Positions 1 through 57,321 of a DNA stretch of 57,321 nt are shown one piece after another; the stretch's first letter is position 1, and each line of letters begins with the position of its first letter. The DNA lies in NCBI GenBank assembly GCA_024699645.1, contig JAILPE010000059.1:1-57321 (forward strand), given 5' to 3'. The DNA comes from Lachnospiraceae bacterium (GTDB lineage Bacteria > Bacillota > Clostridia > Lachnospirales > Lachnospiraceae). The notes below the pieces were generated by a model. It was not told the DNA's origin. It was given only the letters and a program-made list of their open reading frames with translations, and made no database searches. A program made the position numbers and the translations under genes.

Positions 1-86
1 CAGGATTACGATAAATCCTTTTTCCAAACATTCCCTTTATTATATCATGCGTCAGTTTGTTGATTATGTACATGTCTAACCAAGTC

Positions 87-115
87 TTGATTTTGCCGCG
101 TTAAAGTGATATAGT
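87..115 (+). promoter_or_regulatory. weak sigma-A-like promoter upstream of the acyl ligase
   Basis: TTGATT and TATAGT are separated by 17 bases. The -10 box runs straight into the 5' arm of the hairpin at 113-143, so a transcript starting near 122 would contain only part of that hairpin. The rest of bases 1-112 shows no gene or clear structure. Low confidence, because AT-rich DNA yields such matches by chance. Confidence 0.3.
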
Positions 116-151
116 AAGGAAGCCTCGTAAAGGCTTCCTTACTTTTTTTTT
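113..151 (+). terminator. Rho-independent terminator of the gene left of the window
   Basis: A perfect 13-bp stem (AGTAAGGAAGCCT / AGGCTTCCTTACT) with a five-base loop is followed by nine T residues on the plus strand. It would end a transcript entering from the left edge and separates that unit from the ligase gene. Confidence 0.85.
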
Positions 152-208
152 GATTTTGATAGGAGCATACTGAGGCAGAAATATATGTTATTTATGGAGA
201 ATATAAAA

Positions 209-1846
209 ATGACGATCGTAGATGTCCTTGAAGAAAATGCCCTAAAGTACGGTAATGAAGTCGCTCTTGTTGAGATCAATCCGGAAGTTAAAGAAAGAAG
301 AAGAGTTACCTGGAAGGAGTACGAACTCATCGAATCGGATCCGCTTGTTCATTTCAGACGCGAGATCACATGGAAAGTATTTGAAGAAAAAGCTGACAGA
401 TTTGCAAATCTTCTTGCTTCCAGAGGTATCGGAAAAGGAGACAAGGTAGCGATCCTTCTTATGAACTGTCTTGAATGGCTTCCTATCTATTTCGGTGTTT
501 TAAAGACCGGTGCGCTTGCCGTTCCTCTCAATTTCCGTTATGCATCGGATGAAATAAAATATTGTCTTGATCTTGCCGAGGTTGATGTTCTTGTATTTGG
601 TCCCGAATTTATCGGCCGTGTCGAGGAGATCGCTGATGAGATTTCGAAGAAGAGACTTCTTTACTATGTCGGAAGCAACTGCCCCTCATTTGCGGAAGAC
701 TACGTTTCTCTTACAGCCAACTGTTCAAGTCATTTTGAGAAACGCGATATAACCGAGGATGATTTTGCGGCTATTTATTTCTCGTCAGGTACAACCGGCT
801 TCCCCAAGGCAATCCTTCATAAGCACAGGGCGCTTATCCACAGTTGTCGATGCGAACAGGCTCATCATAAGCAGACACATGATGATATTTTCCTTTGCAT
901 ACCGCCTCTTTATCATACAGGTGCTAAGATGCACTGGTTCGGAAGCTTTCTTGTGGGAGCAAAGTCTGTTCTCCTTAAGGGAACTAAACCTGATGTCATC
1001 ATCAAAGCTGCATCAGACGAACATTGCACGATCGTATGGCTCCTTGTTCCGTGGGCTCAGGATATCCTTGATGCGATCGACAGAGGTGATATAAATCTTA
1101 AAGACTACGATCTTTCGGGATGGAGACTCATGCACATCGGTGCACAGCCTGTTCCTCCGAGTCTTATCAAGAGATGGAGAACAATCTTCCCGAACCATGA
1201 TTATGATACAAACTACGGACTTTCAGAGTCTATCGGACCCGGTTGTGTTCATCTCGGACTCGGTAACTTCGATAAGGTCGGTGCGATCGGTAAAGCCGGA
1301 TACGGCTGGGAAACAAAGATCGTTGACGAAAAGCGTAACCCCGTTAAAAGAGGTGAGGTCGGTGAACTTGCCGTTAAAGGTCCCGGTGTAATGATCTGTT
1401 ATTACAACGATCCCAAGTCTACCGATGAAGTTCTCGATAAAGAAGGCTGGCTCTATACCGGTGATATGGCTATGGAAGACGAAGACGGTTTTATCTTCCT
1501 TGTAGACAGAAAGAAAGATGTTGTTATCTCCGGAGGTGAGAACATCTACCCCGTACAGATTGAAGACTTTATACGTACTCATAATGCGGTTAAGGACGTT
1601 GCCGTGATCGGTGTACCCGATAAGCGTCTCGGTGAGACGACAGCAGCCATCATAGAAGTAAAGGAGGGCTTTACTCTTACGAAAGAAGAAGTTGATGAGT
1701 ATTGCCTTAAGCTTCCCCGTTACAAGAGACCTCATGAAGTGATCTTTACTACGATCCCCCGTAATCCTACCGGAAAGATCGAGAAGCCGAAGCTTCGTAA
1801 GATGTACGGCGGTGAGAGACTTGTTGATGCACAGAACAAAGGATGA
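209..1846 (+). CDS. AMP-dependent acyl-CoA synthetase/ligase
   Basis: Adenylate-forming (class I ANL) enzyme that would activate a carboxylic acid with ATP and couple it to CoA; the substrate cannot be read from sequence. Visible motifs are the P-loop SSGTTGFPK, the GLSES segment, the YTGD motif, the RKKDVVISGGENIYP hinge and the C-terminal catalytic lysine in NPTGKIEKPK. The length of 545 aa is normal. The ORF track opens at 185, but GGAGA at 196-200 lies 8 bases before the ATG at 209, and I recall close homologues beginning near TIVDVLEENA; 185 and 194 remain possible. The gene is monocistronic between two terminators, so context gives no pathway. A fatty-acid or aromatic-acid ligase is equally possible. 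Confidence 0.85.
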   Translation: MTIVDVLEENALKYGNEVALVEINPEVKERRRVTWKEYELIESDPLVHFRREITWKVFEEKADRFANLLASRGIGKGDKVAILLMNCLEWLPIYFGVLKTGALAVPLNFRYASDEIKYCLDLAEVDVLVFGPEFIGRVEEIADEISKKRLLYYVGSNCPSFAEDYVSLTANCSSHFEKRDITEDDFAAIYFSSGTTGFPKAILHKHRALIHSCRCEQAHHKQTHDDIFLCIPPLYHTGAKMHWFGSFLVGAKSVLLKGTKPDVIIKAASDEHCTIVWLLVPWAQDILDAIDRGDINLKDYDLSGWRLMHIGAQPVPPSLIKRWRTIFPNHDYDTNYGLSESIGPGCVHLGLGNFDKVGAIGKAGYGWETKIVDEKRNPVKRGEVGELAVKGPGVMICYYNDPKSTDEVLDKEGWLYTGDMAMEDEDGFIFLVDRKKDVVISGGENIYPVQIEDFIRTHNAVKDVAVIGVPDKRLGETTAAIIEVKEGFTLTKEEVDEYCLKLPRYKRPHEVIFTTIPRNPTGKIEKPKLRKMYGGERLVDAQNKG

Positions 1847-1854
1847 AAAAGTAC

Positions 1855-1883
1855 TTGACATATAGACTTTATTAATGTAAATT
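1855..1883 (+). promoter_or_regulatory. sigma-A-type promoter for ylxM-ffh
   Basis: Consensus TTGACA (1855-1860), 17 bases, then TAAATT (1878-1883). It lies just after the ligase stop codon and its -10 box abuts the ligase terminator hairpin. Initiation near 1890 would remove part of the 5' arm, so the new transcript would escape that terminator. Confidence 0.5.
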
Positions 1884-1884
1884 T

Positions 1885-1922
1885 ATCACCTGTAAAGAAA
1901 AATACTTTACAGGTGATTTTTT
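1885..1922 (+). terminator. Rho-independent terminator of the acyl ligase
   Basis: A perfect 13-bp stem (ATCACCTGTAAAG / CTTTACAGGTGAT) with a seven-base A-rich loop is followed by a run of T. It overlaps the start region of the putative ylxM promoter. Confidence 0.85.
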
Positions 1923-1971
1923 GAGTGACAGACTTCATTACATGAAGTGCTGTTTTATTTGAGGATAAGAC

Positions 1972-2394
1972 ATGAAGAAGGACAGCGATGAAAGAATACT
2001 GGAATTCATCGAATTATCAAGGCTTTATGACCGCTATGGCGGACTGCTCAACGAAAAGTCAAAGAAGATCGTTGAATCATATGTTATATATGATATGTCA
2101 CTCGGAGAAACAGCATCGGAAACGGGACTCAGCCGTCAGGGAGTAAGAGATGTACTTATCAGATCTCATGAGAAACTAAAAAAGATTGACGAAGTGCTTG
2201 ATCTGGTCGAGGGTTTCGATTTGATTAACGAATCTGTAGACAAAATAGAAGAAGTACTTTTCGGTTCAAAAAAAAATATAGCTGACGAGGATCTATTGAG
2301 TACAGGGAATAACAAAGAATTGAACGATTTGTCGGATACAGATATATCTGAAATTAAAGAAAGTATCGAAGAGATCAGAAAAATAATCTCTTGA
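1972..2394 (+). CDS. ylxM: YlxM, helix-turn-helix partner of the SRP operon
   Basis: UPF0122/YlxM family. Homologues precede ffh in many Firmicutes and have been linked to SRP GTPase function. The first ~75 residues form a sigma-70 region-4-like helix-turn-helix (LNEKSKKIVESYVIYDMSLGE, then ETGLSRQGVRDVLIRSHEKL). The remaining ~65 residues are acidic and low in complexity. At 140 aa the protein is slightly longer than the usual ~110, the excess lying in that tail. GAGGA lies seven bases before the ATG. It is separated from ffh by 38 bases and is probably cotranscribed. Confidence 0.9.
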   Translation: MKKDSDERILEFIELSRLYDRYGGLLNEKSKKIVESYVIYDMSLGETASETGLSRQGVRDVLIRSHEKLKKIDEVLDLVEGFDLINESVDKIEEVLFGSKKNIADEDLLSTGNNKELNDLSDTDISEIKESIEEIRKIIS

Positions 2395-2432
2395 TCGAAA
2401 AGCGGTAATACCGCTGCTAAAGGAGATAACAG

Positions 2433-3803
2433 ATGGCATTTGACAGCTTAAGTGAAAAACTTCAAAAAGTATTTGATAAGCTGCGCGGCAAAGGACGTCT
2501 TTCAGAGTCCGATGTCAAGGAAGCCATGAGAGAAGTTAAAATGGCACTTCTTGAAGCGGATGTAAGCTTCAAGGTTGTTAAAAACTTTATTGCTTCAACA
2601 ACAGAAAGAGCTGTCGGCACAGACGTTCTTAATTCGTTAACACCCGGCCAGATGGTCATTAAGATCGTTAACGAAGAAATGAAGAAGCTCATGGGCGATG
2701 AGATCACAAGGATCGAACTCAAGCCCGGTAATGAAACAACAACGATCATGATGTGTGGTCTTCAGGGTGCCGGTAAAACTACGATGGCAGCAAAGCTTGC
2801 CGGAAAGTTTAAATCTCAGGGACGTAAACCTCTTCTCGTGGCATGTGACATATACAGACCCGCTGCAATAGAGCAGCTTCAGATCAATGCCGGCAAGGTT
2901 GGCGTAGATTGTTTCTCTATGGGAACAAATCACGCACCTGTTGATATTGTAAAGGCAGCTTTAAAGCATGCACAACAAAACAATGAAAACGTTGTGATAA
3001 TCGATACTGCCGGTCGTCTTCACATAGATGAAGATATGATGAATGAGCTTGTTACGGTTAAGGAAGCATTAAAGATAGACCATACAATACTTACCGTTGA
3101 TTCAATGACAGGTCAGGATGCGGTAAATGTAGCCGAATCATTTAACGAAAAGCTTGAAGTTACAGGTGTTATCCTAACTAAGCTTGACGGTGATACACGA
3201 GGCGGTGCGGCACTTTCAATAAAGGCTGTTACAGGAAAGCCTATCCTTTATGTCGGTACAGGAGAAAAACTTACAGATATTGAAGAGTTTTATCCCGATC
3301 GAATGGCAAGCCGTATACTCGGAATGGGAGATATACTTACTCTCATTGATAAAGCTCAGCAGCAGTTTGACGAGGAAAAAGCAAAAGAGCTTGAAAAAAA
3401 GATCCGCAAGCAGGAATTTGATTTCAATGATTATCTTGACCAGATAAGCAATATGAAAAAAATGGGCGGTCTCGGTAAGATCATGGAAATGCTTCCCGGA
3501 ATGGGCATGGGTAACATGAATATGAAAAATGTTGATACCGATGCGGCGGAAGATAATCTTAAAACCGTTGAAACGATCATCAATTCAATGACGAAAGCCG
3601 AAAGGGCTAATCCGGATCTTTTAAATCCGTCAAGGAAAAACAGGATTTCGAGAGGAAGCGGAGTCGATATTGCGGATGTTAACAGAATGATCAAACAGTT
3701 TTTGGAAACCCGTAAGATGATGAAACAGTTCTCCGGTATGATGGGCGGCGTTAAAGGAAAGAAAGGACTCAGACTTCCCTTTGGCAGGAAATTTGGATTT
3801 TGA
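2433..3803 (+). CDS. ffh: signal recognition particle GTPase Ffh
   Basis: Binds 4.5S RNA and the signal sequences of nascent membrane proteins, then docks with FtsY. The order is an N-terminal helical N domain, the G domain with P-loop GLQGAGKTT, DTAGR and TKLDG, and a methionine-rich M domain (MKKMGGLGKIMEMLPGMG) ending in a basic tail. The length of 456 aa is typical. A strong site, AAAGGAG, precedes the ATG. The 4.5S RNA gene is not in the window. A 169-base gap to rpsP suggests a separate transcription start there. Confidence 0.97.
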   Translation: MAFDSLSEKLQKVFDKLRGKGRLSESDVKEAMREVKMALLEADVSFKVVKNFIASTTERAVGTDVLNSLTPGQMVIKIVNEEMKKLMGDEITRIELKPGNETTTIMMCGLQGAGKTTMAAKLAGKFKSQGRKPLLVACDIYRPAAIEQLQINAGKVGVDCFSMGTNHAPVDIVKAALKHAQQNNENVVIIDTAGRLHIDEDMMNELVTVKEALKIDHTILTVDSMTGQDAVNVAESFNEKLEVTGVILTKLDGDTRGGAALSIKAVTGKPILYVGTGEKLTDIEEFYPDRMASRILGMGDILTLIDKAQQQFDEEKAKELEKKIRKQEFDFNDYLDQISNMKKMGGLGKIMEMLPGMGMGNMNMKNVDTDAAEDNLKTVETIINSMTKAERANPDLLNPSRKNRISRGSGVDIADVNRMIKQFLETRKMMKQFSGMMGGVKGKKGLRLPFGRKFGF

Positions 3804-3894
3804 TTCATATCACTGATATTTTCGTCAGTCATATTTTAAAGTCAATCGTATATAAATAGCCTATGGCGATTTATAGATAAAGCACTGCATGAAC

Positions 3895-3948
3895 CCTGCA
3901 GAGCAATTAAAATCTGCAGGATACATAGTATGAAGCGGCCAAGACCGC
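3895..3948 (+). promoter_or_regulatory. two hairpins in the rpsP leader
   Basis: The 169-base gap before rpsP holds a perfect 8-bp stem CCTGCAGA / TCTGCAGG with a ten-base loop, then a GCGG / CCGC mini-hairpin ending 10 bases before the AGAGGAGGTG ribosome binding site. A TATAAA box sits at 3850-3855 without a good -35. A structured ribosomal-protein leader is possible, but I recognise no known family. Confidence 0.35.
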
Positions 3949-3972
3949 AATTGTAAGAGGAGGTGAAAAGAA

Positions 3973-4218
3973 ATGGCAGTTAAAATCAGACTCAGAAGAA
4001 TGGGTGCTAAGAAGAATCCTTTCTACAGAATCATCGTTGCTGATGAGAGATCACCCAGAGACGGAAGATTTATTGAAGAGATCGGTACATATGATCCCGG
4101 CAAAGAACCTTCTGACTACAAGATCGATGAAGAAGCAGCTAAGAAGTGGCTCGGAAACGGAGCACAGCCTACAGAGATCGTTGGCAAACTTTTCAAGAAG
4201 GCCGGCATCGTAAAATAA
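3973..4218 (+). CDS. rpsP: 30S ribosomal protein S16
   Basis: Small-subunit protein that binds 16S rRNA early in assembly. The N-terminus [20 protein letters not shown] and the segment [21 protein letters not shown] are diagnostic, and 81 aa is the normal size. A near-perfect AGAGGAGGTG site precedes the ATG. It is followed after 19 bases by khpA, the usual partner in Firmicutes. Confidence 0.98.
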
Positions 4219-4237
4219 CAAGAAGAGGTGATAGTCA

Positions 4238-4465
4238 GTGAAGGAATTAATTAAGATCATTGCTACATCGCTTGTTGATCATCCGGAGCAGGTAGTTGTC
4301 AGTGAGACAGAAACCGATAAGTCAATTGTTATTGAACTTAGAGTTGCACCGGAGGATATGGGAAAGGTCATAGGAAAACAGGGCCGTATCGCAAAGTCCA
4401 TACGTACTGTTGCCAAAGCTGCAGCTGCTAAGGATGATAAGAAAGTTGTAGTAGATATTGTTTGA
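4238..4465 (+). CDS. khpA: KH-domain RNA-binding protein KhpA (YlqC)
   Basis: A 75-aa single KH domain with the signature VIGKQGRIAKSIR. Homologues act with KhpB/EloR as an RNA-binding pair that affects cell elongation and division, and the gene classically follows rpsP. The start is GTG at 4238, supported by AAGAGGTG seven bases upstream. Its stop is followed by a hairpin that would reduce read-through into rimM. Confidence 0.95.
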   Translation: MKELIKIIATSLVDHPEQVVVSETETDKSIVIELRVAPEDMGKVIGKQGRIAKSIRTVAKAAAAKDDKKVVVDIV

Positions 4466-4476
4466 TCTATCATAAG

Positions 4477-4515
4477 ACCGTCAGGCGGGATTTATATCCT
4501 GCCGGGCGGTTTTTG
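4477..4515 (+). terminator. hairpin terminator or attenuator between khpA and rimM
   Basis: ACCGTCAGGCGGGAT pairs with ATCCTGCCGGGCGGT with one mismatch and two GU pairs around a six-base loop, followed by TTTTTGC. The T-tract is short, so partial termination is more likely than a complete stop. Confidence 0.6.
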
Positions 4516-4544
4516 CACTGAATAATCAAAGATAAGGATACTAT

Positions 4545-5051
4545 ATGGAAGACAGATTGAGAGTGGGCGTTATAACTTCGCCTCACGGCGTTAAAGGAGA
4601 AGTAAATATTTTCCCGACTACAGATGACCCTTCACGTTTTAAAAAACTAAAAAGAGTGATCATAGACAACAAGAAAGATCTTATCGAGATGGAAATCGGC
4701 AATATCAAGTTCTTTAAGAACATGGTAATTGCAACTCTTGACGGAATTGAAGACCGTAATACTGCCGAAAAATTCAGATCGGCCGAAATATTGATAGATC
4801 GTGAATATGCTTTACCGCTTGAAGAGGACGAATACTATATATGCGATATAATAGATTTTGACGTATTCAGTGACACGGACATTTATCTCGGAAAACTGAC
4901 CGAAGTATTGACTGCATCGGCCAATGATGTATATGTCGTCAGAAACGAAGAGGGCAGAGAAATATTAATACCGTATACACATGAATGTGTATTATCTGTT
5001 GATATGAATTCAAAAAAGATAGTTGTCCATTTACTTAAAGGTATGATATAA
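4545..5051 (+). CDS. rimM: 16S rRNA processing protein RimM
   Basis: Ribosome maturation factor that helps assemble the 30S head next to S19. The N-terminal barrel carries RVGVITSPHGVKGEVNIFP, and the C-terminal PRC-barrel runs from about residue 95. At 168 aa it has family length. It ends 23 bases before trmD, the standard rimM-trmD pair. The start is ATG in the context GATAAGGATACTATATG. Confidence 0.95.
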   Translation: MEDRLRVGVITSPHGVKGEVNIFPTTDDPSRFKKLKRVIIDNKKDLIEMEIGNIKFFKNMVIATLDGIEDRNTAEKFRSAEILIDREYALPLEEDEYYICDIIDFDVFSDTDIYLGKLTEVLTASANDVYVVRNEEGREILIPYTHECVLSVDMNSKKIVVHLLKGMI

Positions 5052-5074
5052 TAATTCACAATAGGAGAAAGTTT

Positions 5075-5833
5075 ATGAATTATGTAGTTTTGACATTATT
5101 CCCTGACATGATTCGCGAATGTATGAGTACGAGTATTACGGGTCGTGCAATTTCAAATGGTTGTTTAAGCCTAAATGTTATAGACATCAGGGATTTTTCA
5201 AAAGACAAACATCTTCATGTTGACGATTATCCTTACGGTGGTGGAGCCGGAATGGTTATGATGGCCGATCCGGTTTATTGTGCTTGTGAGCACGCAAGAA
5301 GTCTTTGCAAGGACAAAAAAGGACATATTATTTTTATGACTCCTTCCGGCAGAAGATTTGATCAGAATATTGCCAAGGAGCTTTCCGAGTATGATGATCT
5401 TATTTTCCTTTGCGGTCATTACGAGGGTATTGACGAAAGAGTGATCGAGCTTGAAGCGGATGATTCCATTTCGATCGGAGATTACGTACTTACCGGCGGA
5501 GAGCTTCCCGCTGCAGTTATAATGGATGCTGTATCCAGAATGGTGCCGGGTGTTTTAAGCAATGATATGTCTGCATGCGAAGAAAGCTTTGAAGATAACT
5601 TGCTTGAATATCCTCAATATACGAGGCCCGAAGTATTTATGGACAAAAGGGTTCCCGAAGTCCTTTTATCAGGGCATCATGCAAATATTGCCGAATGGAG
5701 AAGACAGCAATCTCTCGAAAGAACGGCCAAATTCAGGCCCGATCTATTAAGTAAGGCCGATCTTTCCAAAAAGGATATGGAATATTTGAAAAAGAATCGA
5801 CTGATTATTGAGCAGGATAACATAAATAATTAA
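5075..5833 (+). CDS. trmD: tRNA (guanine37-N1)-methyltransferase TrmD
   Basis: SPOUT-class enzyme that methylates G37 of tRNAs and prevents frameshifting. Visible motifs include the N-terminal LTLFPDMI, DYPYGGGAGMVM, CGHYEGIDERV and the knot segment SIGDYVLTGGELPA. The length of 252 aa is typical. TAGGAG lies 8 bases before the ATG. In most relatives rplS follows directly; here seven or eight accessory genes intervene. Confidence 0.97.
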   Translation: MNYVVLTLFPDMIRECMSTSITGRAISNGCLSLNVIDIRDFSKDKHLHVDDYPYGGGAGMVMMADPVYCACEHARSLCKDKKGHIIFMTPSGRRFDQNIAKELSEYDDLIFLCGHYEGIDERVIELEADDSISIGDYVLTGGELPAAVIMDAVSRMVPGVLSNDMSACEESFEDNLLEYPQYTRPEVFMDKRVPEVLLSGHHANIAEWRRQQSLERTAKFRPDLLSKADLSKKDMEYLKKNRLIIEQDNINN

Positions 5834-5859
5834 TTAATCTTATTTGTTACGGAGAGCCT

Positions 5860-6900
5860 ATGAGAGAATGGAAAGGATTTAAAAAAGGTATCAATCTGGG
5901 AGGATGGTTTTCACAAAATGATCATGAGGAAAAAACTTATGATACATTTATTACAGAGAGTGACTTTAAAATCTTTTCGAAATGGGGAATCGATCATGTA
6001 CGGATCCCTATTGATTATCATCTCCTTGAAGATGCAAAAGGCGAACATTTGGAAAGTGGTTTTAAACGTATTGATAATGCGGTTTCCCTTTGTACGAAAT
6101 ACGGTCTGAACGTCATTCTTGACATGCACAGAGTGTACGGCTTTTCATTCTTTAAAGGATATGGGGAGTTCGGTTTCTTTGAAGATTCTTCAATCCAGGA
6201 AAGATACTATAAGCTTTGGGAGGCAATTGCTGCGAGGTATGGAAAGTATCACGGTCATGTTGCTTTTGAGCTGCTAAATGAGATCACGGAACAGTCATAC
6301 AGTGAAAGCTGGAACAGAATAGCCAGACTTTGTATCGGAAGGATCAGAAAGATCGCTCCCGAAACAGATATTGTCGTCGGAAGTTATTGGAACAACAGTA
6401 TTCTTGCATTATCCGACCTGAATATAAGGGTTGACGACCATATTATTTATACGTTCCATTGTTACGAACCGTTAATTTTTACTCATCAGGGAGCGGATTG
6501 GATAGACGAGATGTCTTTGGATTACAGGTATTCGATAATAGATAAGACATACGAACAGATCAACGAGGATTTCGGAAGAGACTTTAAAGGATGGTTTGCA
6601 AACAGAATATTGGCGCCCGGCGGAAGTGATGACCCTGTTTTCGGAAAGGATTATTTCGTCTCGATGTTCTCTTCGGCAATAAATCTTGCGGAAAAGCTTA
6701 ATGTCCCTCTTTATTGCGGCGAATACGGAGTGATCAAATATTGTGATCCGCTTGATCAGCTTTATTGGTTTAAGGCAATACACGAGGCTTTTGAAGAATA
6801 TGATATCGGAAGAGCGGTCTGGACTTATAAGGAATATCATTTCGGTATTATTGATAAAGGTCTTGACGGGATCAGAGACGAACTTATTAAATATTTTTGA
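5860..6900 (+). CDS. glycoside hydrolase family 5, predicted cytoplasmic
   Basis: A (beta/alpha)8 endo-glucanase or mannanase-type glycosidase. Visible are LGGWF near the start, HVRIPIDY, LDMH, the acid/base glutamate in FELLNE (the residue after it is I rather than the usual P), HCYEP and FTHQGADW, and the nucleophile glutamate in YCGEYGV. There is no signal peptide or extra module in 346 aa, so it probably acts inside the cell on imported oligosaccharides. It lies 26 bases after trmD with no terminator between, so it may be read from the ribosomal operon. A hairpin follows. The substrate is not inferable. Confidence 0.88.
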   Translation: MREWKGFKKGINLGGWFSQNDHEEKTYDTFITESDFKIFSKWGIDHVRIPIDYHLLEDAKGEHLESGFKRIDNAVSLCTKYGLNVILDMHRVYGFSFFKGYGEFGFFEDSSIQERYYKLWEAIAARYGKYHGHVAFELLNEITEQSYSESWNRIARLCIGRIRKIAPETDIVVGSYWNNSILALSDLNIRVDDHIIYTFHCYEPLIFTHQGADWIDEMSLDYRYSIIDKTYEQINEDFGRDFKGWFANRILAPGGSDDPVFGKDYFVSMFSSAINLAEKLNVPLYCGEYGVIKYCDPLDQLYWFKAIHEAFEEYDIGRAVWTYKEYHFGIIDKGLDGIRDELIKYF

Positions 6901-6924
6901 TACTTGTCTATGACAAATTATAAT
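6897..6924 (+). promoter_or_regulatory. possible promoter directly upstream of a perfect hairpin
   Basis: TTGATA and the perfect -10 TATAAT are separated by 16 bases at the end of the GH5 gene. Initiation near 6931 would send polymerase into the 12-bp hairpin at 6941-6968 within about ten bases, so the hairpin may serve as an operator or attenuator for the GH43 gene. Confidence 0.45.
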
Positions 6925-6940
6925 AAATATATATTAATAA

Positions 6941-6968
6941 AAAACGGTTGGTTTATACCAACCGTTTT
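6941..6968 (+). terminator. perfect hairpin between GH5 and GH43 genes
   Basis: AAAACGGTTGGT pairs perfectly over 12 bp with ACCAACCGTTTT around a TTAT loop. Only four T residues (part of the stem) precede GG, so it could be a bidirectional terminator. As a 28-base DNA palindrome it could instead be an operator for a sugar regulator. Confidence 0.55.
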
Positions 6969-7012
6969 GGTATTATATAAATAAGAATTCTAATTAATGA
7001 GGAGGCTTCTGT

Positions 7013-8434
7013 ATGTCTAATCCATATTTGCCCGGATGGGAATATATTCCCGACGGTGAACCTCACGTATTTGGCGACAGAGTATATATTTACGGTTCTC
7101 ATGATAAACCACATGAGGAATATTTTTGCGATACCAAAATGAAGGTTTGGTCCGCGCCTGTTGACGATCTTGAACACTGGGTATGTCACGGTGATATGTT
7201 CCATACATGTGACGACAGTGATCATAAGAGTGAAACTCCTTGGACTGATAATCATATTTTTGCACCCGATGTGGTTTACAAAGACGGTAAGTATTATCTT
7301 TTCTGTTATATCGAAGCGGCTCCCGGATGCGTTGCCGTAAGCGATAAACCCGAAGGTCCGTTCAAAACACTCGGACAATATGATACGACAGCTCAGCTGA
7401 AATATATGGAAGAACACAGAGAAGAGTTTGATGTTCCTCATAAACCTCGGCCTAATGTGGAAAAAGACGAAGAGACCGGAACCGAATGGGAAATCGCAAT
7501 GAAGGACATGACCGAAAGGATTTTTATAGATCCCGGTGTTCTTGCAGACGACGACGGAAGAGTATATTGTTATTGCGGTTATCTTCATTCTTTTGTTGTA
7601 GAACTTGACCCCAAAGATATGCGGACCGTTATCCCCGGGACGTATAAAAAGGATATAATCCCGGTTGCCGAGCCTTTCAGATTTTTTGAAGCATGTTCGC
7701 CCCGCAAGATCGACGGTGTTTATTATCTTATATATTCAAGTCGTAATTGTCCTCAACTTGTTTATGCCACTTCAGACAGCCCGATGGGTCCCTTTGAATA
7801 TAAAGGAGTTCTGATCGACAGCGGAAAAGATTTCCCGGGCGGTAACGATCACGGATCTCTCTGCAAGATCAGAGATCAGTGGTATATTTTCTATCATAAG
7901 ATGACAAACGGAACGATCATGTCAAGAAAGGGATGTGTGGAAAAAATAACCCGTGAACCCGACGGTTCGTTTAAGGAAGTACAGATGACATCTCACGGTG
8001 GTTTCACCGAGGCATTAAGACCTTATGAGGTTACATATGCCGAATCGGCATGTGTCCTTACCGGAGGCGCTTATATAACAGAACTTGACGTATTCACCAG
8101 ACCTATTTCGAACATATGCGGTGGATGTCTGATCGGTTTTAAAACATTTGATTTTGACGACAACAGCTGCGGTAACCATCTGAAGCTTATGATCAATCAG
8201 ATCGGAGTAGGGCAAAAAGGAATTATCAATATACATTTTGATTCACCAGACACTCCGCCTGTTGCAAGTACGGAGATATCTCCGGTAAGCAAAGTGCTTG
8301 AAGTGATCATTCCTCCCGTTGAAGGAAAACATGACCTTTATTTCAAGGTTGAGACGGGAAGGAAGAATTGGATGGCATATGCGTTTGACGGAAGAGAATT
8401 ATGCAAGATTGATAAATTTGTTTTCTGTAAATGA
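7013..8434 (+). CDS. glycoside hydrolase family 43 with C-terminal beta-sandwich
   Basis: Five-bladed beta-propeller xylosidase/arabinosidase-type enzyme. The base region EPHVFGDRVYIYGSHD, the HIFAPDVVYKDGKYYLF segment, FIDPGVLADDDGRVY, and a likely acid glutamate in FFEACSPRKIDG support GH43. Residues from ~345 to 473, ending DLYFKVETG...IDKFVF, resemble a CBM6-like carbohydrate-binding domain. There is no signal peptide, so it should be cytoplasmic like the GH5 neighbour, fitting intracellular breakdown of hemicellulose oligosaccharides. An AGGAGG site precedes the ATG. A 15-bp hairpin follows the gene. Confidence 0.88.
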   Translation: MSNPYLPGWEYIPDGEPHVFGDRVYIYGSHDKPHEEYFCDTKMKVWSAPVDDLEHWVCHGDMFHTCDDSDHKSETPWTDNHIFAPDVVYKDGKYYLFCYIEAAPGCVAVSDKPEGPFKTLGQYDTTAQLKYMEEHREEFDVPHKPRPNVEKDEETGTEWEIAMKDMTERIFIDPGVLADDDGRVYCYCGYLHSFVVELDPKDMRTVIPGTYKKDIIPVAEPFRFFEACSPRKIDGVYYLIYSSRNCPQLVYATSDSPMGPFEYKGVLIDSGKDFPGGNDHGSLCKIRDQWYIFYHKMTNGTIMSRKGCVEKITREPDGSFKEVQMTSHGGFTEALRPYEVTYAESACVLTGGAYITELDVFTRPISNICGGCLIGFKTFDFDDNSCGNHLKLMINQIGVGQKGIINIHFDSPDTPPVASTEISPVSKVLEVIIPPVEGKHDLYFKVETGRKNWMAYAFDGRELCKIDKFVFCK

Positions 8435-8486
8435 TCGATAAATTTGTTTACATCAATAACTTGATTAAATTTGAATAGAGTAGTAT

Positions 8487-8526
8487 ATTATAGGAACATC
8501 GGTAATCGATGTTCCTATAATTTAAT
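8487..8526 (+). terminator. hairpin after the GH43 gene
   Basis: A perfect 15-bp stem (ATTATAGGAACATCG and complement) with a five-base loop is followed by TTTAATTG, a weak T-tract. The stretch 8527-8597 up to the next promoter contains no recognisable gene or riboswitch. Confidence 0.6.
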
Positions 8527-8597
8527 TGCATCCACTGACACCGAAAATCCTTTTTGAGGTGAAAGATACGGAGCGAAGCTGATCAATAGAAAAAATA

Positions 8598-8627
8598 TTG
8601 ACTTTTTTCGTTATTTTTGTTTATCAT
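8598..8627 (+). promoter_or_regulatory. sigma-A-type promoter of the ABC importer operon
   Basis: TTGACT (8598-8603), 18 bases, TATCAT (8622-8627). The predicted start near 8634 leaves a short leader of ~40 bases before the permease ATG, too short for a large riboswitch. Confidence 0.55.
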
Positions 8628-8674
8628 CGCCCTTATGTCGATCGAGTGTCGGTTGTAATAAAGGCGGTTTTTTT

Positions 8675-9697
8675 ATGTCAACTTTTAAATATAATTCGAG
8701 CAGGTTCGGTTTAACAGCAAAAGTGTTGCTGCTTTTGTTCCCTGTGGTGATATTTATAACAGGTCTTTGTGTCGGAAGAATAGCGATATCGCCGAACGAA
8801 GTATTTGTCGCACTCGGAAGATTCCTAACAGGGGAAGAAGCAAACGGTATGAATGATGCGATAATCAGATCCATGCGTTTACCCAGACTCTTGCTTGCCG
8901 CATTGGCAGGTGCCGGCCTTTCTGTGAGCGGAGCGATATTTCAGGGATTGTTTTCAAATCCGCTTGCAACACCCGATACACTCGGCGTCGCTTCAGGTTC
9001 GGGATTCGGTGCTGTACTTGCCATGCTGATCGGTTTTAATATGACCGGAATTCAGATACTTGCGGTTCTCTTTGGAATCTCTGCGGTTATTCTTACAGCA
9101 CTTTTCGGGAAAAAAGCACCCGACGGAAGAATTAACATGGTCCTTGCGGGAATAATGGTTGGTTCATTGTTCTCGGCTCTGATTTCACTCGTAAAATTTA
9201 CAGCCGATACCGAATCACAGCTGCCTGCGATCACATACTGGCTTCTCGGAGGAATGGATTCAGCCGGCTTTGGAACGCTTATGCTCGGCGCTCCGCCTAT
9301 AATCATATGTTTGATATTTTTCTATCTGATCAGATACAGGACAAATTTACTCCCGCTTCAGGAAGATGAAGCAAAAAGTATGGGCGTAAATATCAAAAAT
9401 CTCAGATCTGTATGTATTATCTGCGCAACTATGATCACGGCATCATGTGTGTCTATGTGCGGTCAGGTCGGTTGGGTCGGACTGATAGTCCCGCATTTTT
9501 GCAGAATGCTTTTCGGCAGCAATAATGTAAAGCTTATCCCTGCTTCCATAAGCGTCGGAGCCGGATTTATGATGATCGTTGATACTCTTGCGAGAACCGT
9601 ATCTCCGAAGGAAATCCCGATCTCTGTTCTTACTGCTATAATAGGCGCTCCTTTCTTTATACTTATGCTTCGTAAGAAAGGAGGAAAGAACATATGA
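8675..9697 (+). CDS. FecCD/BtuC-family ABC transporter permease
   Basis: Polytopic inner subunit of a type II importer for iron-siderophores, haem or cobalamin. About ten hydrophobic helices are visible, plus the family segments RLPRLLLAALAGAGLSVSGA, NPLATPDTLGVASGSGFGA, GWVGLIVPHFCR and PISVLTAIIGAPFF. The length of 340 aa is normal. GGCGG lies about nine bases before the ATG. The ATPase gene begins inside its last codon (ATGA), so the two are translationally coupled. The substrate is not decidable from the permease alone. Confidence 0.92.
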   Translation: MSTFKYNSSRFGLTAKVLLLLFPVVIFITGLCVGRIAISPNEVFVALGRFLTGEEANGMNDAIIRSMRLPRLLLAALAGAGLSVSGAIFQGLFSNPLATPDTLGVASGSGFGAVLAMLIGFNMTGIQILAVLFGISAVILTALFGKKAPDGRINMVLAGIMVGSLFSALISLVKFTADTESQLPAITYWLLGGMDSAGFGTLMLGAPPIIICLIFFYLIRYRTNLLPLQEDEAKSMGVNIKNLRSVCIICATMITASCVSMCGQVGWVGLIVPHFCRMLFGSNNVKLIPASISVGAGFMMIVDTLARTVSPKEIPISVLTAIIGAPFFILMLRKKGGKNI

Positions 9698-10485
9698 ATC
9701 TGACCGTAAAAAATGCAAGTTTTTCTTATGACAAGAAAGAAGAACCGATCCTCAAAAATATATCGTTTGAGCTTTTCGGTGGTGAAAAAATGGCGATCAT
9801 GGGGCAAAACGGCGCAGGAAAAACAACTCTTCTGAGATGTCTGTGCGGTTTCCTCAAATGGGACAGCGGTTCTGCGATGATAGGTGATATGGACCTTCGA
9901 AAAGAAAAAAGTGAGAATCTTTTTAAGGTAATATCATATGTTCCGCAAAATAAAGTGTCGCCACCCGATCTGAGTGTTTATGACATGATCGTTATGGGCA
10001 GATCAGGAAATATTTCGATCTTTTCGCTACCCGGCGCCAAAGATAAAGAAGCAGCCGAAAATGTTATAGAAAGATTCTCGCTCGGACATATAGCAAACAA
10101 AAGCTGTTCGGAACTGAGCGGCGGACAGTACCAGATGGTATTGATCGCCCGTGCTATCGTTAATTACCCGAAAGTATTGATCCTTGACGAGCCCGAATCA
10201 AATCTTGACTATCAAAACCAGCTTCTGGTGCTTGAAACGATCGACAGCTTATCAAAAGAGGGGATTTCCTGCATTTTTAACACTCATTTCCCGGGAAATG
10301 CCGTTAGATGGGCGGACAAAGCTCTTATGATCGCGATGGACGGGTCATATATATTTGATGACATAAAAAAAGTCATTACAGAAGACAACATAAGAAGATT
10401 TTACGGTATAGACGCCTGTATCGGATCGATCAAAGGTGAATATGGGGAATATATGGATATAATCCCCATAAAAAGAAATCAATAA
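9694..10485 (+). CDS. ABC transporter ATP-binding protein, FepC/BtuD type
   Basis: Energises the adjacent importer. Walker A GQNGAGKTT, the Q-loop in YVPQNKVSPPDLSVYDMIVMGR, signature LSGGQYQM and Walker B VLILDEPESNLD are all present. The PPDLSVYDMIVMGR stretch is typical of siderophore/cobalamin ATPases. Its ATG overlaps the permease stop, with AGAAAGGAGG upstream. It is followed after 62 bases by the binding-protein gene. Confidence 0.93.
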   Translation: MNLTVKNASFSYDKKEEPILKNISFELFGGEKMAIMGQNGAGKTTLLRCLCGFLKWDSGSAMIGDMDLRKEKSENLFKVISYVPQNKVSPPDLSVYDMIVMGRSGNISIFSLPGAKDKEAAENVIERFSLGHIANKSCSELSGGQYQMVLIARAIVNYPKVLILDEPESNLDYQNQLLVLETIDSLSKEGISCIFNTHFPGNAVRWADKALMIAMDGSYIFDDIKKVITEDNIRRFYGIDACIGSIKGEYGEYMDIIPIKRNQ

Positions 10486-10547
10486 CGAAATAAAGAGATT
10501 GTTTTTAACTATTTCTTTAAATATATATAATACAGGAGTACAGAAAC

Positions 10548-11666
10548 ATGAAAAGAGTAATTACTTTATTACTTATCTGCGCATTGATCGTATCGTCACT
10601 TTGCGCATGCAGCAATAACAGCGGTGAAAGCTCGGATGATTCGGGCTACAGAACCGTTACGGACCATCTCGGGATTGAAGTTAAGGTCCCACAAAAAGTA
10701 AACAGGATCGCAGTAACAAACATTTTCCCCGTTCCTTCGGTGCTTTGCGTATTCTTCGGATCGGCTCAAAAAATAGTGGAAATGGCGCCTGCAAGTATGA
10801 CAGCTGCTCAGAATTCACTTCTCGGAAAGCTTTATCCCGATCTTTTGAATGTTGATACATCGGCAGTTGACGGAGACGATGTAAATATCGAAGAGCTTCT
10901 CAAGCAGAACCCCGATCTTGTTATCTACAGTGCTTCAACACCCGCACTCGGTGAGAAATTACGTAATGCGGGAATTGCTGCCGTAGCGCTTTCGGTCAAC
11001 AAATGGAATTACGATTGCATCGAAACACTCAATCATTGGCTCGAAGTATTAAAAGCTATATTCCCCGATGAAGCAAACGACAGATGCGAGCTTGTTAAGA
11101 AATACAGCGATGAAGCAATGAAGCTTATCAACGAGAGAGTAAGCACGCTTTCCGAAGAGGAAAAAGCGCGTGTATTTGTTCTTTTCCAATACAGTGATTC
11201 GTCAATCGTATCATCCGGCAAAAACTTCTTCGGCCAGTGGTGGGCACAGGCAGCAGGAGCCATAAACGTTGCGGAAGAGCTTGAAAAAGACAACTCTGTG
11301 CCTGTTACGCTTGAACAGATATACAAATGGAACCCCGATACTATCCTTATGACCAATTTCAACAAATTTTTCCCGGACGACCTTTACAACAACACTGTCG
11401 GAAATTATGATTGGTCTCAGATAGATGCGATCAAGAACAAGAGAGTATTCAAGATGCCTTTGGGAATGTATCGTTCATATACTCCGGGTATCGATACACC
11501 CGTTACACTTAAATGGATGGCAAAAACAATTTATCCTTCGTTGTTCGAAGATATTGACATTATCAAAGAAACAGTTGATTATTATAAAGACATATTTAAT
11601 GTCACATTAACTGACGAAGAAGCACGTTCGATCTTTGAACCCAAATCATCAGCAGGTGTTATCTGA
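10548..11666 (+). CDS. substrate-binding lipoprotein of the iron-chelate/cobalamin-type importer
   Basis: A lipobox LCAC places the lipidated cysteine at residue 21 after a hydrophobic signal peptide, followed by a serine-rich linker. The mature part starts YRTVTDHLGIEVKVPQKVNRIAV and contains NIEELLKQNPDLVIY, both typical of the class III (BtuF/FepB) binding-protein fold. The length of 372 aa is normal. An AT-rich TATAAT box at 10526-10531 without a good -35 might allow extra expression of this subunit. The ligand is unknown; iron chelate is the default reading. Confidence 0.9.
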   Translation: MKRVITLLLICALIVSSLCACSNNSGESSDDSGYRTVTDHLGIEVKVPQKVNRIAVTNIFPVPSVLCVFFGSAQKIVEMAPASMTAAQNSLLGKLYPDLLNVDTSAVDGDDVNIEELLKQNPDLVIYSASTPALGEKLRNAGIAAVALSVNKWNYDCIETLNHWLEVLKAIFPDEANDRCELVKKYSDEAMKLINERVSTLSEEEKARVFVLFQYSDSSIVSSGKNFFGQWWAQAAGAINVAEELEKDNSVPVTLEQIYKWNPDTILMTNFNKFFPDDLYNNTVGNYDWSQIDAIKNKRVFKMPLGMYRSYTPGIDTPVTLKWMAKTIYPSLFEDIDIIKETVDYYKDIFNVTLTDEEARSIFEPKSSAGVI

Positions 11667-11686
11667 TCTGATGCAGAGAGGTTTTT

Positions 11687-11720
11687 GAAGCCCGCGCTTT
11701 TTTAAGCAGTGGGCTTCATT
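11687..11720 (+). terminator. hairpin after the binding-protein gene
   Basis: GAAGCCC pairs with GGGCTTC, with an inner partial GCTT/AAGC extension around a T-rich loop. The following sequence ATTTG is a poor T-tract, so termination efficiency is uncertain. Confidence 0.4.
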
Positions 11721-11746
11721 TGTTTATCGGGAAATAAAAGAACAAA

Positions 11747-11776
11747 TTGTTTTATATATCATGACGCATATATTAT
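11747..11776 (+). promoter_or_regulatory. weak promoter candidate for hydF
   Basis: TTGTTT and TATTAT with an 18-base spacer, about 30 bases before the hydF start. The position after a terminator-like hairpin supports a separate start; the match itself is weak. Confidence 0.3.
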
Positions 11777-11807
11777 AAGTTTTTACGTGATCGGAAAGGA
11801 GAATCAT

Positions 11808-13061
11808 ATGAGTTTAAATGACACATCTTCGGCACAAAGGATCAAAATTTCGTTTCTTGGTTGTACCAACGCAGGCAAATCCAGTCTTGTAAACGCTGTG
11901 ACCAATCAGGAAGTCGCTCTTGTTTCGGATGTGAAAGGAACAACGACGGACCCTATCGGAAAATCGATGGAGATCCTTCCTCTCGGACCTGTTGTTATTT
12001 ATGACACTCCCGGTTTTGACGATACGGGTGAACTTGGCGAGAAAAGGATCGCCCGGACAAGAAGAACGATGACGAATACGGATATAGGCGTTATTGTTAT
12101 CGATTCCCAGGAAGGAATCACTCTTGCCGATGAAGAGCTTATCAGATCACTCATAAGCAGCAAAACTCCTTTTATAGTTGCTTTTAACAAAGAAGATCTT
12201 TGCAACGGCGACGACAGGATCGCGCTCGGTAACAAGCTTGATGAGATCGCAACGCTTATGGACACAAAGAAGATACCCCGGGTATTCGTGAGCGCTACGA
12301 GTGCGAGAGGCATATCCGAACTCAGGATCGCCATGGCAGAGCTTCTTCCGGACGTAAAAAAGGATACGAAGATCGTTTCGGATCTTTTGAATAAAGGTGA
12401 TGTTGCGGTTCTTGTCTGTCCTATCGACGAATCCGCTCCGAAAGACAGGTTGATCCTGCCTCAGATGCAGACGATAAGAGAGCTTGTGGAATACGGGGTC
12501 AGTACCGTTGTAACTACAGACGATAATCTTAAAGATACTCTCGACAGCCTTAAATCGGCTCCTTCGATCGTCATAACCGATTCCCAGGCGCTTATGAAGA
12601 TCAAAGACATCGTGCCCGACGAAGTACCTCTTACCACGTTTTCGATACTTATGGCAAGATACAAGGGTTTCTTAAACGAAGCGGCTGTTGGTATAAGCGC
12701 TGCAAGAGATCTGCATAACGGTGCCAAGATACTTGTATGTGAGGGCTGTACGCATCACAGACAATGCAATGATATTGGAACTGTAAAATTACCAAAAGCC
12801 GTCAAAAAATATACGGGAAAAGATTTTAATTTTGAATATACAAGCGGCCAAAGCTTTCCCGAAGACCTTTCTTCGTACAGCATGCTTATTCACTGCGGTG
12901 CTTGTATGGTTAACGACAAGGAAGTTGCATACAGGCTCGGTAAAGCCAAAGAATATAATATCCCGTTCACAAACTACGGAATAACTCTTGCTATGGCATC
13001 GGGAACGCTCGAAAGAACGCTCAGAGTATTTCCCGCTCTTCATGATCAAATATTCGGATGA
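11808..13061 (+). CDS. hydF: [FeFe] hydrogenase maturation GTPase HydF
   Basis: Scaffold on which the diiron subcluster of the H-cluster is assembled before transfer to hydrogenase. The N-terminal GTPase has P-loop GCTNAGKSS, GTTTDP and DTPGFDD. The C-terminal [4Fe-4S] motif is intact as C314-T-H316, 46 residues, then C363-G-A-C366, matching the family pattern CxH-x(46-53)-CxxC. The ORF track begins 33 codons upstream, but AAAGGAG seven bases before the ATG at 11808 fixes the start, giving 417 aa. HydE and HydG, its radical-SAM partners, are not in the window. A methyltransferase follows after 17 bases. Confidence 0.95.
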   Translation: MSLNDTSSAQRIKISFLGCTNAGKSSLVNAVTNQEVALVSDVKGTTTDPIGKSMEILPLGPVVIYDTPGFDDTGELGEKRIARTRRTMTNTDIGVIVIDSQEGITLADEELIRSLISSKTPFIVAFNKEDLCNGDDRIALGNKLDEIATLMDTKKIPRVFVSATSARGISELRIAMAELLPDVKKDTKIVSDLLNKGDVAVLVCPIDESAPKDRLILPQMQTIRELVEYGVSTVVTTDDNLKDTLDSLKSAPSIVITDSQALMKIKDIVPDEVPLTTFSILMARYKGFLNEAAVGISAARDLHNGAKILVCEGCTHHRQCNDIGTVKLPKAVKKYTGKDFNFEYTSGQSFPEDLSSYSMLIHCGACMVNDKEVAYRLGKAKEYNIPFTNYGITLAMASGTLERTLRVFPALHDQIFG

Positions 13062-13078
13062 TATTTTGGAGGTGATTT

Positions 13079-13744
13079 ATGGTAGAGTCCAAAGGATGGG
13101 ACTGGAACAGTGTCCCCGAAAACGAGAAAAACGTTTGGATTGAGCCTGCAATAGAAAGCTATTATTTCCTTGACAGATGGAAGAAAAAAGGATTTCGTGA
13201 ATTTCTCGACCTTGGATGCGGAATGGGAAGACACAGTATTCAGTTCGCAAGAGCAGGATTTAAAGTAAGCAGCTTTGATATTAAAAAAGAAGCCGTTACA
13301 GCCACTTCGGATTGGGCTGAAAAAGAGGGTCTGTCTGTTGCGGGGAAAGTCGGAGATATGTTAAACCTACCTTATCCCGACGGACTGTTTGATTGTATTT
13401 TTTGCAGAAATGTTATTAATCATTCCGATACGCAGGGGGTTAAACGGTCGATCGCAGAGATACACAGAGTACTTAAGAACTGCGGCGAGTGTTATATATC
13501 GCTTACCTCAAAAGCCACTGACGGCTTTATGAACACCGATTGGCCGCTTATAGATCCAAATACCAAAATTTGTATGAGAGAAGGTCCCGAATACGGAGTA
13601 CCTCATTATTTTGCGGATTATGACGATATTTTTGAACTGACAAAAGACTTTAATGTCGAATCGATATATCATGTCGAGAATTTTTACGAACAGTTTGGAA
13701 AAGGACATTCATCGTTTCATTATCATGTGTTGATATCCAAATAA
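13079..13744 (+). CDS. class I SAM-dependent methyltransferase
   Basis: Methyltransf_11/25-type small-molecule methyltransferase. Motif I is LDLGCGMGRHSIQFA, followed by an acidic residue in SSFDIKKE, GDMLNLPYPDGLFDCI and CRNVINH. At 221 aa it is a stand-alone Rossmann domain with no partner domain. TTGGAGGTGA precedes the ATG and only 17 bases separate it from hydF, so the two are probably cotranscribed. The substrate is unknown, and I see no reason to connect it chemically to hydrogenase maturation beyond position. Confidence 0.85.
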   Translation: MVESKGWDWNSVPENEKNVWIEPAIESYYFLDRWKKKGFREFLDLGCGMGRHSIQFARAGFKVSSFDIKKEAVTATSDWAEKEGLSVAGKVGDMLNLPYPDGLFDCIFCRNVINHSDTQGVKRSIAEIHRVLKNCGECYISLTSKATDGFMNTDWPLIDPNTKICMREGPEYGVPHYFADYDDIFELTKDFNVESIYHVENFYEQFGKGHSSFHYHVLISK

Positions 13745-13752
13745 AAAAATGC

Positions 13753-13781
13753 TTGATTACTCATGAAACGCGTGATATAAT
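13753..13781 (+). promoter_or_regulatory. promoter of rplS
   Basis: TTGATT (13753-13758), 17 bases, perfect TATAAT (13776-13781). The predicted start near 13788 puts the L19 leader hairpin at the beginning of the transcript. This gives rplS its own promoter, independent of trmD and the insert. Confidence 0.75.
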
Positions 13782-13801
13782 AACCGAGCATGTAAAAAAG
13801 G

Positions 13802-13842
13802 GTGTTCCGCTGTACAGTTCCTTATGGAAGTAGAATGAACAC
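13802..13842 (+). promoter_or_regulatory. probable L19 ribosomal protein leader
   Basis: An outer stem GTGTTC / GAACAC encloses a perfect TTCC-TTAT-GGAA hairpin and a CTGTACAG segment. It lies between the promoter and the AGGAGG site of rplS. Position and shape fit the Firmicute L19 leader described in Rfam, which is thought to allow L19 to control its own synthesis. A covariance-model search would settle this. Confidence 0.6.
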
Positions 13843-13865
13843 TGACATTAATCAGGAGGTTCATA

Positions 13866-14213
13866 ATGAACGACATTATCAAAAACATCGAAGCTGCTCA
13901 GTTAAAGAGCAACATCACCGAATTCAGTGTAGGTGATACAGTTAAGGTTTCATCACTCGTTAAAGAAGGAAACCGCGAAAGACAGCAGGTATTTGAAGGC
14001 GTAGTTACCAAGAGACAGAACGGCGGCGCAAGAGAGACATTCACAGTCAGAAAAATCTCAAACGGTGTCGGTGTAGAAAAGACATGGCCTCTTCATTCTC
14101 CTATCGTTGCAAGCATTGAAGTTGTAAGACATGGTAAGGTTAGACGTGCCAAGCTGTTCTATCTTCGTCAGAGAACAGGTAAGGCTGCAAAGGTTAAGGA
14201 AGTTATCCGCTGA
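13866..14213 (+). CDS. rplS: 50S ribosomal protein L19
   Basis: Large-subunit protein at the 30S-50S interface. Diagnostic segments are [48 protein letters not shown] and the basic end [21 protein letters not shown]. The length of 115 aa is normal. AGGAGG precedes the ATG. It is followed by a strong terminator, so lepB onward needs another start. Confidence 0.98.
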
Positions 14214-14263
14214 TATTAAGTGTGATGATCAGAGGTTATTCGCTTATATTATGAGTGACATTC

Positions 14264-14293
14264 AAGGGAACGGCTTTGGTCGTTCCTTTTTTT
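14264..14293 (+). terminator. Rho-independent terminator of rplS
   Basis: AAGGGAACG pairs with CGTTCCTTT (one GU pair) around an eight-base loop and runs into seven T residues. The region 14294-14436 beyond it is AT-rich; I see no clear promoter or small gene in it. Confidence 0.85.
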
Positions 14294-14436
14294 GTTGTTA
14301 TTTTTGCCTTTAGGATATAAAATGAATATGTCTTTGAATTTGGGTTTATCGATAATTTATATGATAAAAATATTCAAAGATATAGATTACCCCCAATATG
14401 AATTACACAGGGGGCAAAACTTGTTTCAGAGGTTTT

Positions 14437-15042
14437 ATGGATACTGATTTTGAATTTGATTTTGATAAACAGGAAAAGAAAAGTAAAAGATTTAAACTAA
14501 TCATAAAAGTAATGCTCTGGATAGGCGTTGCTTGCATTGCAATCTTATTGGGCTGGTTATTCACAGCTGTTGCTCTCGAAAAAACAAATATGGTCGGAAG
14601 CGGTATGGAACCTACTCTTTCCGATGATGATATAATCATTGTAAACAGAATGGCTTATCTGTTCTCGGATCCGGAAAGATATGATGTGATCGTTTTTAAT
14701 AAAACCGGAAAAGAGCACAGTTATTATGCATGTCGTAGAGTATACGGACTTCCGGGTGAAACTGTGCAGATAAAAGACGGTAAGGTTTTCATAAACGGTA
14801 ATGTTATAGAAGAAGTCATAAATGCCGAAGAAATGATCACCTCGGGCTTGTTTGAAGAAGAAGTAACCCTTGATGAAGATGAATATTTTGTTCTCGGTGA
14901 CAACAGAAATGATTGTGAAGACAGCAGATATTTCAATTTCGGTAATGTGACCGGAAATGAGATAATCGGCGAAGCATTTGTCAGGCTATCACCATTCTCG
15001 ATAATCAGTAAATTAAATCTTATCAAAACAGAGGAAGAATAG
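14437..15042 (+). CDS. lepB: signal peptidase I homologue lacking both catalytic residues
   Basis: S26-family membrane protein: a charged N-terminus, one transmembrane helix (about residues 25-46), then the periplasmic beta-fold. Box E (GDNRNDCEDSR) and box D context (GLPGETVQIKDGKVFING) are well kept. However, the catalytic serine before M-x-PTL is glycine (VGSGMEPTL, Gly56) and the general-base lysine before R-V-x-GLPG is arginine (CRRVYGLPG, Arg100). Both codons are unambiguous and the frame is open. The start at 14437 has CAGAGG upstream; the track start at 14398 has none. It sits in the conserved slot before ylqF. Staphylococcal SpsA is a known inactive homologue, so a pseudoenzyme role is plausible. 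Confidence 0.85.
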   Translation: MDTDFEFDFDKQEKKSKRFKLIIKVMLWIGVACIAILLGWLFTAVALEKTNMVGSGMEPTLSDDDIIIVNRMAYLFSDPERYDVIVFNKTGKEHSYYACRRVYGLPGETVQIKDGKVFINGNVIEEVINAEEMITSGLFEEEVTLDEDEYFVLGDNRNDCEDSRYFNFGNVTGNEIIGEAFVRLSPFSIISKLNLIKTEEE

Positions 15043-15056
15043 AGGTTGTGCTTTAT

Positions 15057-15914
15057 ATGGATGAAAATAAAACCAACATAAACTGGTATCCCGGGCATAT
15101 GAACAAGGCCAAGAAACAGATGGAGAACGATCTGAAGGTGATCGATGCCGTTGTTGAGATACTTGATGCCAGGATCCCTTTATCAAGTAAAAATCCGGAT
15201 ATAGACACTATGGCAAAAAACAAATATCGCGTGATCATTCTTAACAAATGCGATCTTGCGGATCCGGAAAGAACAGCTTTTTATAAAAAGTACTATGAAG
15301 ATAAAGGCTTTTTTGTAAACACATGCAATTCAAGAAGTTCGGCAGGTGTAAGAGGCAGTCTTGAAATTATAACAAGATCATGTGAAGAAAAGATAAAAAA
15401 AGACAGAGCCCGTGGGATAATCGGACGCCCGATCAGAGCAATGGTCGTCGGAATACCTAACTGTGGCAAATCGACATTTATCAATTCAATTGCGGGTAAA
15501 GCATGTACCAAAACAGGAAACAAACCCGGAGTCACAAAAGGGCAGCAATGGATAAGGCTCAATAAACAAGTGGAGCTTCTCGATACTCCCGGTATTTTGT
15601 GGCCCAAATTCGAAGATCAGTCTGTTGGCATGAAGATCGCATTTATTGGCTCGATAAACGATGACATATTATATCCCGAAGAACTTGCTTATTATCTTAT
15701 CGGTGTATTAAAGGAACGGTATCCGGAATCTTTAAAAACACGATATTTTGAAGATTGTGACGAGATTCCGGAGGATAATAACGAGATCATAAATATGATC
15801 GCCGTATCAAGAGGTGCTTTAGCCGCCGGTGGTCGTCCCGATACAGTTAAGGCTTCGAAGCTGATCATCGATGATTTCAGGAGTTCAAGAATCGGCAAGA
15901 TAACTTTGGAATGA
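15057..15914 (+). CDS. rbgA: ribosome biogenesis GTPase RbgA (YlqF)
   Basis: Circularly permuted GTPase needed for late 50S assembly. The N-terminal INWYPGHMNKAKKQM is the family signature. The G4 motif NKCD comes before G1 GIPNCGKST and G3 DTPG, showing the permuted order, and an RNA-binding C-terminal region follows. I start at ATG 15057, 11 bases after AGAGG; the upstream GTG at 15048 is too close to that site. The gene lies directly after lepB and before rnhB, the standard Firmicute order. Confidence 0.96.
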   Translation: MDENKTNINWYPGHMNKAKKQMENDLKVIDAVVEILDARIPLSSKNPDIDTMAKNKYRVIILNKCDLADPERTAFYKKYYEDKGFFVNTCNSRSSAGVRGSLEIITRSCEEKIKKDRARGIIGRPIRAMVVGIPNCGKSTFINSIAGKACTKTGNKPGVTKGQQWIRLNKQVELLDTPGILWPKFEDQSVGMKIAFIGSINDDILYPEELAYYLIGVLKERYPESLKTRYFEDCDEIPEDNNEIINMIAVSRGALAAGGRPDTVKASKLIIDDFRSSRIGKITLE

Positions 15915-15935
15915 CAACATATAAAAGGAGTAGCC

Positions 15936-16694
15936 TTGGAAAGCAAAATAGAAAAAATCAAAGTACTGTTTGTTAATTGCCCTGAGGAAGAACTGGGCGA
16001 GTTGATAGTAGAATATGCCGCAGACGAAAGAGACGGTGTTAAAAAGATAGTTGCCGCTGCGAAAAACAGGGTTGAAAAGCTCAAAAACGAACGGGCCAGA
16101 CTTGAAACTATGAAGTATTTTGAAAATAAATATGGGGAATGTGAGCTTATATGCGGTGTAGACGAAGCCGGCAGAGGACCTCTCGCGGGACCTGTTTGTG
16201 CCGGTGCTGTGATCTTAAGAAAAGATATTGAAATACTTTATCTGAATGATTCAAAAAAACTTACGGCCAAAAAAAGAGACGAGTTGTTTGATAAGATAAA
16301 AGAATTGTCTGTCGCATGTTCAGTCGGAATGTCGGATAATAAAAGAATAGATGAGATAAATATCCTTAATGCCACTTACGAAGCTATGAGAAAGGCAATC
16401 TCGGGCCTCAGTAAAAAGCCGGATATTCTTCTTAACGATTTTGTCAGAATACCCGATATAACGATCAGGCAAATACCTATCACGGGCGGTGATGCGAAAA
16501 GTGTATCAATTGCCGCTGCAAGTATAATGGCAAAAGTGACCAGGGACAGATTAATGGACGAATACGACACCGTTTACCCGGGATACGGATTCGCCAAAAA
16601 CAAAGGATACGGAACAAAAGAACATATTGACGCCATCAAAGAGAAAGGTCTTACACCGATTCACAGAATGAGCTTTGTCGGAGGGATCATATGA
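15936..16694 (+). CDS. rnhB: ribonuclease HII
   Basis: Removes ribonucleotides and RNA primers from DNA-RNA hybrids. The catalytic motif GVDEAGRGPLAGPV lies near residue 72, and AAASIMAKVTRD follows. An N-terminal extension of about 65 residues, rich in charged helices, matches the longer Firmicute form. The start is TTG at 15936, five bases after AAAGGAG. Its stop overlaps the ATG of the next gene (ATGA), so the two are coupled. Confidence 0.96.
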   Translation: MESKIEKIKVLFVNCPEEELGELIVEYAADERDGVKKIVAAAKNRVEKLKNERARLETMKYFENKYGECELICGVDEAGRGPLAGPVCAGAVILRKDIEILYLNDSKKLTAKKRDELFDKIKELSVACSVGMSDNKRIDEINILNATYEAMRKAISGLSKKPDILLNDFVRIPDITIRQIPITGGDAKSVSIAAASIMAKVTRDRLMDEYDTVYPGYGFAKNKGYGTKEHIDAIKEKGLTPIHRMSFVGGII

Positions 16695-16966
16695 TCGATA
16701 AAAAGAATAAAACTGCTGTCGCGCTTGGATTTGAAAAGGGTGATGAGGCCCCGAAAATTCTTGCTACCGGAAAAGGACATCTTGCGGAAAAGATCATCGA
16801 ACAAGCCCGTGAATATAATGTCCCGATACATTACGACGCTTATTTGGCAAAAACACTTTCAAAACTCGACTTTGACGAATATATCCCGCCCGAATTATAC
16901 GAAGCGGTAATTCAGGTTCTCATGTATGTTGATAAAGTAGATGCCGTAAGAGAAAAACTAAGATAA
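16691..16966 (+). CDS. ylqH: YlqH, FlhB-like cytoplasmic-domain protein
   Basis: A 91-aa protein resembling the C-terminal cytoplasmic domain of the flagellar export protein FlhB (AVALGFEKGDEAPKILATGKG, then YDAYLAKTLSKLDFDEYIPPELYEAV). The NPTH autocleavage motif of FlhB is absent. Small stand-alone versions commonly sit between rnhB and yraN in Firmicutes; their function is not established. It begins within the rnhB stop and is 14 bases from yraN. Confidence 0.85.
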   Translation: MIDKKNKTAVALGFEKGDEAPKILATGKGHLAEKIIEQAREYNVPIHYDAYLAKTLSKLDFDEYIPPELYEAVIQVLMYVDKVDAVREKLR

Positions 16967-16980
16967 ATCCGGAGGAATGA

Positions 16981-17331
16981 TTGAACAACAGAGCAATTGG
17001 AACGGTTTACGAGATCAAAGCCGCAGAAGAACTGATAAAACTCGGATATACAATAATCGAAAAAAACTTTTATTGTAAAGGCGGAGAGATTGATATAATA
17101 GCAAAGGACGGAGAATACCTTTGCTTTATCGAAGTTAAATACCGTACCGACAACAGTGACGGAGATCCTCTTGAGGCCGTTGATACGAGAAAGATTAAAA
17201 GGATTTGTAAAAGTGCTGTTTTTTATATGACAAGATACGGTTATCCTGACGATACACCGGTCAGATTTGATGTTGTTTCGATCCTCGGTGAAGAAATAAT
17301 GGTTATAAAAAATGCGTTTGATTATATATGA
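16981..17331 (+). CDS. yraN: YraN/UPF0102 nuclease-fold protein
   Basis: Small PD-(D/E)xK-like protein of unknown role, conserved beside rnhB. The core GGEIDIIAKDGEYLCFIEVKYR shows the D and ExK residues of the nuclease fold, and IGTVYEIKAAEELIKLGYTI is the usual N-terminus. The start is TTG at 16981 with GGAGGA upstream. The length of 116 aa is normal. It is probably the last gene of the ylqF-rnhB unit. Confidence 0.92.
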   Translation: MNNRAIGTVYEIKAAEELIKLGYTIIEKNFYCKGGEIDIIAKDGEYLCFIEVKYRTDNSDGDPLEAVDTRKIKRICKSAVFYMTRYGYPDDTPVRFDVVSILGEEIMVIKNAFDYI

Positions 17332-17366
17332 AACACATTGGTAAGAGTTAGAAGGAAGTATTGATT

Positions 17367-18764
17367 ATGAAAAATAAAGGACATCTTATCGTTGCAGTTG
17401 ATAAAGGTTCCATTGCCGAAGAACTCGGTATAGAACCGGGATCTAAGCTGATTGCCGTCAACGATACGATAATTGAAGATGTTTTTGATTACAGATATCT
17501 TTCACAGGATGAAAATATAGTACTGACGGTTATTGATACCAACGGCGAAGAATGGGATTATGACATTGAAAAAGATTACGGAGAAGAAGTTGGGCTTGTT
17601 TTTGAAGGCGGTTTGATGTCCGATTACCATCATTGCTGTAATAAGTGTGTTTTTTGTTTCATCGACCAGCTTCCGCCCGGAATGAGAAAAACTCTGTATT
17701 TCAAGGATGATGACGCGAGACTTTCGTTTCTTCAGGGCAATTACATCACTTTGACAAATATGTCTGATAAGGATATTGAGAGAATATGCTTCTACAAGCT
17801 GTCACCCATCAACATATCAATACACACCCTGAATAAAGAGCTTCGTGTAAAGATGTTGAATAACAAAAAAGCCGGCGAAGCATTAAGACATATCAGAACA
17901 CTTGTCGATGCCGGGATAGAAATAAACGGACAGATCGTTCTTTGCAAGGGATATAATGACGGTGCGGAGCTTGATTATACACTTGAACATCTTGAGGATT
18001 ACATGCCCGGTTTAAAAAGTCTGTCGATCGTGCCTATCGGCATTACAAAATACAGAGAAGGACTTGCACCGATCGAACCGTTTACCGGCGAAGAATGCGG
18101 ACAAATAATAACCCAGATAGACAAATACAGAAAGTATTACCGTGAAAAGTACGGTACCGCTTTGGTATATGCGTCGGACGAATTTTATCTGAATTCGGGA
18201 ACGCCCATACCGCCCGCCGAAGAATACGAAGGATTCCCTCAGATAGAAAACGGCGTCGGTATGACACGATCACTTATAGACGAATTTAATGAGGCTTTTG
18301 AAGAGTTTAATAAAAACCCGGATTCAGCCAATCGACTTATGAAATGTAAATTTACGTTTGTTACAGGTAAGGCGATTGAAAATACACTCAGAAACCTTGT
18401 CAGTCAGATCACGGAGAAATATCCTTTCTGTCAGACCGAAGTTGTCGGTATAAGAAATGACTTTTTCGGCGAAAAGATAACAGTAGCGGGACTTGTTACC
18501 GCTCAGGACATAATCAAACAGCTTAAAGACAGAGATAATGGAGATTTTCTTGTTCTTCCGACATGCATGTTGAGAGCCGGAGAGGATGTATTTCTTGATG
18601 ATCTTAAGATAAGCGATATTGAAACAACTTTACAAAAAAATGTACGTATAGTAAAATCTAACGGTGTTTCGTTAATAAATGTATTGTGCACTGATTATGT
18701 GCCGATTCACGAGAGAGAGGTACCTTATGAGCAAGCCGATAGTGGCGATAGTCGGCAGGCCTAA
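17367..18764 (+). CDS. PDZ and radical-SAM DUF512 protein
   Basis: The N-terminal ~65 residues form a PDZ-like domain (VAVDKGSIAEELGIEPGSKLIAVN). A radical-SAM-type cysteine motif CCNKCVFCFIDQ (Cx3Cx2C) and the DUF512 region follow, including ARLSFLQGNYITLTN and FFGEKITVAGLVT. It is conserved next to der in Clostridia and probably linked to translation or ribosome function, though its substrate is not known. The ATG at 17367 has AGGA ten bases upstream; TTG at 17361 is an alternative. Its 3' end overlaps der by 38 bases. Confidence 0.9.
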   Translation: MKNKGHLIVAVDKGSIAEELGIEPGSKLIAVNDTIIEDVFDYRYLSQDENIVLTVIDTNGEEWDYDIEKDYGEEVGLVFEGGLMSDYHHCCNKCVFCFIDQLPPGMRKTLYFKDDDARLSFLQGNYITLTNMSDKDIERICFYKLSPINISIHTLNKELRVKMLNNKKAGEALRHIRTLVDAGIEINGQIVLCKGYNDGAELDYTLEHLEDYMPGLKSLSIVPIGITKYREGLAPIEPFTGEECGQIITQIDKYRKYYREKYGTALVYASDEFYLNSGTPIPPAEEYEGFPQIENGVGMTRSLIDEFNEAFEEFNKNPDSANRLMKCKFTFVTGKAIENTLRNLVSQITEKYPFCQTEVVGIRNDFFGEKITVAGLVTAQDIIKQLKDRDNGDFLVLPTCMLRAGEDVFLDDLKISDIETTLQKNVRIVKSNGVSLINVLCTDYVPIHEREVPYEQADSGDSRQA

Positions 18765-20058
18765 TGTTGGCAAGTCAAGTTTTTTTAATGCATTATGCGG
18801 AGAGCAGATTTCAATCGTTAAGGATTATCCGGGAGTTACACGCGACAGGATCTACGGAGATGCCGAATGGCTCGGAAATACTTTTACGATCATAGATACG
18901 GGCGGAATTGAGCCTGAAAGCAGTGATTTCATCCTTAAATCAATGCGTGAGCAAGCGCAGATAGCGATAGATACTGCCGATGTGATCATTTTTATGGTGG
19001 ATGTCAAAGACGGATTGACCGACCGTGACGGTCAGGTTGCCGATATCCTTCGCAGAAGTCATAAACCATTGGTGTTATGCGTAAACAAAGTTGATGATTT
19101 CAAAAAAATGGAAGCCGATGTTTACGAGTTTTACAATCTCGGACTCGGAGAGCCCTATCCGATTTCTTCGTCGGGGAAAACCGGATTTGGCGAGCTTCTT
19201 GATGCTGTGATAGAATTGTTCCCGAAGAGTGATGATCAGGAAGAAGAGGAGGAACGTCCTCGTATCGCTATCGTAGGTAAACCGAATGTAGGAAAGTCAT
19301 CATTGATCAATAAGATACTCGGCGAGAACAGATGTATAGTGTCGGATGTGGCAGGTACTACAAGAGATGCCGTTGATACTTTGGTAAAGTACGAAGACAA
19401 AGAATACGTTTTTGTTGATACGGCCGGACTGCGCAGGAAGAATAAGATAAAAGAAGAACTCGAAAGGTTCATGGTCATTAGAACGGTATCTGCTGTTGAA
19501 AAAAGCGATATCGTCATTCTTATGATCGATGCGGCAGAAGGTATAAGCGAACAGGATGCCAAGATCGCAGGAATAGCTCATGAGCGCGGCAGAGGTATCA
19601 TCATCGCCGTCAACAAATGGGATGCGATAGAAAAAGACGACAAAACTATATACAAATATCGTGACGAGATATTTCAAATTCTTTCTTTCATTCCTTACGC
19701 CGAAGTGATCTTTATTTCGGCAAAGACCGGTCTGAGGATCAATAAGATATTCGATTCTATCGAAGAAGTGATCCAGAGCCAGAATCTGCGTGTTAAAACA
19801 GGTGTCTTAAATGAGATCATTACAGAAGCTACGGTTCTTGTTCAACCGCCGGCAGATAAAGGAAAAAGATTAAAGATTTTCTATGTCACACAAGTATCGG
19901 TTAAACCGCCGACATTTGTTTGTTTTGTTAACGATAAAGAATTGTTCCATTTTTCATATCAAAGATACATAGAAAATAAGATCCGTGAAACATTCGGATT
20001 TAACGGAACAGCAATAAGACTTCTTATCAGAGAAAGAAGCGAAAAAGATCAAACTTGA
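18727..20058 (+). CDS. der: ribosome-associated GTPase Der (EngA)
   Basis: Tandem-GTPase needed for 50S assembly. The first G domain has GRPNVGKSS and DTGG; the second has GKPNVGKSS, DTAGLRRK and NKWD; a KH-like domain ends the protein. I start at ATG 18727 (MSKPIVAIVGRPN), seven bases after GAGAGAGG, giving 443 aa; the ORF track adds 16 unlikely codons. It starts inside the DUF512 gene, suggesting coupling. Confidence 0.97.
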   Translation: MSKPIVAIVGRPNVGKSSFFNALCGEQISIVKDYPGVTRDRIYGDAEWLGNTFTIIDTGGIEPESSDFILKSMREQAQIAIDTADVIIFMVDVKDGLTDRDGQVADILRRSHKPLVLCVNKVDDFKKMEADVYEFYNLGLGEPYPISSSGKTGFGELLDAVIELFPKSDDQEEEEERPRIAIVGKPNVGKSSLINKILGENRCIVSDVAGTTRDAVDTLVKYEDKEYVFVDTAGLRRKNKIKEELERFMVIRTVSAVEKSDIVILMIDAAEGISEQDAKIAGIAHERGRGIIIAVNKWDAIEKDDKTIYKYRDEIFQILSFIPYAEVIFISAKTGLRINKIFDSIEEVIQSQNLRVKTGVLNEIITEATVLVQPPADKGKRLKIFYVTQVSVKPPTFVCFVNDKELFHFSYQRYIENKIRETFGFNGTAIRLLIRERSEKDQT

Positions 20059-20075
20059 AACTCGGAGGCATAATT

Positions 20076-20726
20076 ATGAACGCATGGCTCGTAATCTGCA
20101 TAATTATTGTGGGATATTTTATCGGGTCAATTCCATTCGGTTACATTATCGGAAAAATCAATCATATTGATATCAGAAATTACGGAAGCGGAAGCTCGGG
20201 AACTACGAACGCTTTCAGAACCGTAGGAAGGTTAGGCGGGATTCTTACTTTTGTAGGTGATTATTTAAAAGCGTTTATACCGATAATGCTTATCAGATAC
20301 GTGATCTTCCCGGATGAACCCTATATGCATCTGTTTATGCTGATCTTTGGTTTTGCATGTGTTCTGGGACACAATTTCCCGGTCTGGCTTAAATTTAAAG
20401 GCGGAAAAGGAATTGCCGTTACAGCAGGTGTTTGTTCCGGACTCGATTTCCTTATAATACCTTTCGGTGTGGTTTTGTTTGCAATAGTTGTTCTTATTTC
20501 AAAATATGTTTCTTTGGGTTCTTTATGCATATCGATCGTTATTCCGATCTGGATTTTCATCAGAATGTCGGATGATGCATATTTTCCCTGGTTGATCGTT
20601 GTATCATTTTTATATACTCTTTCTGCATTTATCATGCACAGGAAAAATATAAAACGGCTTATTCACGGCGAAGAGAATAAGATCGGACAAAGAGTAAAGA
20701 TTGATAAAAATATCACTGAAAAATGA
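20076..20726 (+). CDS. plsY: acyl-phosphate glycerol-3-phosphate acyltransferase PlsY
   Basis: Integral membrane enzyme that makes lysophosphatidate from acyl phosphate and glycerol-3-phosphate, the first step of phospholipid synthesis. Motifs are GYFIGSIPFGYIIG, the GSGSSGTTNAFRTVG loop, GHNFPVWLKFKGGKGIA and several hydrophobic helices. The ATG at 20076 follows CGGAGG; the TTG at 20055 in the track overlaps der and lacks a good site. GpsA, which makes its substrate, follows ten bases later. Confidence 0.96.
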   Translation: MNAWLVICIIIVGYFIGSIPFGYIIGKINHIDIRNYGSGSSGTTNAFRTVGRLGGILTFVGDYLKAFIPIMLIRYVIFPDEPYMHLFMLIFGFACVLGHNFPVWLKFKGGKGIAVTAGVCSGLDFLIIPFGVVLFAIVVLISKYVSLGSLCISIVIPIWIFIRMSDDAYFPWLIVVSFLYTLSAFIMHRKNIKRLIHGEENKIGQRVKIDKNITEK

Positions 20727-20736
20727 GGTGCAAGAA

Positions 20737-21750
20737 ATGACAGTAACTGTACTTGGAGCCGGAACTTGGGGAGTTGCCCTTACAATTCTTTTGTCCGGAA
20801 AAAATATTGATGTTTGTCTTTGGTCATCAGATGAGACGACCGAGATTGATGATCTTAAAAAGAACAGAAAAGAGATCAAAAATCTTCCGGGAGCTTCACT
20901 TCCCGACAGTGTAAGATTAACAAACGACATAGAAGAGGCCCTTACCGTTAATGATCCCGAACTGATCGTTTTTGCGGTAGCTTCTCCTTTTGTCAGAAGG
21001 GTGGCTAAGCTTGTAAGTCCTTATATCAAAGAGGGCAAAAAAATAGTTAATGTTGCTAAAGGCATCGAAGAATCCACACTTAAGACACTGCTCGAAGTGA
21101 TCAATGACGAGATTCCTCAGGGTGACAACAGTGTGCTTTCGGGACCGAGCCATGCCGAGGAAGTTTCAAGACTTATTCCGACTACAGTTGTAGTCGCATC
21201 AAAAACAAAAGAGACGGCAACGTTTATACAGGATATATTTATGACCGACCGCTTCAGAGTCTATACCAGCAATGATATGATCGGAGTCGGTCTGGGTGGC
21301 TCCATAAAGAATGTCATTGCTCTTGCAGCAGGTATTTCGGACGGACTCGGATTCGGAGACAATACAAAAGCTGCACTTATGACGAGAGGCATAGCCGAGA
21401 TCAGCAGACTCGGTACCAAAATGGGATGTAAGATCGAAACTCTTTGCGGATTGTCCGGAATTGGAGATCTTTTTGTTACAGCCACGTCGCATCACAGCAG
21501 AAACTGGAATGCGGGATACCTGATCGGAAAAGGAATGTCTGCGGACGAAGCAATGAAAGAAGTAAAGCAGGTTGTAGAAGGTGTGTTCTGCGCCAAGGCT
21601 GCTCTGAAACTCGCCCGTAAATACAATGTAGAGATGCCGATCATCGAACAGGTCAATTATATTCTGTTCGATCATAAGCCTGCAATGCAGGCAGTTTCTG
21701 ATCTTTTTATGCGAGATAAGACAAAAGAGCATGAAAATGTGGAATGGTAG
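20737..21750 (+). CDS. gpsA: glycerol-3-phosphate dehydrogenase [NAD(P)+]
   Basis: Reduces dihydroxyacetone phosphate to glycerol-3-phosphate for phospholipids, feeding PlsY. The Rossmann motif VLGAGTWGVALTILL is N-terminal, followed by GPSHAEEV, GGSIKNVIALAAGISDGLGFGDN and the catalytic lysine in GSIKN. I start at ATG 20737, six bases after GAGGTG, giving 337 aa. It ends the DUF512-der-plsY-gpsA unit; I see no clear terminator before the next promoter. Confidence 0.97.
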   Translation: MTVTVLGAGTWGVALTILLSGKNIDVCLWSSDETTEIDDLKKNRKEIKNLPGASLPDSVRLTNDIEEALTVNDPELIVFAVASPFVRRVAKLVSPYIKEGKKIVNVAKGIEESTLKTLLEVINDEIPQGDNSVLSGPSHAEEVSRLIPTTVVVASKTKETATFIQDIFMTDRFRVYTSNDMIGVGLGGSIKNVIALAAGISDGLGFGDNTKAALMTRGIAEISRLGTKMGCKIETLCGLSGIGDLFVTATSHHSRNWNAGYLIGKGMSADEAMKEVKQVVEGVFCAKAALKLARKYNVEMPIIEQVNYILFDHKPAMQAVSDLFMRDKTKEHENVEW

Positions 21751-21760
21751 AATACTTTTA

Positions 21761-21789
21761 TTGACAAAGCATTAATTAGGGTATATAAT
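21761..21789 (+). promoter_or_regulatory. perfect consensus sigma-A promoter of the NlpC/P60 gene
   Basis: TTGACA (21761-21766), exactly 17 bases, TATAAT (21784-21789), both hexamers perfect. The predicted start is near 21796, immediately before a tandem 11-base repeat. Such a strong core next to a repeat suggests regulation at initiation. Confidence 0.9.
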
Positions 21790-21800
21790 TTGACTTGCTA

Positions 21801-21822
21801 TCGTAACAATTTCGTAACAATT
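21801..21822 (+). promoter_or_regulatory. tandem repeat resembling a WalR-type binding site
   Basis: TCGTAACAATT occurs twice back to back. Read as hexamers it is CGTAAC-N5-CGTAAC, close to the WalR box TGTWAH-N5-TGTWAH of Bacillus with one change per half. It lies just downstream of a perfect promoter, where a bound OmpR-type regulator would more likely repress than activate. The regulator gene is not in the window. Confidence 0.5.
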
Positions 21823-21848
21823 GTGTTGTTTGAAATGCGAGGTCAAAT

Positions 21849-22955
21849 ATGTTTAAATCAGCAATTAAAAAGATTTCATATCTTTTTATGGCAACAGGAG
21901 CCATGATATTACTCATGGGTTATACTGTTGCTCATGCTGATGTAATAAACGGAGAAACATCACTTTGCGGTGCCTCGTTTGTTATCGACAGTTTTTATGA
22001 TAATGCGGACGACATCATTACAGAAGATGAGGATACGTTTGTATCAACGCTTCTTTCAAACGATATGTCACTTCCCGATAATGCAGCTTTTGCCAAGGTA
22101 GATGCTTTTTTAAATATTCGTAAAGCTGCTACCACAGATTCCGATATCATAGGATATCTTCCCAGAAACGGTGTATGTTATATCATATCCGATCCTGAGT
22201 ATGGTTTTGTAAGAATCTCGTCCGGTGAAGTCGAAGGATATGTCGCCACTGATTATCTTTATACAGGCATAAGCGCCAGATCTAAAGTCGAAGAGATCGC
22301 TCCCGTTAAAGCGACCGTCAATACCGGAGCTGTTAATCTAAGAAAAGCTCCTTCCTTAGAATCTGAAATCGTTACAACTTTATCTAAAAATGAATCTTTA
22401 AATGTTGATAAGAACAATCAGGTTGTTCTCGGCAACGATAAATCCGAATGGGTTACCGTTATCTATAAAGATCAGCCGGCTTATATCCTCAAAAAGTATG
22501 TAAATGTTGGCAGAAACCTTGTTTATGCCTGCACGGTCGAGGAAGTTATAGGCGATATAGGCATTAAAAATGTTACGGCTTTAAGAGCTGCCATAATTAC
22601 AGAAGCAAAGAAACATCTCGGACTTAAATATGTTTGGGGCGGTCTCAGTCTTTCAAAAGGTGCTGATTGTTCCGGATTCTGTTGTGCTGTTTTTGCAAAA
22701 TGCGGCTTTGATCTTCTTGATATAGGTCGTTCATCATATACCCTTGCAGGTTCTTCTTACGGACGTAAAGTAACATACGAAGAAGCAAAACCCGGTGATC
22801 TTGTATTCTACAAGCTTAAAAAGGGTCGTGTTAGTCATGTTGCCATTTATCTCGGCGGCGGAAAGATCATTCATGAGAGCAGTAATTCGGGATGTGCTGT
22901 CATTTCGGATATTGATTGCATGAAAGTTGCGATGATCAAAAATTTTATTGATTGA
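21849..22955 (+). CDS. exported SH3-domain NlpC/P60 peptidoglycan hydrolase
   Basis: Predicted gamma-D-glutamyl-diamino-acid endopeptidase acting on the cell wall. A signal peptide of about 30 residues ends near VAHA. Two SH3b domains follow (AFLNIRKAATTDSDIIGYL and AVNLRKAPSLESEIVTTL). The C-terminal P60 domain has the catalytic cysteine in GADCSGF, histidine in SHVAIYLGGG and the third polar residue in IIHESS. At 368 aa it is typical. Perfect promoter and WalR-like repeat upstream, strong terminator downstream: an independently regulated single gene. Confidence 0.94.
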   Translation: MFKSAIKKISYLFMATGAMILLMGYTVAHADVINGETSLCGASFVIDSFYDNADDIITEDEDTFVSTLLSNDMSLPDNAAFAKVDAFLNIRKAATTDSDIIGYLPRNGVCYIISDPEYGFVRISSGEVEGYVATDYLYTGISARSKVEEIAPVKATVNTGAVNLRKAPSLESEIVTTLSKNESLNVDKNNQVVLGNDKSEWVTVIYKDQPAYILKKYVNVGRNLVYACTVEEVIGDIGIKNVTALRAAIITEAKKHLGLKYVWGGLSLSKGADCSGFCCAVFAKCGFDLLDIGRSSYTLAGSSYGRKVTYEEAKPGDLVFYKLKKGRVSHVAIYLGGGKIIHESSNSGCAVISDIDCMKVAMIKNFID

Positions 22956-22982
22956 TGGTTTGATTTCATAACATGATAAATG

Positions 22983-23018
22983 CCGAGGTAGATCGTTATC
23001 GAATCTATCTCGGTTTTT
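22983..23018 (+). terminator. Rho-independent terminator of the NlpC/P60 gene
   Basis: CCGAGGTAGAT pairs with ATCTATCTCGG (one GU pair) and runs into TTTTT. Confidence 0.85.
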
Positions 23019-23052
23019 GATGTTTCGGAATATGTTTGATGTGTATGTTCGA

Positions 23053-23081
23053 TTGACTTTTTTGTCATAAACTTATATCAT
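23053..23081 (+). promoter_or_regulatory. promoter of the membrane MutS-like gene
   Basis: TTGACT, 17 bases, TATCAT. It resembles the importer promoter at 8598, with nearly the same hexamers. About 90 bases of AT-rich leader separate it from the AGGGAGGA ribosome binding site. Confidence 0.55.
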
Positions 23082-23173
23082 TAAGAACAGGTTTTTTATA
23101 CGAAAAATACTTGAAAATGCTCATAAAAAGGGGAATATAAGCATTTCTGAAAGTCAGTCAGGGAGGAAATATA

Positions 23174-24838
23174 ATGGAAGTGGTACTTGTCGTGCTTGGA
23201 CTCGTTATCATTCTTGCGGTAAAAGGAATCTACGACAGAAAGAATCTGAAAAAAAAATTACTTGCGAGAGTTGAATATACATATGGTAAGATACCAGATA
23301 AGAAATTAACCGAAGAGAAAAAAGAATCACTCAAGTATTATCATAAATTACATCCAACACCTTACGATGTGGACGATATCACTTGGAACGATCTAAATAT
23401 GGATAACGTATTCGATCTGGTTAATTCATGTAACAGTGCATATGGCGAAGAATATCTTTATGCTATGTTGCGTTCTCCGCAAGTATCCGAAGAGAAGCTT
23501 AAAGAACGCGGTAATCTGATCAAAATCTTTTCCAAGAAAAAAACACTTCGAAACCAATTATCAATGCACTTTGCAAATATGGGTATCATGAAGAAGATAT
23601 CTGTTTTTGAATACATGGGAAGTCTTAAAAATGCTTCTCTTGAAGGTGCGGGAATACATATATTACTTGATTTTTTATTTGCTCTTTCGATCGCTTATAT
23701 ATTTATTAATCCGCCGTTCGGAATAATAGCATCGATCGTTATGCTCATTGCAAATATATTCACATATTTTAAATACAAGACAAAGATCGAAAATTATTTT
23801 GTTATTATCGGATTTATAGTTAGATCTTTAAAATCGGCCCAGGAGCTTTCTTCGATCAAAGATGAAGAAATACTTCCCTATATGGAACGCCTCAAGAATT
23901 GTGTTAAAGAATTCAACGGTCTCAGACACGGTGCATGGCTTGTTTCGACCACCGGAATGGGATCTTCGGATATGGCTCAGATAATGCTCGATTACCTGAG
24001 AATGTTGTTCCATCTTGATCTTATCAAGTTCAATCTGATGTATAAAACCTTTCTTAACAAAGAGAAGTATTTTAATGAAATATTTGAAACCATCGGCCTT
24101 CTTGACAGTATGATAGCAGTTGCATCTTTCCGTGAAATGATGGGAAGAAACTGCGAACCTGATTTTCATGCCGAAAAGAAGATCAGCGTTGACGGTTTAT
24201 ATCATCCGCTTATAGAAAGCCCGATACCTTCGTCGTTTTCTACCGAAAGAAGCGTTTTACTCACAGGCTCGAATGCATCGGGTAAATCAACGTTTCTTAA
24301 ATCGGTCGCGATCAACCAGATATTGTCACAAACGATATATACGGCTCTTGCGATCGAATTTCACACAACCTTTTTTAATATTATGTCATCTATGGCGTTA
24401 AAAGACGACATTATAGGTGGCCAGAGCTATTATATAGTTGAAATAAGATCCTTAAAGAGGATCATTGAAAGGATGAATGATGAAGTGCCTGTGCTCGTCT
24501 TTATCGATGAAGTGCTCAAGGGCACGAATACCCTCGAAAGAATAGCGGCTTCATCACGTATCCTTTTGTCACTCTCTGCTTCAAGATCGCTTTGTTTTGC
24601 TGCAACTCATGATATCGAATTAACATTTATACTTGAAAACTATTATAATAATTTCCATTTTGAAGAGACTGTCAGCGAAAACGAAGTAATATTTGATTAT
24701 ACTTTAAGAGAAGGACGTGCCGTTTCAAGAAATGCAATAAAACTGCTTTCCATACTCGGATATCCCGATGAGATCATAGAAAGTGCGACAGAAATGGCAC
24801 AAAGCTATCTGACAACAAATGAATGGAAGGTTTTATAA
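23174..24838 (+). CDS. membrane-anchored MutS-family ATPase
   Basis: A MutS-core/ATPase protein distinct from MutS1 and MutS2. Walker A is TGSNASGKSTFLKS and Walker B is VLVFIDEVLKGTNTLERIAAS, with the MutS-type histidine in AATHDIELT. It lacks a mismatch-recognition domain and has no Smr domain. One hydrophobic helix starts the protein (VVLVVLGLVIILAVKGI) and two more lie at about residues 160-200 (LLDFLFALSIAYIFI; IIASIVMLIANIF), so it should be membrane-bound. It ends three bases before mutS. Such MutS-related proteins are known in Firmicutes without an assigned role; a repair link here is suggested only by position. Confidence 0.82.
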   Translation: MEVVLVVLGLVIILAVKGIYDRKNLKKKLLARVEYTYGKIPDKKLTEEKKESLKYYHKLHPTPYDVDDITWNDLNMDNVFDLVNSCNSAYGEEYLYAMLRSPQVSEEKLKERGNLIKIFSKKKTLRNQLSMHFANMGIMKKISVFEYMGSLKNASLEGAGIHILLDFLFALSIAYIFINPPFGIIASIVMLIANIFTYFKYKTKIENYFVIIGFIVRSLKSAQELSSIKDEEILPYMERLKNCVKEFNGLRHGAWLVSTTGMGSSDMAQIMLDYLRMLFHLDLIKFNLMYKTFLNKEKYFNEIFETIGLLDSMIAVASFREMMGRNCEPDFHAEKKISVDGLYHPLIESPIPSSFSTERSVLLTGSNASGKSTFLKSVAINQILSQTIYTALAIEFHTTFFNIMSSMALKDDIIGGQSYYIVEIRSLKRIIERMNDEVPVLVFIDEVLKGTNTLERIAASSRILLSLSASRSLCFAATHDIELTFILENYYNNFHFEETVSENEVIFDYTLREGRAVSRNAIKLLSILGYPDEIIESATEMAQSYLTTNEWKVL

Positions 24839-24841
24839 CAT

Positions 24842-27508
24842 ATGGAAGAACTTTACACAAGTCTCGATGACGTAAAGAATATGCAATTGTCTCCGTTAAT
24901 GGATCAGTACAAATCCATAAAAGATGAATATAAGGATTGTGTACTGTTCTACAGACTCGGAGATTTCTATGAGATGTTTTTTGAAGATGCGGTGAATGTA
25001 TCCCGGGAGTTAGAGCTTGCACTTACAGGAAAAAACTGCGGTCTTGATAAAAGAGCAGCTATGTGCGGTATACCGTATCATTCTTATGAATCATATCTTT
25101 CCCGTCTTGTCGGAAAAAATTACAGGGTCGCTATCTGTGAGCAGGTGGAGGACCCTGCTCTTGCCAAAGGGCTTGTCAAGAGAGAAGTGATCAGGATAGT
25201 TACTCCCGGCACAAATATGTCTGCCGAGGCGCTTGACGAGAAAAGTAATTCTTTTATCATATGCGTTGTATTCAAAAAAGATCTTTTCGGAATTGCCGCT
25301 GCCGATATATCTACCGGAGAGTTTTTTTTAACCCAGTGTTCCGGCGTAAACGAAACCAGAGACGAAATACTAAGGTATGCGCCTCGTGAGATAATATGTG
25401 ACAGAGAAATCCTCGAAGGAGATCTTGATCCCGAAAATATCGACCCCGCAGGAAATGCGAGAGCCACTTTGATAGCTCCCGAAGACGAAGCGAGCGGTAT
25501 AGAATGCCTGTTTGATCACTTCGGCGGCAAAGAGGAGATATGCGCCGCAGCCAATGATTATCCCACCGGTATTTTGGCCGCTGCCAATCTTTTTACCTAC
25601 CTGAAAAATACACAGAAGAACGATCTTTCAAATCTGACCCGGATCACGACTTATTGCCGCAGTCGTTATATGATCGTCGATAATTCCACAAGAAGAAACC
25701 TTGAACTTCTTGAAACAATGCGAGACAAAGAGAAAAAAGGTTCACTTCTTTGGGTCATCGATAAGTCCAAGACTGCCATGGGCGGAAGATTGTTGAAAAG
25801 CTACATAGAAACGCCTCTTCTTGACACTGACGAGATTAATTTAAGGCTCGACTGTGTCGGAGAACTCAAGAATAATATGATCGACAGAGAGGAGATCAGG
25901 GAATACCTCGGTTCCGTATACGATCTTGAACGTCTTTCGGGTCGTATCAGCTACAGGAATGCTTCTCCGAGAGATCTGAAGGCTTTTGGATCATCTCTTT
26001 ATACTCTGCCTGCGGTCAAAGACCTCTTAAAATGCTTTAACAGTGCCTTGCTCAAAGATATTTACGGATCTTTTGACACTCTTTATGATCTGTACGAGCT
26101 GATAGACAAAGCAATCAGCGAAGAGCCTCCGCTTTCCATAAAGGAAGGTGGGATCATAAGAGCCGGATACAACGAAGAAGTAGATACACTCAGAAATGCA
26201 AAAACCGAAGGTAAAAACTGGCTCATCGAACTTGAACAAAAGAAAAAAGATGAGACAGGTATCAAAAACCTTCGTATCAAATACAATAAAGTCTTCGGAT
26301 ATTATTACGAGGTAACAAATTCCTTTAAAGAGCTTGTTCCTCAAAGCTGGTCAAGAAAACAGACATTAACGGGAGCCGAGCGTTATACAAATGACGAGCT
26401 CAAAGAACTTGAGGACAAGATACTTCATGCACAGGACAGACTTTTCGCGCTTGAATACGATCTGTTCAACGAGATAAGAGATATAATATCCCAAAATATA
26501 GCGAGAGTTTTAAAAACAGCACACAGCATCGCCTTAATAGACGCTATGTGCAGCATAGCACTTGTATCCGAAAGAAACGGTTACGTCAGACCCGTTGTGG
26601 ACAATTCAACTGTGATAGATATCATTGAAGGCCGCCACCCGGTTGTTGAGCAATTTATCGGAAGAGAGAAATTTGTCGATAACGACTGTCTTTTAAATGA
26701 TAAAGGAAGCAGAGTCCTTCTGATAACAGGACCTAATATGGCCGGCAAATCCACATATATGAGGCAAACGGCCCTTATAGTGCTTATGGCTCAATGCGGC
26801 TTTTTTGTACCTGCAAAATCAGCGCATATAGGCATTGTCGACAGGATCTTTACGCGTGTCGGGGCATCGGACGATCTTTCGTCCGGTCAAAGTACCTTTA
26901 TGGTAGAAATGAATGAAGTATCCGTCATTGTCAGAAATGCAACTGAAAAGAGTCTTATCATCCTTGACGAGATAGGAAGAGGGACAAGCACGTTTGACGG
27001 ACTTGCTATCGCCTGGGCAGTACTTGAACATATATGTAACAAAAAACTTATCGGCGCAAAGACAATGTTTGCAACTCACTATCACGAGCTTAACGAACTC
27101 GAAGGCAGGCTTGAAGGCGTAATCAATTACTGTGTGGCTGTTAAGGACGACGGAGAAGATATCGTATTTTTGCGAAAGATAGTCAGAGGCGGTGCAGACA
27201 GGAGCTACGGAATTGAAGTTGCCAAGCTTGCCGGACTTCCGAAATCCATCATCAAAAGAGCTAAGGAAATCACAAAACTGCTTGCCGGAAACGAGATCAC
27301 CGACAGGATCGAAAATGATTTCGCTCCAAAGAGAAGGAAAAGCAACGCTTATGAAAGCGAAGGCCAGATGAATTTCTTTAGTGCCGCACCAAAAATCGAA
27401 TATAAATTCATAGATGAATTAAAAAATCTTGATATTACGACGCTGACACCGATTGATTGCATGAATTACCTCTACAAGATCAAGCAGGAGATTGGAGAAG
27501 AAAAATGA
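24842..27508 (+). CDS. mutS: DNA mismatch repair protein MutS
   Basis: Recognises mismatches and small loops and recruits MutL. The mismatch-binding motif GDFYEMFFEDA (the phenylalanine wedge and glutamate) is near residue 40. Connector, core and clamp domains follow, then Walker A TGPNMAGKSTYMRQTAL, SSGQSTFMVEM and Walker B LIILDEIGRGTSTFDG. The C-terminal tail contains QMNFFSA, resembling a beta-clamp-binding segment (QMNFF). At 888 aa it has full length. It overlaps mutL by four bases (ATGA). Confidence 0.98.
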   Translation: MEELYTSLDDVKNMQLSPLMDQYKSIKDEYKDCVLFYRLGDFYEMFFEDAVNVSRELELALTGKNCGLDKRAAMCGIPYHSYESYLSRLVGKNYRVAICEQVEDPALAKGLVKREVIRIVTPGTNMSAEALDEKSNSFIICVVFKKDLFGIAAADISTGEFFLTQCSGVNETRDEILRYAPREIICDREILEGDLDPENIDPAGNARATLIAPEDEASGIECLFDHFGGKEEICAAANDYPTGILAAANLFTYLKNTQKNDLSNLTRITTYCRSRYMIVDNSTRRNLELLETMRDKEKKGSLLWVIDKSKTAMGGRLLKSYIETPLLDTDEINLRLDCVGELKNNMIDREEIREYLGSVYDLERLSGRISYRNASPRDLKAFGSSLYTLPAVKDLLKCFNSALLKDIYGSFDTLYDLYELIDKAISEEPPLSIKEGGIIRAGYNEEVDTLRNAKTEGKNWLIELEQKKKDETGIKNLRIKYNKVFGYYYEVTNSFKELVPQSWSRKQTLTGAERYTNDELKELEDKILHAQDRLFALEYDLFNEIRDIISQNIARVLKTAHSIALIDAMCSIALVSERNGYVRPVVDNSTVIDIIEGRHPVVEQFIGREKFVDNDCLLNDKGSRVLLITGPNMAGKSTYMRQTALIVLMAQCGFFVPAKSAHIGIVDRIFTRVGASDDLSSGQSTFMVEMNEVSVIVRNATEKSLIILDEIGRGTSTFDGLAIAWAVLEHICNKKLIGAKTMFATHYHELNELEGRLEGVINYCVAVKDDGEDIVFLRKIVRGGADRSYGIEVAKLAGLPKSIIKRAKEITKLLAGNEITDRIENDFAPKRRKSNAYESEGQMNFFSAAPKIEYKFIDELKNLDITTLTPIDCMNYLYKIKQEIGEEK

Positions 27509-29523
27509 TCAACATCCTTGATACAGATACGATTAACAGAATAGCTGCGGGAGAAGTTATCGAAAGACCCTCTTCGGTTGTAAAAGAGCTTGTAGAAAAC
27601 GCGATCGACGCGAAATCAAGCACTGTAACGGTCGAAATAAAAAACGGAGGCTGTGATCTTATAAGGATCACGGATAACGGTTGCGGAATCGATAAAAATG
27701 AGGTGGATAAAGCATTTTTACCTCATGCTACAAGCAAGCTGAAAGATGCATCCGATCTTTTTACGATCAGTACTCTCGGTTTCAGAGGTGAAGCGCTTCC
27801 GAGTATAGCAAGCGTTTCGGATACCGAGATCATAACTAAACAAAGAGAAGCATTGCTCGGTGCGAGATATGAACCAGGAAAGTCCGAAGAGATATGTGAT
27901 GTCGGTGCTCCCGACGGAACCACCATAATCGTAAAAGATATTTTTGGTAAGATTCCGGCAAGAAGAAAATTTCTGAAATCGGCAAGTACGGAAGCAGCTT
28001 ATTGCAGCGATGTTATCGAAAAAACGGCCATTGCGAATCCGTCTGTCTCGTTCAGACTGATCAGTAACGGAAGATCGATATTTTTCTCAAACGGCAACGG
28101 AAGTATAAAAGATATCATTTATACGATGTACGGCCGTGAAATGAGTGACAGTCTTGTTCCTGTGGTTGAAATATCCGGCAGTCTGAAGATAGGTGGTTTT
28201 ATCGCTAAACCTATCGTTGCCCGGGCCAACAGATCTGACGAATTCTATTATGTCAACGGCAGATACATAAGGAATAAAACCATCACGAAAGCCATAGAAG
28301 ATGCTTATGCGCCTTTTTTGATGCAGCATAAATATCCATTTACTGTCCTTTTTATAGAAGTTGAAAAAGAGCTTGTTGATATAAACGTTCATCCTGCAAA
28401 ACTCGAAGTCAGATTTAAAGACTCAGTGGATGTGTATGATATAGTATTTCACGCTGTAAAAAGAACTCTTGAAGGTTTGGCGTCAGTTCCGAAGGCTCTT
28501 GACGAACCGACTTACAAGCCTTTTAAAAGTGCATATGCGGAAAATGACAAGCAGGGCTACGGTAACAGTACTAAAGCCGGTGACGGTATATTACCGGCCT
28601 ACGGTAACAGTGCTAAGGCAAGTGACGGTATATTACCGGACTACGGTAACAGTGCTTTGAATAATGATGATGTTTTGCCGGATTACTGCACAAGTTTTAC
28701 CGGAACTAAGGAATATAAGAGTTATGATGATAACATAAGCGTTAAGGACGAAGCAGAAAGCACGACCATGAATTCTTCAAAAGCGTTAACGCTTGAGGAG
28801 AAAGGATTCTTCAAAGAAAACAATCTGGCCGTTGGCTTTGACGAAGGAAATACCGTTTATAAAAATGCGCCTCAATTCACCCTTGATACAGAGACGGGTG
28901 AATACCGAGAAGAAACGAAAGAAGACTTCAAAAAGAACCTGAATTCTGATTATAAGATCATCGGACAGGTCTTCGGAACATATTGGCTTATTTCACACGG
29001 AGACGAAGCATTTTTTATCGATCAGCACGCAGCTCATGAAAAAATACTGTACGAAAGATTCATGGGTATGGCTATTGAAGAATTATGTACTCCTCAGGCA
29101 CTTATGCCGGGAGTCGTTGTTTCACTGAACGGAAAAGAAGTCGAATGTCTTGAAAATAACATGGAAAAATTTAAAGAGTTTGGATTTGAGATTGAGAACT
29201 ACGGCGGTCGGGAATATCTTCTTACGGCAGTTCCGATGCAGGATCATGGCATAGATCCCAAAAATCTTTTCCTTGAGCTTTTAAACGATATGCTTGACAA
29301 GACATTCGAAAAAGAAAAAACGCTGTCTCTTCGCGAAAAACTCGCTACACGGGCATGCAAAGCAGCGATCAAAGGAAATTCCGAGATTTCATACGATGAA
29401 GCCAAAGAGCTTATTGAGGAGCTTTTAAGAGCAAAGGATCCATTCAATTGTCCTCATGGGCGTCCGGTATTTATCAGCATTACAAAAGATGAAATGGAAA
29501 AAATGTTTAAGAGGATCGTTTAA
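27505..29523 (+). CDS. mutL: DNA mismatch repair protein MutL
   Basis: GHKL ATPase and nicking endonuclease. The N-terminal ATPase has INRIAAGEVIERPSS, DNGCGI and STLGFRGEALPSIAS. The C-terminal domain keeps the endonuclease motif DQHAAHEKILYE, ACKAAIKGN and CPHGRP, as in methyl-independent repair systems. The ATG at 27505 overlaps the mutS stop; the track's earlier start lies inside mutS. The linker between domains contains a 14-residue tandem repeat (YGNS...DGILPD). At 672 aa it is slightly long for that reason. It ends one base into miaA. Confidence 0.97.
   Translation: MINILDTDTINRIAAGEVIERPSSVVKELVENAIDAKSSTVTVEIKNGGCDLIRITDNGCGIDKNEVDKAFLPHATSKLKDASDLFTISTLGFRGEALPSIASVSDTEIITKQREALLGARYEPGKSEEICDVGAPDGTTIIVKDIFGKIPARRKFLKSASTEAAYCSDVIEKTAIANPSVSFRLISNGRSIFFSNGNGSIKDIIYTMYGREMSDSLVPVVEISGSLKIGGFIAKPIVARANRSDEFYYVNGRYIRNKTITKAIEDAYAPFLMQHKYPFTVLFIEVEKELVDINVHPAKLEVRFKDSVDVYDIVFHAVKRTLEGLASVPKALDEPTYKPFKSAYAENDKQGYGNSTKAGDGILPAYGNSAKASDGILPDYGNSALNNDDVLPDYCTSFTGTKEYKSYDDNISVKDEAESTTMNSSKALTLEEKGFFKENNLAVGFDEGNTVYKNAPQFTLDTETGEYREETKEDFKKNLNSDYKIIGQVFGTYWLISHGDEAFFIDQHAAHEKILYERFMGMAIEELCTPQALMPGVVVSLNGKEVECLENNMEKFKEFGFEIENYGGREYLLTAVPMQDHGIDPKNLFLELLNDMLDKTFEKEKTLSLREKLATRACKAAIKGNSEISYDEAKELIEELLRAKDPFNCPHGRPVFISITKDEMEKMFKRIV
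28558..28683 (+). repeat. 42-bp tandem repeat in the mutL linker
   Basis: Three consecutive units begin TACGGTAACAGT at 28558, 28600 and 28642, encoding YGNSTKAGDGILPA, YGNSAKASDGILPD and YGNSALNNDDVLPD, with a fourth start YCTS. The first two units are nearly identical and the third has diverged. Being in frame, copy changes would not break the protein. Confidence 0.9.
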
Positions 29524-30470
29524 TGGGTGATAAAATAAAGCTAATGGTGATCGCAGGTCCGACAGCGGTCGGAAAGACCTCTTTATCGGTTAGAATAGCT
29601 CAGAAGCTAAACGGGGAGATCATATCGGCAGACTCAATGCAAGTTTACAGAGGCATGGATATCGGGACCGCAAAGATTACAAAAGACGAGATGGGCGGTA
29701 TAAGACATCATCTGATCGATATATGTGATCCGGAAGAAGATTTTAGTGTTATAAAATTCCTTGAGCTTGCCAGGAATGCTGTCTATGACATCGCTTCAAG
29801 AGGCAAGATACCGATCATTGTAGGTGGTACAGGTTTTTATATTCAGGCCCTTCTGTACGATATAGATTTTACGGAATATGATGATGAGATCGCATCCAAA
29901 GTAAGAGATGATGTATTGAACCGTTTTGGCTCGGACGCTTCGGACATGCACGAGTATTTAAAAAGTATTGACCCCGAATCGGCACGTGATATTCACATGA
30001 ACAACAGAAAAAAAGTCCTTCACGCTATAGAATATTTTGAGATTACGGGAAAGAAGATATCTGATCACAACAAAGAAGAAAGAGAAAAAAAGTCTCCTTA
30101 TGACTTTAAATACTTTGTTATAACGGATGACAGGGAAAAAATTTATAAAAATATTGATATAAGAGTGGATAAAATGATAGAATCGGGACTTGTTGATGAG
30201 GTCAGATCACTTCGCCGCCGTGGTTTGACTCAAAATAACATTTCTATGCTCGGCCTCTCTTATAAAGAAATTGATGATCATTTAAATGATAAAATAACTC
30301 TTGATGAAGCGATAAGACTGATCAAAAGAGATACAAGGCATTTTGCAAGAAAACAGCTGACATGGTGGAAAAGAGAAAAAGATATAATTTATGTAGATAA
30401 ACGCAATTATGAAGATATCGATTCTTTAATATCTTATATGTGTTTTGTTTTTTCACCGAATATAGTATAA
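29523..30470 (+). CDS. miaA: tRNA dimethylallyltransferase MiaA
   Basis: Adds the isopentenyl group to A37 of tRNAs reading U-starting codons. The P-loop is GPTAVGKTSLS, followed by ISADSMQVYRGMDIGTAK, HHLIDI and VGGTGFYIQALLY; the C-terminal RDTRHFARKQLTWWKR is diagnostic. At 315 aa it is normal. Its ATG shares one base with the mutL stop (TAATG), so mutS-mutL-miaA form one coupled unit. The mreB promoter lies within its 3' end. Confidence 0.97.
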   Translation: MGDKIKLMVIAGPTAVGKTSLSVRIAQKLNGEIISADSMQVYRGMDIGTAKITKDEMGGIRHHLIDICDPEEDFSVIKFLELARNAVYDIASRGKIPIIVGGTGFYIQALLYDIDFTEYDDEIASKVRDDVLNRFGSDASDMHEYLKSIDPESARDIHMNNRKKVLHAIEYFEITGKKISDHNKEEREKKSPYDFKYFVITDDREKIYKNIDIRVDKMIESGLVDEVRSLRRRGLTQNNISMLGLSYKEIDDHLNDKITLDEAIRLIKRDTRHFARKQLTWWKREKDIIYVDKRNYEDIDSLISYMCFVFSPNIV

Positions 30471-30471
30471 T
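30443..30471 (+). promoter_or_regulatory. promoter candidate for mreBCD
   Basis: A perfect TATAAT at 30466-30471 lies at the miaA stop, with a weak T-rich -35 (TTTTGT) 17 bases upstream. A short dyad TGTTT-TCG-AAACA follows at 30481-30493, near the predicted start. Confidence 0.45.
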
Positions 30472-30510
30472 ATTTTAAGTTGTTTTCGAAACAAAACATT
30501 TGGAGGAGAT

Positions 30511-31542
30511 ATGTCAAAGACTTACGGAATCGATCTTGGAACGCGTGTTCTTAAGATATATAAGAAAAATGAGGGTGTTATATACGATGCCAAAAACATT
30601 ATAGCCGTAGCCGACGGAAACAGGATCATAGCCGTCGGAGACGAAGCTTTTGAAATGTTCGGAAAGGCACCGTCAAACATAGAAGTTACTTATCCCGTCA
30701 AATTTGGCGTGATAGCCGACATAAAACATATGCAGGCTATGCTCAACATAGTATTTGAAGAATTGTCCGCTACACACGGTAAACTTAACGGTAGTGATTT
30801 TATCGTTACGGCACCGACCGATATTACCGAGGTTGAAAAGAAGGCTTTCATCGATCTTGTTGCAAGCACCAATATCAAACCCCGAAAAGTTAAAATCGTG
30901 GAGCGCCCGATCGCCGATGCACTCGGAGTTGGGTTGAACGTCACGGATGCCAGTGGTGTAATGGTTGTTGATATCGGCGCTGACACTACGGAAATTTCAG
31001 TTTTGTCTCTCGGCGGTATCGTACTCAGTCGTTTGATCCCGATAGGCGGTAATAAATTTGACGAAGACATTATTTCGTCGGTAAAGAAAAAGTATAATCT
31101 CATTATCGGTAATAAGACTGCCGAAATAATCAAGATCAATCTTGCTACGGCCGTCAGTCCGGAAGATGATGAAATAAAAGCCATTAAAGTCTACGGACGA
31201 GATGTTGTGAGCGGTTTACCGGTTGAAAAGGAGATCGACAGCGCATTCGTATACACAGCGATAAGAGAGCATCTTCAAAATATCGTAGACAGCGTGAGAA
31301 TGATACTTGAGCATACGCCGCCTGAGATCGCTTCGGATATCATTGATTCAGGAATTTACGTAACGGGTGGTTCTGCAAGCATTGCAAATCTCTCAACATT
31401 ACTTAGTAACGAAACAGAGCTTTCGGTAAACATCTGTAAAGATCCGGCCAATTCCGTTGCTCTGGGTATCGGCAGAATAATCGAAAGTCCTGAGCTTGAC
31501 AGTCTGTCGTATGTATTAAAACAAATGAATTATAAGGATTGA
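30511..31542 (+). CDS. mreB: rod-shape determining protein MreB
   Basis: Actin-like filament that guides lateral wall synthesis. The phosphate-1 motif is YGIDLGTRVLKIY (the usual A-N-T is R-V-L here), with VVDIGADTTEISVLSLGGI and the adenosine motif YVTGGSASI. The length of 343 aa is normal. TTTGGAGGAG precedes the ATG. mreC and mreD follow closely, so it belongs to the elongasome operon. The divergent phosphate-1 loop could mark a Mbl/MreBH-like paralogue. Confidence 0.93.
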   Translation: MSKTYGIDLGTRVLKIYKKNEGVIYDAKNIIAVADGNRIIAVGDEAFEMFGKAPSNIEVTYPVKFGVIADIKHMQAMLNIVFEELSATHGKLNGSDFIVTAPTDITEVEKKAFIDLVASTNIKPRKVKIVERPIADALGVGLNVTDASGVMVVDIGADTTEISVLSLGGIVLSRLIPIGGNKFDEDIISSVKKKYNLIIGNKTAEIIKINLATAVSPEDDEIKAIKVYGRDVVSGLPVEKEIDSAFVYTAIREHLQNIVDSVRMILEHTPPEIASDIIDSGIYVTGGSASIANLSTLLSNETELSVNICKDPANSVALGIGRIIESPELDSLSYVLKQMNYKD

Positions 31543-31544
31543 TC

Positions 31545-32441
31545 ATGAAGCCTAAGATCAAGAATAAAGTAAAAAAGAAGATCGTAATAAACCCCAAGAT
31601 CGTATTTTGGGGTCTTACGGTCTTTTGTATAATTCTCATTGTGGTGTCGTACCGTTTTTCCGATATTTTTTCGCCTGTAAAAAACGTGATCGGCTCTGTT
31701 GTTGCGCCGATGCAAAAAGGTATAAACAACTTTGGCGATTTTATCGAAGATAAAGTCGATCATTTTTCGGATATGGATGATCTTCTTGAAGAAAACAAAG
31801 CGCTTAAAGCTCAAATAGACGATCTTAAAAACACCAATCAGATCCTAAACCAGGAAAAATATGAGCTTTCGTACTACAGGGAACTGTATGAACTTGACGG
31901 TTTGTACGATCAGTACAAAAAAGTTGCTGCAAAAGTAATCAGTAAAGACCCGAACAGCTACAGCGGAGAGTTTATAATTGACAAAGGTGAAAAAGACGGG
32001 ATTTTGACCGATATGAACGTTCTTGCGGGTAACGGTCTTGTCGGAATAGTTACTCAGACCGGCAGCAATTGGGCACGTGTTCGTACTATAATCGATGACT
32101 CGAGTAAAGTTAGCGGAATGTTCCTTAAAACTTCCGATACATGTATCGTTTCAGGCGATCTTGAGCTTATCGACAAAGGTTACATAAACGTTTCGCAGAT
32201 CAGCTTAAATGCCCAGATCTATGATAATTATGAGGTCGTTACATCATATATAAGCGATAAATATCTGCCCGGTATTCTTATCGGATATGTCAGCGATATC
32301 GGTGTGGATCCGACCAAATTGACGCAACAGTGTCGATTGACACCTGTAGTTGATTTTGAGCACATAGACGCAGTACTTATCATTACTCAGTTGAGAGAAG
32401 AATATGACGGTATAAGTGAGGTCTTCAAAAGTGATAATTAG
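31545..32441 (+). CDS. mreC: rod-shape determining protein MreC
   Basis: Bitopic protein linking MreB/MreD to penicillin-binding proteins. A basic cytoplasmic tail leads into one transmembrane helix (IVFWGLTVFCIILIVVSY), then a coiled coil (LLEENKALKAQIDDLKNTN) and the beta-barrel domain with GNGLVGIVTQTG. I start at ATG 31545, after TAAGGATTG; the TTG in the track is two codons earlier. At 299 aa it is normal. Its end overlaps mreD. Confidence 0.95.
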   Translation: MKPKIKNKVKKKIVINPKIVFWGLTVFCIILIVVSYRFSDIFSPVKNVIGSVVAPMQKGINNFGDFIEDKVDHFSDMDDLLEENKALKAQIDDLKNTNQILNQEKYELSYYRELYELDGLYDQYKKVAAKVISKDPNSYSGEFIIDKGEKDGILTDMNVLAGNGLVGIVTQTGSNWARVRTIIDDSSKVSGMFLKTSDTCIVSGDLELIDKGYINVSQISLNAQIYDNYEVVTSYISDKYLPGILIGYVSDIGVDPTKLTQQCRLTPVVDFEHIDAVLIITQLREEYDGISEVFKSDN

Positions 32442-32937
32442 AGCCATAGTTCTTATATTGGGATCTTTTATCCTTTATGTCCTGCAAACAGGGCTTTTTT
32501 CGTCGTTCTCACTTGCGGGAGTCGTACCCGATCTTTTAATGATCTTAGTTGTGTCCATCGGATTTATGAGAGGAAGAACGAAGGCTATGCTGGCCGGACT
32601 TCTTTGCGGATTTTATATTGATTGTTGTTACAGTTCGGTTGTGGGAATATTTCCGTTGTTCTATATAATAATCGGTAATCTTGCCGGATTCTCGCATAAG
32701 ATATATGACGACGACGATCATATGACACCGCTTATGCTTACCGCTGTCGGTGAATTGCTTTATAATCTTATGTATTTTGTTGTATTTTATCTATTACAGG
32801 GAAAGATAAATCTTTCGTTTTACATATATAGGATCACGATCCCAAGAATCGTATATACGGTACTTGTAAGCATCATCCTTTACAGGATACTTAAAATCGC
32901 AAACCTGTATCTGCTCAGATTTGACAAGGATGAATGA
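32431..32937 (+). CDS. mreD: rod-shape determining protein MreD
   Basis: Small polytopic membrane protein of the elongasome, with about five hydrophobic helices and the typical PDLLMILVVSIGFMRG motif. I favour GTG at 32431 (MIIRAIVL), nine bases after GAGG; the GTG at 32416 in the track has no good site. It overlaps the mreC stop. The gene is recognised by hydropathy and position more than by strict motifs. Confidence 0.88.
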   Translation: MIIRAIVLILGSFILYVLQTGLFSSFSLAGVVPDLLMILVVSIGFMRGRTKAMLAGLLCGFYIDCCYSSVVGIFPLFYIIIGNLAGFSHKIYDDDDHMTPLMLTAVGELLYNLMYFVVFYLLQGKINLSFYIYRITIPRIVYTVLVSIILYRILKIANLYLLRFDKDE

Positions 32938-33008
32938 TATTTTATTGAAGCGTGACCTGAATCGATTATCGTTTAAGAACGAAAAAGAATTACCTAACGG
33001 AGATCATA

Positions 33009-35882
33009 ATGCTTGATATTATTCTTGAAAAATTAAAGAAAATATTCAGCTCAAGGCTTATATATCTTACTTTGTTGACCTTGATCTTATTTATCGTGCT
33101 TATAATCAGAGTATATAATCTTCAGGTCTATGATTCGGATTCAGATACAGATGCTTCTGGAAGTGTTATTACATCAAGTGCATACAAAACAAGTCAGTAC
33201 AGATTTACCGACAGTACAAGAGGCCGTATATTTGACAAAAACGGAAATATCCTTGCCGATAATGCCGAAAGCTATAATATTGTCATGGGAAACAGTGCGT
33301 TGTTGACGAATAATCAGGAAAAAAACGATATGATCTATAAGCTTATCAAGATCCTTGAGAAGAACAACAAAACACTTGAGCTTGATTTTGCAATAGAGTA
33401 TCAAAACGATGAGTTTATTTTCAATCTAAAAGATATGGCTTTGCTCCGTTTTAAGAAAAACGCATACGGATTAAAAAGTGTATCGGATCTTACGGAGGAA
33501 CAGATCACTGCAACCGCCCGTGACGTTTATGACTTCCTCAAAAACGGCGATAAAGCAAGCAGAATGTTCGGTATAAGCGACGATTATTCTATTGAGGATA
33601 CGCTTAAGATCATGTCTGTTCGTTATGCGCTTTTTACTCTTAATCCCCAATATGCACAATTTACCATCTGTACAAATGTCGATCAAAAAACGATCGCTGC
33701 CATAGAGGAAAATTCGGCTTTACTTCTCGGAGTTGAGATCAAACAGGTTTCAACCAGAAAATATTACGATACCCTTTATTTTTCACATATCATCGGATAT
33801 ACGGGGAATGTCAGCGAAGACGAAATGGATGACCTGAATGATATGGAAGAGCTTGAGGAGCCTGTTTACAATACTTCCGACCAGATCGGAAAAACAGGTA
33901 TTGAAAAAGAACTCGACAGATTACTGCGAGGTCAAAAAGGAAAAGTTAATCTTTCATTGTCCGGCAGTGGAAAGGTTGTGTCTACGGAGACGATAAGTAA
34001 TCCCGTTGCCGGATCCGATATTTACCTTACGCTCGACAGAGAGCTTCAGATAGCTCTTTATCACATACTTGAGAATAACATTGCGGCAATTCTGAGATCG
34101 AAGATAGTTAATTCGTTCAGTTACGGAGGAAAAGGAAAGTCTGCATCACAGATAACCATACCCATTTACGAAGTTTATAATGCATTCTTTGATAATTCGG
34201 TGATCGACTTTAAGCATTTTACGAGCGAAGATGCGACCGCTCTCGAAAAGAAGGTTTATGGACTATATTTGAACAAAAAATCGACTGTATTCAATCTTAT
34301 AAGAAAGATTCTCAATTATAACAATCCGATCAAAAACTCTGAGCTCGGTGATGAATCTATGGAATATATATCATTTATCTATTCGCTGCTCAAAAATAAC
34401 GGTATTTTAAGAAAAGATCTTATATATGAGAAGGATACTACGTACGTAAAATATTTAGATAACAAGATTTCACTCTGTGAGTTTTTGAAATATGCCATTG
34501 ATAGTCAATGGATAGATCTTTCTACGATCAATGTCGGTGACGATTATAACACCAACGAGGAAACATATGATAAGATCCTTGATAAGATATTTGTCAGCTT
34601 GAATCACAATGAAGATTTCGACAAAATTTTGTACAGAATGCTGGTGTTCAATCTCAACCTCACAGGAAGAGATGTTTGTCTTTTACTGTACGATCAGGGA
34701 ATCATCGAATATAATGCCAACGATTACAATAAACTTTCAAGCGGAAGCATTTCGGCATACAATTTCATATTGAACAAACTTGAAACGCTTGAGATAACTC
34801 CCGGTATGCTTGCTCTTGAGCCTTGTTCAGGTTCAATCGTGATCACCGATGTAAAAACAGGAGATACCATCGCCGAAGTAACATATCCGAGCTACGACAA
34901 CAACAGACTGGCCAACAAGATCGATTGGGATTATTATCAAAAGCTGATAAGCAATAAAGCAACACCTCTTCTTAACAGACCTGCGATGCAGGTTACCGCT
35001 ACCGGTTCGACATTCAAACCGCTTATGGCGCTTGCCGGAATCGGTGAAGGTATCATAACGACAGAAACAAAGATAACCGACAAAGGTATATTTGAGCTTG
35101 TAGATCCTTCTCCAAAATGCTGGAAATACCCGGGTAACCACGGATCTATCAATGTTACACAGGCAATACAGCATTCATGCAACTATTTCTTCTACGAAGT
35201 GGGTTACGAAATGTCGCTTGATCAGTCCGGTTTATACAGTGATTCACTGGGAATATCAAAGATCCAGAAGTATGCGTCGTTATTCGGACTTGCTAACAAA
35301 TCGGGTATAGAAGTACCGGAGTCTTTACCCGCAATATCAAGTACCGATGCCGTAAGAACATCTATCGGTTATTACCACGCATTTGCACCGATACAGATAT
35401 CAAGATATGTAACTGCCATAGCAAATAAAGGAACAGTATTTAACCTTACATTGGTCGACAAAATAGAAGATAAGAGCAAAAATTCAATTGAAGATAATCA
35501 TGCGGAAGTGTATAATCAGATTGATATTTTCTCTCAATCAGAGTGGAATGCAGTGCAAAAAGGCATGTATAACGTTGTTAACACATCGGCGAACAGTTTG
35601 AACGATCTTTACGGTGATCTCGGATTTGAAGTTGCCGGTAAAACAGGAACCGCTCAGGTAAGTTTAACCCATCCGAGTCACGCTTTGTTCATTTCATTTG
35701 CTCCGTATAACGATCCCGAGATCAGTGTTACCGTTGTTATTCCGAACGGATATGCATCCGCCAACGCGGCAAAGCTTGCCCGGGAAGTATACGGCCTGTA
35801 TTTCAATGACGAGAACAAAGAGGCTCTTCTGAGCGGTGATCTTACTACAACAAGTGTCACAAACATTGTCGTTTCAGACTGA
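33009..35882 (+). CDS. class B penicillin-binding protein (PBP2/MrdA type) with large insertion
   Basis: Transpeptidase of lateral wall synthesis. One N-terminal transmembrane helix (LIYLTLLTLILFIVLIIRVY), the dimerisation region with RGRIFDKNGNILADN, then the catalytic domain: S667-T-F-K670, S723-C-N725 and K878-T-G880. At 957 aa it is about 250 residues longer than a usual PBP2; the extra lies at about residues 350-600, between DIYLTLDRELQ and the strand IVITDVKTGD, and is helical and asparagine-rich. Context (mreBCD upstream, minCDE-rodA downstream) supports an elongation role with RodA. Confidence 0.93.
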   Translation: MLDIILEKLKKIFSSRLIYLTLLTLILFIVLIIRVYNLQVYDSDSDTDASGSVITSSAYKTSQYRFTDSTRGRIFDKNGNILADNAESYNIVMGNSALLTNNQEKNDMIYKLIKILEKNNKTLELDFAIEYQNDEFIFNLKDMALLRFKKNAYGLKSVSDLTEEQITATARDVYDFLKNGDKASRMFGISDDYSIEDTLKIMSVRYALFTLNPQYAQFTICTNVDQKTIAAIEENSALLLGVEIKQVSTRKYYDTLYFSHIIGYTGNVSEDEMDDLNDMEELEEPVYNTSDQIGKTGIEKELDRLLRGQKGKVNLSLSGSGKVVSTETISNPVAGSDIYLTLDRELQIALYHILENNIAAILRSKIVNSFSYGGKGKSASQITIPIYEVYNAFFDNSVIDFKHFTSEDATALEKKVYGLYLNKKSTVFNLIRKILNYNNPIKNSELGDESMEYISFIYSLLKNNGILRKDLIYEKDTTYVKYLDNKISLCEFLKYAIDSQWIDLSTINVGDDYNTNEETYDKILDKIFVSLNHNEDFDKILYRMLVFNLNLTGRDVCLLLYDQGIIEYNANDYNKLSSGSISAYNFILNKLETLEITPGMLALEPCSGSIVITDVKTGDTIAEVTYPSYDNNRLANKIDWDYYQKLISNKATPLLNRPAMQVTATGSTFKPLMALAGIGEGIITTETKITDKGIFELVDPSPKCWKYPGNHGSINVTQAIQHSCNYFFYEVGYEMSLDQSGLYSDSLGISKIQKYASLFGLANKSGIEVPESLPAISSTDAVRTSIGYYHAFAPIQISRYVTAIANKGTVFNLTLVDKIEDKSKNSIEDNHAEVYNQIDIFSQSEWNAVQKGMYNVVNTSANSLNDLYGDLGFEVAGKTGTAQVSLTHPSHALFISFAPYNDPEISVTVVIPNGYASANAAKLAREVYGLYFNDENKEALLSGDLTTTSVTNIVVSD

Positions 35883-35902
35883 CAGAAAGGAGAGTAAAGG
35901 AT

Positions 35903-36568
35903 TTGAATCCTGTCATGATAAAAGGAAGTGCCAACGGAATAACGGTTGTTCTTGATCCCGAGAAATCTTTTGAAGAATTAAAGGATGCCGTAGCCGCTAA
36001 GTTTAAAGCATCCGCTTCATTTCTCGGTACAGCTAAAATGGCCGTAACATTCGAAGGTGTCGATCTTAGCGAAGAACAGAAAAATCAACTTCTAAAAGTA
36101 ATTGGTAACAGTTGTCAGCTCGACGTTACAGCATATTTCGAATCAAGACAAGATATGGATAAAGCGGGAGAGATTAAATACACAAGAGAATTGATGAAAG
36201 ATCCGTACCTCGCGCGTTTCTATAAAGGTAATCTCAGATCCGGCCAATCGCTTGATACGGAAAACAGCATAATAATTCTCGGAGACATCAATCCCGGTGC
36301 GTCTGTTGTATCAAACGGCAATATCATTGTTCTCGGAGCGATAAAGGGAGCTGCATTTGCCGGAGCCATGGGTAACAAAAATGCTTTTATCTTTGCTCTT
36401 GAGATGAATCCGATGCAGGTCAGGATTGCCGATACGATCGCAAGAGCTCCGGATAAGCCTGATAAATCACAGGAGGCTTCAATGCCAAGGATTGCATTCC
36501 TTGAAGACGATACGATCTATATTGAACCCGCCGGTAAAAATATAATCAATGAGATAAAACTTATGTAA
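35903..36568 (+). CDS. minC: septum site-determining protein MinC
   Basis: Inhibitor of FtsZ polymerisation recruited by MinD. The C-terminal beta-helix has GDINPGASVVSNGNIIVLGAIKGAAFAG, and the N-terminal FtsZ-binding domain is more variable. The start is TTG at 35903 with AAAGGAG ten bases upstream; ATG 35915 is an alternative. At 221 aa it is normal. It lies directly after the PBP gene and before minD. Confidence 0.95.
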   Translation: MNPVMIKGSANGITVVLDPEKSFEELKDAVAAKFKASASFLGTAKMAVTFEGVDLSEEQKNQLLKVIGNSCQLDVTAYFESRQDMDKAGEIKYTRELMKDPYLARFYKGNLRSGQSLDTENSIIILGDINPGASVVSNGNIIVLGAIKGAAFAGAMGNKNAFIFALEMNPMQVRIADTIARAPDKPDKSQEASMPRIAFLEDDTIYIEPAGKNIINEIKLM

Positions 36569-36626
36569 TTTTAATATTTCAAGAATTTGAGATGCTTGCA
36601 GAGCATCCGCACAGGAGGAAAACATT

Positions 36627-37412
36627 ATGGGAGAAGTAATCGTTGTTACATCCGGAAAAGGAGGGGTTGGCAAAACCACCACGACTGCCAACGTCGGAAC
36701 CGGACTTGCCAAACTCGACAAGAAAGTTGTTTTGATCGATACAGATATCGGATTACGTAATCTTGATGTCGTTATGGGTCTCGAAAACAGGATCGTTTAT
36801 AACCTTGTCGATGTTATCGAAGGCAATTGCAGGATCAAACAGGCACTTATCAAAGATAAGAGGTACAACAATCTTTATCTTTTGCCCTCAGCTCAAACAA
36901 GAGACAAGACCGCTGTTACTCCCGAGGAGATGAGACAGCTGTGTGAACAATTAAAAGATGAGTTTGACTTTGTTATAATGGATTGTCCCGCCGGTATTGA
37001 ACAAGGCTTCAGAAACGCCATAGCGGGTGCAGACAGAGCTCTTGTTGTTACAACCCCCGAAGTATCGGCTGTCAGGGACGCAGACAGAATAGTAGGTCTT
37101 CTCGAAGCAAACGAGATGAAAAAAACACAGCTTATCGTAAACAGATTAAGAATGGATATGGTTGCACGCGGAGATATGATGTCAAGCCAGGATGTTGTCG
37201 ATATCCTTGCGATCGATCTTATCGGTATAGTTCCCGATGATGAAAACATCGTTATTTCAACAAACAACGGAGAACCTCTTGTAGGTAACGATTCTCTTGC
37301 CGGACAGGCTTATATGAACATTTGTAAGAGACTTGCGGGTGAAGAAGTTCCGTTCCTTGATCTGAATGCAAAAAGAGGATTCTTCGGAAGACTATTCGGA
37401 AAGAAAAAATAA
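36627..37412 (+). CDS. minD: septum site-determining ATPase MinD
   Basis: Membrane-associated ATPase that positions MinC. The deviant Walker A motif is SGKGGVGKTTTT, followed by DTDIGLRNLDVVMGLE and MDCPAGIEQGF. It ends in the amphipathic membrane-targeting helix KRGFFGRLFGKKK. The length of 261 aa is normal. A small hairpin (GATGCT / AGCATC, 36591-36607) sits just upstream of its CAGGAGG site. Confidence 0.97.
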   Translation: MGEVIVVTSGKGGVGKTTTTANVGTGLAKLDKKVVLIDTDIGLRNLDVVMGLENRIVYNLVDVIEGNCRIKQALIKDKRYNNLYLLPSAQTRDKTAVTPEEMRQLCEQLKDEFDFVIMDCPAGIEQGFRNAIAGADRALVVTTPEVSAVRDADRIVGLLEANEMKKTQLIVNRLRMDMVARGDMMSSQDVVDILAIDLIGIVPDDENIVISTNNGEPLVGNDSLAGQAYMNICKRLAGEEVPFLDLNAKRGFFGRLFGKKK

Positions 37413-37449
37413 TTGTTTTGAGATCATTCTTAAAGAGAGGGGTTAAATT

Positions 37450-37725
37450 ATGTCATTTTTAGATATATTCAAAAAGAAAACCGTATCTTCCAGTAATATT
37501 GCAAAAGGCAGACTTCAACTTGCTCTTGCTTCTGACAGGGCCGGTTGTTCTCCCGAGATCATGGAAAAGATAAAAAACGATATTATAAATGTCATCTCAA
37601 AATATATTGAGATAGACGTTGCGGGACTTGATATCAAAATTCAACAAACCGAGGGTGAAAACGGCGAAGGACTTGTTCCTGTATTGTTTGCCAATATTCC
37701 CGTCAAGGAGATCAGAAGAGGTTGA
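37450..37725 (+). CDS. minE: cell division topological specificity factor MinE
   Basis: Stimulates MinD ATPase and drives Min oscillation. It starts with the short membrane-targeting MSFLDIFKKK, then the MinD-binding segment (SNIAKGRLQLALASDRAG) and a beta dimerisation domain. At 91 aa it is typical. Its presence indicates an oscillating Min system, rather than the DivIVA-MinJ type of Bacillus, although a divIVA gene is also in this window. Confidence 0.95.
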   Translation: MSFLDIFKKKTVSSSNIAKGRLQLALASDRAGCSPEIMEKIKNDIINVISKYIEIDVAGLDIKIQQTEGENGEGLVPVLFANIPVKEIRRG

Positions 37726-38939
37726 AACAACTGAAATTATTTGCTCCGATCATGACATATGATCGAAAAAGCTTTTCATGGATGCTTTTAATGACAGTTT
37801 ATATCATCGGTGCGATAAGCGTATATATGATGTATATCCTCGATGACGGTGACGAAGCATTTTTAAGCAAGCAGTTATTCGGATATGTTGCAGGTTTTGC
37901 AGTGATCATGTTTTTCACTTTTTTAGATTATCATTTGATAGCAAAACTGTTTATATTCGCATATTTGATCGGACTAATACTATTGCTTATCTGTCGTTTC
38001 AGTAACAGTGGATTAATTTACGGTTGGGCACATTACGATGCAAGAAGATGGATCAAGATCGGCGGCGATCCCACAGCGGGTATAAACAACAAAGGTTTTG
38101 AATTTCAACCGTCTGACATTGTAAAAGTATCCCTGATCATATTTTTTGCCAAGTATTTTGATTTATGCAGGAAAAAGATCACTAAGTTTTGGGTGCTTGT
38201 ATTGTCGGTTCTTTTTATCATAATACCGACATTCCTTATCCTTACTCAGACCGATCTTTCGACAAGTATCGTTATCGTACTGCTGTATTCGGCGATGGTA
38301 TTTGCTTCAGGAGTTCCGTTTAAATATATACTGCCGATCGCCGGAACGGCGCTGCCTATTCTTGGCGGATTATATTGGTATGTGCAACAACCTTTTCAGG
38401 TCATACTGAAAGAGTATCAGCAAAAAAGGCTTCTTGCATCAAAGTTTCCGGAGCTATATCCGGAGCTTACTTATCAGCAGACAAATGCCGCTGCCGCGAT
38501 AAGATCGGGTGGCCTTTACGGTAAGATATTTGAAGAGAACAATGCACTTACGGGTACAAGATATGTTCCTGTCAAGGAAAGCGATTTTGTTTTCACAGGG
38601 ATTGCGGAGGAGTTTGGTTTTATAGGATCCGTCATAGTTATTGCTTTATTCTTTGTTTTGGTTTTACTTGCATTCAGAATTGCTAAACGCGCAAAAGACT
38701 ATCTCGGAAAAATGATAGCGATAGGCATCGGTTCACTTTTTGCGTTTCAAGTGTTTATAAACATCGGAGTTGTAACGTCATTACTTCCCAATACAGGAAT
38801 TCCGTTACCTCTGATGAGTGCAGGGTTGTCCTCCCTGCTTGTATATTTGGGTATGATTGGGATGCTGCTGAATATCAGTTTACAGCCGGCTCAAAAGATT
38901 GAGAAAAAAGAAGATGAATTTGGGGCGCTGAACGACTGA
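37722..38939 (+). CDS. rodA: SEDS glycosyltransferase RodA
   Basis: Polytopic peptidoglycan polymerase of the FtsW/RodA/SpoVE family with about ten transmembrane helices. Visible motifs are ARRWIKIG, FQPSDIVKVSLIIF, DLSTSIVI, KESDFVFTGIAEEFGFIGS and NIGVVTSLLPNTGIPLPLMSAGLSS. The start is TTG at 37722, overlapping the minE stop, with AAGGAG 11 bases upstream. The elongasome context favours RodA over FtsW. Its class B PBP partner is encoded four genes upstream. Confidence 0.92.
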   Translation: MKQLKLFAPIMTYDRKSFSWMLLMTVYIIGAISVYMMYILDDGDEAFLSKQLFGYVAGFAVIMFFTFLDYHLIAKLFIFAYLIGLILLLICRFSNSGLIYGWAHYDARRWIKIGGDPTAGINNKGFEFQPSDIVKVSLIIFFAKYFDLCRKKITKFWVLVLSVLFIIIPTFLILTQTDLSTSIVIVLLYSAMVFASGVPFKYILPIAGTALPILGGLYWYVQQPFQVILKEYQQKRLLASKFPELYPELTYQQTNAAAAIRSGGLYGKIFEENNALTGTRYVPVKESDFVFTGIAEEFGFIGSVIVIALFFVLVLLAFRIAKRAKDYLGKMIAIGIGSLFAFQVFINIGVVTSLLPNTGIPLPLMSAGLSSLLVYLGMIGMLLNISLQPAQKIEKKEDEFGALND

Positions 38940-38966
38940 AAAGTTCCTTTGCGGAGGAAATTTTAT

Positions 38967-39362
38967 ATGAATATTGGGTTTATTGCTCATGATACAAAAA
39001 AAATGCTGATGCAGAATCTATGCATAGCATATTGTGATATTTTACGAGAACACACACTGTATGCCACTCAGACTACCGGCAGGTTGATAAGTGAAGCATC
39101 AGGATTATCGGTACACAAATGTCTTGCCGGTCCCTTGGGTGGTGAACAGCAGCTTTGTTCTCTGATTGAAAATAACGAGATAGATATAGTATTTTATCTT
39201 CGCGATCCTCAGGAGCACACAAAGCTCTTACCGGATATGCAAAGTGTTATCACTCTTTGCGATATGCATAATATTCCTATTGCAACTAATCTTGCAACGG
39301 CAGAACTTCTTATAAAAGCACTTGAGAGGGGAGATCTTGATTGGCGAGAGTTATATCATTGA
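38967..39362 (+). CDS. mgsA: methylglyoxal synthase
   Basis: Converts dihydroxyacetone phosphate to methylglyoxal, a bypass that relieves phosphate-sugar stress. Motifs: IGFIAHDTKKM, LYATQTTGRLIS, GPLGGEQQL and YLRDP. I start at ATG 38967, eight bases after GGAGG; the track adds six codons. At 131 aa it is normal. It overlaps the next gene by 22 bases. The link with rodA is a recurrent Clostridial gene order, without an obvious functional reason. Confidence 0.95.
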   Translation: MNIGFIAHDTKKMLMQNLCIAYCDILREHTLYATQTTGRLISEASGLSVHKCLAGPLGGEQQLCSLIENNEIDIVFYLRDPQEHTKLLPDMQSVITLCDMHNIPIATNLATAELLIKALERGDLDWRELYH

Positions 39363-40393
39363 TTCTAATAGCGGCTCTGCTTCTTACAGGCTGCTCCCTT
39401 AGGGGAAGTAATTACACTTCCTCTTTTTTTGCTGAAAAATATAATGAGTCCAAAACAGAATCTTCACCACAGATCAATACAAACGATGTCGCCACATCCG
39501 AAAACAACGACTCTGAAGATCAAAGCAATAAATCCGGCGATGATTCCGAGAAGATCAGTTTTATGTATGAAGATATCTGTTATTCCACATCGGATACTCC
39601 CGTAACGGACTTAGATTCCGATTCTACATATAACAGTGCGTTAGCGTTTAATATCAACACAGCTACGATTCTTTATTCGCAAAACATGCATGAAAAAGTA
39701 TATCCTGCCAGCACGACCAAACTTATGACGGCATTACTTGCCATTAAACATTGTGATCTTGATGATATAGTTACCATAGACGAAGATAACTGCGGTATTG
39801 TATTAAAAGGCGCCCAGCTGTGCGGATTTTCCAAAGGAGATACATTAACTGTAAAAGATCTGCTTTATTGTCTTTTGGTCTATTCCGGTAACGATGCAGC
39901 CCTCGCGATCGCAAGACATGTCGGCGAAACGGAACGTGCTTTTATCCGTATGATGAACAGTGAGGCAAAAGAACTCGGATGTATAAACACAAGCTTTGTA
40001 AATCCTCACGGTCTGCATGATCCCAATCACTATACGACAGCTTACGATATGTATCTTATATTCAACGAATGCCTCAGATATGACGCGTTAAAAGAGATCT
40101 TCAAATCAAAAGGTTACATCGTAAAGATTCATACAGCTGTCGGAAGCGACAAAGAACTTTATATGGAACCTACAAATCTTTATTTCGTGGGAAAATATGC
40201 TGCCCCGCGAGGCATAAACGTCTATGGCGGCAAGACAGGAGATACCGTTTCGGCCGGAAAATGTCTTATGTTATACAGCGAAGATTATGACGGACAAGGC
40301 TTTATTACCGAGATTTTCGGTACTTCCACAAAAGAAGAATTATATAATTCAATGAACAGAATATTTAACTATATTTTACAACCCACGACTTGA
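39341..40393 (+). CDS. D-alanyl-D-alanine carboxypeptidase lipoprotein (peptidase S11)
   Basis: Low-molecular-weight PBP that trims pentapeptides of peptidoglycan. A lipobox LTGC puts the lipidated cysteine at residue 18, followed by a Ser/Asn-rich linker of about 75 residues. Catalytic motifs are S124-T-T-K127, S182-G-N184 and K298-T-G300. The C-terminal beta domain of PBP5 is missing; the protein ends soon after the catalytic domain. The start is TTG at 39341 with GAGGGGAG seven bases upstream, inside mgsA. Anchoring by lipid rather than by a C-terminal helix is notable. Confidence 0.92.
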   Translation: MARVISLILIAALLLTGCSLRGSNYTSSFFAEKYNESKTESSPQINTNDVATSENNDSEDQSNKSGDDSEKISFMYEDICYSTSDTPVTDLDSDSTYNSALAFNINTATILYSQNMHEKVYPASTTKLMTALLAIKHCDLDDIVTIDEDNCGIVLKGAQLCGFSKGDTLTVKDLLYCLLVYSGNDAALAIARHVGETERAFIRMMNSEAKELGCINTSFVNPHGLHDPNHYTTAYDMYLIFNECLRYDALKEIFKSKGYIVKIHTAVGSDKELYMEPTNLYFVGKYAAPRGINVYGGKTGDTVSAGKCLMLYSEDYDGQGFITEIFGTSTKEELYNSMNRIFNYILQPTT

Positions 40394-40418
40394 ATAAAAT
40401 ACCCGCGGATAGTATAAT
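40390..40418 (+). promoter_or_regulatory. promoter of the P-loop/ylmE/sepF/divIVA unit
   Basis: TTGAAT, 17 bases, perfect TATAAT. It begins in the stop region of the carboxypeptidase gene and lies 33 bases before the AAAGGGG site of the P-loop gene. Confidence 0.6.
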
Positions 40419-40450
40419 TTATATATCAAAAACCGAAAGGGGCGATCATT

Positions 40451-40876
40451 ATGATACAGATAATTGCCGGTGGCAAGGGTAAGGGAAAAACAAAGATACT
40501 TTTGGACAAAGTAAATACGGAGGTTACACAGTCTAAAGGAACCGTTGTTTACCTGGACAAAAACACAAAGCACATGTATGATCTCCATAAGAAAGTAAGA
40601 TTGATCAATGTAAAAGATTATTGTATTGAAACATCCGAAGAATTTCTTGGTTTTATCTGCGGAATGATCTCACAGGATCATGACCTTCAAAAAGTATTCC
40701 TTGATTGTTTTTTGAATATTTCCTGTATTGAAGATACCGATATTTCATATGTTCCCATCATTGAAAAGCTCGATGTTATATCAAGCAAATTTGATGTTGA
40801 TTTTGTGATCAGTATGTCAGTAGACGCTGCAGATATGCCTGAATCCATAAAAGAAAAAGTAATTGTTGCTTTATAA
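40451..40876 (+). CDS. small P-loop protein of unknown function
   Basis: A 141-aa protein with a clear Walker A motif at its N-terminus (GGKGKGKT, residues 7-14) and a hydrophobic strand ending in aspartate (TVVYLD). A second DFVIS strand near the C-terminus may be Walker B-like. There is no signal peptide, transmembrane helix or domain I can name. It is first in the unit leading to sepF and divIVA, so a role in division or envelope growth is an inference from position only. Confidence 0.75.
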   Translation: MIQIIAGGKGKGKTKILLDKVNTEVTQSKGTVVYLDKNTKHMYDLHKKVRLINVKDYCIETSEEFLGFICGMISQDHDLQKVFLDCFLNISCIEDTDISYVPIIEKLDVISSKFDVDFVISMSVDAADMPESIKEKVIVAL

Positions 40877-40921
40877 TACGAAAATCGCACCTAATAAATT
40901 ACAGAATTTCACAACAGCTGT

Positions 40922-42400
40922 ATGAATATGTCAAGAGAAGATAATGTTGTTAGTTTAAGAAGTCGGCAGGGTTCTCCTTCGGGACGCCCTGCCGTCTCAA
41001 ACAAACGAGACAATTTTCAAAACAAAAAAAACAATAGCCCTATAAAAAAGCGTGCACAATTGATAGTGCTTGCTTTTGTTGTTTTGGGAATCTGTATATA
41101 TTTGGGTGTCGAACTGTTCGGTATGCTTAACCGTTCCAATGTATCCTTTTATGAAGTAAAAGCTGCACAACTTAGCTATGATACAACATTTAGCGGTATT
41201 GCCGTCAGAGACGAGAAATTGGTTTATTCCGAGCAATCCGGATATATCAATTATTTTATAAGAAACAAAAAGAAGGCTGCCAAAAACAGCATAATATATT
41301 GTGTCGATTCAAAAAACAACACATACAACGCACTGAAAAAAGACTTTACCAAAGACAAACTGGACAGGTCACAGATAATAGAGATCAAATCGTCGATCGC
41401 GCGTTATCTCTCGGGAGAATCTACCACGCTGGTCGGAAATATAGGCGAATTTAAAGAACAGCTCGGATCGATGATCTATGACTTTGTCAGCAACAACATG
41501 ATTGATAATCTTAAAGATTACGTTACCGAAGGTATGACCGGCAGTTCGTTCCATGTTTGCAGATCCCCGATTTCAGGTGTTGTCTCTTTTAAATGCGATA
41601 CATATAACGGAATTACATCGGATATGGTTACGGCCGATATGTTTAAAGATGCTCCGAGTATAATAAATCTTAGGAGCACGGGTCTTATCTCGTCTTCAGA
41701 TCCCGTTTACAGGATATGCGAAAACGAGAACTGGTCCATAGTATGTAAAGTTACGGAAGAATTCTATGTAGACAATGTCGGTTCAAGAGAAGCAAGCGTC
41801 CTGATCGGCAACAAGACAACTCCTATCAGTGTTACAACAACGCCATATTCGATCGGAGAAGACTATTTTGTTGAGTTAAAGCTTAACACATATATGTCTG
41901 AATTTATCGATGACAGATTGTTGCCGGTGAGATTTATTAACAACAAAGACAAAGGTCTTAAGATACCTGCGTCAAGTATAGTACAAAAGAGTTATTATCT
42001 TGTTCCTCTGAATATGTTCGTTGAGGATAAAGAACGTAATGTTATGCTGCTAAAGAAAGAAATAGCCGATCCCGAAACGGGAGAGATATACCTGATGGAT
42101 GTAAATCCTTCAAAATATTATTCTGACGGCTATTACGCATATATTGACCCTATGTATGTTTCGGACGGAGATGTCATAAATAACCCCGAAACAGGCAACA
42201 GAGTAAGGGTTTCTACCATGAACAGTCTTGACGGTGTATATAATGTAAACAAAGGTTATTATCAATTCGTTCGTATAGACAGGCTTGAGACCGGAAAAGA
42301 TTATATAGTTATCAGTCCTTCAACCCCGGACGGTATCAGAGAATACGATCACATAGCCCTTGATGCATCGAAAGCTGTCGAATCAATGCTTGTAAAATAA
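40922..42400 (+). CDS. membrane-anchored HlyD-like/YlmE-associated protein
   Basis: A basic cytoplasmic tail of about 45 residues, one transmembrane helix (LIVLAFVVLGICIYLGVELF) and a large extracytoplasmic part. Segments such as YDTTFSGIAVRDEKLVYSEQ and CRSPISGVVSF recall the lipoyl/barrel-sandwich pieces of HlyD-type adaptors. Such proteins regularly precede ylmE-sepF in Clostridia; their function is not known. The start is uncertain: ATGs at 40922 and 40928 both lack a clear ribosome binding site. There is no export partner (ABC or RND pump) nearby. Confidence 0.7.
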   Translation: MNMSREDNVVSLRSRQGSPSGRPAVSNKRDNFQNKKNNSPIKKRAQLIVLAFVVLGICIYLGVELFGMLNRSNVSFYEVKAAQLSYDTTFSGIAVRDEKLVYSEQSGYINYFIRNKKKAAKNSIIYCVDSKNNTYNALKKDFTKDKLDRSQIIEIKSSIARYLSGESTTLVGNIGEFKEQLGSMIYDFVSNNMIDNLKDYVTEGMTGSSFHVCRSPISGVVSFKCDTYNGITSDMVTADMFKDAPSIINLRSTGLISSSDPVYRICENENWSIVCKVTEEFYVDNVGSREASVLIGNKTTPISVTTTPYSIGEDYFVELKLNTYMSEFIDDRLLPVRFINNKDKGLKIPASSIVQKSYYLVPLNMFVEDKERNVMLLKKEIADPETGEIYLMDVNPSKYYSDGYYAYIDPMYVSDGDVINNPETGNRVRVSTMNSLDGVYNVNKGYYQFVRIDRLETGKDYIVISPSTPDGIREYDHIALDASKAVESMLVK

Positions 42401-42426
42401 ATAAATGATTTTGGAGGATATAGATA

Positions 42427-43170
42427 ATGTCGCTCGATAATATTTCCGAAAATATAGATTCAATAAAAGATAGGATAAAAAAAGCAGCCCTTCGTTCCGA
42501 CAGAGACCCGAACAGCATAACGCTTATAGCCGTCAGCAAACTAAATCCTCACGAATCGGTAGAAGAGGCCGTAAGACACGGTCAATACGAATTCGGCGAG
42601 AACTGGGTCAAAGAACTGCTCGAAAAAGAAGATGCCGTAAACAGTTATTTAGAGTCTTCACTTCCCGAGTGCCGGGATAAGATAAAGTGGCATTTTATCG
42701 GTCATCTGCAAACGAATAAGGTCAAAAATCTTATCGGTAAAACAGTTATGATCCATTCTGTAGATTCTTATAAACTGGCTTCGTTTATAGATAATGAATC
42801 AAAAAAGAAAGATACGGTCACTGATATTCTTCTTGAAATAAATATAGGGGACGAAGAATCAAAATACGGTATAAAGCCCGATGAAGCGGTTCCGTTTGTC
42901 AATTCACTCAAGGAGCTTAAGAACATAAGGATCAGGGGGCTGATGACAGTTGCTCCGATATGTGAGGACCCCGAATCAAATCGTCCGTATTTTAAGAAAA
43001 TGAGGGAATTATTTGTTGACATAAAGTCTAAAAATAACGATAATATCTGCATGGATGTATTATCGATGGGGATGACTCTTGATTTCGAAGTCGCCATCGA
43101 GGAAGGTGCAACTCATGTAAGAGTAGGGACCGGAATATTTGGAGCCAGGGACTATGGCTTAAAAATTTGA
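42427..43170 (+). CDS. ylmE: PLP homeostasis protein (YggS/YlmE family)
   Basis: Fold-type III pyridoxal-phosphate-binding protein that influences amino-acid and PLP pools and has no known catalytic activity. The PLP lysine is in IAVSKLNPHE; WHFIGHLQTNKVKNL, SMGMTLDFEVAIEEGATHVRVGTGIFG are family signatures. At 247 aa it is slightly longer than usual. TTTTGGAGG precedes the ATG. It is followed by sepF after 13 bases, the classic order of the dcw-flanking cluster. Confidence 0.95.
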   Translation: MSLDNISENIDSIKDRIKKAALRSDRDPNSITLIAVSKLNPHESVEEAVRHGQYEFGENWVKELLEKEDAVNSYLESSLPECRDKIKWHFIGHLQTNKVKNLIGKTVMIHSVDSYKLASFIDNESKKKDTVTDILLEINIGDEESKYGIKPDEAVPFVNSLKELKNIRIRGLMTVAPICEDPESNRPYFKKMRELFVDIKSKNNDNICMDVLSMGMTLDFEVAIEEGATHVRVGTGIFGARDYGLKI

Positions 43171-43183
43171 ATCGAGGTATAAG

Positions 43184-43792
43184 ATGGGATTTTTCGGAGA
43201 TTTATTACAAAGCGTAAGGAGCACTCCAAGTGAGGAAGGTTTCGAAGCGTACGAAGAAGAACTTGAATACGAGCAGCAACAACAGCACGGAAAAAGTCAT
43301 TCAAAGTCATTTGAAGGCAATAATTCCGGGCGTTCACGCGGCACATCTCAGCATGATCATTTTGACGACTACGGTCAGCCTCAAAAAGCTCATGTTTCTG
43401 ATTTCTACGGAACATCTACATACATTGAAGGAAAAGAAGATTCCAAGAGACTTAGGATAGAACACCCGAACGGAAGCAAAGTTGTACCTCTCAAGACCAC
43501 AAACAAGGGTTCGAAGGTTTGTGTCATGAAGCCTAAGTTCTTTGAGGATTCACAGGATATCTGTGATGTTATTCTGTCAGACTGTTGTGCGATCGTTATC
43601 CTTAATACGGAAGATCTTGTTCTTTCACAAAGGATAATGGATTTTGTTTCGGGCGCAGTTTATTCACTTAACGGAAAGCTTTTTCAGATCAGCGATTCTA
43701 TAGTTTTTGTTGCTCCTGAGAATGTGGACGTTTCCGGTGACTACAATGATATTCTTGAACAAACAGGTTATAACGTTTCACTTTTAAAATGA
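43184..43792 (+). CDS. sepF: cell division protein SepF
   Basis: FtsZ membrane anchor and Z-ring organiser. It begins with a short amphipathic helix (MGFFGDLLQSV), then a Q/H/S-rich linker of about 80 residues, and the globular DUF552 domain with VCVMKPKFFEDSQDICDVI and DFVSGAVYSLNGKLFQISDSIVFVAP (only parts quoted are motifs). At 202 aa it is a normal long-linker version. It is followed 20 bases later by divIVA; ylmG and ylmH, often found between them, are absent. Confidence 0.95.
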   Translation: MGFFGDLLQSVRSTPSEEGFEAYEEELEYEQQQQHGKSHSKSFEGNNSGRSRGTSQHDHFDDYGQPQKAHVSDFYGTSTYIEGKEDSKRLRIEHPNGSKVVPLKTTNKGSKVCVMKPKFFEDSQDICDVILSDCCAIVILNTEDLVLSQRIMDFVSGAVYSLNGKLFQISDSIVFVAPENVDVSGDYNDILEQTGYNVSLLK

Positions 43793-43812
43793 GATCATAA
43801 AAGGAGATTGAC

Positions 43813-44565
43813 ATGCTTACTCCCGTAGAGGTACAAAGCAAAGTTTTCAAATCAGGCGGTCTTGGATACGACAAAAAAGATGTAGAGAATTTCAGAGCTG
43901 AAGTTCTTCATTCCTACGAAGATATTTACAGAGAAAACATGGAACTTAAGGACAAGTTATCTGTCCTTAATGAAGGTATACAATATTACAAAACGATAGA
44001 AAAAACGCTTCAGAAGGCTCTTATCCTTGCTGAAAAGACAGCTGAGGAGACAAGATCCAACGCAGCCAAAGAAGCCAAAAGAATAGAGCAGGAAGCTCGT
44101 ACAAAGGCAAGTATCATAGTAGCCGATGCAAGAAACGAACTTTCATCTCTTAACAAACAATCTAAAGAGCTGATCCGTCAGTACGAAAAATACAGAGCCG
44201 AATTTAAGCATCTTGCAAGTGCGCAGGTTGAATTGATCAGTTCCAAAGCGTTTGATCTTGATATCAAAAATTTTGAGATCAACGATGAGGTCGCAAAAAC
44301 AGAATTCTCCGCGAGCGATGAAAGTTCAGACAAAGGTACTGATAAAGACATTTCTTTTGAAACACAGTCCGATGCAACACCGATCAAAAAAGCCGTTAAC
44401 CGGGAGTCTTTAAAGCCCTCGATTATAAAAAAGCAAAAGGTTTCTGTTCAGGAAGCCGCCGATCTTTCAAAAAGCGATGACGGAATAGAAGAAGATTTTG
44501 GCAGTGAAGATTTTGACACCGAGAACGAAGATTTCAGTTTTGTAGATTTTCAGGAAAATGATTGA
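43813..44565 (+). CDS. divIVA: DivIVA-family cell division/polarity protein
   Basis: Coiled-coil scaffold that senses negative membrane curvature at poles and septa. The N-terminal lipid-binding domain is typical (LTPVEVQSKVFKSGGLGYDKKDVENF), followed by a long coiled coil to about residue 150. The last 100 residues are acidic and disordered, longer than in Bacillus. AAAGGAG precedes the ATG, and a strong terminator ends the unit. Confidence 0.95.
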   Translation: MLTPVEVQSKVFKSGGLGYDKKDVENFRAEVLHSYEDIYRENMELKDKLSVLNEGIQYYKTIEKTLQKALILAEKTAEETRSNAAKEAKRIEQEARTKASIIVADARNELSSLNKQSKELIRQYEKYRAEFKHLASAQVELISSKAFDLDIKNFEINDEVAKTEFSASDESSDKGTDKDISFETQSDATPIKKAVNRESLKPSIIKKQKVSVQEAADLSKSDDGIEEDFGSEDFDTENEDFSFVDFQEND

Positions 44566-44583
44566 ACGTCAAAAATTTTTTAT

Positions 44584-44617
44584 AAAAAAGATCCGCTTTT
44601 AAGTGGGTCTTTTTTTA
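44584..44617 (+). terminator. Rho-independent terminator after divIVA
   Basis: An A-tract, GATCCGCTT paired with AAGTGGGTC (two GU pairs), and a long T-tract. The symmetrical A and T runs would also allow function on the opposite strand. Confidence 0.8.
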
Positions 44618-44643
44618 TACAGAACGCCATTATATGGTATAAT
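44614..44643 (+). promoter_or_regulatory. possible promoter of lspA-rluD
   Basis: A perfect TATAAT at 44638-44643 lies 45 bases before the lspA ATG, but the -35 region falls in the terminator T-tract (TTTATA) and is poor. Support comes mainly from its place after a terminator. Confidence 0.35.
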
Positions 44644-44688
44644 GATATCACTCGGTACAATAACAAAGAAAAGTATGGAATATAACGT

Positions 44689-45216
44689 ATGAAAGAAAAA
44701 ATTACAAAACGAATTCCCGATCTGATCTTTATGATATTACTTATAGCATTTGATCAGATAACAAAATTAATTGCAAGACAGACACTGGCCGATTCATCGG
44801 TTACATTGATCGAAGGAGTGTTTGAATTTAAGTTGATATATAACAAAGGCGTTGCCTGGGGTATGTTTAATTCACTTCCTTTTTTGATAAGTATATTTGC
44901 CGTGATCATAATGTCGGTAGTGTTTATCGTATATATTAAGATCCCGAAAGATAACAAAAAGCTGAAAGCATTAAGCATTATGCTGATACTTATCTTTTCC
45001 GGAGCCGCCGGTAATCTTATCGACAGATTAATTTTCTCTGCAGTAACGGATTTTATTTATATCAGCCTGATCAATTTTCCTATATTTAATATAGCTGATT
45101 GTTACATTACGATAGCAGGGATATTGACTGCCATACTTTTGATATTCTATTACAAAGAAGAAGACATGAAATTTCTTAAAATAAGGAAACAGCGAAAGGA
45201 TGATCCCGATGTCTGA
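44689..45216 (+). CDS. lspA: lipoprotein signal peptidase (signal peptidase II)
   Basis: Aspartic membrane protease that removes prolipoprotein signal peptides. Four hydrophobic helices are visible; the catalytic aspartates lie in GAAGNLIDRL and FNIADCYI, and NKGVAWGMF is the other conserved segment. At 175 aa it is normal. In contrast to LepB in this window, its active site is intact, and several lipoproteins nearby would be its substrates. It overlaps rluD. Confidence 0.96.
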   Translation: MKEKITKRIPDLIFMILLIAFDQITKLIARQTLADSSVTLIEGVFEFKLIYNKGVAWGMFNSLPFLISIFAVIIMSVVFIVYIKIPKDNKKLKALSIMLILIFSGAAGNLIDRLIFSAVTDFIYISLINFPIFNIADCYITIAGILTAILLIFYYKEEDMKFLKIRKQRKDDPDV

Positions 45217-46132
45217 ACGTCTGACATTTACCGTTTCGGATGAGAGCGAAGGACTGCGTATCGATTCGTATCTCGCAAGTCTTTGTCCCGATCTTTCAAG
45301 AAGTTATATAAAAAAACTGATCGACGATAAAAGGGTTTTACTGAACGGATCTAACGTTAAGGCGAGCCTTAAGGTCAGTGAAGGTGATACGGCCGAAATC
45401 GATGTCCCGGAGCTTAGGATTCCGGATATCCTTCCCGAAGATATAGACATAAATGTTCGTTATGAGGATGATGATATCCTGATAGTATATAAACCTCAAA
45501 ATATGGTCGTTCATCCTGCACCCGGTAATTACACGGGAACACTTGTAAACGGTCTCCTTAAACACCTTGACGGAAGATTATCGGGCATAAACGGTGTTCT
45601 CAGACCCGGTATCGTCCACAGAATAGACAAAGATACATCCGGTCTTCTTGTGATCTGCAAGAACGATGTTTCTCACAGAAAAGTTGCGGAACAATTAAAA
45701 GAACACACAATAACAAGACGTTATCTTGCGGTTTGCTGCGGAAATACAGAAGATGATGGCACGATCAACAAATGTATTGCACGTAACAAAAACGACAGAA
45801 AGAAAATGGCAGTTGACCCGAGCGGAAAAGAAGCAATAACGCACTTTAAAACGCTCGAAAGATTTAAAGGCTATTCACTTATCGAATGCAGGCTTGAAAC
45901 GGGCAGAACACACCAAATACGAGTCCATATGGCATCAATAGGTCATCCTGTACTCGGAGACGAGGTATATGGTGGTTACAGACGTGAATTTAAGACTTCG
46001 GGACAAACACTGCATGCATGGGTGCTCGGCCTAAACAGACCTTCCGACGACAAATATATCGAATTTAAAGAAGATCCGCCGGAATACTTTGAAAGAATTC
46101 TTTCCAAGCTGCGAGAGGAATACTATGTATAA
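45209..46132 (+). CDS. rluD: 23S rRNA pseudouridine synthase, RluD family
   Basis: An N-terminal S4 RNA-binding domain (RIDSYLASLCPDLSRSYIKKLI) precedes the catalytic domain with the aspartate in PGIVHRIDKDTSGLLV and RLETGRTHQIRVHMASIGHP. I start at ATG 45209, eight bases after AAAGGA, giving 307 aa; it overlaps lspA by eight bases, a common pairing. The exact target uridines cannot be assigned. The next gene starts within its last codons. Confidence 0.95.
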   Translation: MSERLTFTVSDESEGLRIDSYLASLCPDLSRSYIKKLIDDKRVLLNGSNVKASLKVSEGDTAEIDVPELRIPDILPEDIDINVRYEDDDILIVYKPQNMVVHPAPGNYTGTLVNGLLKHLDGRLSGINGVLRPGIVHRIDKDTSGLLVICKNDVSHRKVAEQLKEHTITRRYLAVCCGNTEDDGTINKCIARNKNDRKKMAVDPSGKEAITHFKTLERFKGYSLIECRLETGRTHQIRVHMASIGHPVLGDEVYGGYRREFKTSGQTLHAWVLGLNRPSDDKYIEFKEDPPEYFERILSKLREEYYV

Positions 46133-47393
46133 GGACGAGATTAGGAATACATTATTCCAAAACAAAGACAAAAGGATATTGCTGTACGGTCGACCGGGCC
46201 TTGGTAAATCATGCTTTGCAAACGAATTATACAACGAATTCCGAGGCAGATTCATAATCGTCAATTTCAGAAGAGATAACGTTACAGAAATTCTCGAAGG
46301 ATTAAAAAACTGCAAGGATATTACGGAAGCATTGGTAGATGCCTACAGGCTTTCGGGCGAATTGCTATCGGTCACATTTGTGCTCGATGAATTCTTGGAT
46401 CTGAAATACGAAAATGATCTGAAAGAAAAAATAACCGAAAGAAAAGATGAATACAAATACAAAGACATCAAGATCATTTTTATCGCAGATGACGTTGCAT
46501 GGGCCAAAAATAAATCCGATTTGTTTGATAAATGCATTAAAGCCGATAAGATATCGTTTGAAGAATTTCTTATCAGATCCGGAGAAAAGTTTTACGCTCA
46601 GGTCGTTAATGCCCATATGACGGCAAAAAAAACTATGCCGTCGCTTATTCATAATGAACTGACAGACATGTACTACCAGTATTTGTCCACAGGAGGATAC
46701 ATAAGACCTGTTATCGAACTCACAAAAGAAAACCCGGCAGTAATGACGGAAGATCTTGCCGCCGAAAGATATGAAGCCTTGATCGGAAATATAAGCGTTA
46801 AAGAAAAAGATGGTACGAAACTTCAAAACAAGATAGGAATAATAAACACAATTCCGATATGTGCCAAAAATTCAAGATTTGTCTTTTCAAAAACAGGCAG
46901 AAGATATATAGGCAAAGAACAGCTTGAAAACAACGTTAATGAACTTATCGACGACGGAATAATTATCAGGATCCCGAGGCTCAATGATGATTCTTACAGT
47001 CTTGCACTGACCGATGACGGAATATACAGGTACCTGCTGATAAAAAACAGATCAGAGCTGGCTCTCACAGACGACAGGATAAAAGAACTAGTGATCGAAA
47101 ATCATATCAGGAATCTGCTTAAAGAAGCCGGTTTTAACGTATATACCTGGGCCGGTAAATACAGATTCAGAATAAATACCATTATCGAGTCAAAAGGAAA
47201 GTATCACCCGGTAAAAGTGGCGTGTTCAGGTACGACCAGAAATGTAAATTACGAAGAATTCTTTTCACTATACAAAGATTTAACATCGACAAAGATACAT
47301 ATTACAGAAAGCTCGTTTAATGAATCAAAAGACAGCATAAATATGCCTGTTTATGGGTGTGAATATATTGATAATTTCATTCCACAACTGTAG
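46125..47393 (+). CDS. divergent ATPase with degenerate nuclease-like C-terminus
   Basis: P-loop ATPase of the archaeal-ATPase/DUF4143-like type. Walker A is YGRPGLGKSCFANEL and Walker B is VTFVLDEFLD; an IIFIADDVAW strand could be sensor 1. A winged-helix-like middle region follows. The C-terminal part (YTWAGKYRFRINTIIE, then YHPVKVACSG) aligns by eye with the PD-(D/E)xK-type end of that family, but the acidic residues expected are missing. ATG 46125 follows GAGAGGAA and overlaps the rluD stop, so translation is coupled. At 422 aa it is a complete protein. Its function is unknown. Confidence 0.65.
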   Translation: MYKDEIRNTLFQNKDKRILLYGRPGLGKSCFANELYNEFRGRFIIVNFRRDNVTEILEGLKNCKDITEALVDAYRLSGELLSVTFVLDEFLDLKYENDLKEKITERKDEYKYKDIKIIFIADDVAWAKNKSDLFDKCIKADKISFEEFLIRSGEKFYAQVVNAHMTAKKTMPSLIHNELTDMYYQYLSTGGYIRPVIELTKENPAVMTEDLAAERYEALIGNISVKEKDGTKLQNKIGIINTIPICAKNSRFVFSKTGRRYIGKEQLENNVNELIDDGIIIRIPRLNDDSYSLALTDDGIYRYLLIKNRSELALTDDRIKELVIENHIRNLLKEAGFNVYTWAGKYRFRINTIIESKGKYHPVKVACSGTTRNVNYEEFFSLYKDLTSTKIHITESSFNESKDSINMPVYGCEYIDNFIPQL

Positions 47394-47422
47394 AACCTTG
47401 AAAAACAGGCTGTTTCAGGGTA

Positions 47423-47451
47423 TTGACAAATCTGTTCTATTAATATAGAAT
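47423..47451 (+). promoter_or_regulatory. promoter of the BlaI-type gene
   Basis: Perfect TTGACA, 17 bases, TAGAAT. The spacer and -10 contain an inverted repeat TTCTAT-TAAT-ATAGAA (47435-47450), well placed for repressor binding. Confidence 0.75.
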
Positions 47452-47470
47452 AATATCTGTTCACCAGATG

Positions 47471-47482
47471 CTACATAAGTAG
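47471..47482 (+). promoter_or_regulatory. putative BlaI/CopY-type operator
   Basis: The dyad CTAC-ATAA-GTAG contains TACATAAGTA, one base from the TACAnnTGTA core used by BlaI/MecI/CopY repressors. It sits between the promoter and the ribosome binding site of the BlaI-type gene itself, as expected for autoregulation. Confidence 0.45.
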
Positions 47483-47510
47483 AATGAGTGTTCCGGAGGG
47501 GATTTTGTCA

Positions 47511-47876
47511 ATGGGAGAGATTCGACTGCATGAAGGCGAACTCAATGTTATGGAATTGTTGTGGTCAAACAAGATGCTGGCTGCAAAAGATATTGCCAAG
47601 ATAATAAAAGAATATATCGGTTGGGAAAAGAATACCACATATACAGTGATCAAACGTCTTATTGATAAGGGAGCGATCGAGAGGCAAGATCCCGGGTTCT
47701 TTTGCAAAGCACTTATAACAAAGGCACAAGTTAGGCAAACAGAGAGTTCATCATTATTGGAAAAATTATTTGACGGTTCGTTTATCGGTTTTGTTTCCGA
47801 GTATTTAAAAAACAACCGGGTTAAAGCTTCCGAATTATTGGAGCTTGAAAAGATTATAAGTGAATATAAGCCTTGA
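47511..47876 (+). CDS. BlaI/MecI/CopY-family transcriptional repressor
   Basis: Winged-helix DNA-binding domain of the Penicillinase_R family: LHEGELNVMELLWSN, AKDIAKIIKEYIGWEKNTTYTVIKRLIDKGAIER (motif pieces) and a C-terminal dimerisation helix. ATG 47511 lies nine bases after CGGAGGGG, giving 121 aa; the track adds nine codons. No BlaR1-type sensor protease or beta-lactamase gene is near, so the signal it senses is unknown. It has its own promoter and terminator. Confidence 0.88.
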   Translation: MGEIRLHEGELNVMELLWSNKMLAAKDIAKIIKEYIGWEKNTTYTVIKRLIDKGAIERQDPGFFCKALITKAQVRQTESSSLLEKLFDGSFIGFVSEYLKNNRVKASELLELEKIISEYKP

Positions 47877-47914
47877 TGTAATTTTTTGGAGAGGGTTTTG
47901 TTTTATGACGCAGG

Positions 47915-47941
47915 AAGCACGGCAGATGGACCGTGCTTTTT
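47915..47941 (+). terminator. Rho-independent terminator of the BlaI-type gene
   Basis: AAGCACGG pairs perfectly with CCGTGCTT around an eight-base loop, followed by TTT. Confidence 0.8.
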
Positions 47942-47994
47942 GTGTTATATATTTTTTCCGGCAAATAAATTTACAATATGTCAAGAACTCATAA

Positions 47995-48022
47995 AAGCCT
48001 TATAAATCAGCATTTAAGGCTT
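47995..48022. promoter_or_regulatory. inverted repeat overlapping the recombinase promoter
   Basis: AAGCCTTA and TAAGGCTT form a perfect 8-bp dyad with a 12-base spacer; the right arm ends in the -35 box. It could be an operator. It could also be a recombinase site, though I cannot match it to a known dif sequence. Confidence 0.4.
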
Positions 48023-48049
48023 GACAAACGGGAGAGTTTGATATACAAT
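48021..48049 (+). promoter_or_regulatory. promoter of the tyrosine recombinase gene
   Basis: Perfect TTGACA, 17 bases, TACAAT. The predicted start leaves a leader of about 48 bases before the AAGGAGG-ATG. Confidence 0.75.
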
Positions 48050-48103
48050 TATTCTATAAATCCAGGTTTAACGAAACTTTAGTGCTGCTTTTAAGGAGGC
48101 CCT

Positions 48104-49168
48104 ATGGAAAATAATAAGTCTTATCACGAGCAAAAAGAAATCGATTATACTAAAGCACTACGTGAATATCTTGCTGAGCTTCCCGGTTTTGTTACAACTT
48201 ATATGCGTGGAATGAAACAACGTATGCAATCACGTTCACGTCTTGCATATGCTGTAGATCTTAAAGTATTTTTTACCTGGCTTCATGATTCAAATCCGTT
48301 ATTTAAAAACAAGGAAATTCGCGATATATCATTAAACGATCTGGAAAGCATTGAGCCTTTCGATATTGAGGAATATCTTGATTATCTCAGATTATATACC
48401 GACGAAACCGGCCGTGAAATTACTAATTCCGAAACGGCCCTCAAACGTAAAATGTCGGCTCTCAGAAGCTTATACGGATATCTCTTTAAAAACAATATGA
48501 TCAATGGCAACCCTGTAGTTAAAGTTGATATGCCAAAGCTTCACAAGAAAGCCATTGTCAGGCTCGACGGCGACGAAGTATCCGATATGCTCGATCTTAT
48601 AGAATCCGGTAATTACAACTGTTCGGATCATATGCTTAAATATCGTGAAAAATTAAAAAACAGAGATTTAGCGATCATTACATTTCTTCTTGGTACCGGA
48701 GTCCGTGTTACTGAATTTGTCGGTATTAATCTGAAGGATCTCGACATGAAAAACAACCGTGTAAAGATAACACGAAAAGGCGGTTATGAGGCGTATGTTT
48801 ATTTCGGTGAAGAAGTACGTTCTACTCTCTTGCCGTACCTTGACGAAAGAAACTCCGTCAGCGATGTTTGCGCCGGTCATGAAGATGCATTGTTCCTTTC
48901 AAATCAAAAGAAACGGCTTTGTGTTAAATCGGTTGAGAACCTTGTAAAAAAATATGCAGGACTTGTCACTTCAATGAAACATATAACGCCTCATAAGCTT
49001 CGTAGTACGTACGGAACGGCCCTTTATAAGGAAACCGGTGACATTTACCTGGTTGCCGATGTTCTCGGCCATAAAGACGTAAATACGACGCGCAAACACT
49101 ATGCCGAGCTTGAAGACGACAGACGTCGCAGTGCAAAGGACGCTGTTAAGCTCAGACGAAAAGAATAA
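48104..49168 (+). CDS. tyrosine recombinase, probable chromosomal Xer type
   Basis: Site-specific recombinase with all catalytic residues: R201 (TGVRVTEF), K225 (TRKGG), H297-x-x-R300 (PHKLRST), H323 (LGHKD) and nucleophile Y333 (RKHY). An N-terminal SAM-like core-binding domain precedes. At 354 aa it is longer than XerC/XerD (~300) and close to streptococcal XerS (~356). No attachment sites, excisionase or other phage genes are near, and neighbours are housekeeping, so a chromosome-dimer resolution role is more likely than an integrase of a mobile element. AAGGAGG precedes the ATG. Confidence 0.88.
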   Translation: MENNKSYHEQKEIDYTKALREYLAELPGFVTTYMRGMKQRMQSRSRLAYAVDLKVFFTWLHDSNPLFKNKEIRDISLNDLESIEPFDIEEYLDYLRLYTDETGREITNSETALKRKMSALRSLYGYLFKNNMINGNPVVKVDMPKLHKKAIVRLDGDEVSDMLDLIESGNYNCSDHMLKYREKLKNRDLAIITFLLGTGVRVTEFVGINLKDLDMKNNRVKITRKGGYEAYVYFGEEVRSTLLPYLDERNSVSDVCAGHEDALFLSNQKKRLCVKSVENLVKKYAGLVTSMKHITPHKLRSTYGTALYKETGDIYLVADVLGHKDVNTTRKHYAELEDDRRRSAKDAVKLRRKE

Positions 49169-49192
49169 AACACAATCAAACAAAAAGTAAAT

Positions 49193-50308
49193 TTATTTCA
49201 TGGACTCAGGCACTCCGAGTTTATTTGCCTTATCAGCGAGTATCTCGTTTATCTGAGCGGTAGTATAAGTCTCGATACCGGCATCTTTGAATCTCTTTCC
49301 GATCTCATTGTCATCGGTATAATCTGCATCGGAACTAACATAATTAAAATCATCATCAAACATAAAATAATGATAATAATGATTGCGAACACCGTTTTCA
49401 TCTTCAATAACATAATCATCAATGCCTGTATGTTCGCTGTCGAGTCCTTCTGTGGAAAAAGTTACGAAATCATCATCGGTTTTAAATGCATAAAAGTCAC
49501 CAAAAAGTGTTAAAGTCTCAGTAATACCGTAAAAATATTTATAATTTCCGTCGGCATCGATATATGCATAATCCGAAACATGTACATTAGCACCTGCGGA
49601 TCCACCGGTAAATATCTCGCCGTTATCTCCTATCGAAACGCCGCACCTGGACCATCCGTCCTGAGTATAGATTATTTGAAGCTCTCCGTTTATTTCCTTT
49701 ACGATCATATGTAATGAATACTCGGTAGCAAATAATGCTTCGACCAAAAGCTCTTTAACACCGTCAGAACCGCAATCGATCAATTTGTACGATTCTTCAC
49801 CGTCCTGTTTATATTCCATAAATTCGTCAAAACTCTTAAGTGCTTCTGAAATTTCATCCCAGGAATATGACTTACCGATCTCAAGGGCAACTTTCGTATC
49901 AAGGAACGATGTCTTGTCTCCAAGACCCATATATTTAGCTTTTCCGGTTCCGTCAATAAACTCCTGATACAAGTCCTTATGAGCTGCCTCATTTGTATTA
50001 TCTGAAGCGCTTGTATCTGTGTTAACGCTTATATTATCCGAAGTATCTGTGTTAATTTTTGTATCGTCCGAAGCATCTGAATTACTTGTATCTGTGTTTG
50101 TTTTTGTATCGTCCGAAGCATCCGAATTACTTGCTTCTTTTGTACTGTTCGTAGTATTCTTATCTGTTTTGTCCTGATCGTTTGATTCCTGTTCCGATTT
50201 TTTATTGACCGTTGATGTGTCTTCTGAACCGTCTTTCTTATCTGAGCTGCAACCAACGATCGAAAAGATCATTACAAAACACAATAAAACACATACTATT
50301 TTTTTCAT
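49193..50308 (-). CDS. lipoprotein of unknown function with Ser/Asp/Thr repeats
   Basis: A signal peptide with lipobox IVGC lipidates cysteine 20. About 95 residues of Ser/Asn/Asp/Thr-rich linker follow, with two copies of a 15-residue unit (SNSDASDDTKxNTDT). The C-terminal ~250 residues form a globular domain (ELLVEALFATEYSLHMIVKE, YIDADGNYKYFYG) that I cannot name. It converges on the recombinase gene with only 24 bases between the stops and no obvious shared terminator. It is last in the minus-strand group. Confidence 0.85.
   Translation of the reverse strand: MKKIVCVLLCFVMIFSIVGCSSDKKDGSEDTSTVNKKSEQESNDQDKTDKNTTNSTKEASNSDASDDTKTNTDTSNSDASDDTKINTDTSDNISVNTDTSASDNTNEAAHKDLYQEFIDGTGKAKYMGLGDKTSFLDTKVALEIGKSYSWDEISEALKSFDEFMEYKQDGEESYKLIDCGSDGVKELLVEALFATEYSLHMIVKEINGELQIIYTQDGWSRCGVSIGDNGEIFTGGSAGANVHVSDYAYIDADGNYKYFYGITETLTLFGDFYAFKTDDDFVTFSTEGLDSEHTGIDDYVIEDENGVRNHYYHYFMFDDDFNYVSSDADYTDDNEIGKRFKDAGIETYTTAQINEILADKANKLGVPESMK
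50043..50132. repeat. 45-bp tandem repeat in the lipoprotein linker
   Basis: Two adjacent 45-base units (50043-50087, 50088-50132) differ at three positions. They are in frame and encode the 15-residue unit. Degenerate related sequence continues toward 49990. Confidence 0.85.
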
Positions 50309-50333
50309 CTTACAAAAACCTCCGTCAGTAAGG

Positions 50334-50352
50334 GATCATAATGATTATGATC
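50334..50352. promoter_or_regulatory. perfect palindrome between amidase and lipoprotein genes
   Basis: GATCATAAT-G-ATTATGATC is a 9-bp perfect inverted repeat with a single central base. On the minus strand it is not followed by a T-tract, so it is more likely an operator or RNA-processing hairpin than a terminator. Confidence 0.45.
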
Positions 50353-50368
50353 AGAATTGTATATCCTC

Positions 50369-51838
50369 TTACTTTTCATAAAATTTTAAAATACTGTTTG
50401 CCAGTGTCCGTGAAGCAGTGATCCTGAAATCATCCGTTATTGAAAGCGCACATTCATCAGGATTGCTCAGGAAAGAAAGCTCAACCAAAACAGCCGGCAC
50501 GGTATTATATTTCGTCACAGTAAAGTCAGTAGTTAACACTTCCATATCATTTGTTTTCAAATTATTAATAAGATCGGCTTGCATTGTTTCGGCCATGATC
50601 CTGCTTGTAACCGTATTATCAAGGGATGAACAGTAATTAAAGAGGCTGTAATAAACGCTTGTGCCGTTCGTTTCTCTGCTGTTGTTTGCATTATGATGTA
50701 CAGACACAAACATATCCGCATCAAGACGTTCTCCAAGGTAAGCTCTGTCACGGAGCGAGATCAAAGTATCATCCGTTCTTGTATAAAACACTTTAATTCC
50801 GGCATCCTCAAGGATCTTACCAACCATCTTAATGATTATCAGGTTACAGTCTTTTTCATTGATCCCGAAATTTTGAGTACCGGGATCGTTCGCACCGTGT
50901 CCCGCATCAAGGATCACGATCTTATCATAAATATCTCCGGCTCTTTCAAATGTTATAAATACTTTTTTGTCCGATATCTCATCCGTATGTAATAAACAGA
51001 TACCTTTTTTGTCAGTTTGAGTAAGGATCGTAAGTACCGTTATATCATCTTCCAAACGATATTCAGAACGTATCTGAACAATACAGTTTTTGCATTCATC
51101 ATCGAATGTAATGTTTTTAAAATATTTCCTATGATCTCCCTTGACCGTAATGTATATCTCATTTTTATATATATCGTCTGAGATCGAAACGTCTTCTTTT
51201 GTTACTCCTTTAGGGAGGTCTAAAGAAAATACTTCGTAAATGTCTTCTAACCGATCATTTATATCATTTTCAAGGACAATCTCCGATCGGTAGAGCTCAT
51301 AAATCTTTCCTGTAGCATTTGTTTCTGTAACAACCGAAACATTTTTTTCACTGTCCCAAACATATGAATATCCGAGTGTTTCAAACACAAGACGTCCCGG
51401 AAGATAGAAATTACCGGAATCTCCGTTTTGCTCTATGAACTTGGGCATAAGACGAGAATATGTTGCTTTACCGTTCAAATAAACCACCATTGTGTCTGTA
51501 TAAAACACGATCGAACAATCTCCGCGAGAGATCTTAATACGTCCTGTATTTTTATTGTAAGAGTATTTTGCGTCAGGGATCGCTTTTTTTATAATCTTTT
51601 TAACATTTATAAAAGCAGTATCGTTAAAAAGATACGTGGGAGTCTTTTTTATATTGATTTTTTCGCCGTTAAACGAGAATTCTCCAACGATTCCTTCGTA
51701 TGCAGTTTCCACTCCGTCAATAATAAGCGTTATAGGCTTCAAAGAGTCCGTTGTGGCAGCTTTTGCCATAGATACGGGTAAAAATATCACAACAAAACAA
51801 AGAGCCGATATAATCGCCCTGAATAGTTTATTCTTCAT
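50369..51838 (-). CDS. exported N-acetylmuramoyl-L-alanine amidase with copper-amine-oxidase-like N domain
   Basis: Zinc amidase (Amidase_3) that cleaves the peptide from peptidoglycan. A signal peptide ends near SMAKA. The N-terminal ~170 residues resemble a Cu_amine_oxidN1 stalk (FINVKKIIKKAIPD, GNFYLPGRLVFETLGY). The catalytic domain shows zinc ligands in DAGHGANDPG and VHHNAN and the glutamate in VELSFLSN. I start at ATG 51838, with GGAGA upstream; the track's first ATG is six codons earlier without a site. It follows the GGDEF gene after 48 bases and may be cotranscribed with it. Confidence 0.93.
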   Translation of the reverse strand: MKNKLFRAIISALCFVVIFLPVSMAKAATTDSLKPITLIIDGVETAYEGIVGEFSFNGEKINIKKTPTYLFNDTAFINVKKIIKKAIPDAKYSYNKNTGRIKISRGDCSIVFYTDTMVVYLNGKATYSRLMPKFIEQNGDSGNFYLPGRLVFETLGYSYVWDSEKNVSVVTETNATGKIYELYRSEIVLENDINDRLEDIYEVFSLDLPKGVTKEDVSISDDIYKNEIYITVKGDHRKYFKNITFDDECKNCIVQIRSEYRLEDDITVLTILTQTDKKGICLLHTDEISDKKVFITFERAGDIYDKIVILDAGHGANDPGTQNFGINEKDCNLIIIKMVGKILEDAGIKVFYTRTDDTLISLRDRAYLGERLDADMFVSVHHNANNSRETNGTSVYYSLFNYCSSLDNTVTSRIMAETMQADLINNLKTNDMEVLTTDFTVTKYNTVPAVLVELSFLSNPDECALSITDDFRITASRTLANSILKFYEK

Positions 51839-51886
51839 AATGATTCTCCATTTCATTTGTTTGATCGTTTATGAGCTCAGATGGGT

Positions 51887-52993
51887 TCAAATAATCTGTT
51901 CGGTTTCTTCCACCGGAATAGATATGATCCTGTTCTTACCGTTGTGTTTTGCAAAATACAACCTTGAATCAGCTTTTTTGATCCATTCGTCCTTAGTATA
52001 ATGAGAATCGTATTGAACGAAACCACCGCTGAAAGCTATACTGTGATCTCCCGAGAAATCGTATCGTACATTTCTGAAATCAGACAATATCTTATTGGAT
52101 TTTTTAATGGCATCATCAATATCCATATTTTTAAACATAACGCACACTTCTTCTCCGCCGTATCTGCAGGGAATTATATCTTTTCTTCCCATATCAAGGA
52201 TCACCTGTGCAAGTGTTCGCAGAACTTTGTCACCGTTCTGATGACCGTAAGTATCGTTCACACTTTTAAAATTGTCGATATCGATCATAAGAAGGTAAAG
52301 CGGATGCTCGGGATCATAATTATTGATAAGCTCATCCATGATCGAATCCATACCGCCTCTGTTATAAAGACCGGTCAACGGATCGAGACGCATTTTATTG
52401 ATCAGACGCTCTTCATTGGTATGTCCTTTTTTAACGGTATGAAGCTGTGAATAAATAAACCTGAGCAAAAGATTTGAACAGAAATACGCTACAATGACTA
52501 TGGCACTGGCTATTATGTAATTTGCTATATAAATATCGTTTTCGTCAAAAAGATGATGGCCTACAAAGTATGATATAAGCGTTGAAACAAGTGAAATTAC
52601 CGTGATGGTATAAGTCAGTCTGTTTTCGGCAAAAACAGCGGAAATAAAGATCGCAAGACTCGGAAGGCTGAGAACCGAGGCATAGATTCCGTGAAGGTTC
52701 TGAATAACTACACATATGAATAACAACATGAAGCATATGGTATAGTTCTTCATTCTTTGCGACACTTTTTTTGAACTGAGAAGAAAATACGAAATAACTA
52801 TCGAACTGATATTAAGGATTGTAGGAAGATAAATATATCTTAATCTGTACTGCTCATCCGTACACTTAACTTGCATCCTGAATTGCGGAACGACAAATAT
52901 AAGAATCTCCATGAACAAACAGCTCAGGCAGAAAAAAACTCCGATCAAAAAAAGGGGTTTTCTCCATTTCTTTTGAAAGTCATAAATGTTCAT
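51887..52993 (-). CDS. membrane GGDEF-domain diguanylate cyclase
   Basis: Makes cyclic di-GMP from GTP. Five or six hydrophobic helices fill the first ~185 residues. The GGDEF domain follows (RLDPLTGLYNRGGMD, IDIDNFKSVNDTYGHQNGD, YGGEEV). The signature is GGEEV: the E variant is active in many enzymes, but valine at the last position is unusual. The product-inhibition RxxD motif is not visible (RKDIIPCRYGGEE). ATG follows AAAGGATTG. No EAL or PilZ partner is in the window, so the target pathway is unknown. Confidence 0.9.
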   Translation of the reverse strand: MNIYDFQKKWRKPLFLIGVFFCLSCLFMEILIFVVPQFRMQVKCTDEQYRLRYIYLPTILNISSIVISYFLLSSKKVSQRMKNYTICFMLLFICVVIQNLHGIYASVLSLPSLAIFISAVFAENRLTYTITVISLVSTLISYFVGHHLFDENDIYIANYIIASAIVIVAYFCSNLLLRFIYSQLHTVKKGHTNEERLINKMRLDPLTGLYNRGGMDSIMDELINNYDPEHPLYLLMIDIDNFKSVNDTYGHQNGDKVLRTLAQVILDMGRKDIIPCRYGGEEVCVMFKNMDIDDAIKKSNKILSDFRNVRYDFSGDHSIAFSGGFVQYDSHYTKDEWIKKADSRLYFAKHNGKNRIISIPVEETEQII

Positions 52994-53038
52994 AAAACAA
53001 TCCTTTCGGTAAAATTCCTGACGGCAAAAATAATTTTA

Positions 53039-53130
53039 TATACAATCAATTTCGTTTTAAAACCAATAAATATAACAATTTATGTATACAACCAATTTCG
53101 CTTTAAAACCTATAGGCAAAACAATTAATG
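53039..53130. repeat. tandem 46-bp direct repeat upstream of the GGDEF gene
   Basis: Copies at 53039-53084 and 53085-53130 share about 38 of 46 bases. The best-kept core is CCAATTTCG-TTTAAAACC. The repeats fill most of the 144-base gap between the GGDEF start and the next gene's stop, so they lie in the promoter region of the GGDEF gene. With two copies and no spacers this is not a CRISPR array. Confidence 0.8.
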
Positions 53131-53137
53131 TAAATAA

Positions 53138-54121
53138 TCACTTATTGGTTGTAACAGTTGCGTTAACTGAATCGATCACGGTGTCATAAGAAGCATCTAT
53201 TGACTTGTCTCCGCTCGTAATGTCAACTTTTCCGCCTGAAATTGTTATATATCCTTTTTGATTTCCTTTATCACTGATATGGTTATTCTCCGTTTTGATA
53301 CCGTTACCGTCAGTAGCGTTAATGGTTATATTCCCCGATTCAACAGTAACAGAATCATTACCCTTAATACCGTTATTTCTTGCGGAAACTATCAATGTAA
53401 GGTTCTTGATCTTAATATCATTCTTGCAGCCTATACCGTTATTGTACGAACCGTTCACTGTAAGTCTGCCGCGTCCTTTAAACTTAAGATCATCTTTGGA
53501 ATATATTGCAGCATTACCATACTCAGGTTCCTCATTCTTATTCTTTCTGGCTGCCCTGTTATCACTCAAAACATTGTTGGTACCGTCAGTTGCTGAAACA
53601 GTAACCTCTTCAGCATTTTCCACATATATTAAAGCACCGATTTCCGATGTCATATTAACACCTTCAAGGTGGATATCAAGATCCTGGTCGGGTGCATCAA
53701 CATAGATCACACGGTTCTCACATGTGCCACGTACATGATACTCTCCGCCTTTTGAAAGGATATATTTATTACCGTCTTCTTTAACTGCATCCTTTTCTTC
53801 GGATTCGATCAATAATTCACCCGAGATCCGTGCTGTATCGGAAGAGGATGTATCGGTTGCATTATCTGAATTCACATCAACTGCATTGTTATCAAAACTT
53901 GATGAAGCAACATTCTCATCATCATTTCCCTCCGATGAGATCGATGTATCACCGGTAGATCCTGTATCTTTATCAACTGAAGATATTGAATTCCGGTCCT
54001 CTGCCTGTATATCGGTATCAGTACCTTTAGTCTGCTCTTTTTCAGAAGATGAACATCCGAAAGATAAAACAGAAACAATCAAAAGCATACATATAACATA
54101 AAGAAAATTCTTTGTTCTCAT
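53138..54121 (-). CDS. lipoprotein with carbohydrate-binding beta-helix domain
   Basis: Signal peptide with lipobox SFGC, a Ser/Asp/Thr-rich linker of about 70 residues, then a right-handed beta-helix-like domain with short repeats (NGIGCKNDIKIKN, NNGIKGNDSVTVESG, GNGIKTENN). This matches the Cthe_2159/DUF4353 carbohydrate-binding family of Clostridia, reported to bind polygalacturonate or cellulose-like polymers. I start at ATG 54121, after GGAGAAG; the track's earlier codon is TTG. It has no enzymatic motif. A surface-binding role fits the plant-fibre lifestyle. Confidence 0.82.
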   Translation of the reverse strand: MRTKNFLYVICMLLIVSVLSFGCSSSEKEQTKGTDTDIQAEDRNSISSVDKDTGSTGDTSISSEGNDDENVASSSFDNNAVDVNSDNATDTSSSDTARISGELLIESEEKDAVKEDGNKYILSKGGEYHVRGTCENRVIYVDAPDQDLDIHLEGVNMTSEIGALIYVENAEEVTVSATDGTNNVLSDNRAARKNKNEEPEYGNAAIYSKDDLKFKGRGRLTVNGSYNNGIGCKNDIKIKNLTLIVSARNNGIKGNDSVTVESGNITINATDGNGIKTENNHISDKGNQKGYITISGGKVDITSGDKSIDASYDTVIDSVNATVTTNK

Positions 54122-54197
54122 ATTCTTCTCCAAATAAAATTTAGTATTTCACATCATTTGATTTTATCATATTTTATATCAAAATCAAAGAATACAA

Positions 54198-54233
54198 TAA
54201 AAAAACAGAGGAACTGTTTAAAGTTCCTCTGTT
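54198..54233 (-). terminator. Rho-independent terminator of the minus-strand Ig-like gene
   Basis: A perfect 12-bp stem AACAGAGGAACT / AGTTCCTCTGTT with a six-base loop is followed, on the minus strand, by a run of seven T. Confidence 0.85.
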
Positions 54234-54256
54234 ATGATTCTGATCATATTTCCTGT

Positions 54257-55081
54257 TTAATTATTAGCTATGATATATTCAACATTTTCATCAAAAACAT
54301 CTTTGTTTAAAGATACGACTGAAAACAATTTCATATAATCTCCGTCAAGAATATATACTATAGCACAATAATAAGTTCCGATATTGTTGATCTTAAATGC
54401 TTGTTTTCCCACATAAAATCCATGATCCTTAATTTCAAATTCCATAGCATCTTCAACAGAAGTATCATATTGAATAAGTGATGAAAGATCCATATTCTTA
54501 ATTTGTTCACCCATAGATACATCTATAGCATCCCATTGTTCATCGGATAAACTATCAAAATTAACAGGTGCATTAAGAACATTAATGATTACTGCAAGTT
54601 CATTTTTTGTTGAATTATAAACTACCGCTCCATTTTGTTCGCCAAGTAATACAAGATTTTTGGGAATATTTAATGACTGACCTAAAGCTTCAATTGTTTG
54701 CGCTTTAACAGTAGTTTTAGGTAAAACTTCTACCTGATAATCAAATGTTCTGTTATTGTATTTTGCACGAATAATAGCTTTTCCTGGTTTAATTCCTTTA
54801 TAATACTTGCCTTTATTTAAAAGCTTTACATAATCCTTACCTTCCGGAATTGACCACTTAATTTTGGAATATTTAATGATTTTACCGTCATATGTGAAAA
54901 CAAGGCGTAATTTTTGACCTACATAAATAGACTGAAGTTGACTCGCAGAACTAAACAGATCTTCACTGACAGCGGTATCTGTCTTTTTTTCTTTTGCTTG
55001 AACAGGTACTGAGACAAATATACCGGAAATTAATACAAAAACAAGACCGAAAGAAATGAGTTTCTTTAACAAATTTTTCAT
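54257..55081 (-). CDS. exported protein with bacterial Ig-like domain
   Basis: A signal peptide ends near VPVQA. Residues ~45-125 (QSIYVGQKLRLVF, YYKGIKPGKAIIRAKYNNRTFDYQVEV) resemble a Big_2-type Ig-like domain. The C-terminal ~150 residues are a mixed domain of unknown type with no catalytic motif seen. I start at ATG 55081, seven bases after GGGAG. The gene looks more AT-rich than its neighbours, by eye, and stands alone with its own terminator, which could suggest later acquisition. Confidence 0.75.
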   Translation of the reverse strand: MKNLLKKLISFGLVFVLISGIFVSVPVQAKEKKTDTAVSEDLFSSASQLQSIYVGQKLRLVFTYDGKIIKYSKIKWSIPEGKDYVKLLNKGKYYKGIKPGKAIIRAKYNNRTFDYQVEVLPKTTVKAQTIEALGQSLNIPKNLVLLGEQNGAVVYNSTKNELAVIINVLNAPVNFDSLSDEQWDAIDVSMGEQIKNMDLSSLIQYDTSVEDAMEFEIKDHGFYVGKQAFKINNIGTYYCAIVYILDGDYMKLFSVVSLNKDVFDENVEYIIANN

Positions 55082-55355
55082 AAACATGCTCCCTTATTAT
55101 ATAATTATTTTATGATCCGTACTATTTTATATGAGCTTTTATCATCCGAAAACAATTAAGCTGTTACTCATATACTATAATACCTTTTATCATTAAGATT
55201 TATGCTACCATATTTTATTACGTTAAGCAATAAATATGTTGATACTTTAAAAAATTTTAATATTTTTAATATTTTTAATATCTTTAAATCTTGACTATGG
55301 CTTAGCTTTAAATTATAAATATAAAAAATATATATACATAAAAAAGGGAATCATA
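55082..55355. other. AT-rich divergent intergenic region
   Basis: It separates the minus-strand Ig-like gene from the TtcA gene. A TTGTTT-N18-TATAAA promoter candidate points left near 55125-55165. Three copies of the phrase TTTTTAATA occur at about 55254-55280, just upstream of the right-facing promoter. I see no small gene here. Confidence 0.4.
55291..55319 (+). promoter_or_regulatory. promoter of the TtcA-family gene
   Basis: TTGACT, 17 bases, TATAAA, preceded by a T/A-rich repeat that could act as an UP element. About 36 bases separate the -10 box from the ATG. Confidence 0.55.
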
Positions 55356-56108
55356 ATGACACTCAGACGTTTGCTCAGTCTTACAAGGAAAGCCGTAGAC
55401 GAATATAACATGATCGAAGAGAATGATCGGATCGCGATAGGGATCTCAGGCGGTAAGGACTCTCTTACTCTTCTTTACGCACTTTCCGGATTAAGGCGTT
55501 TTTATCCCAAAAAATTCGATATTGAAGCTATAACGGTAGACCTTGGTTTTGAAGGCTTTAATGTTGATAATATTACAGAACTCTGTAAAGAACTGGATGT
55601 AAATTATACCGTAATCCATACACAAATAAAGGATGTTGTGTTTGACATAAGAAAAGAAACCAATCCTTGCTCTTTATGTGCAAAGATGAGAAAAGGTGCA
55701 TTAAATGATAAGATAAAAGAACTAAACTGCAATAAATCGGCTTTTGCACATCATCGTGATGATATAATCGAAACAGCATTGATGTCACTTATTTATGAAG
55801 GACATTTTTATTGTTTTGCCCCTGTAACTTACCTTGACAGAACGGAAATAACACTGATCCGTCCACTGCTATACGTAAAAGAAGCCGATATAAAAGGATT
55901 TTGTAACAAAATGGAACTTCCGATATTAAAGAACCCCTGTCCTGTCGACGGAAACACGAAAAGAGAATATGTAAAGCTGCTTGCAAACAAGCTGGAATCA
56001 GAAAACAACGGCTTTAAAGACAGGATGTTCCATGCAGTTAAAGCCGGTGTTGCAACATATCAAAATGTTCTCGATCATGAGCGAAATGCAGCTCATGATG
56101 AAGATTAA
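55356..56108 (+). CDS. TtcA-family tRNA thiolation ATPase
   Basis: PP-loop enzyme. The ATP-binding motif is GISGGKDSL. A CSLC pair (residues ~107-110) and NPCPVDG match the cysteines that bind an iron-sulfur cluster in TtcA, which makes 2-thiocytidine at tRNA position 32. The length of 250 aa fits. Other tRNA thiolation roles in this superfamily cannot be excluded. The ribosome binding site AAAAAGGG precedes the ATG. Its stop overlaps the lexA stop by four bases on the opposite strand, with no terminator between. Confidence 0.85.
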   Translation: MTLRRLLSLTRKAVDEYNMIEENDRIAIGISGGKDSLTLLYALSGLRRFYPKKFDIEAITVDLGFEGFNVDNITELCKELDVNYTVIHTQIKDVVFDIRKETNPCSLCAKMRKGALNDKIKELNCNKSAFAHHRDDIIETALMSLIYEGHFYCFAPVTYLDRTEITLIRPLLYVKEADIKGFCNKMELPILKNPCPVDGNTKREYVKLLANKLESENNGFKDRMFHAVKAGVATYQNVLDHERNAAHDED

Positions 56109-56728
56109 TAAATTCTAAAAAGACCGATGACAATACCGAGGATTTCACAATTATCAACAATGATAGGATCCATTGTATCATTCTCAGGCTGAAGTCTGAT
56201 ATGGTCTTTTTCTTTATAGAACGTTTTAACCGTAACACTGTCATCGATCAAAGCAACGACCATGTCTCCGTTATTGGCAACATTCTGTTGCTTCACAAGT
56301 ATTTGATCACCGTCAAAAATACCTTTGTTTATCATGCTCTGCCCTTTTACCTTCAACATAAATGTTTTTGAATTGGGCAGGTAATCGATAGGTATCGGGA
56401 AATAACCGTCAAGATTTTCTACAGCCAAAATAGGAGTACCTGCAGTAATAGTACCTACAATAGGAACATTAGTGACTTCTTTTCTCATGGAATTGAATTC
56501 TTCATCAACAAGCTCTATTGTACGCGACTTTGCGCCATCACGCTTAAGATAGCCTTTTTCTTCAAGCGCCTGGAGATGCGAATGAACCGTTGATGTCGAA
56601 CTGAGCTTAACTGCATTACAGATTTCACGAACCGAAGGCGGAAAACCTCTTTCGATAATAAATTCTTTAATGAAATCAAGGATCTGTTGTTGTTTAACTC
56701 CGGGAGTCATTTTCTTTTTTGCGCCCAT
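56105..56728 (-). CDS. lexA: SOS repressor LexA
   Basis: Represses DNA-damage genes and cleaves itself with RecA filaments. A winged-helix domain (QQQILDFIKEFIIERGFPPSVREI) precedes the cleavage site A96-G97 (ITAGTPI) and the Ser131 (KGQSMI) - Lys168 (TVKTF) dyad. I start at 56728 (MGAKKK), nine bases after AAAGGA; the track adds 12 codons. At 207 aa it is normal. Its promoter carries two dyads consistent with self-repression. Confidence 0.96.
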   Translation of the reverse strand: MGAKKKMTPGVKQQQILDFIKEFIIERGFPPSVREICNAVKLSSTSTVHSHLQALEEKGYLKRDGAKSRTIELVDEEFNSMRKEVTNVPIVGTITAGTPILAVENLDGYFPIPIDYLPNSKTFMLKVKGQSMINKGIFDGDQILVKQQNVANNGDMVVALIDDSVTVKTFYKEKDHIRLQPENDTMDPIIVDNCEILGIVIGLFRIY

Positions 56729-56776
56729 ATATCCAATTCCTTTCAGTTCAATGTAATCCGACATTATATCGACAAC

Positions 56777-56805
56777 ATTTTAACATACGAACAAATTGTT
56801 GTCAA
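56777..56805 (-). promoter_or_regulatory. promoter of lexA
   Basis: Read on the minus strand: TTGACA (56805-56800), 17 bases, TAAAAT (56782-56777). It is one of the best promoters in the window and overlaps the proposed LexA box. Confidence 0.8.
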
Positions 56806-56816
56806 ACAACTGTTTG
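56788..56816. promoter_or_regulatory. LexA-box-like dyads in the lexA promoter
   Basis: CAAAC-AACT-GTTTG (56803-56816) is a perfect 5-bp dyad with four-base spacing, the geometry of the Firmicute SOS box CGAAC-N4-GTTCG. It covers the -35 box. A second, imperfect CGAAC-AAATT-GTTG lies in the spacer at 56788-56801. Binding at either would block the promoter. Confidence 0.55.
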
Positions 56817-56853
56817 CAAAACAATGTTATCTAACGCTCAGCGGTTATGATCA

Positions 56854-57192
56854 TTAAAGATCCATGCTGACAGCATCTTTCCAAATTCTTTCAAGATCAT
56901 AGAAAGTACGTTGATCGTTCATAAATACGTGAATGACAATATCACCCAGATCTATAAGGATCCATCCGCTGTTTTTTCCACCTTCTATTCTTTTTGGCGA
57001 GATTCCGAGTTTTCCGATCTCATCAATAATATTATCGGTGATGGCATCTATCTGCGGTTGATTATAACCGTGTGTTATAACAAAATAATCACATATAACA
57101 CACAGTTTTTGTATGTCAAGGATTTTGATATCCTCTCCTTTTTTGTCCTCTATAGATTTCTTGATCACCTTTATAAGCTCTAAATTATCCAT
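56854..57192 (-). CDS. rsfS: ribosomal silencing factor RsfS
   Basis: Binds L14 on the 50S subunit and blocks joining with 30S during starvation. Typical segments are DIQKLCVICDYFVITHGYNQPQIDAI and GWILIDLGDIVIHVF (motif parts). At 112 aa it is normal. Its ATG follows GAGG by five bases. The usual upstream partners nadD and yqeK are not in the window; the last 129 bases show no coding signal on either strand. Confidence 0.95.
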   Translation of the reverse strand: MDNLELIKVIKKSIEDKKGEDIKILDIQKLCVICDYFVITHGYNQPQIDAITDNIIDEIGKLGISPKRIEGGKNSGWILIDLGDIVIHVFMNDQRTFYDLERIWKDAVSMDL

Positions 57193-57321
57193 ATAAACCT
57201 CGTTTGATATAAATATCCGGACAGATATTTAAAATCTTTACCCTTTCCAATGATTAACGGACATATCATGTTTTTTACTAAAATATGATAACTAATATAA
57301 TACTCATAAATTAATTCTTAG
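57193..57321. other. non-coding window end upstream of rsfS
   Basis: AT-rich sequence with stops in all frames I checked. It probably holds the rsfS leader or promoter, but I could not fix a good -35/-10 pair. Confidence 0.3.

What the first reader, a model, noticed from the sequence alone, without database searches (positions are those of the whole stretch)
14437..15042. Signal peptidase I homologue with both catalytic residues replaced
Seen: the serine of the SM-x-PTL box is glycine (codon GGT at 14602-14604) and the lysine of the KR-V-x-GLPG box is arginine (CGT at 14734-14736), while the fold motifs GDNRNDCEDSR and GLPGETVQIKDG remain. Known: these two residues are the Ser/Lys dyad of LepB, and S. 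aureus SpsA is a precedent for an inactive homologue. Inference: a LepB pseudoenzyme kept in the conserved slot beside ylqF, perhaps a regulator or substrate-binding partner of an active peptidase elsewhere.
Basis: partly seen in the sequence, partly recalled or inferred. Interest (0 to 1): 0.8.

Follow-up and report, generated by a model that had tools for sequence, protein, structure and literature searches.

The report
Conserved dead signal peptidase look-alike
A gut-bacterial gene that looks like the enzyme which trims exported proteins has lost its cutting residues, yet selection still preserves it next to its housekeeping neighbours while a separate intact enzyme presumably does the cutting; relatives in the same bacterial family have lost the same residues many times independently.

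Summary
The 201-residue ORF at 14437-15042 is a clear S26 signal peptidase I homologue (TIGR02227 125 bits). It has Gly56 (GGT 14602-14604) at the nucleophile and Arg100 (CGT 14734-14736) at the general base. A third catalytic-site residue, E. coli Ser278, is Cys160. It is not a sequencing error: three other species, assembled independently, carry the same G/R/C set, and two sisters carry S/R/C. The genome has one other S26 gene, beside ftsH, with an intact Ser/Lys dyad.

In Lachnospiraceae two S26 paralogues commonly flank ylqF. The rplS-side paralogue forms one clade (SH-aLRT 96.8) and has lost Ser at least 7 times and Lys at least 10 times. Losses outside that clade: 0 of 121. Across six close species the gene is more conserved than the intact peptidase of the same genomes (78% against 70.5% identity); dN/dS is 0.066 in the one unsaturated pair. 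So it is a selected pseudoenzyme, not debris. Its function is inferred: non-cleaving peptide binding at the export site. S. aureus SpsA and S. pyogenes SipA are precedents; the recurrent loss in a housekeeping slot appears undescribed.

The parts
14437..15042 (+). S26 signal peptidase I homologue without a catalytic dyad (201 aa), first gene after the rplS terminator
14428..14432 (+). AGAGG ribosome-binding-like site for the start at 14437
   Evidence: read directly; homologues begin at the same Met
14461..14574 (+). N-terminal helix (residues 9-46), including the single predicted membrane anchor
   Evidence: AlphaFold2 model helix 9-46; hydrophobic run in the translation
14602..14604 (+). Gly56 codon GGT at the nucleophile site (Ser in active enzymes)
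14734..14736 (+). Arg100 codon CGT at the general-base site (Lys in active enzymes)
14914..14916 (+). Cys160 codon TGT at the position of E. coli Ser278
14264..14289 (+). terminator-like hairpin with T tail between rplS and the S26 gene, so the S26-ylqF-rnhB run probably has its own promoter
   Evidence: the scan finds 2 such sites against 1.4 expected, so weak on its own
13866..14213 (+). rplS (ribosomal protein L19), upstream neighbour
   Evidence: TIGR01024
15048..15914 (+). ylqF (ribosome biogenesis GTPase), begins 5 bases after the S26 stop codon
   Evidence: TIGR03596
15936..16694 (+). rnhB (ribonuclease HII); the second S26 gene that many Lachnospiraceae carry between ylqF and rnhB is absent here

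Best explanation
The gene encodes a membrane-anchored, outward-facing signal-peptidase-I paralogue that can no longer cut. The general base, the residue that positions it and finally the nucleophile have been replaced (K to R, S278 to C, S to G), while the fold and the peptide-binding strands stay conserved. It most likely works by holding signal peptides or other extended peptides of exported proteins at the translocation site without cleaving them, as an adaptor or competitor for the intact Ser/Lys peptidase encoded beside ftsH. Shown: residue loss, its recurrence, purifying selection, an intact peptidase elsewhere, and a SipA/SpsB-like model. Inferred: lack of activity (about 0.88), peptide binding (about 0.5), and any partnership with the active enzyme (about 0.3).
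For: Dyad absent in the window and in three other species. Intact second S26 gene in the same genome and in 22 of 24 genomes of the genus (the other two are 66% and 71% complete), and in all ten further genomes with a dyad-less copy that were checked. Strong constraint: 78.1% mean amino-acid identity among six species against 70.5% for the intact peptidase of the same genomes, dN 0.145 against 0.212. The one pair well below saturation, G012-G023 (both G/R), has dN/dS 0.066 against 0.108. In 180 of 231 genus pairs the slot-A protein is more conserved than the intact peptidase. The strands that bind peptide in S26 (around 48-61 and 95-102) vary less than the rest of the ectodomain (mean entropy 0.69 against 0.92), while residue 56 itself varies. 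The model's closest complete-domain match is SipA 4n31 (TM 0.79, rmsd 2.8), and SpsB is also matched. SipA has a conserved cleft, no Ser/Lys and no detected peptidase activity, yet is essential for its process (PMC4049620).
Against: No activity or binding measurement exists for this protein. SipA, the best precedent, showed no peptide binding in vitro. The structure model is of middling confidence (pLDDT 74.8). Most sister proteins of the genus keep Ser56, so part of the clade may retain a Ser-dependent activity. No partner gene co-varies convincingly.
Confidence: 0.55

Rival explanations
1. A redundant copy under decay: a second signal peptidase that the cell no longer needs, still open only because loss is recent or because it sits in an operon with ylqF.
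For: Repeated independent loss of the dyad, and of the Arg of GDNR in some dyad-intact copies, shows relaxed catalytic constraint in this paralogue clade.
Against: dN/dS about 0.03-0.11 (saturated dS in most pairs), 0.066 in the best pair; the protein is more conserved than the intact peptidase of the same genomes; open in all six species; relocated copies outside the operon are kept too.
Confidence: 0.1
2. Still a peptidase using other residues: Ser55, Cys160 or another nucleophile with Arg100 in place of Lys.
For: Arg100 is nearly fixed after the change (19 of 20 in the genus) and Ser56 stays in most Arg-bearing sisters. Cys at the Ser278 site arose about four times, three of them in Lys-less lineages (crude P 0.015).
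Against: Ser55 is not conserved in the clade and already coexists with Ser56 in G017. No conserved Lys replaces the base. Arg is a poor general base (general knowledge). Other lineages carry G/Q, N/A, Y/E and A/R pairs, which no single alternative chemistry explains.
Confidence: 0.1
3. A SipA-type factor dedicated to sortase-dependent pilus or surface-protein assembly.
For: Best complete-domain fold match is SipA; all six species of the immediate clade carry two sortase genes.
Against: No pilin or sortase gene lies at the locus. G006 (100% complete) keeps a Lys-less copy but has no sortase hit, as do five other genomes of the genus.
Confidence: 0.1
4. Sequencing or assembly error in the window.
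For: The genome is a fragmented assembly (123 contigs).
Against: Three independent assemblies of other species carry the same Gly, Arg and Cys.
Confidence: 0.01

Closest known systems
Streptococcus pyogenes SipA (pilus assembly factor, PDB 4n31)
   Same: S26 fold, membrane-anchored, Ser and Lys of the dyad both replaced, Ser278 position replaced, peptide-binding cleft kept.
   Different: SipA has Asp/Gly, lies in a pilus operon with a class B sortase and has lost Gly272; here it is Gly/Arg, in a ribosomal/housekeeping slot, with Gly272 (Gly154) kept.
Staphylococcus aureus SpsA
   Same: Dispensable SPase I paralogue lacking both catalytic residues, alongside an essential active enzyme (PMC12445088).
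   Different: Replaced residues differ (from memory), as does the locus (from memory SpsA is next to spsB; here the intact gene is beside ftsH on another contig).
Active type I signal peptidases (LepB, SpsB, SipS; TIGR02227)
   Same: Whole-length profile match, single N-terminal anchor, boxes B, D and E.
   Different: Nucleophile, general base and Ser278 all replaced.
Phage 186 repressor CI (LexA side of the superfamily)
   Same: Also has Arg at the catalytic-base position (PMC12984324).
   Different: A cytoplasmic DNA-binding regulator of the other family of the superfamily.

Membership tests
Type I signal peptidase (S26A) as an active enzyme | S26 sequence profile over the whole domain | tested here: met
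   TIGR02227 125.2 bits against cut-off 47; PF10502 120.3 against 22.9
Type I signal peptidase (S26A) as an active enzyme | catalytic Ser in box B | tested here: not met
   Gly56
Type I signal peptidase (S26A) as an active enzyme | catalytic Lys in box D | tested here: not met
   Arg100
Type I signal peptidase (S26A) as an active enzyme | Ser of box E (E. coli Ser278) | tested here: not met
   Cys160
Type I signal peptidase (S26A) as an active enzyme | Gly272, Asp280 and Arg282 equivalents | tested here: met
   Gly154, Asp162, Arg164
Type I signal peptidase (S26A) as an active enzyme | cleavage of pre-proteins | not testable with these tools
   needs an assay
Non-catalytic SPase I homologues (SpsA, SipA kind) | S26 fold with both dyad residues replaced | tested here: met
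Non-catalytic SPase I homologues (SpsA, SipA kind) | an intact SPase I elsewhere in the same genome | tested here: met
   L001, VISGSMEDTL and FVKRIIGLPGD
Non-catalytic SPase I homologues (SpsA, SipA kind) | maintained by purifying selection | tested here: met
SipA pilus assembly factors | gene inside a pilus operon with a sortase | tested here: not met
   neighbours are rplS, ylqF, rnhB

The most novel reading that the evidence does not exclude
The rplS-ylqF-slot S26 paralogue of Lachnospiraceae has a non-catalytic job of its own (a signal-peptide-holding factor beside the active peptidase). Once that job exists the dyad is free to be lost, and it has been lost about ten times independently, in the window's genus in the order Lys first and Ser later.
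Probability: 0.45. Interest if true: 0.75.

Novelty: new variant of a known kind. Interest (0 to 1): 0.52.

Why it matters
Curated models name this protein 'signal peptidase I' with high scores, so genomes of a major gut family are probably over-counted for active signal peptidases, which matters for secretome prediction and for judging arylomycin-type drug targets. The repeated, clade-restricted loss of catalysis under strong purifying selection gives natural replicates for asking what a signal peptidase fold does without cutting, a question SpsA and SipA have left open.

Tried and rejected
Shift of the dyad by one residue (Ser55): rejected, position 55 is variable and coexists with Ser56 in a sister. 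Sequencing error: rejected. SipA-like sortase link as a general rule: not supported, Lys-less copies persist in a complete genome with no sortase hit. A functional hint from neighbours of relocated copies: they lie next to xseA, with divergent pilT in some and another gene in others, so no consistent partner. A single K-to-R event in the genus: neither shown nor rejected (AU p 0.145); four Ser/Lys-intact species nest inside the Lys-less ones, so there were two or more losses, or one loss and a reversal, or the tree is wrong there. One useless lookup was made. Paper searches for pseudo-signal-peptidases in Lachnospiraceae found nothing.

Full report
Observation. The reading frame at 14437-15042 encodes a 201-residue protein with an N-terminal membrane anchor and a full-length S26 domain. 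In addition, the Ser of box E that positions the lysine in E. coli (Ser278; see PMC4049620) is Cys160. Other S26 landmarks (Gly154, Asp155, Asn156, Arg157, Asp162, Ser163, Arg164, GLPG) are intact.

Not an artefact. Six species of the genus form a tight clade. Four of them (window, G002, G012, G023) have Gly/Arg/Cys and two (G017, G011) have Ser/Arg/Cys. They come from separate assemblies.

The genome has an intact copy. The only other S26 match in the 2.13 Mb, 93% complete genome is L001, next to ftsH, with GSMEDTL and FVKRIIGLPGD. The only S24-type match is at 56126-56464, LexA-sized and probably LexA. A dyad-intact S26 gene was found in 22 of 24 genomes of the genus; the exceptions are 66% and 71% complete. 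It was also found in all ten further genomes with a dyad-less copy that were examined for it.

Context. In Lachnospiraceae a common order is rplS - S26(A) - ylqF - S26(B) - rnhB. The window keeps A and lacks B. The rplS gene is followed by a terminator-like hairpin, and the S26 stop codon is 5 bases before ylqF, so S26-ylqF-rnhB is probably one transcript. In ten species of the genus the A gene is not beside rplS or ylqF in the fetched stretch. In the five of these that were examined it precedes xseA.

Recurrence. From 241 S26 proteins of the genus, family and some outgroups, aligned and put on a tree built without the dyad columns, the A paralogues form one clade of 120 (SH-aLRT 96.8). Thirty-two of these lack Ser, Lys or both: G/R, A/R, A/K, G/Q, N/A, Y/E, S/Q, S/S and S/R. 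Outside the clade none of 121 lacks either (one entry is truncated before the Lys site). Parsimony needs at least 7 changes at the Ser site and, leaving out the truncated entry, 10 at the Lys site. The A clade holds about half the tree length, so chance confinement of independent losses to it has a crude probability of 0.01 (Ser) and 0.001 (Lys). The set was sampled by similarity to the window protein, so the rates are not family-wide estimates. In the genus Lys is lost in 20 of 24 species but Ser in only 5, all of them Lys-less, so there Lys goes first. Elsewhere two A/K proteins show that the order can differ. Whether the genus lost Lys once or more often is undecided.

Selection. Among the six species the pseudoenzyme is 78.1% identical on average, the intact peptidase 70.5%, YlqF 86.3% and RnhB 78.0%. 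Mean dN is 0.145 against 0.212 for the intact peptidase. Synonymous sites are saturated in most pairs. The one pair with dS well below 1 (G012-G023, both Gly/Arg) gives dN/dS of 0.066 against 0.108 for the intact peptidase. Decay is thus disfavoured. Within the Lys-less set of the genus, the strands flanking the peptide-binding cleft vary less than the rest of the ectodomain.

Structure. A model from 16 sequences (pLDDT 74.8) matches SpsB and, over its whole domain, SipA of S. pyogenes best (4n31, TM 0.79, rmsd 2.8). SipA lacks the dyad, keeps the cleft, shows no detected peptidase activity, and is essential for pilus polymerisation, but no peptide binding could be measured.

Mechanism. The most likely reading is a non-cleaving, membrane-bound peptide-binding paralogue working near the translocon alongside the intact enzyme. 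That it does not cut is likely (about 0.88, inference from residues). That it binds signal peptides or pre-proteins is plausible (about 0.5). That it regulates the active peptidase is a guess (about 0.3). A sortase/pilus role is not general: Lys-less copies persist in genomes with no sortase hit.

Known versus new. Inactive SPase I homologues are known (SpsA, SipA), and Arg at the base position is known in phage 186 CI. A clade of dyad-losing paralogues in the rplS-ylqF slot of Lachnospiraceae was not found in the paper searches, which cover open-licence papers only.

Noticed in passing
L210:1447-2004: In genome G348 another S26 protein has VDGPCMESTL with YVKRIIGLPG: nucleophile Ser replaced by Cys with the Lys kept, a possible natural thiol signal peptidase.
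   Followed up: partly
L010, L017, L020 (and L015, L023): Lys-less slot-A copies of several genus members lie in front of xseA, with a divergent pilT on the other side in three of the five examined.
   Followed up: partly
A clade, position of E. coli Ser278 (window 14914-14916): Cys at this site arose about four times, three of them in Lys-less lineages; unexplained.
   Followed up: partly
slot-A copies such as L081, L082, L088, L097: Dyad-intact slot-A copies often replace the Arg of GDNR (Val, Cys, Trp), which slot-B copies never do in this set.
   Followed up: no
L016, L013, L014, L079: Four Ser/Lys-intact species nest inside Lys-less relatives; a regained lysine is not excluded (AU p 0.145).
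   Followed up: partly
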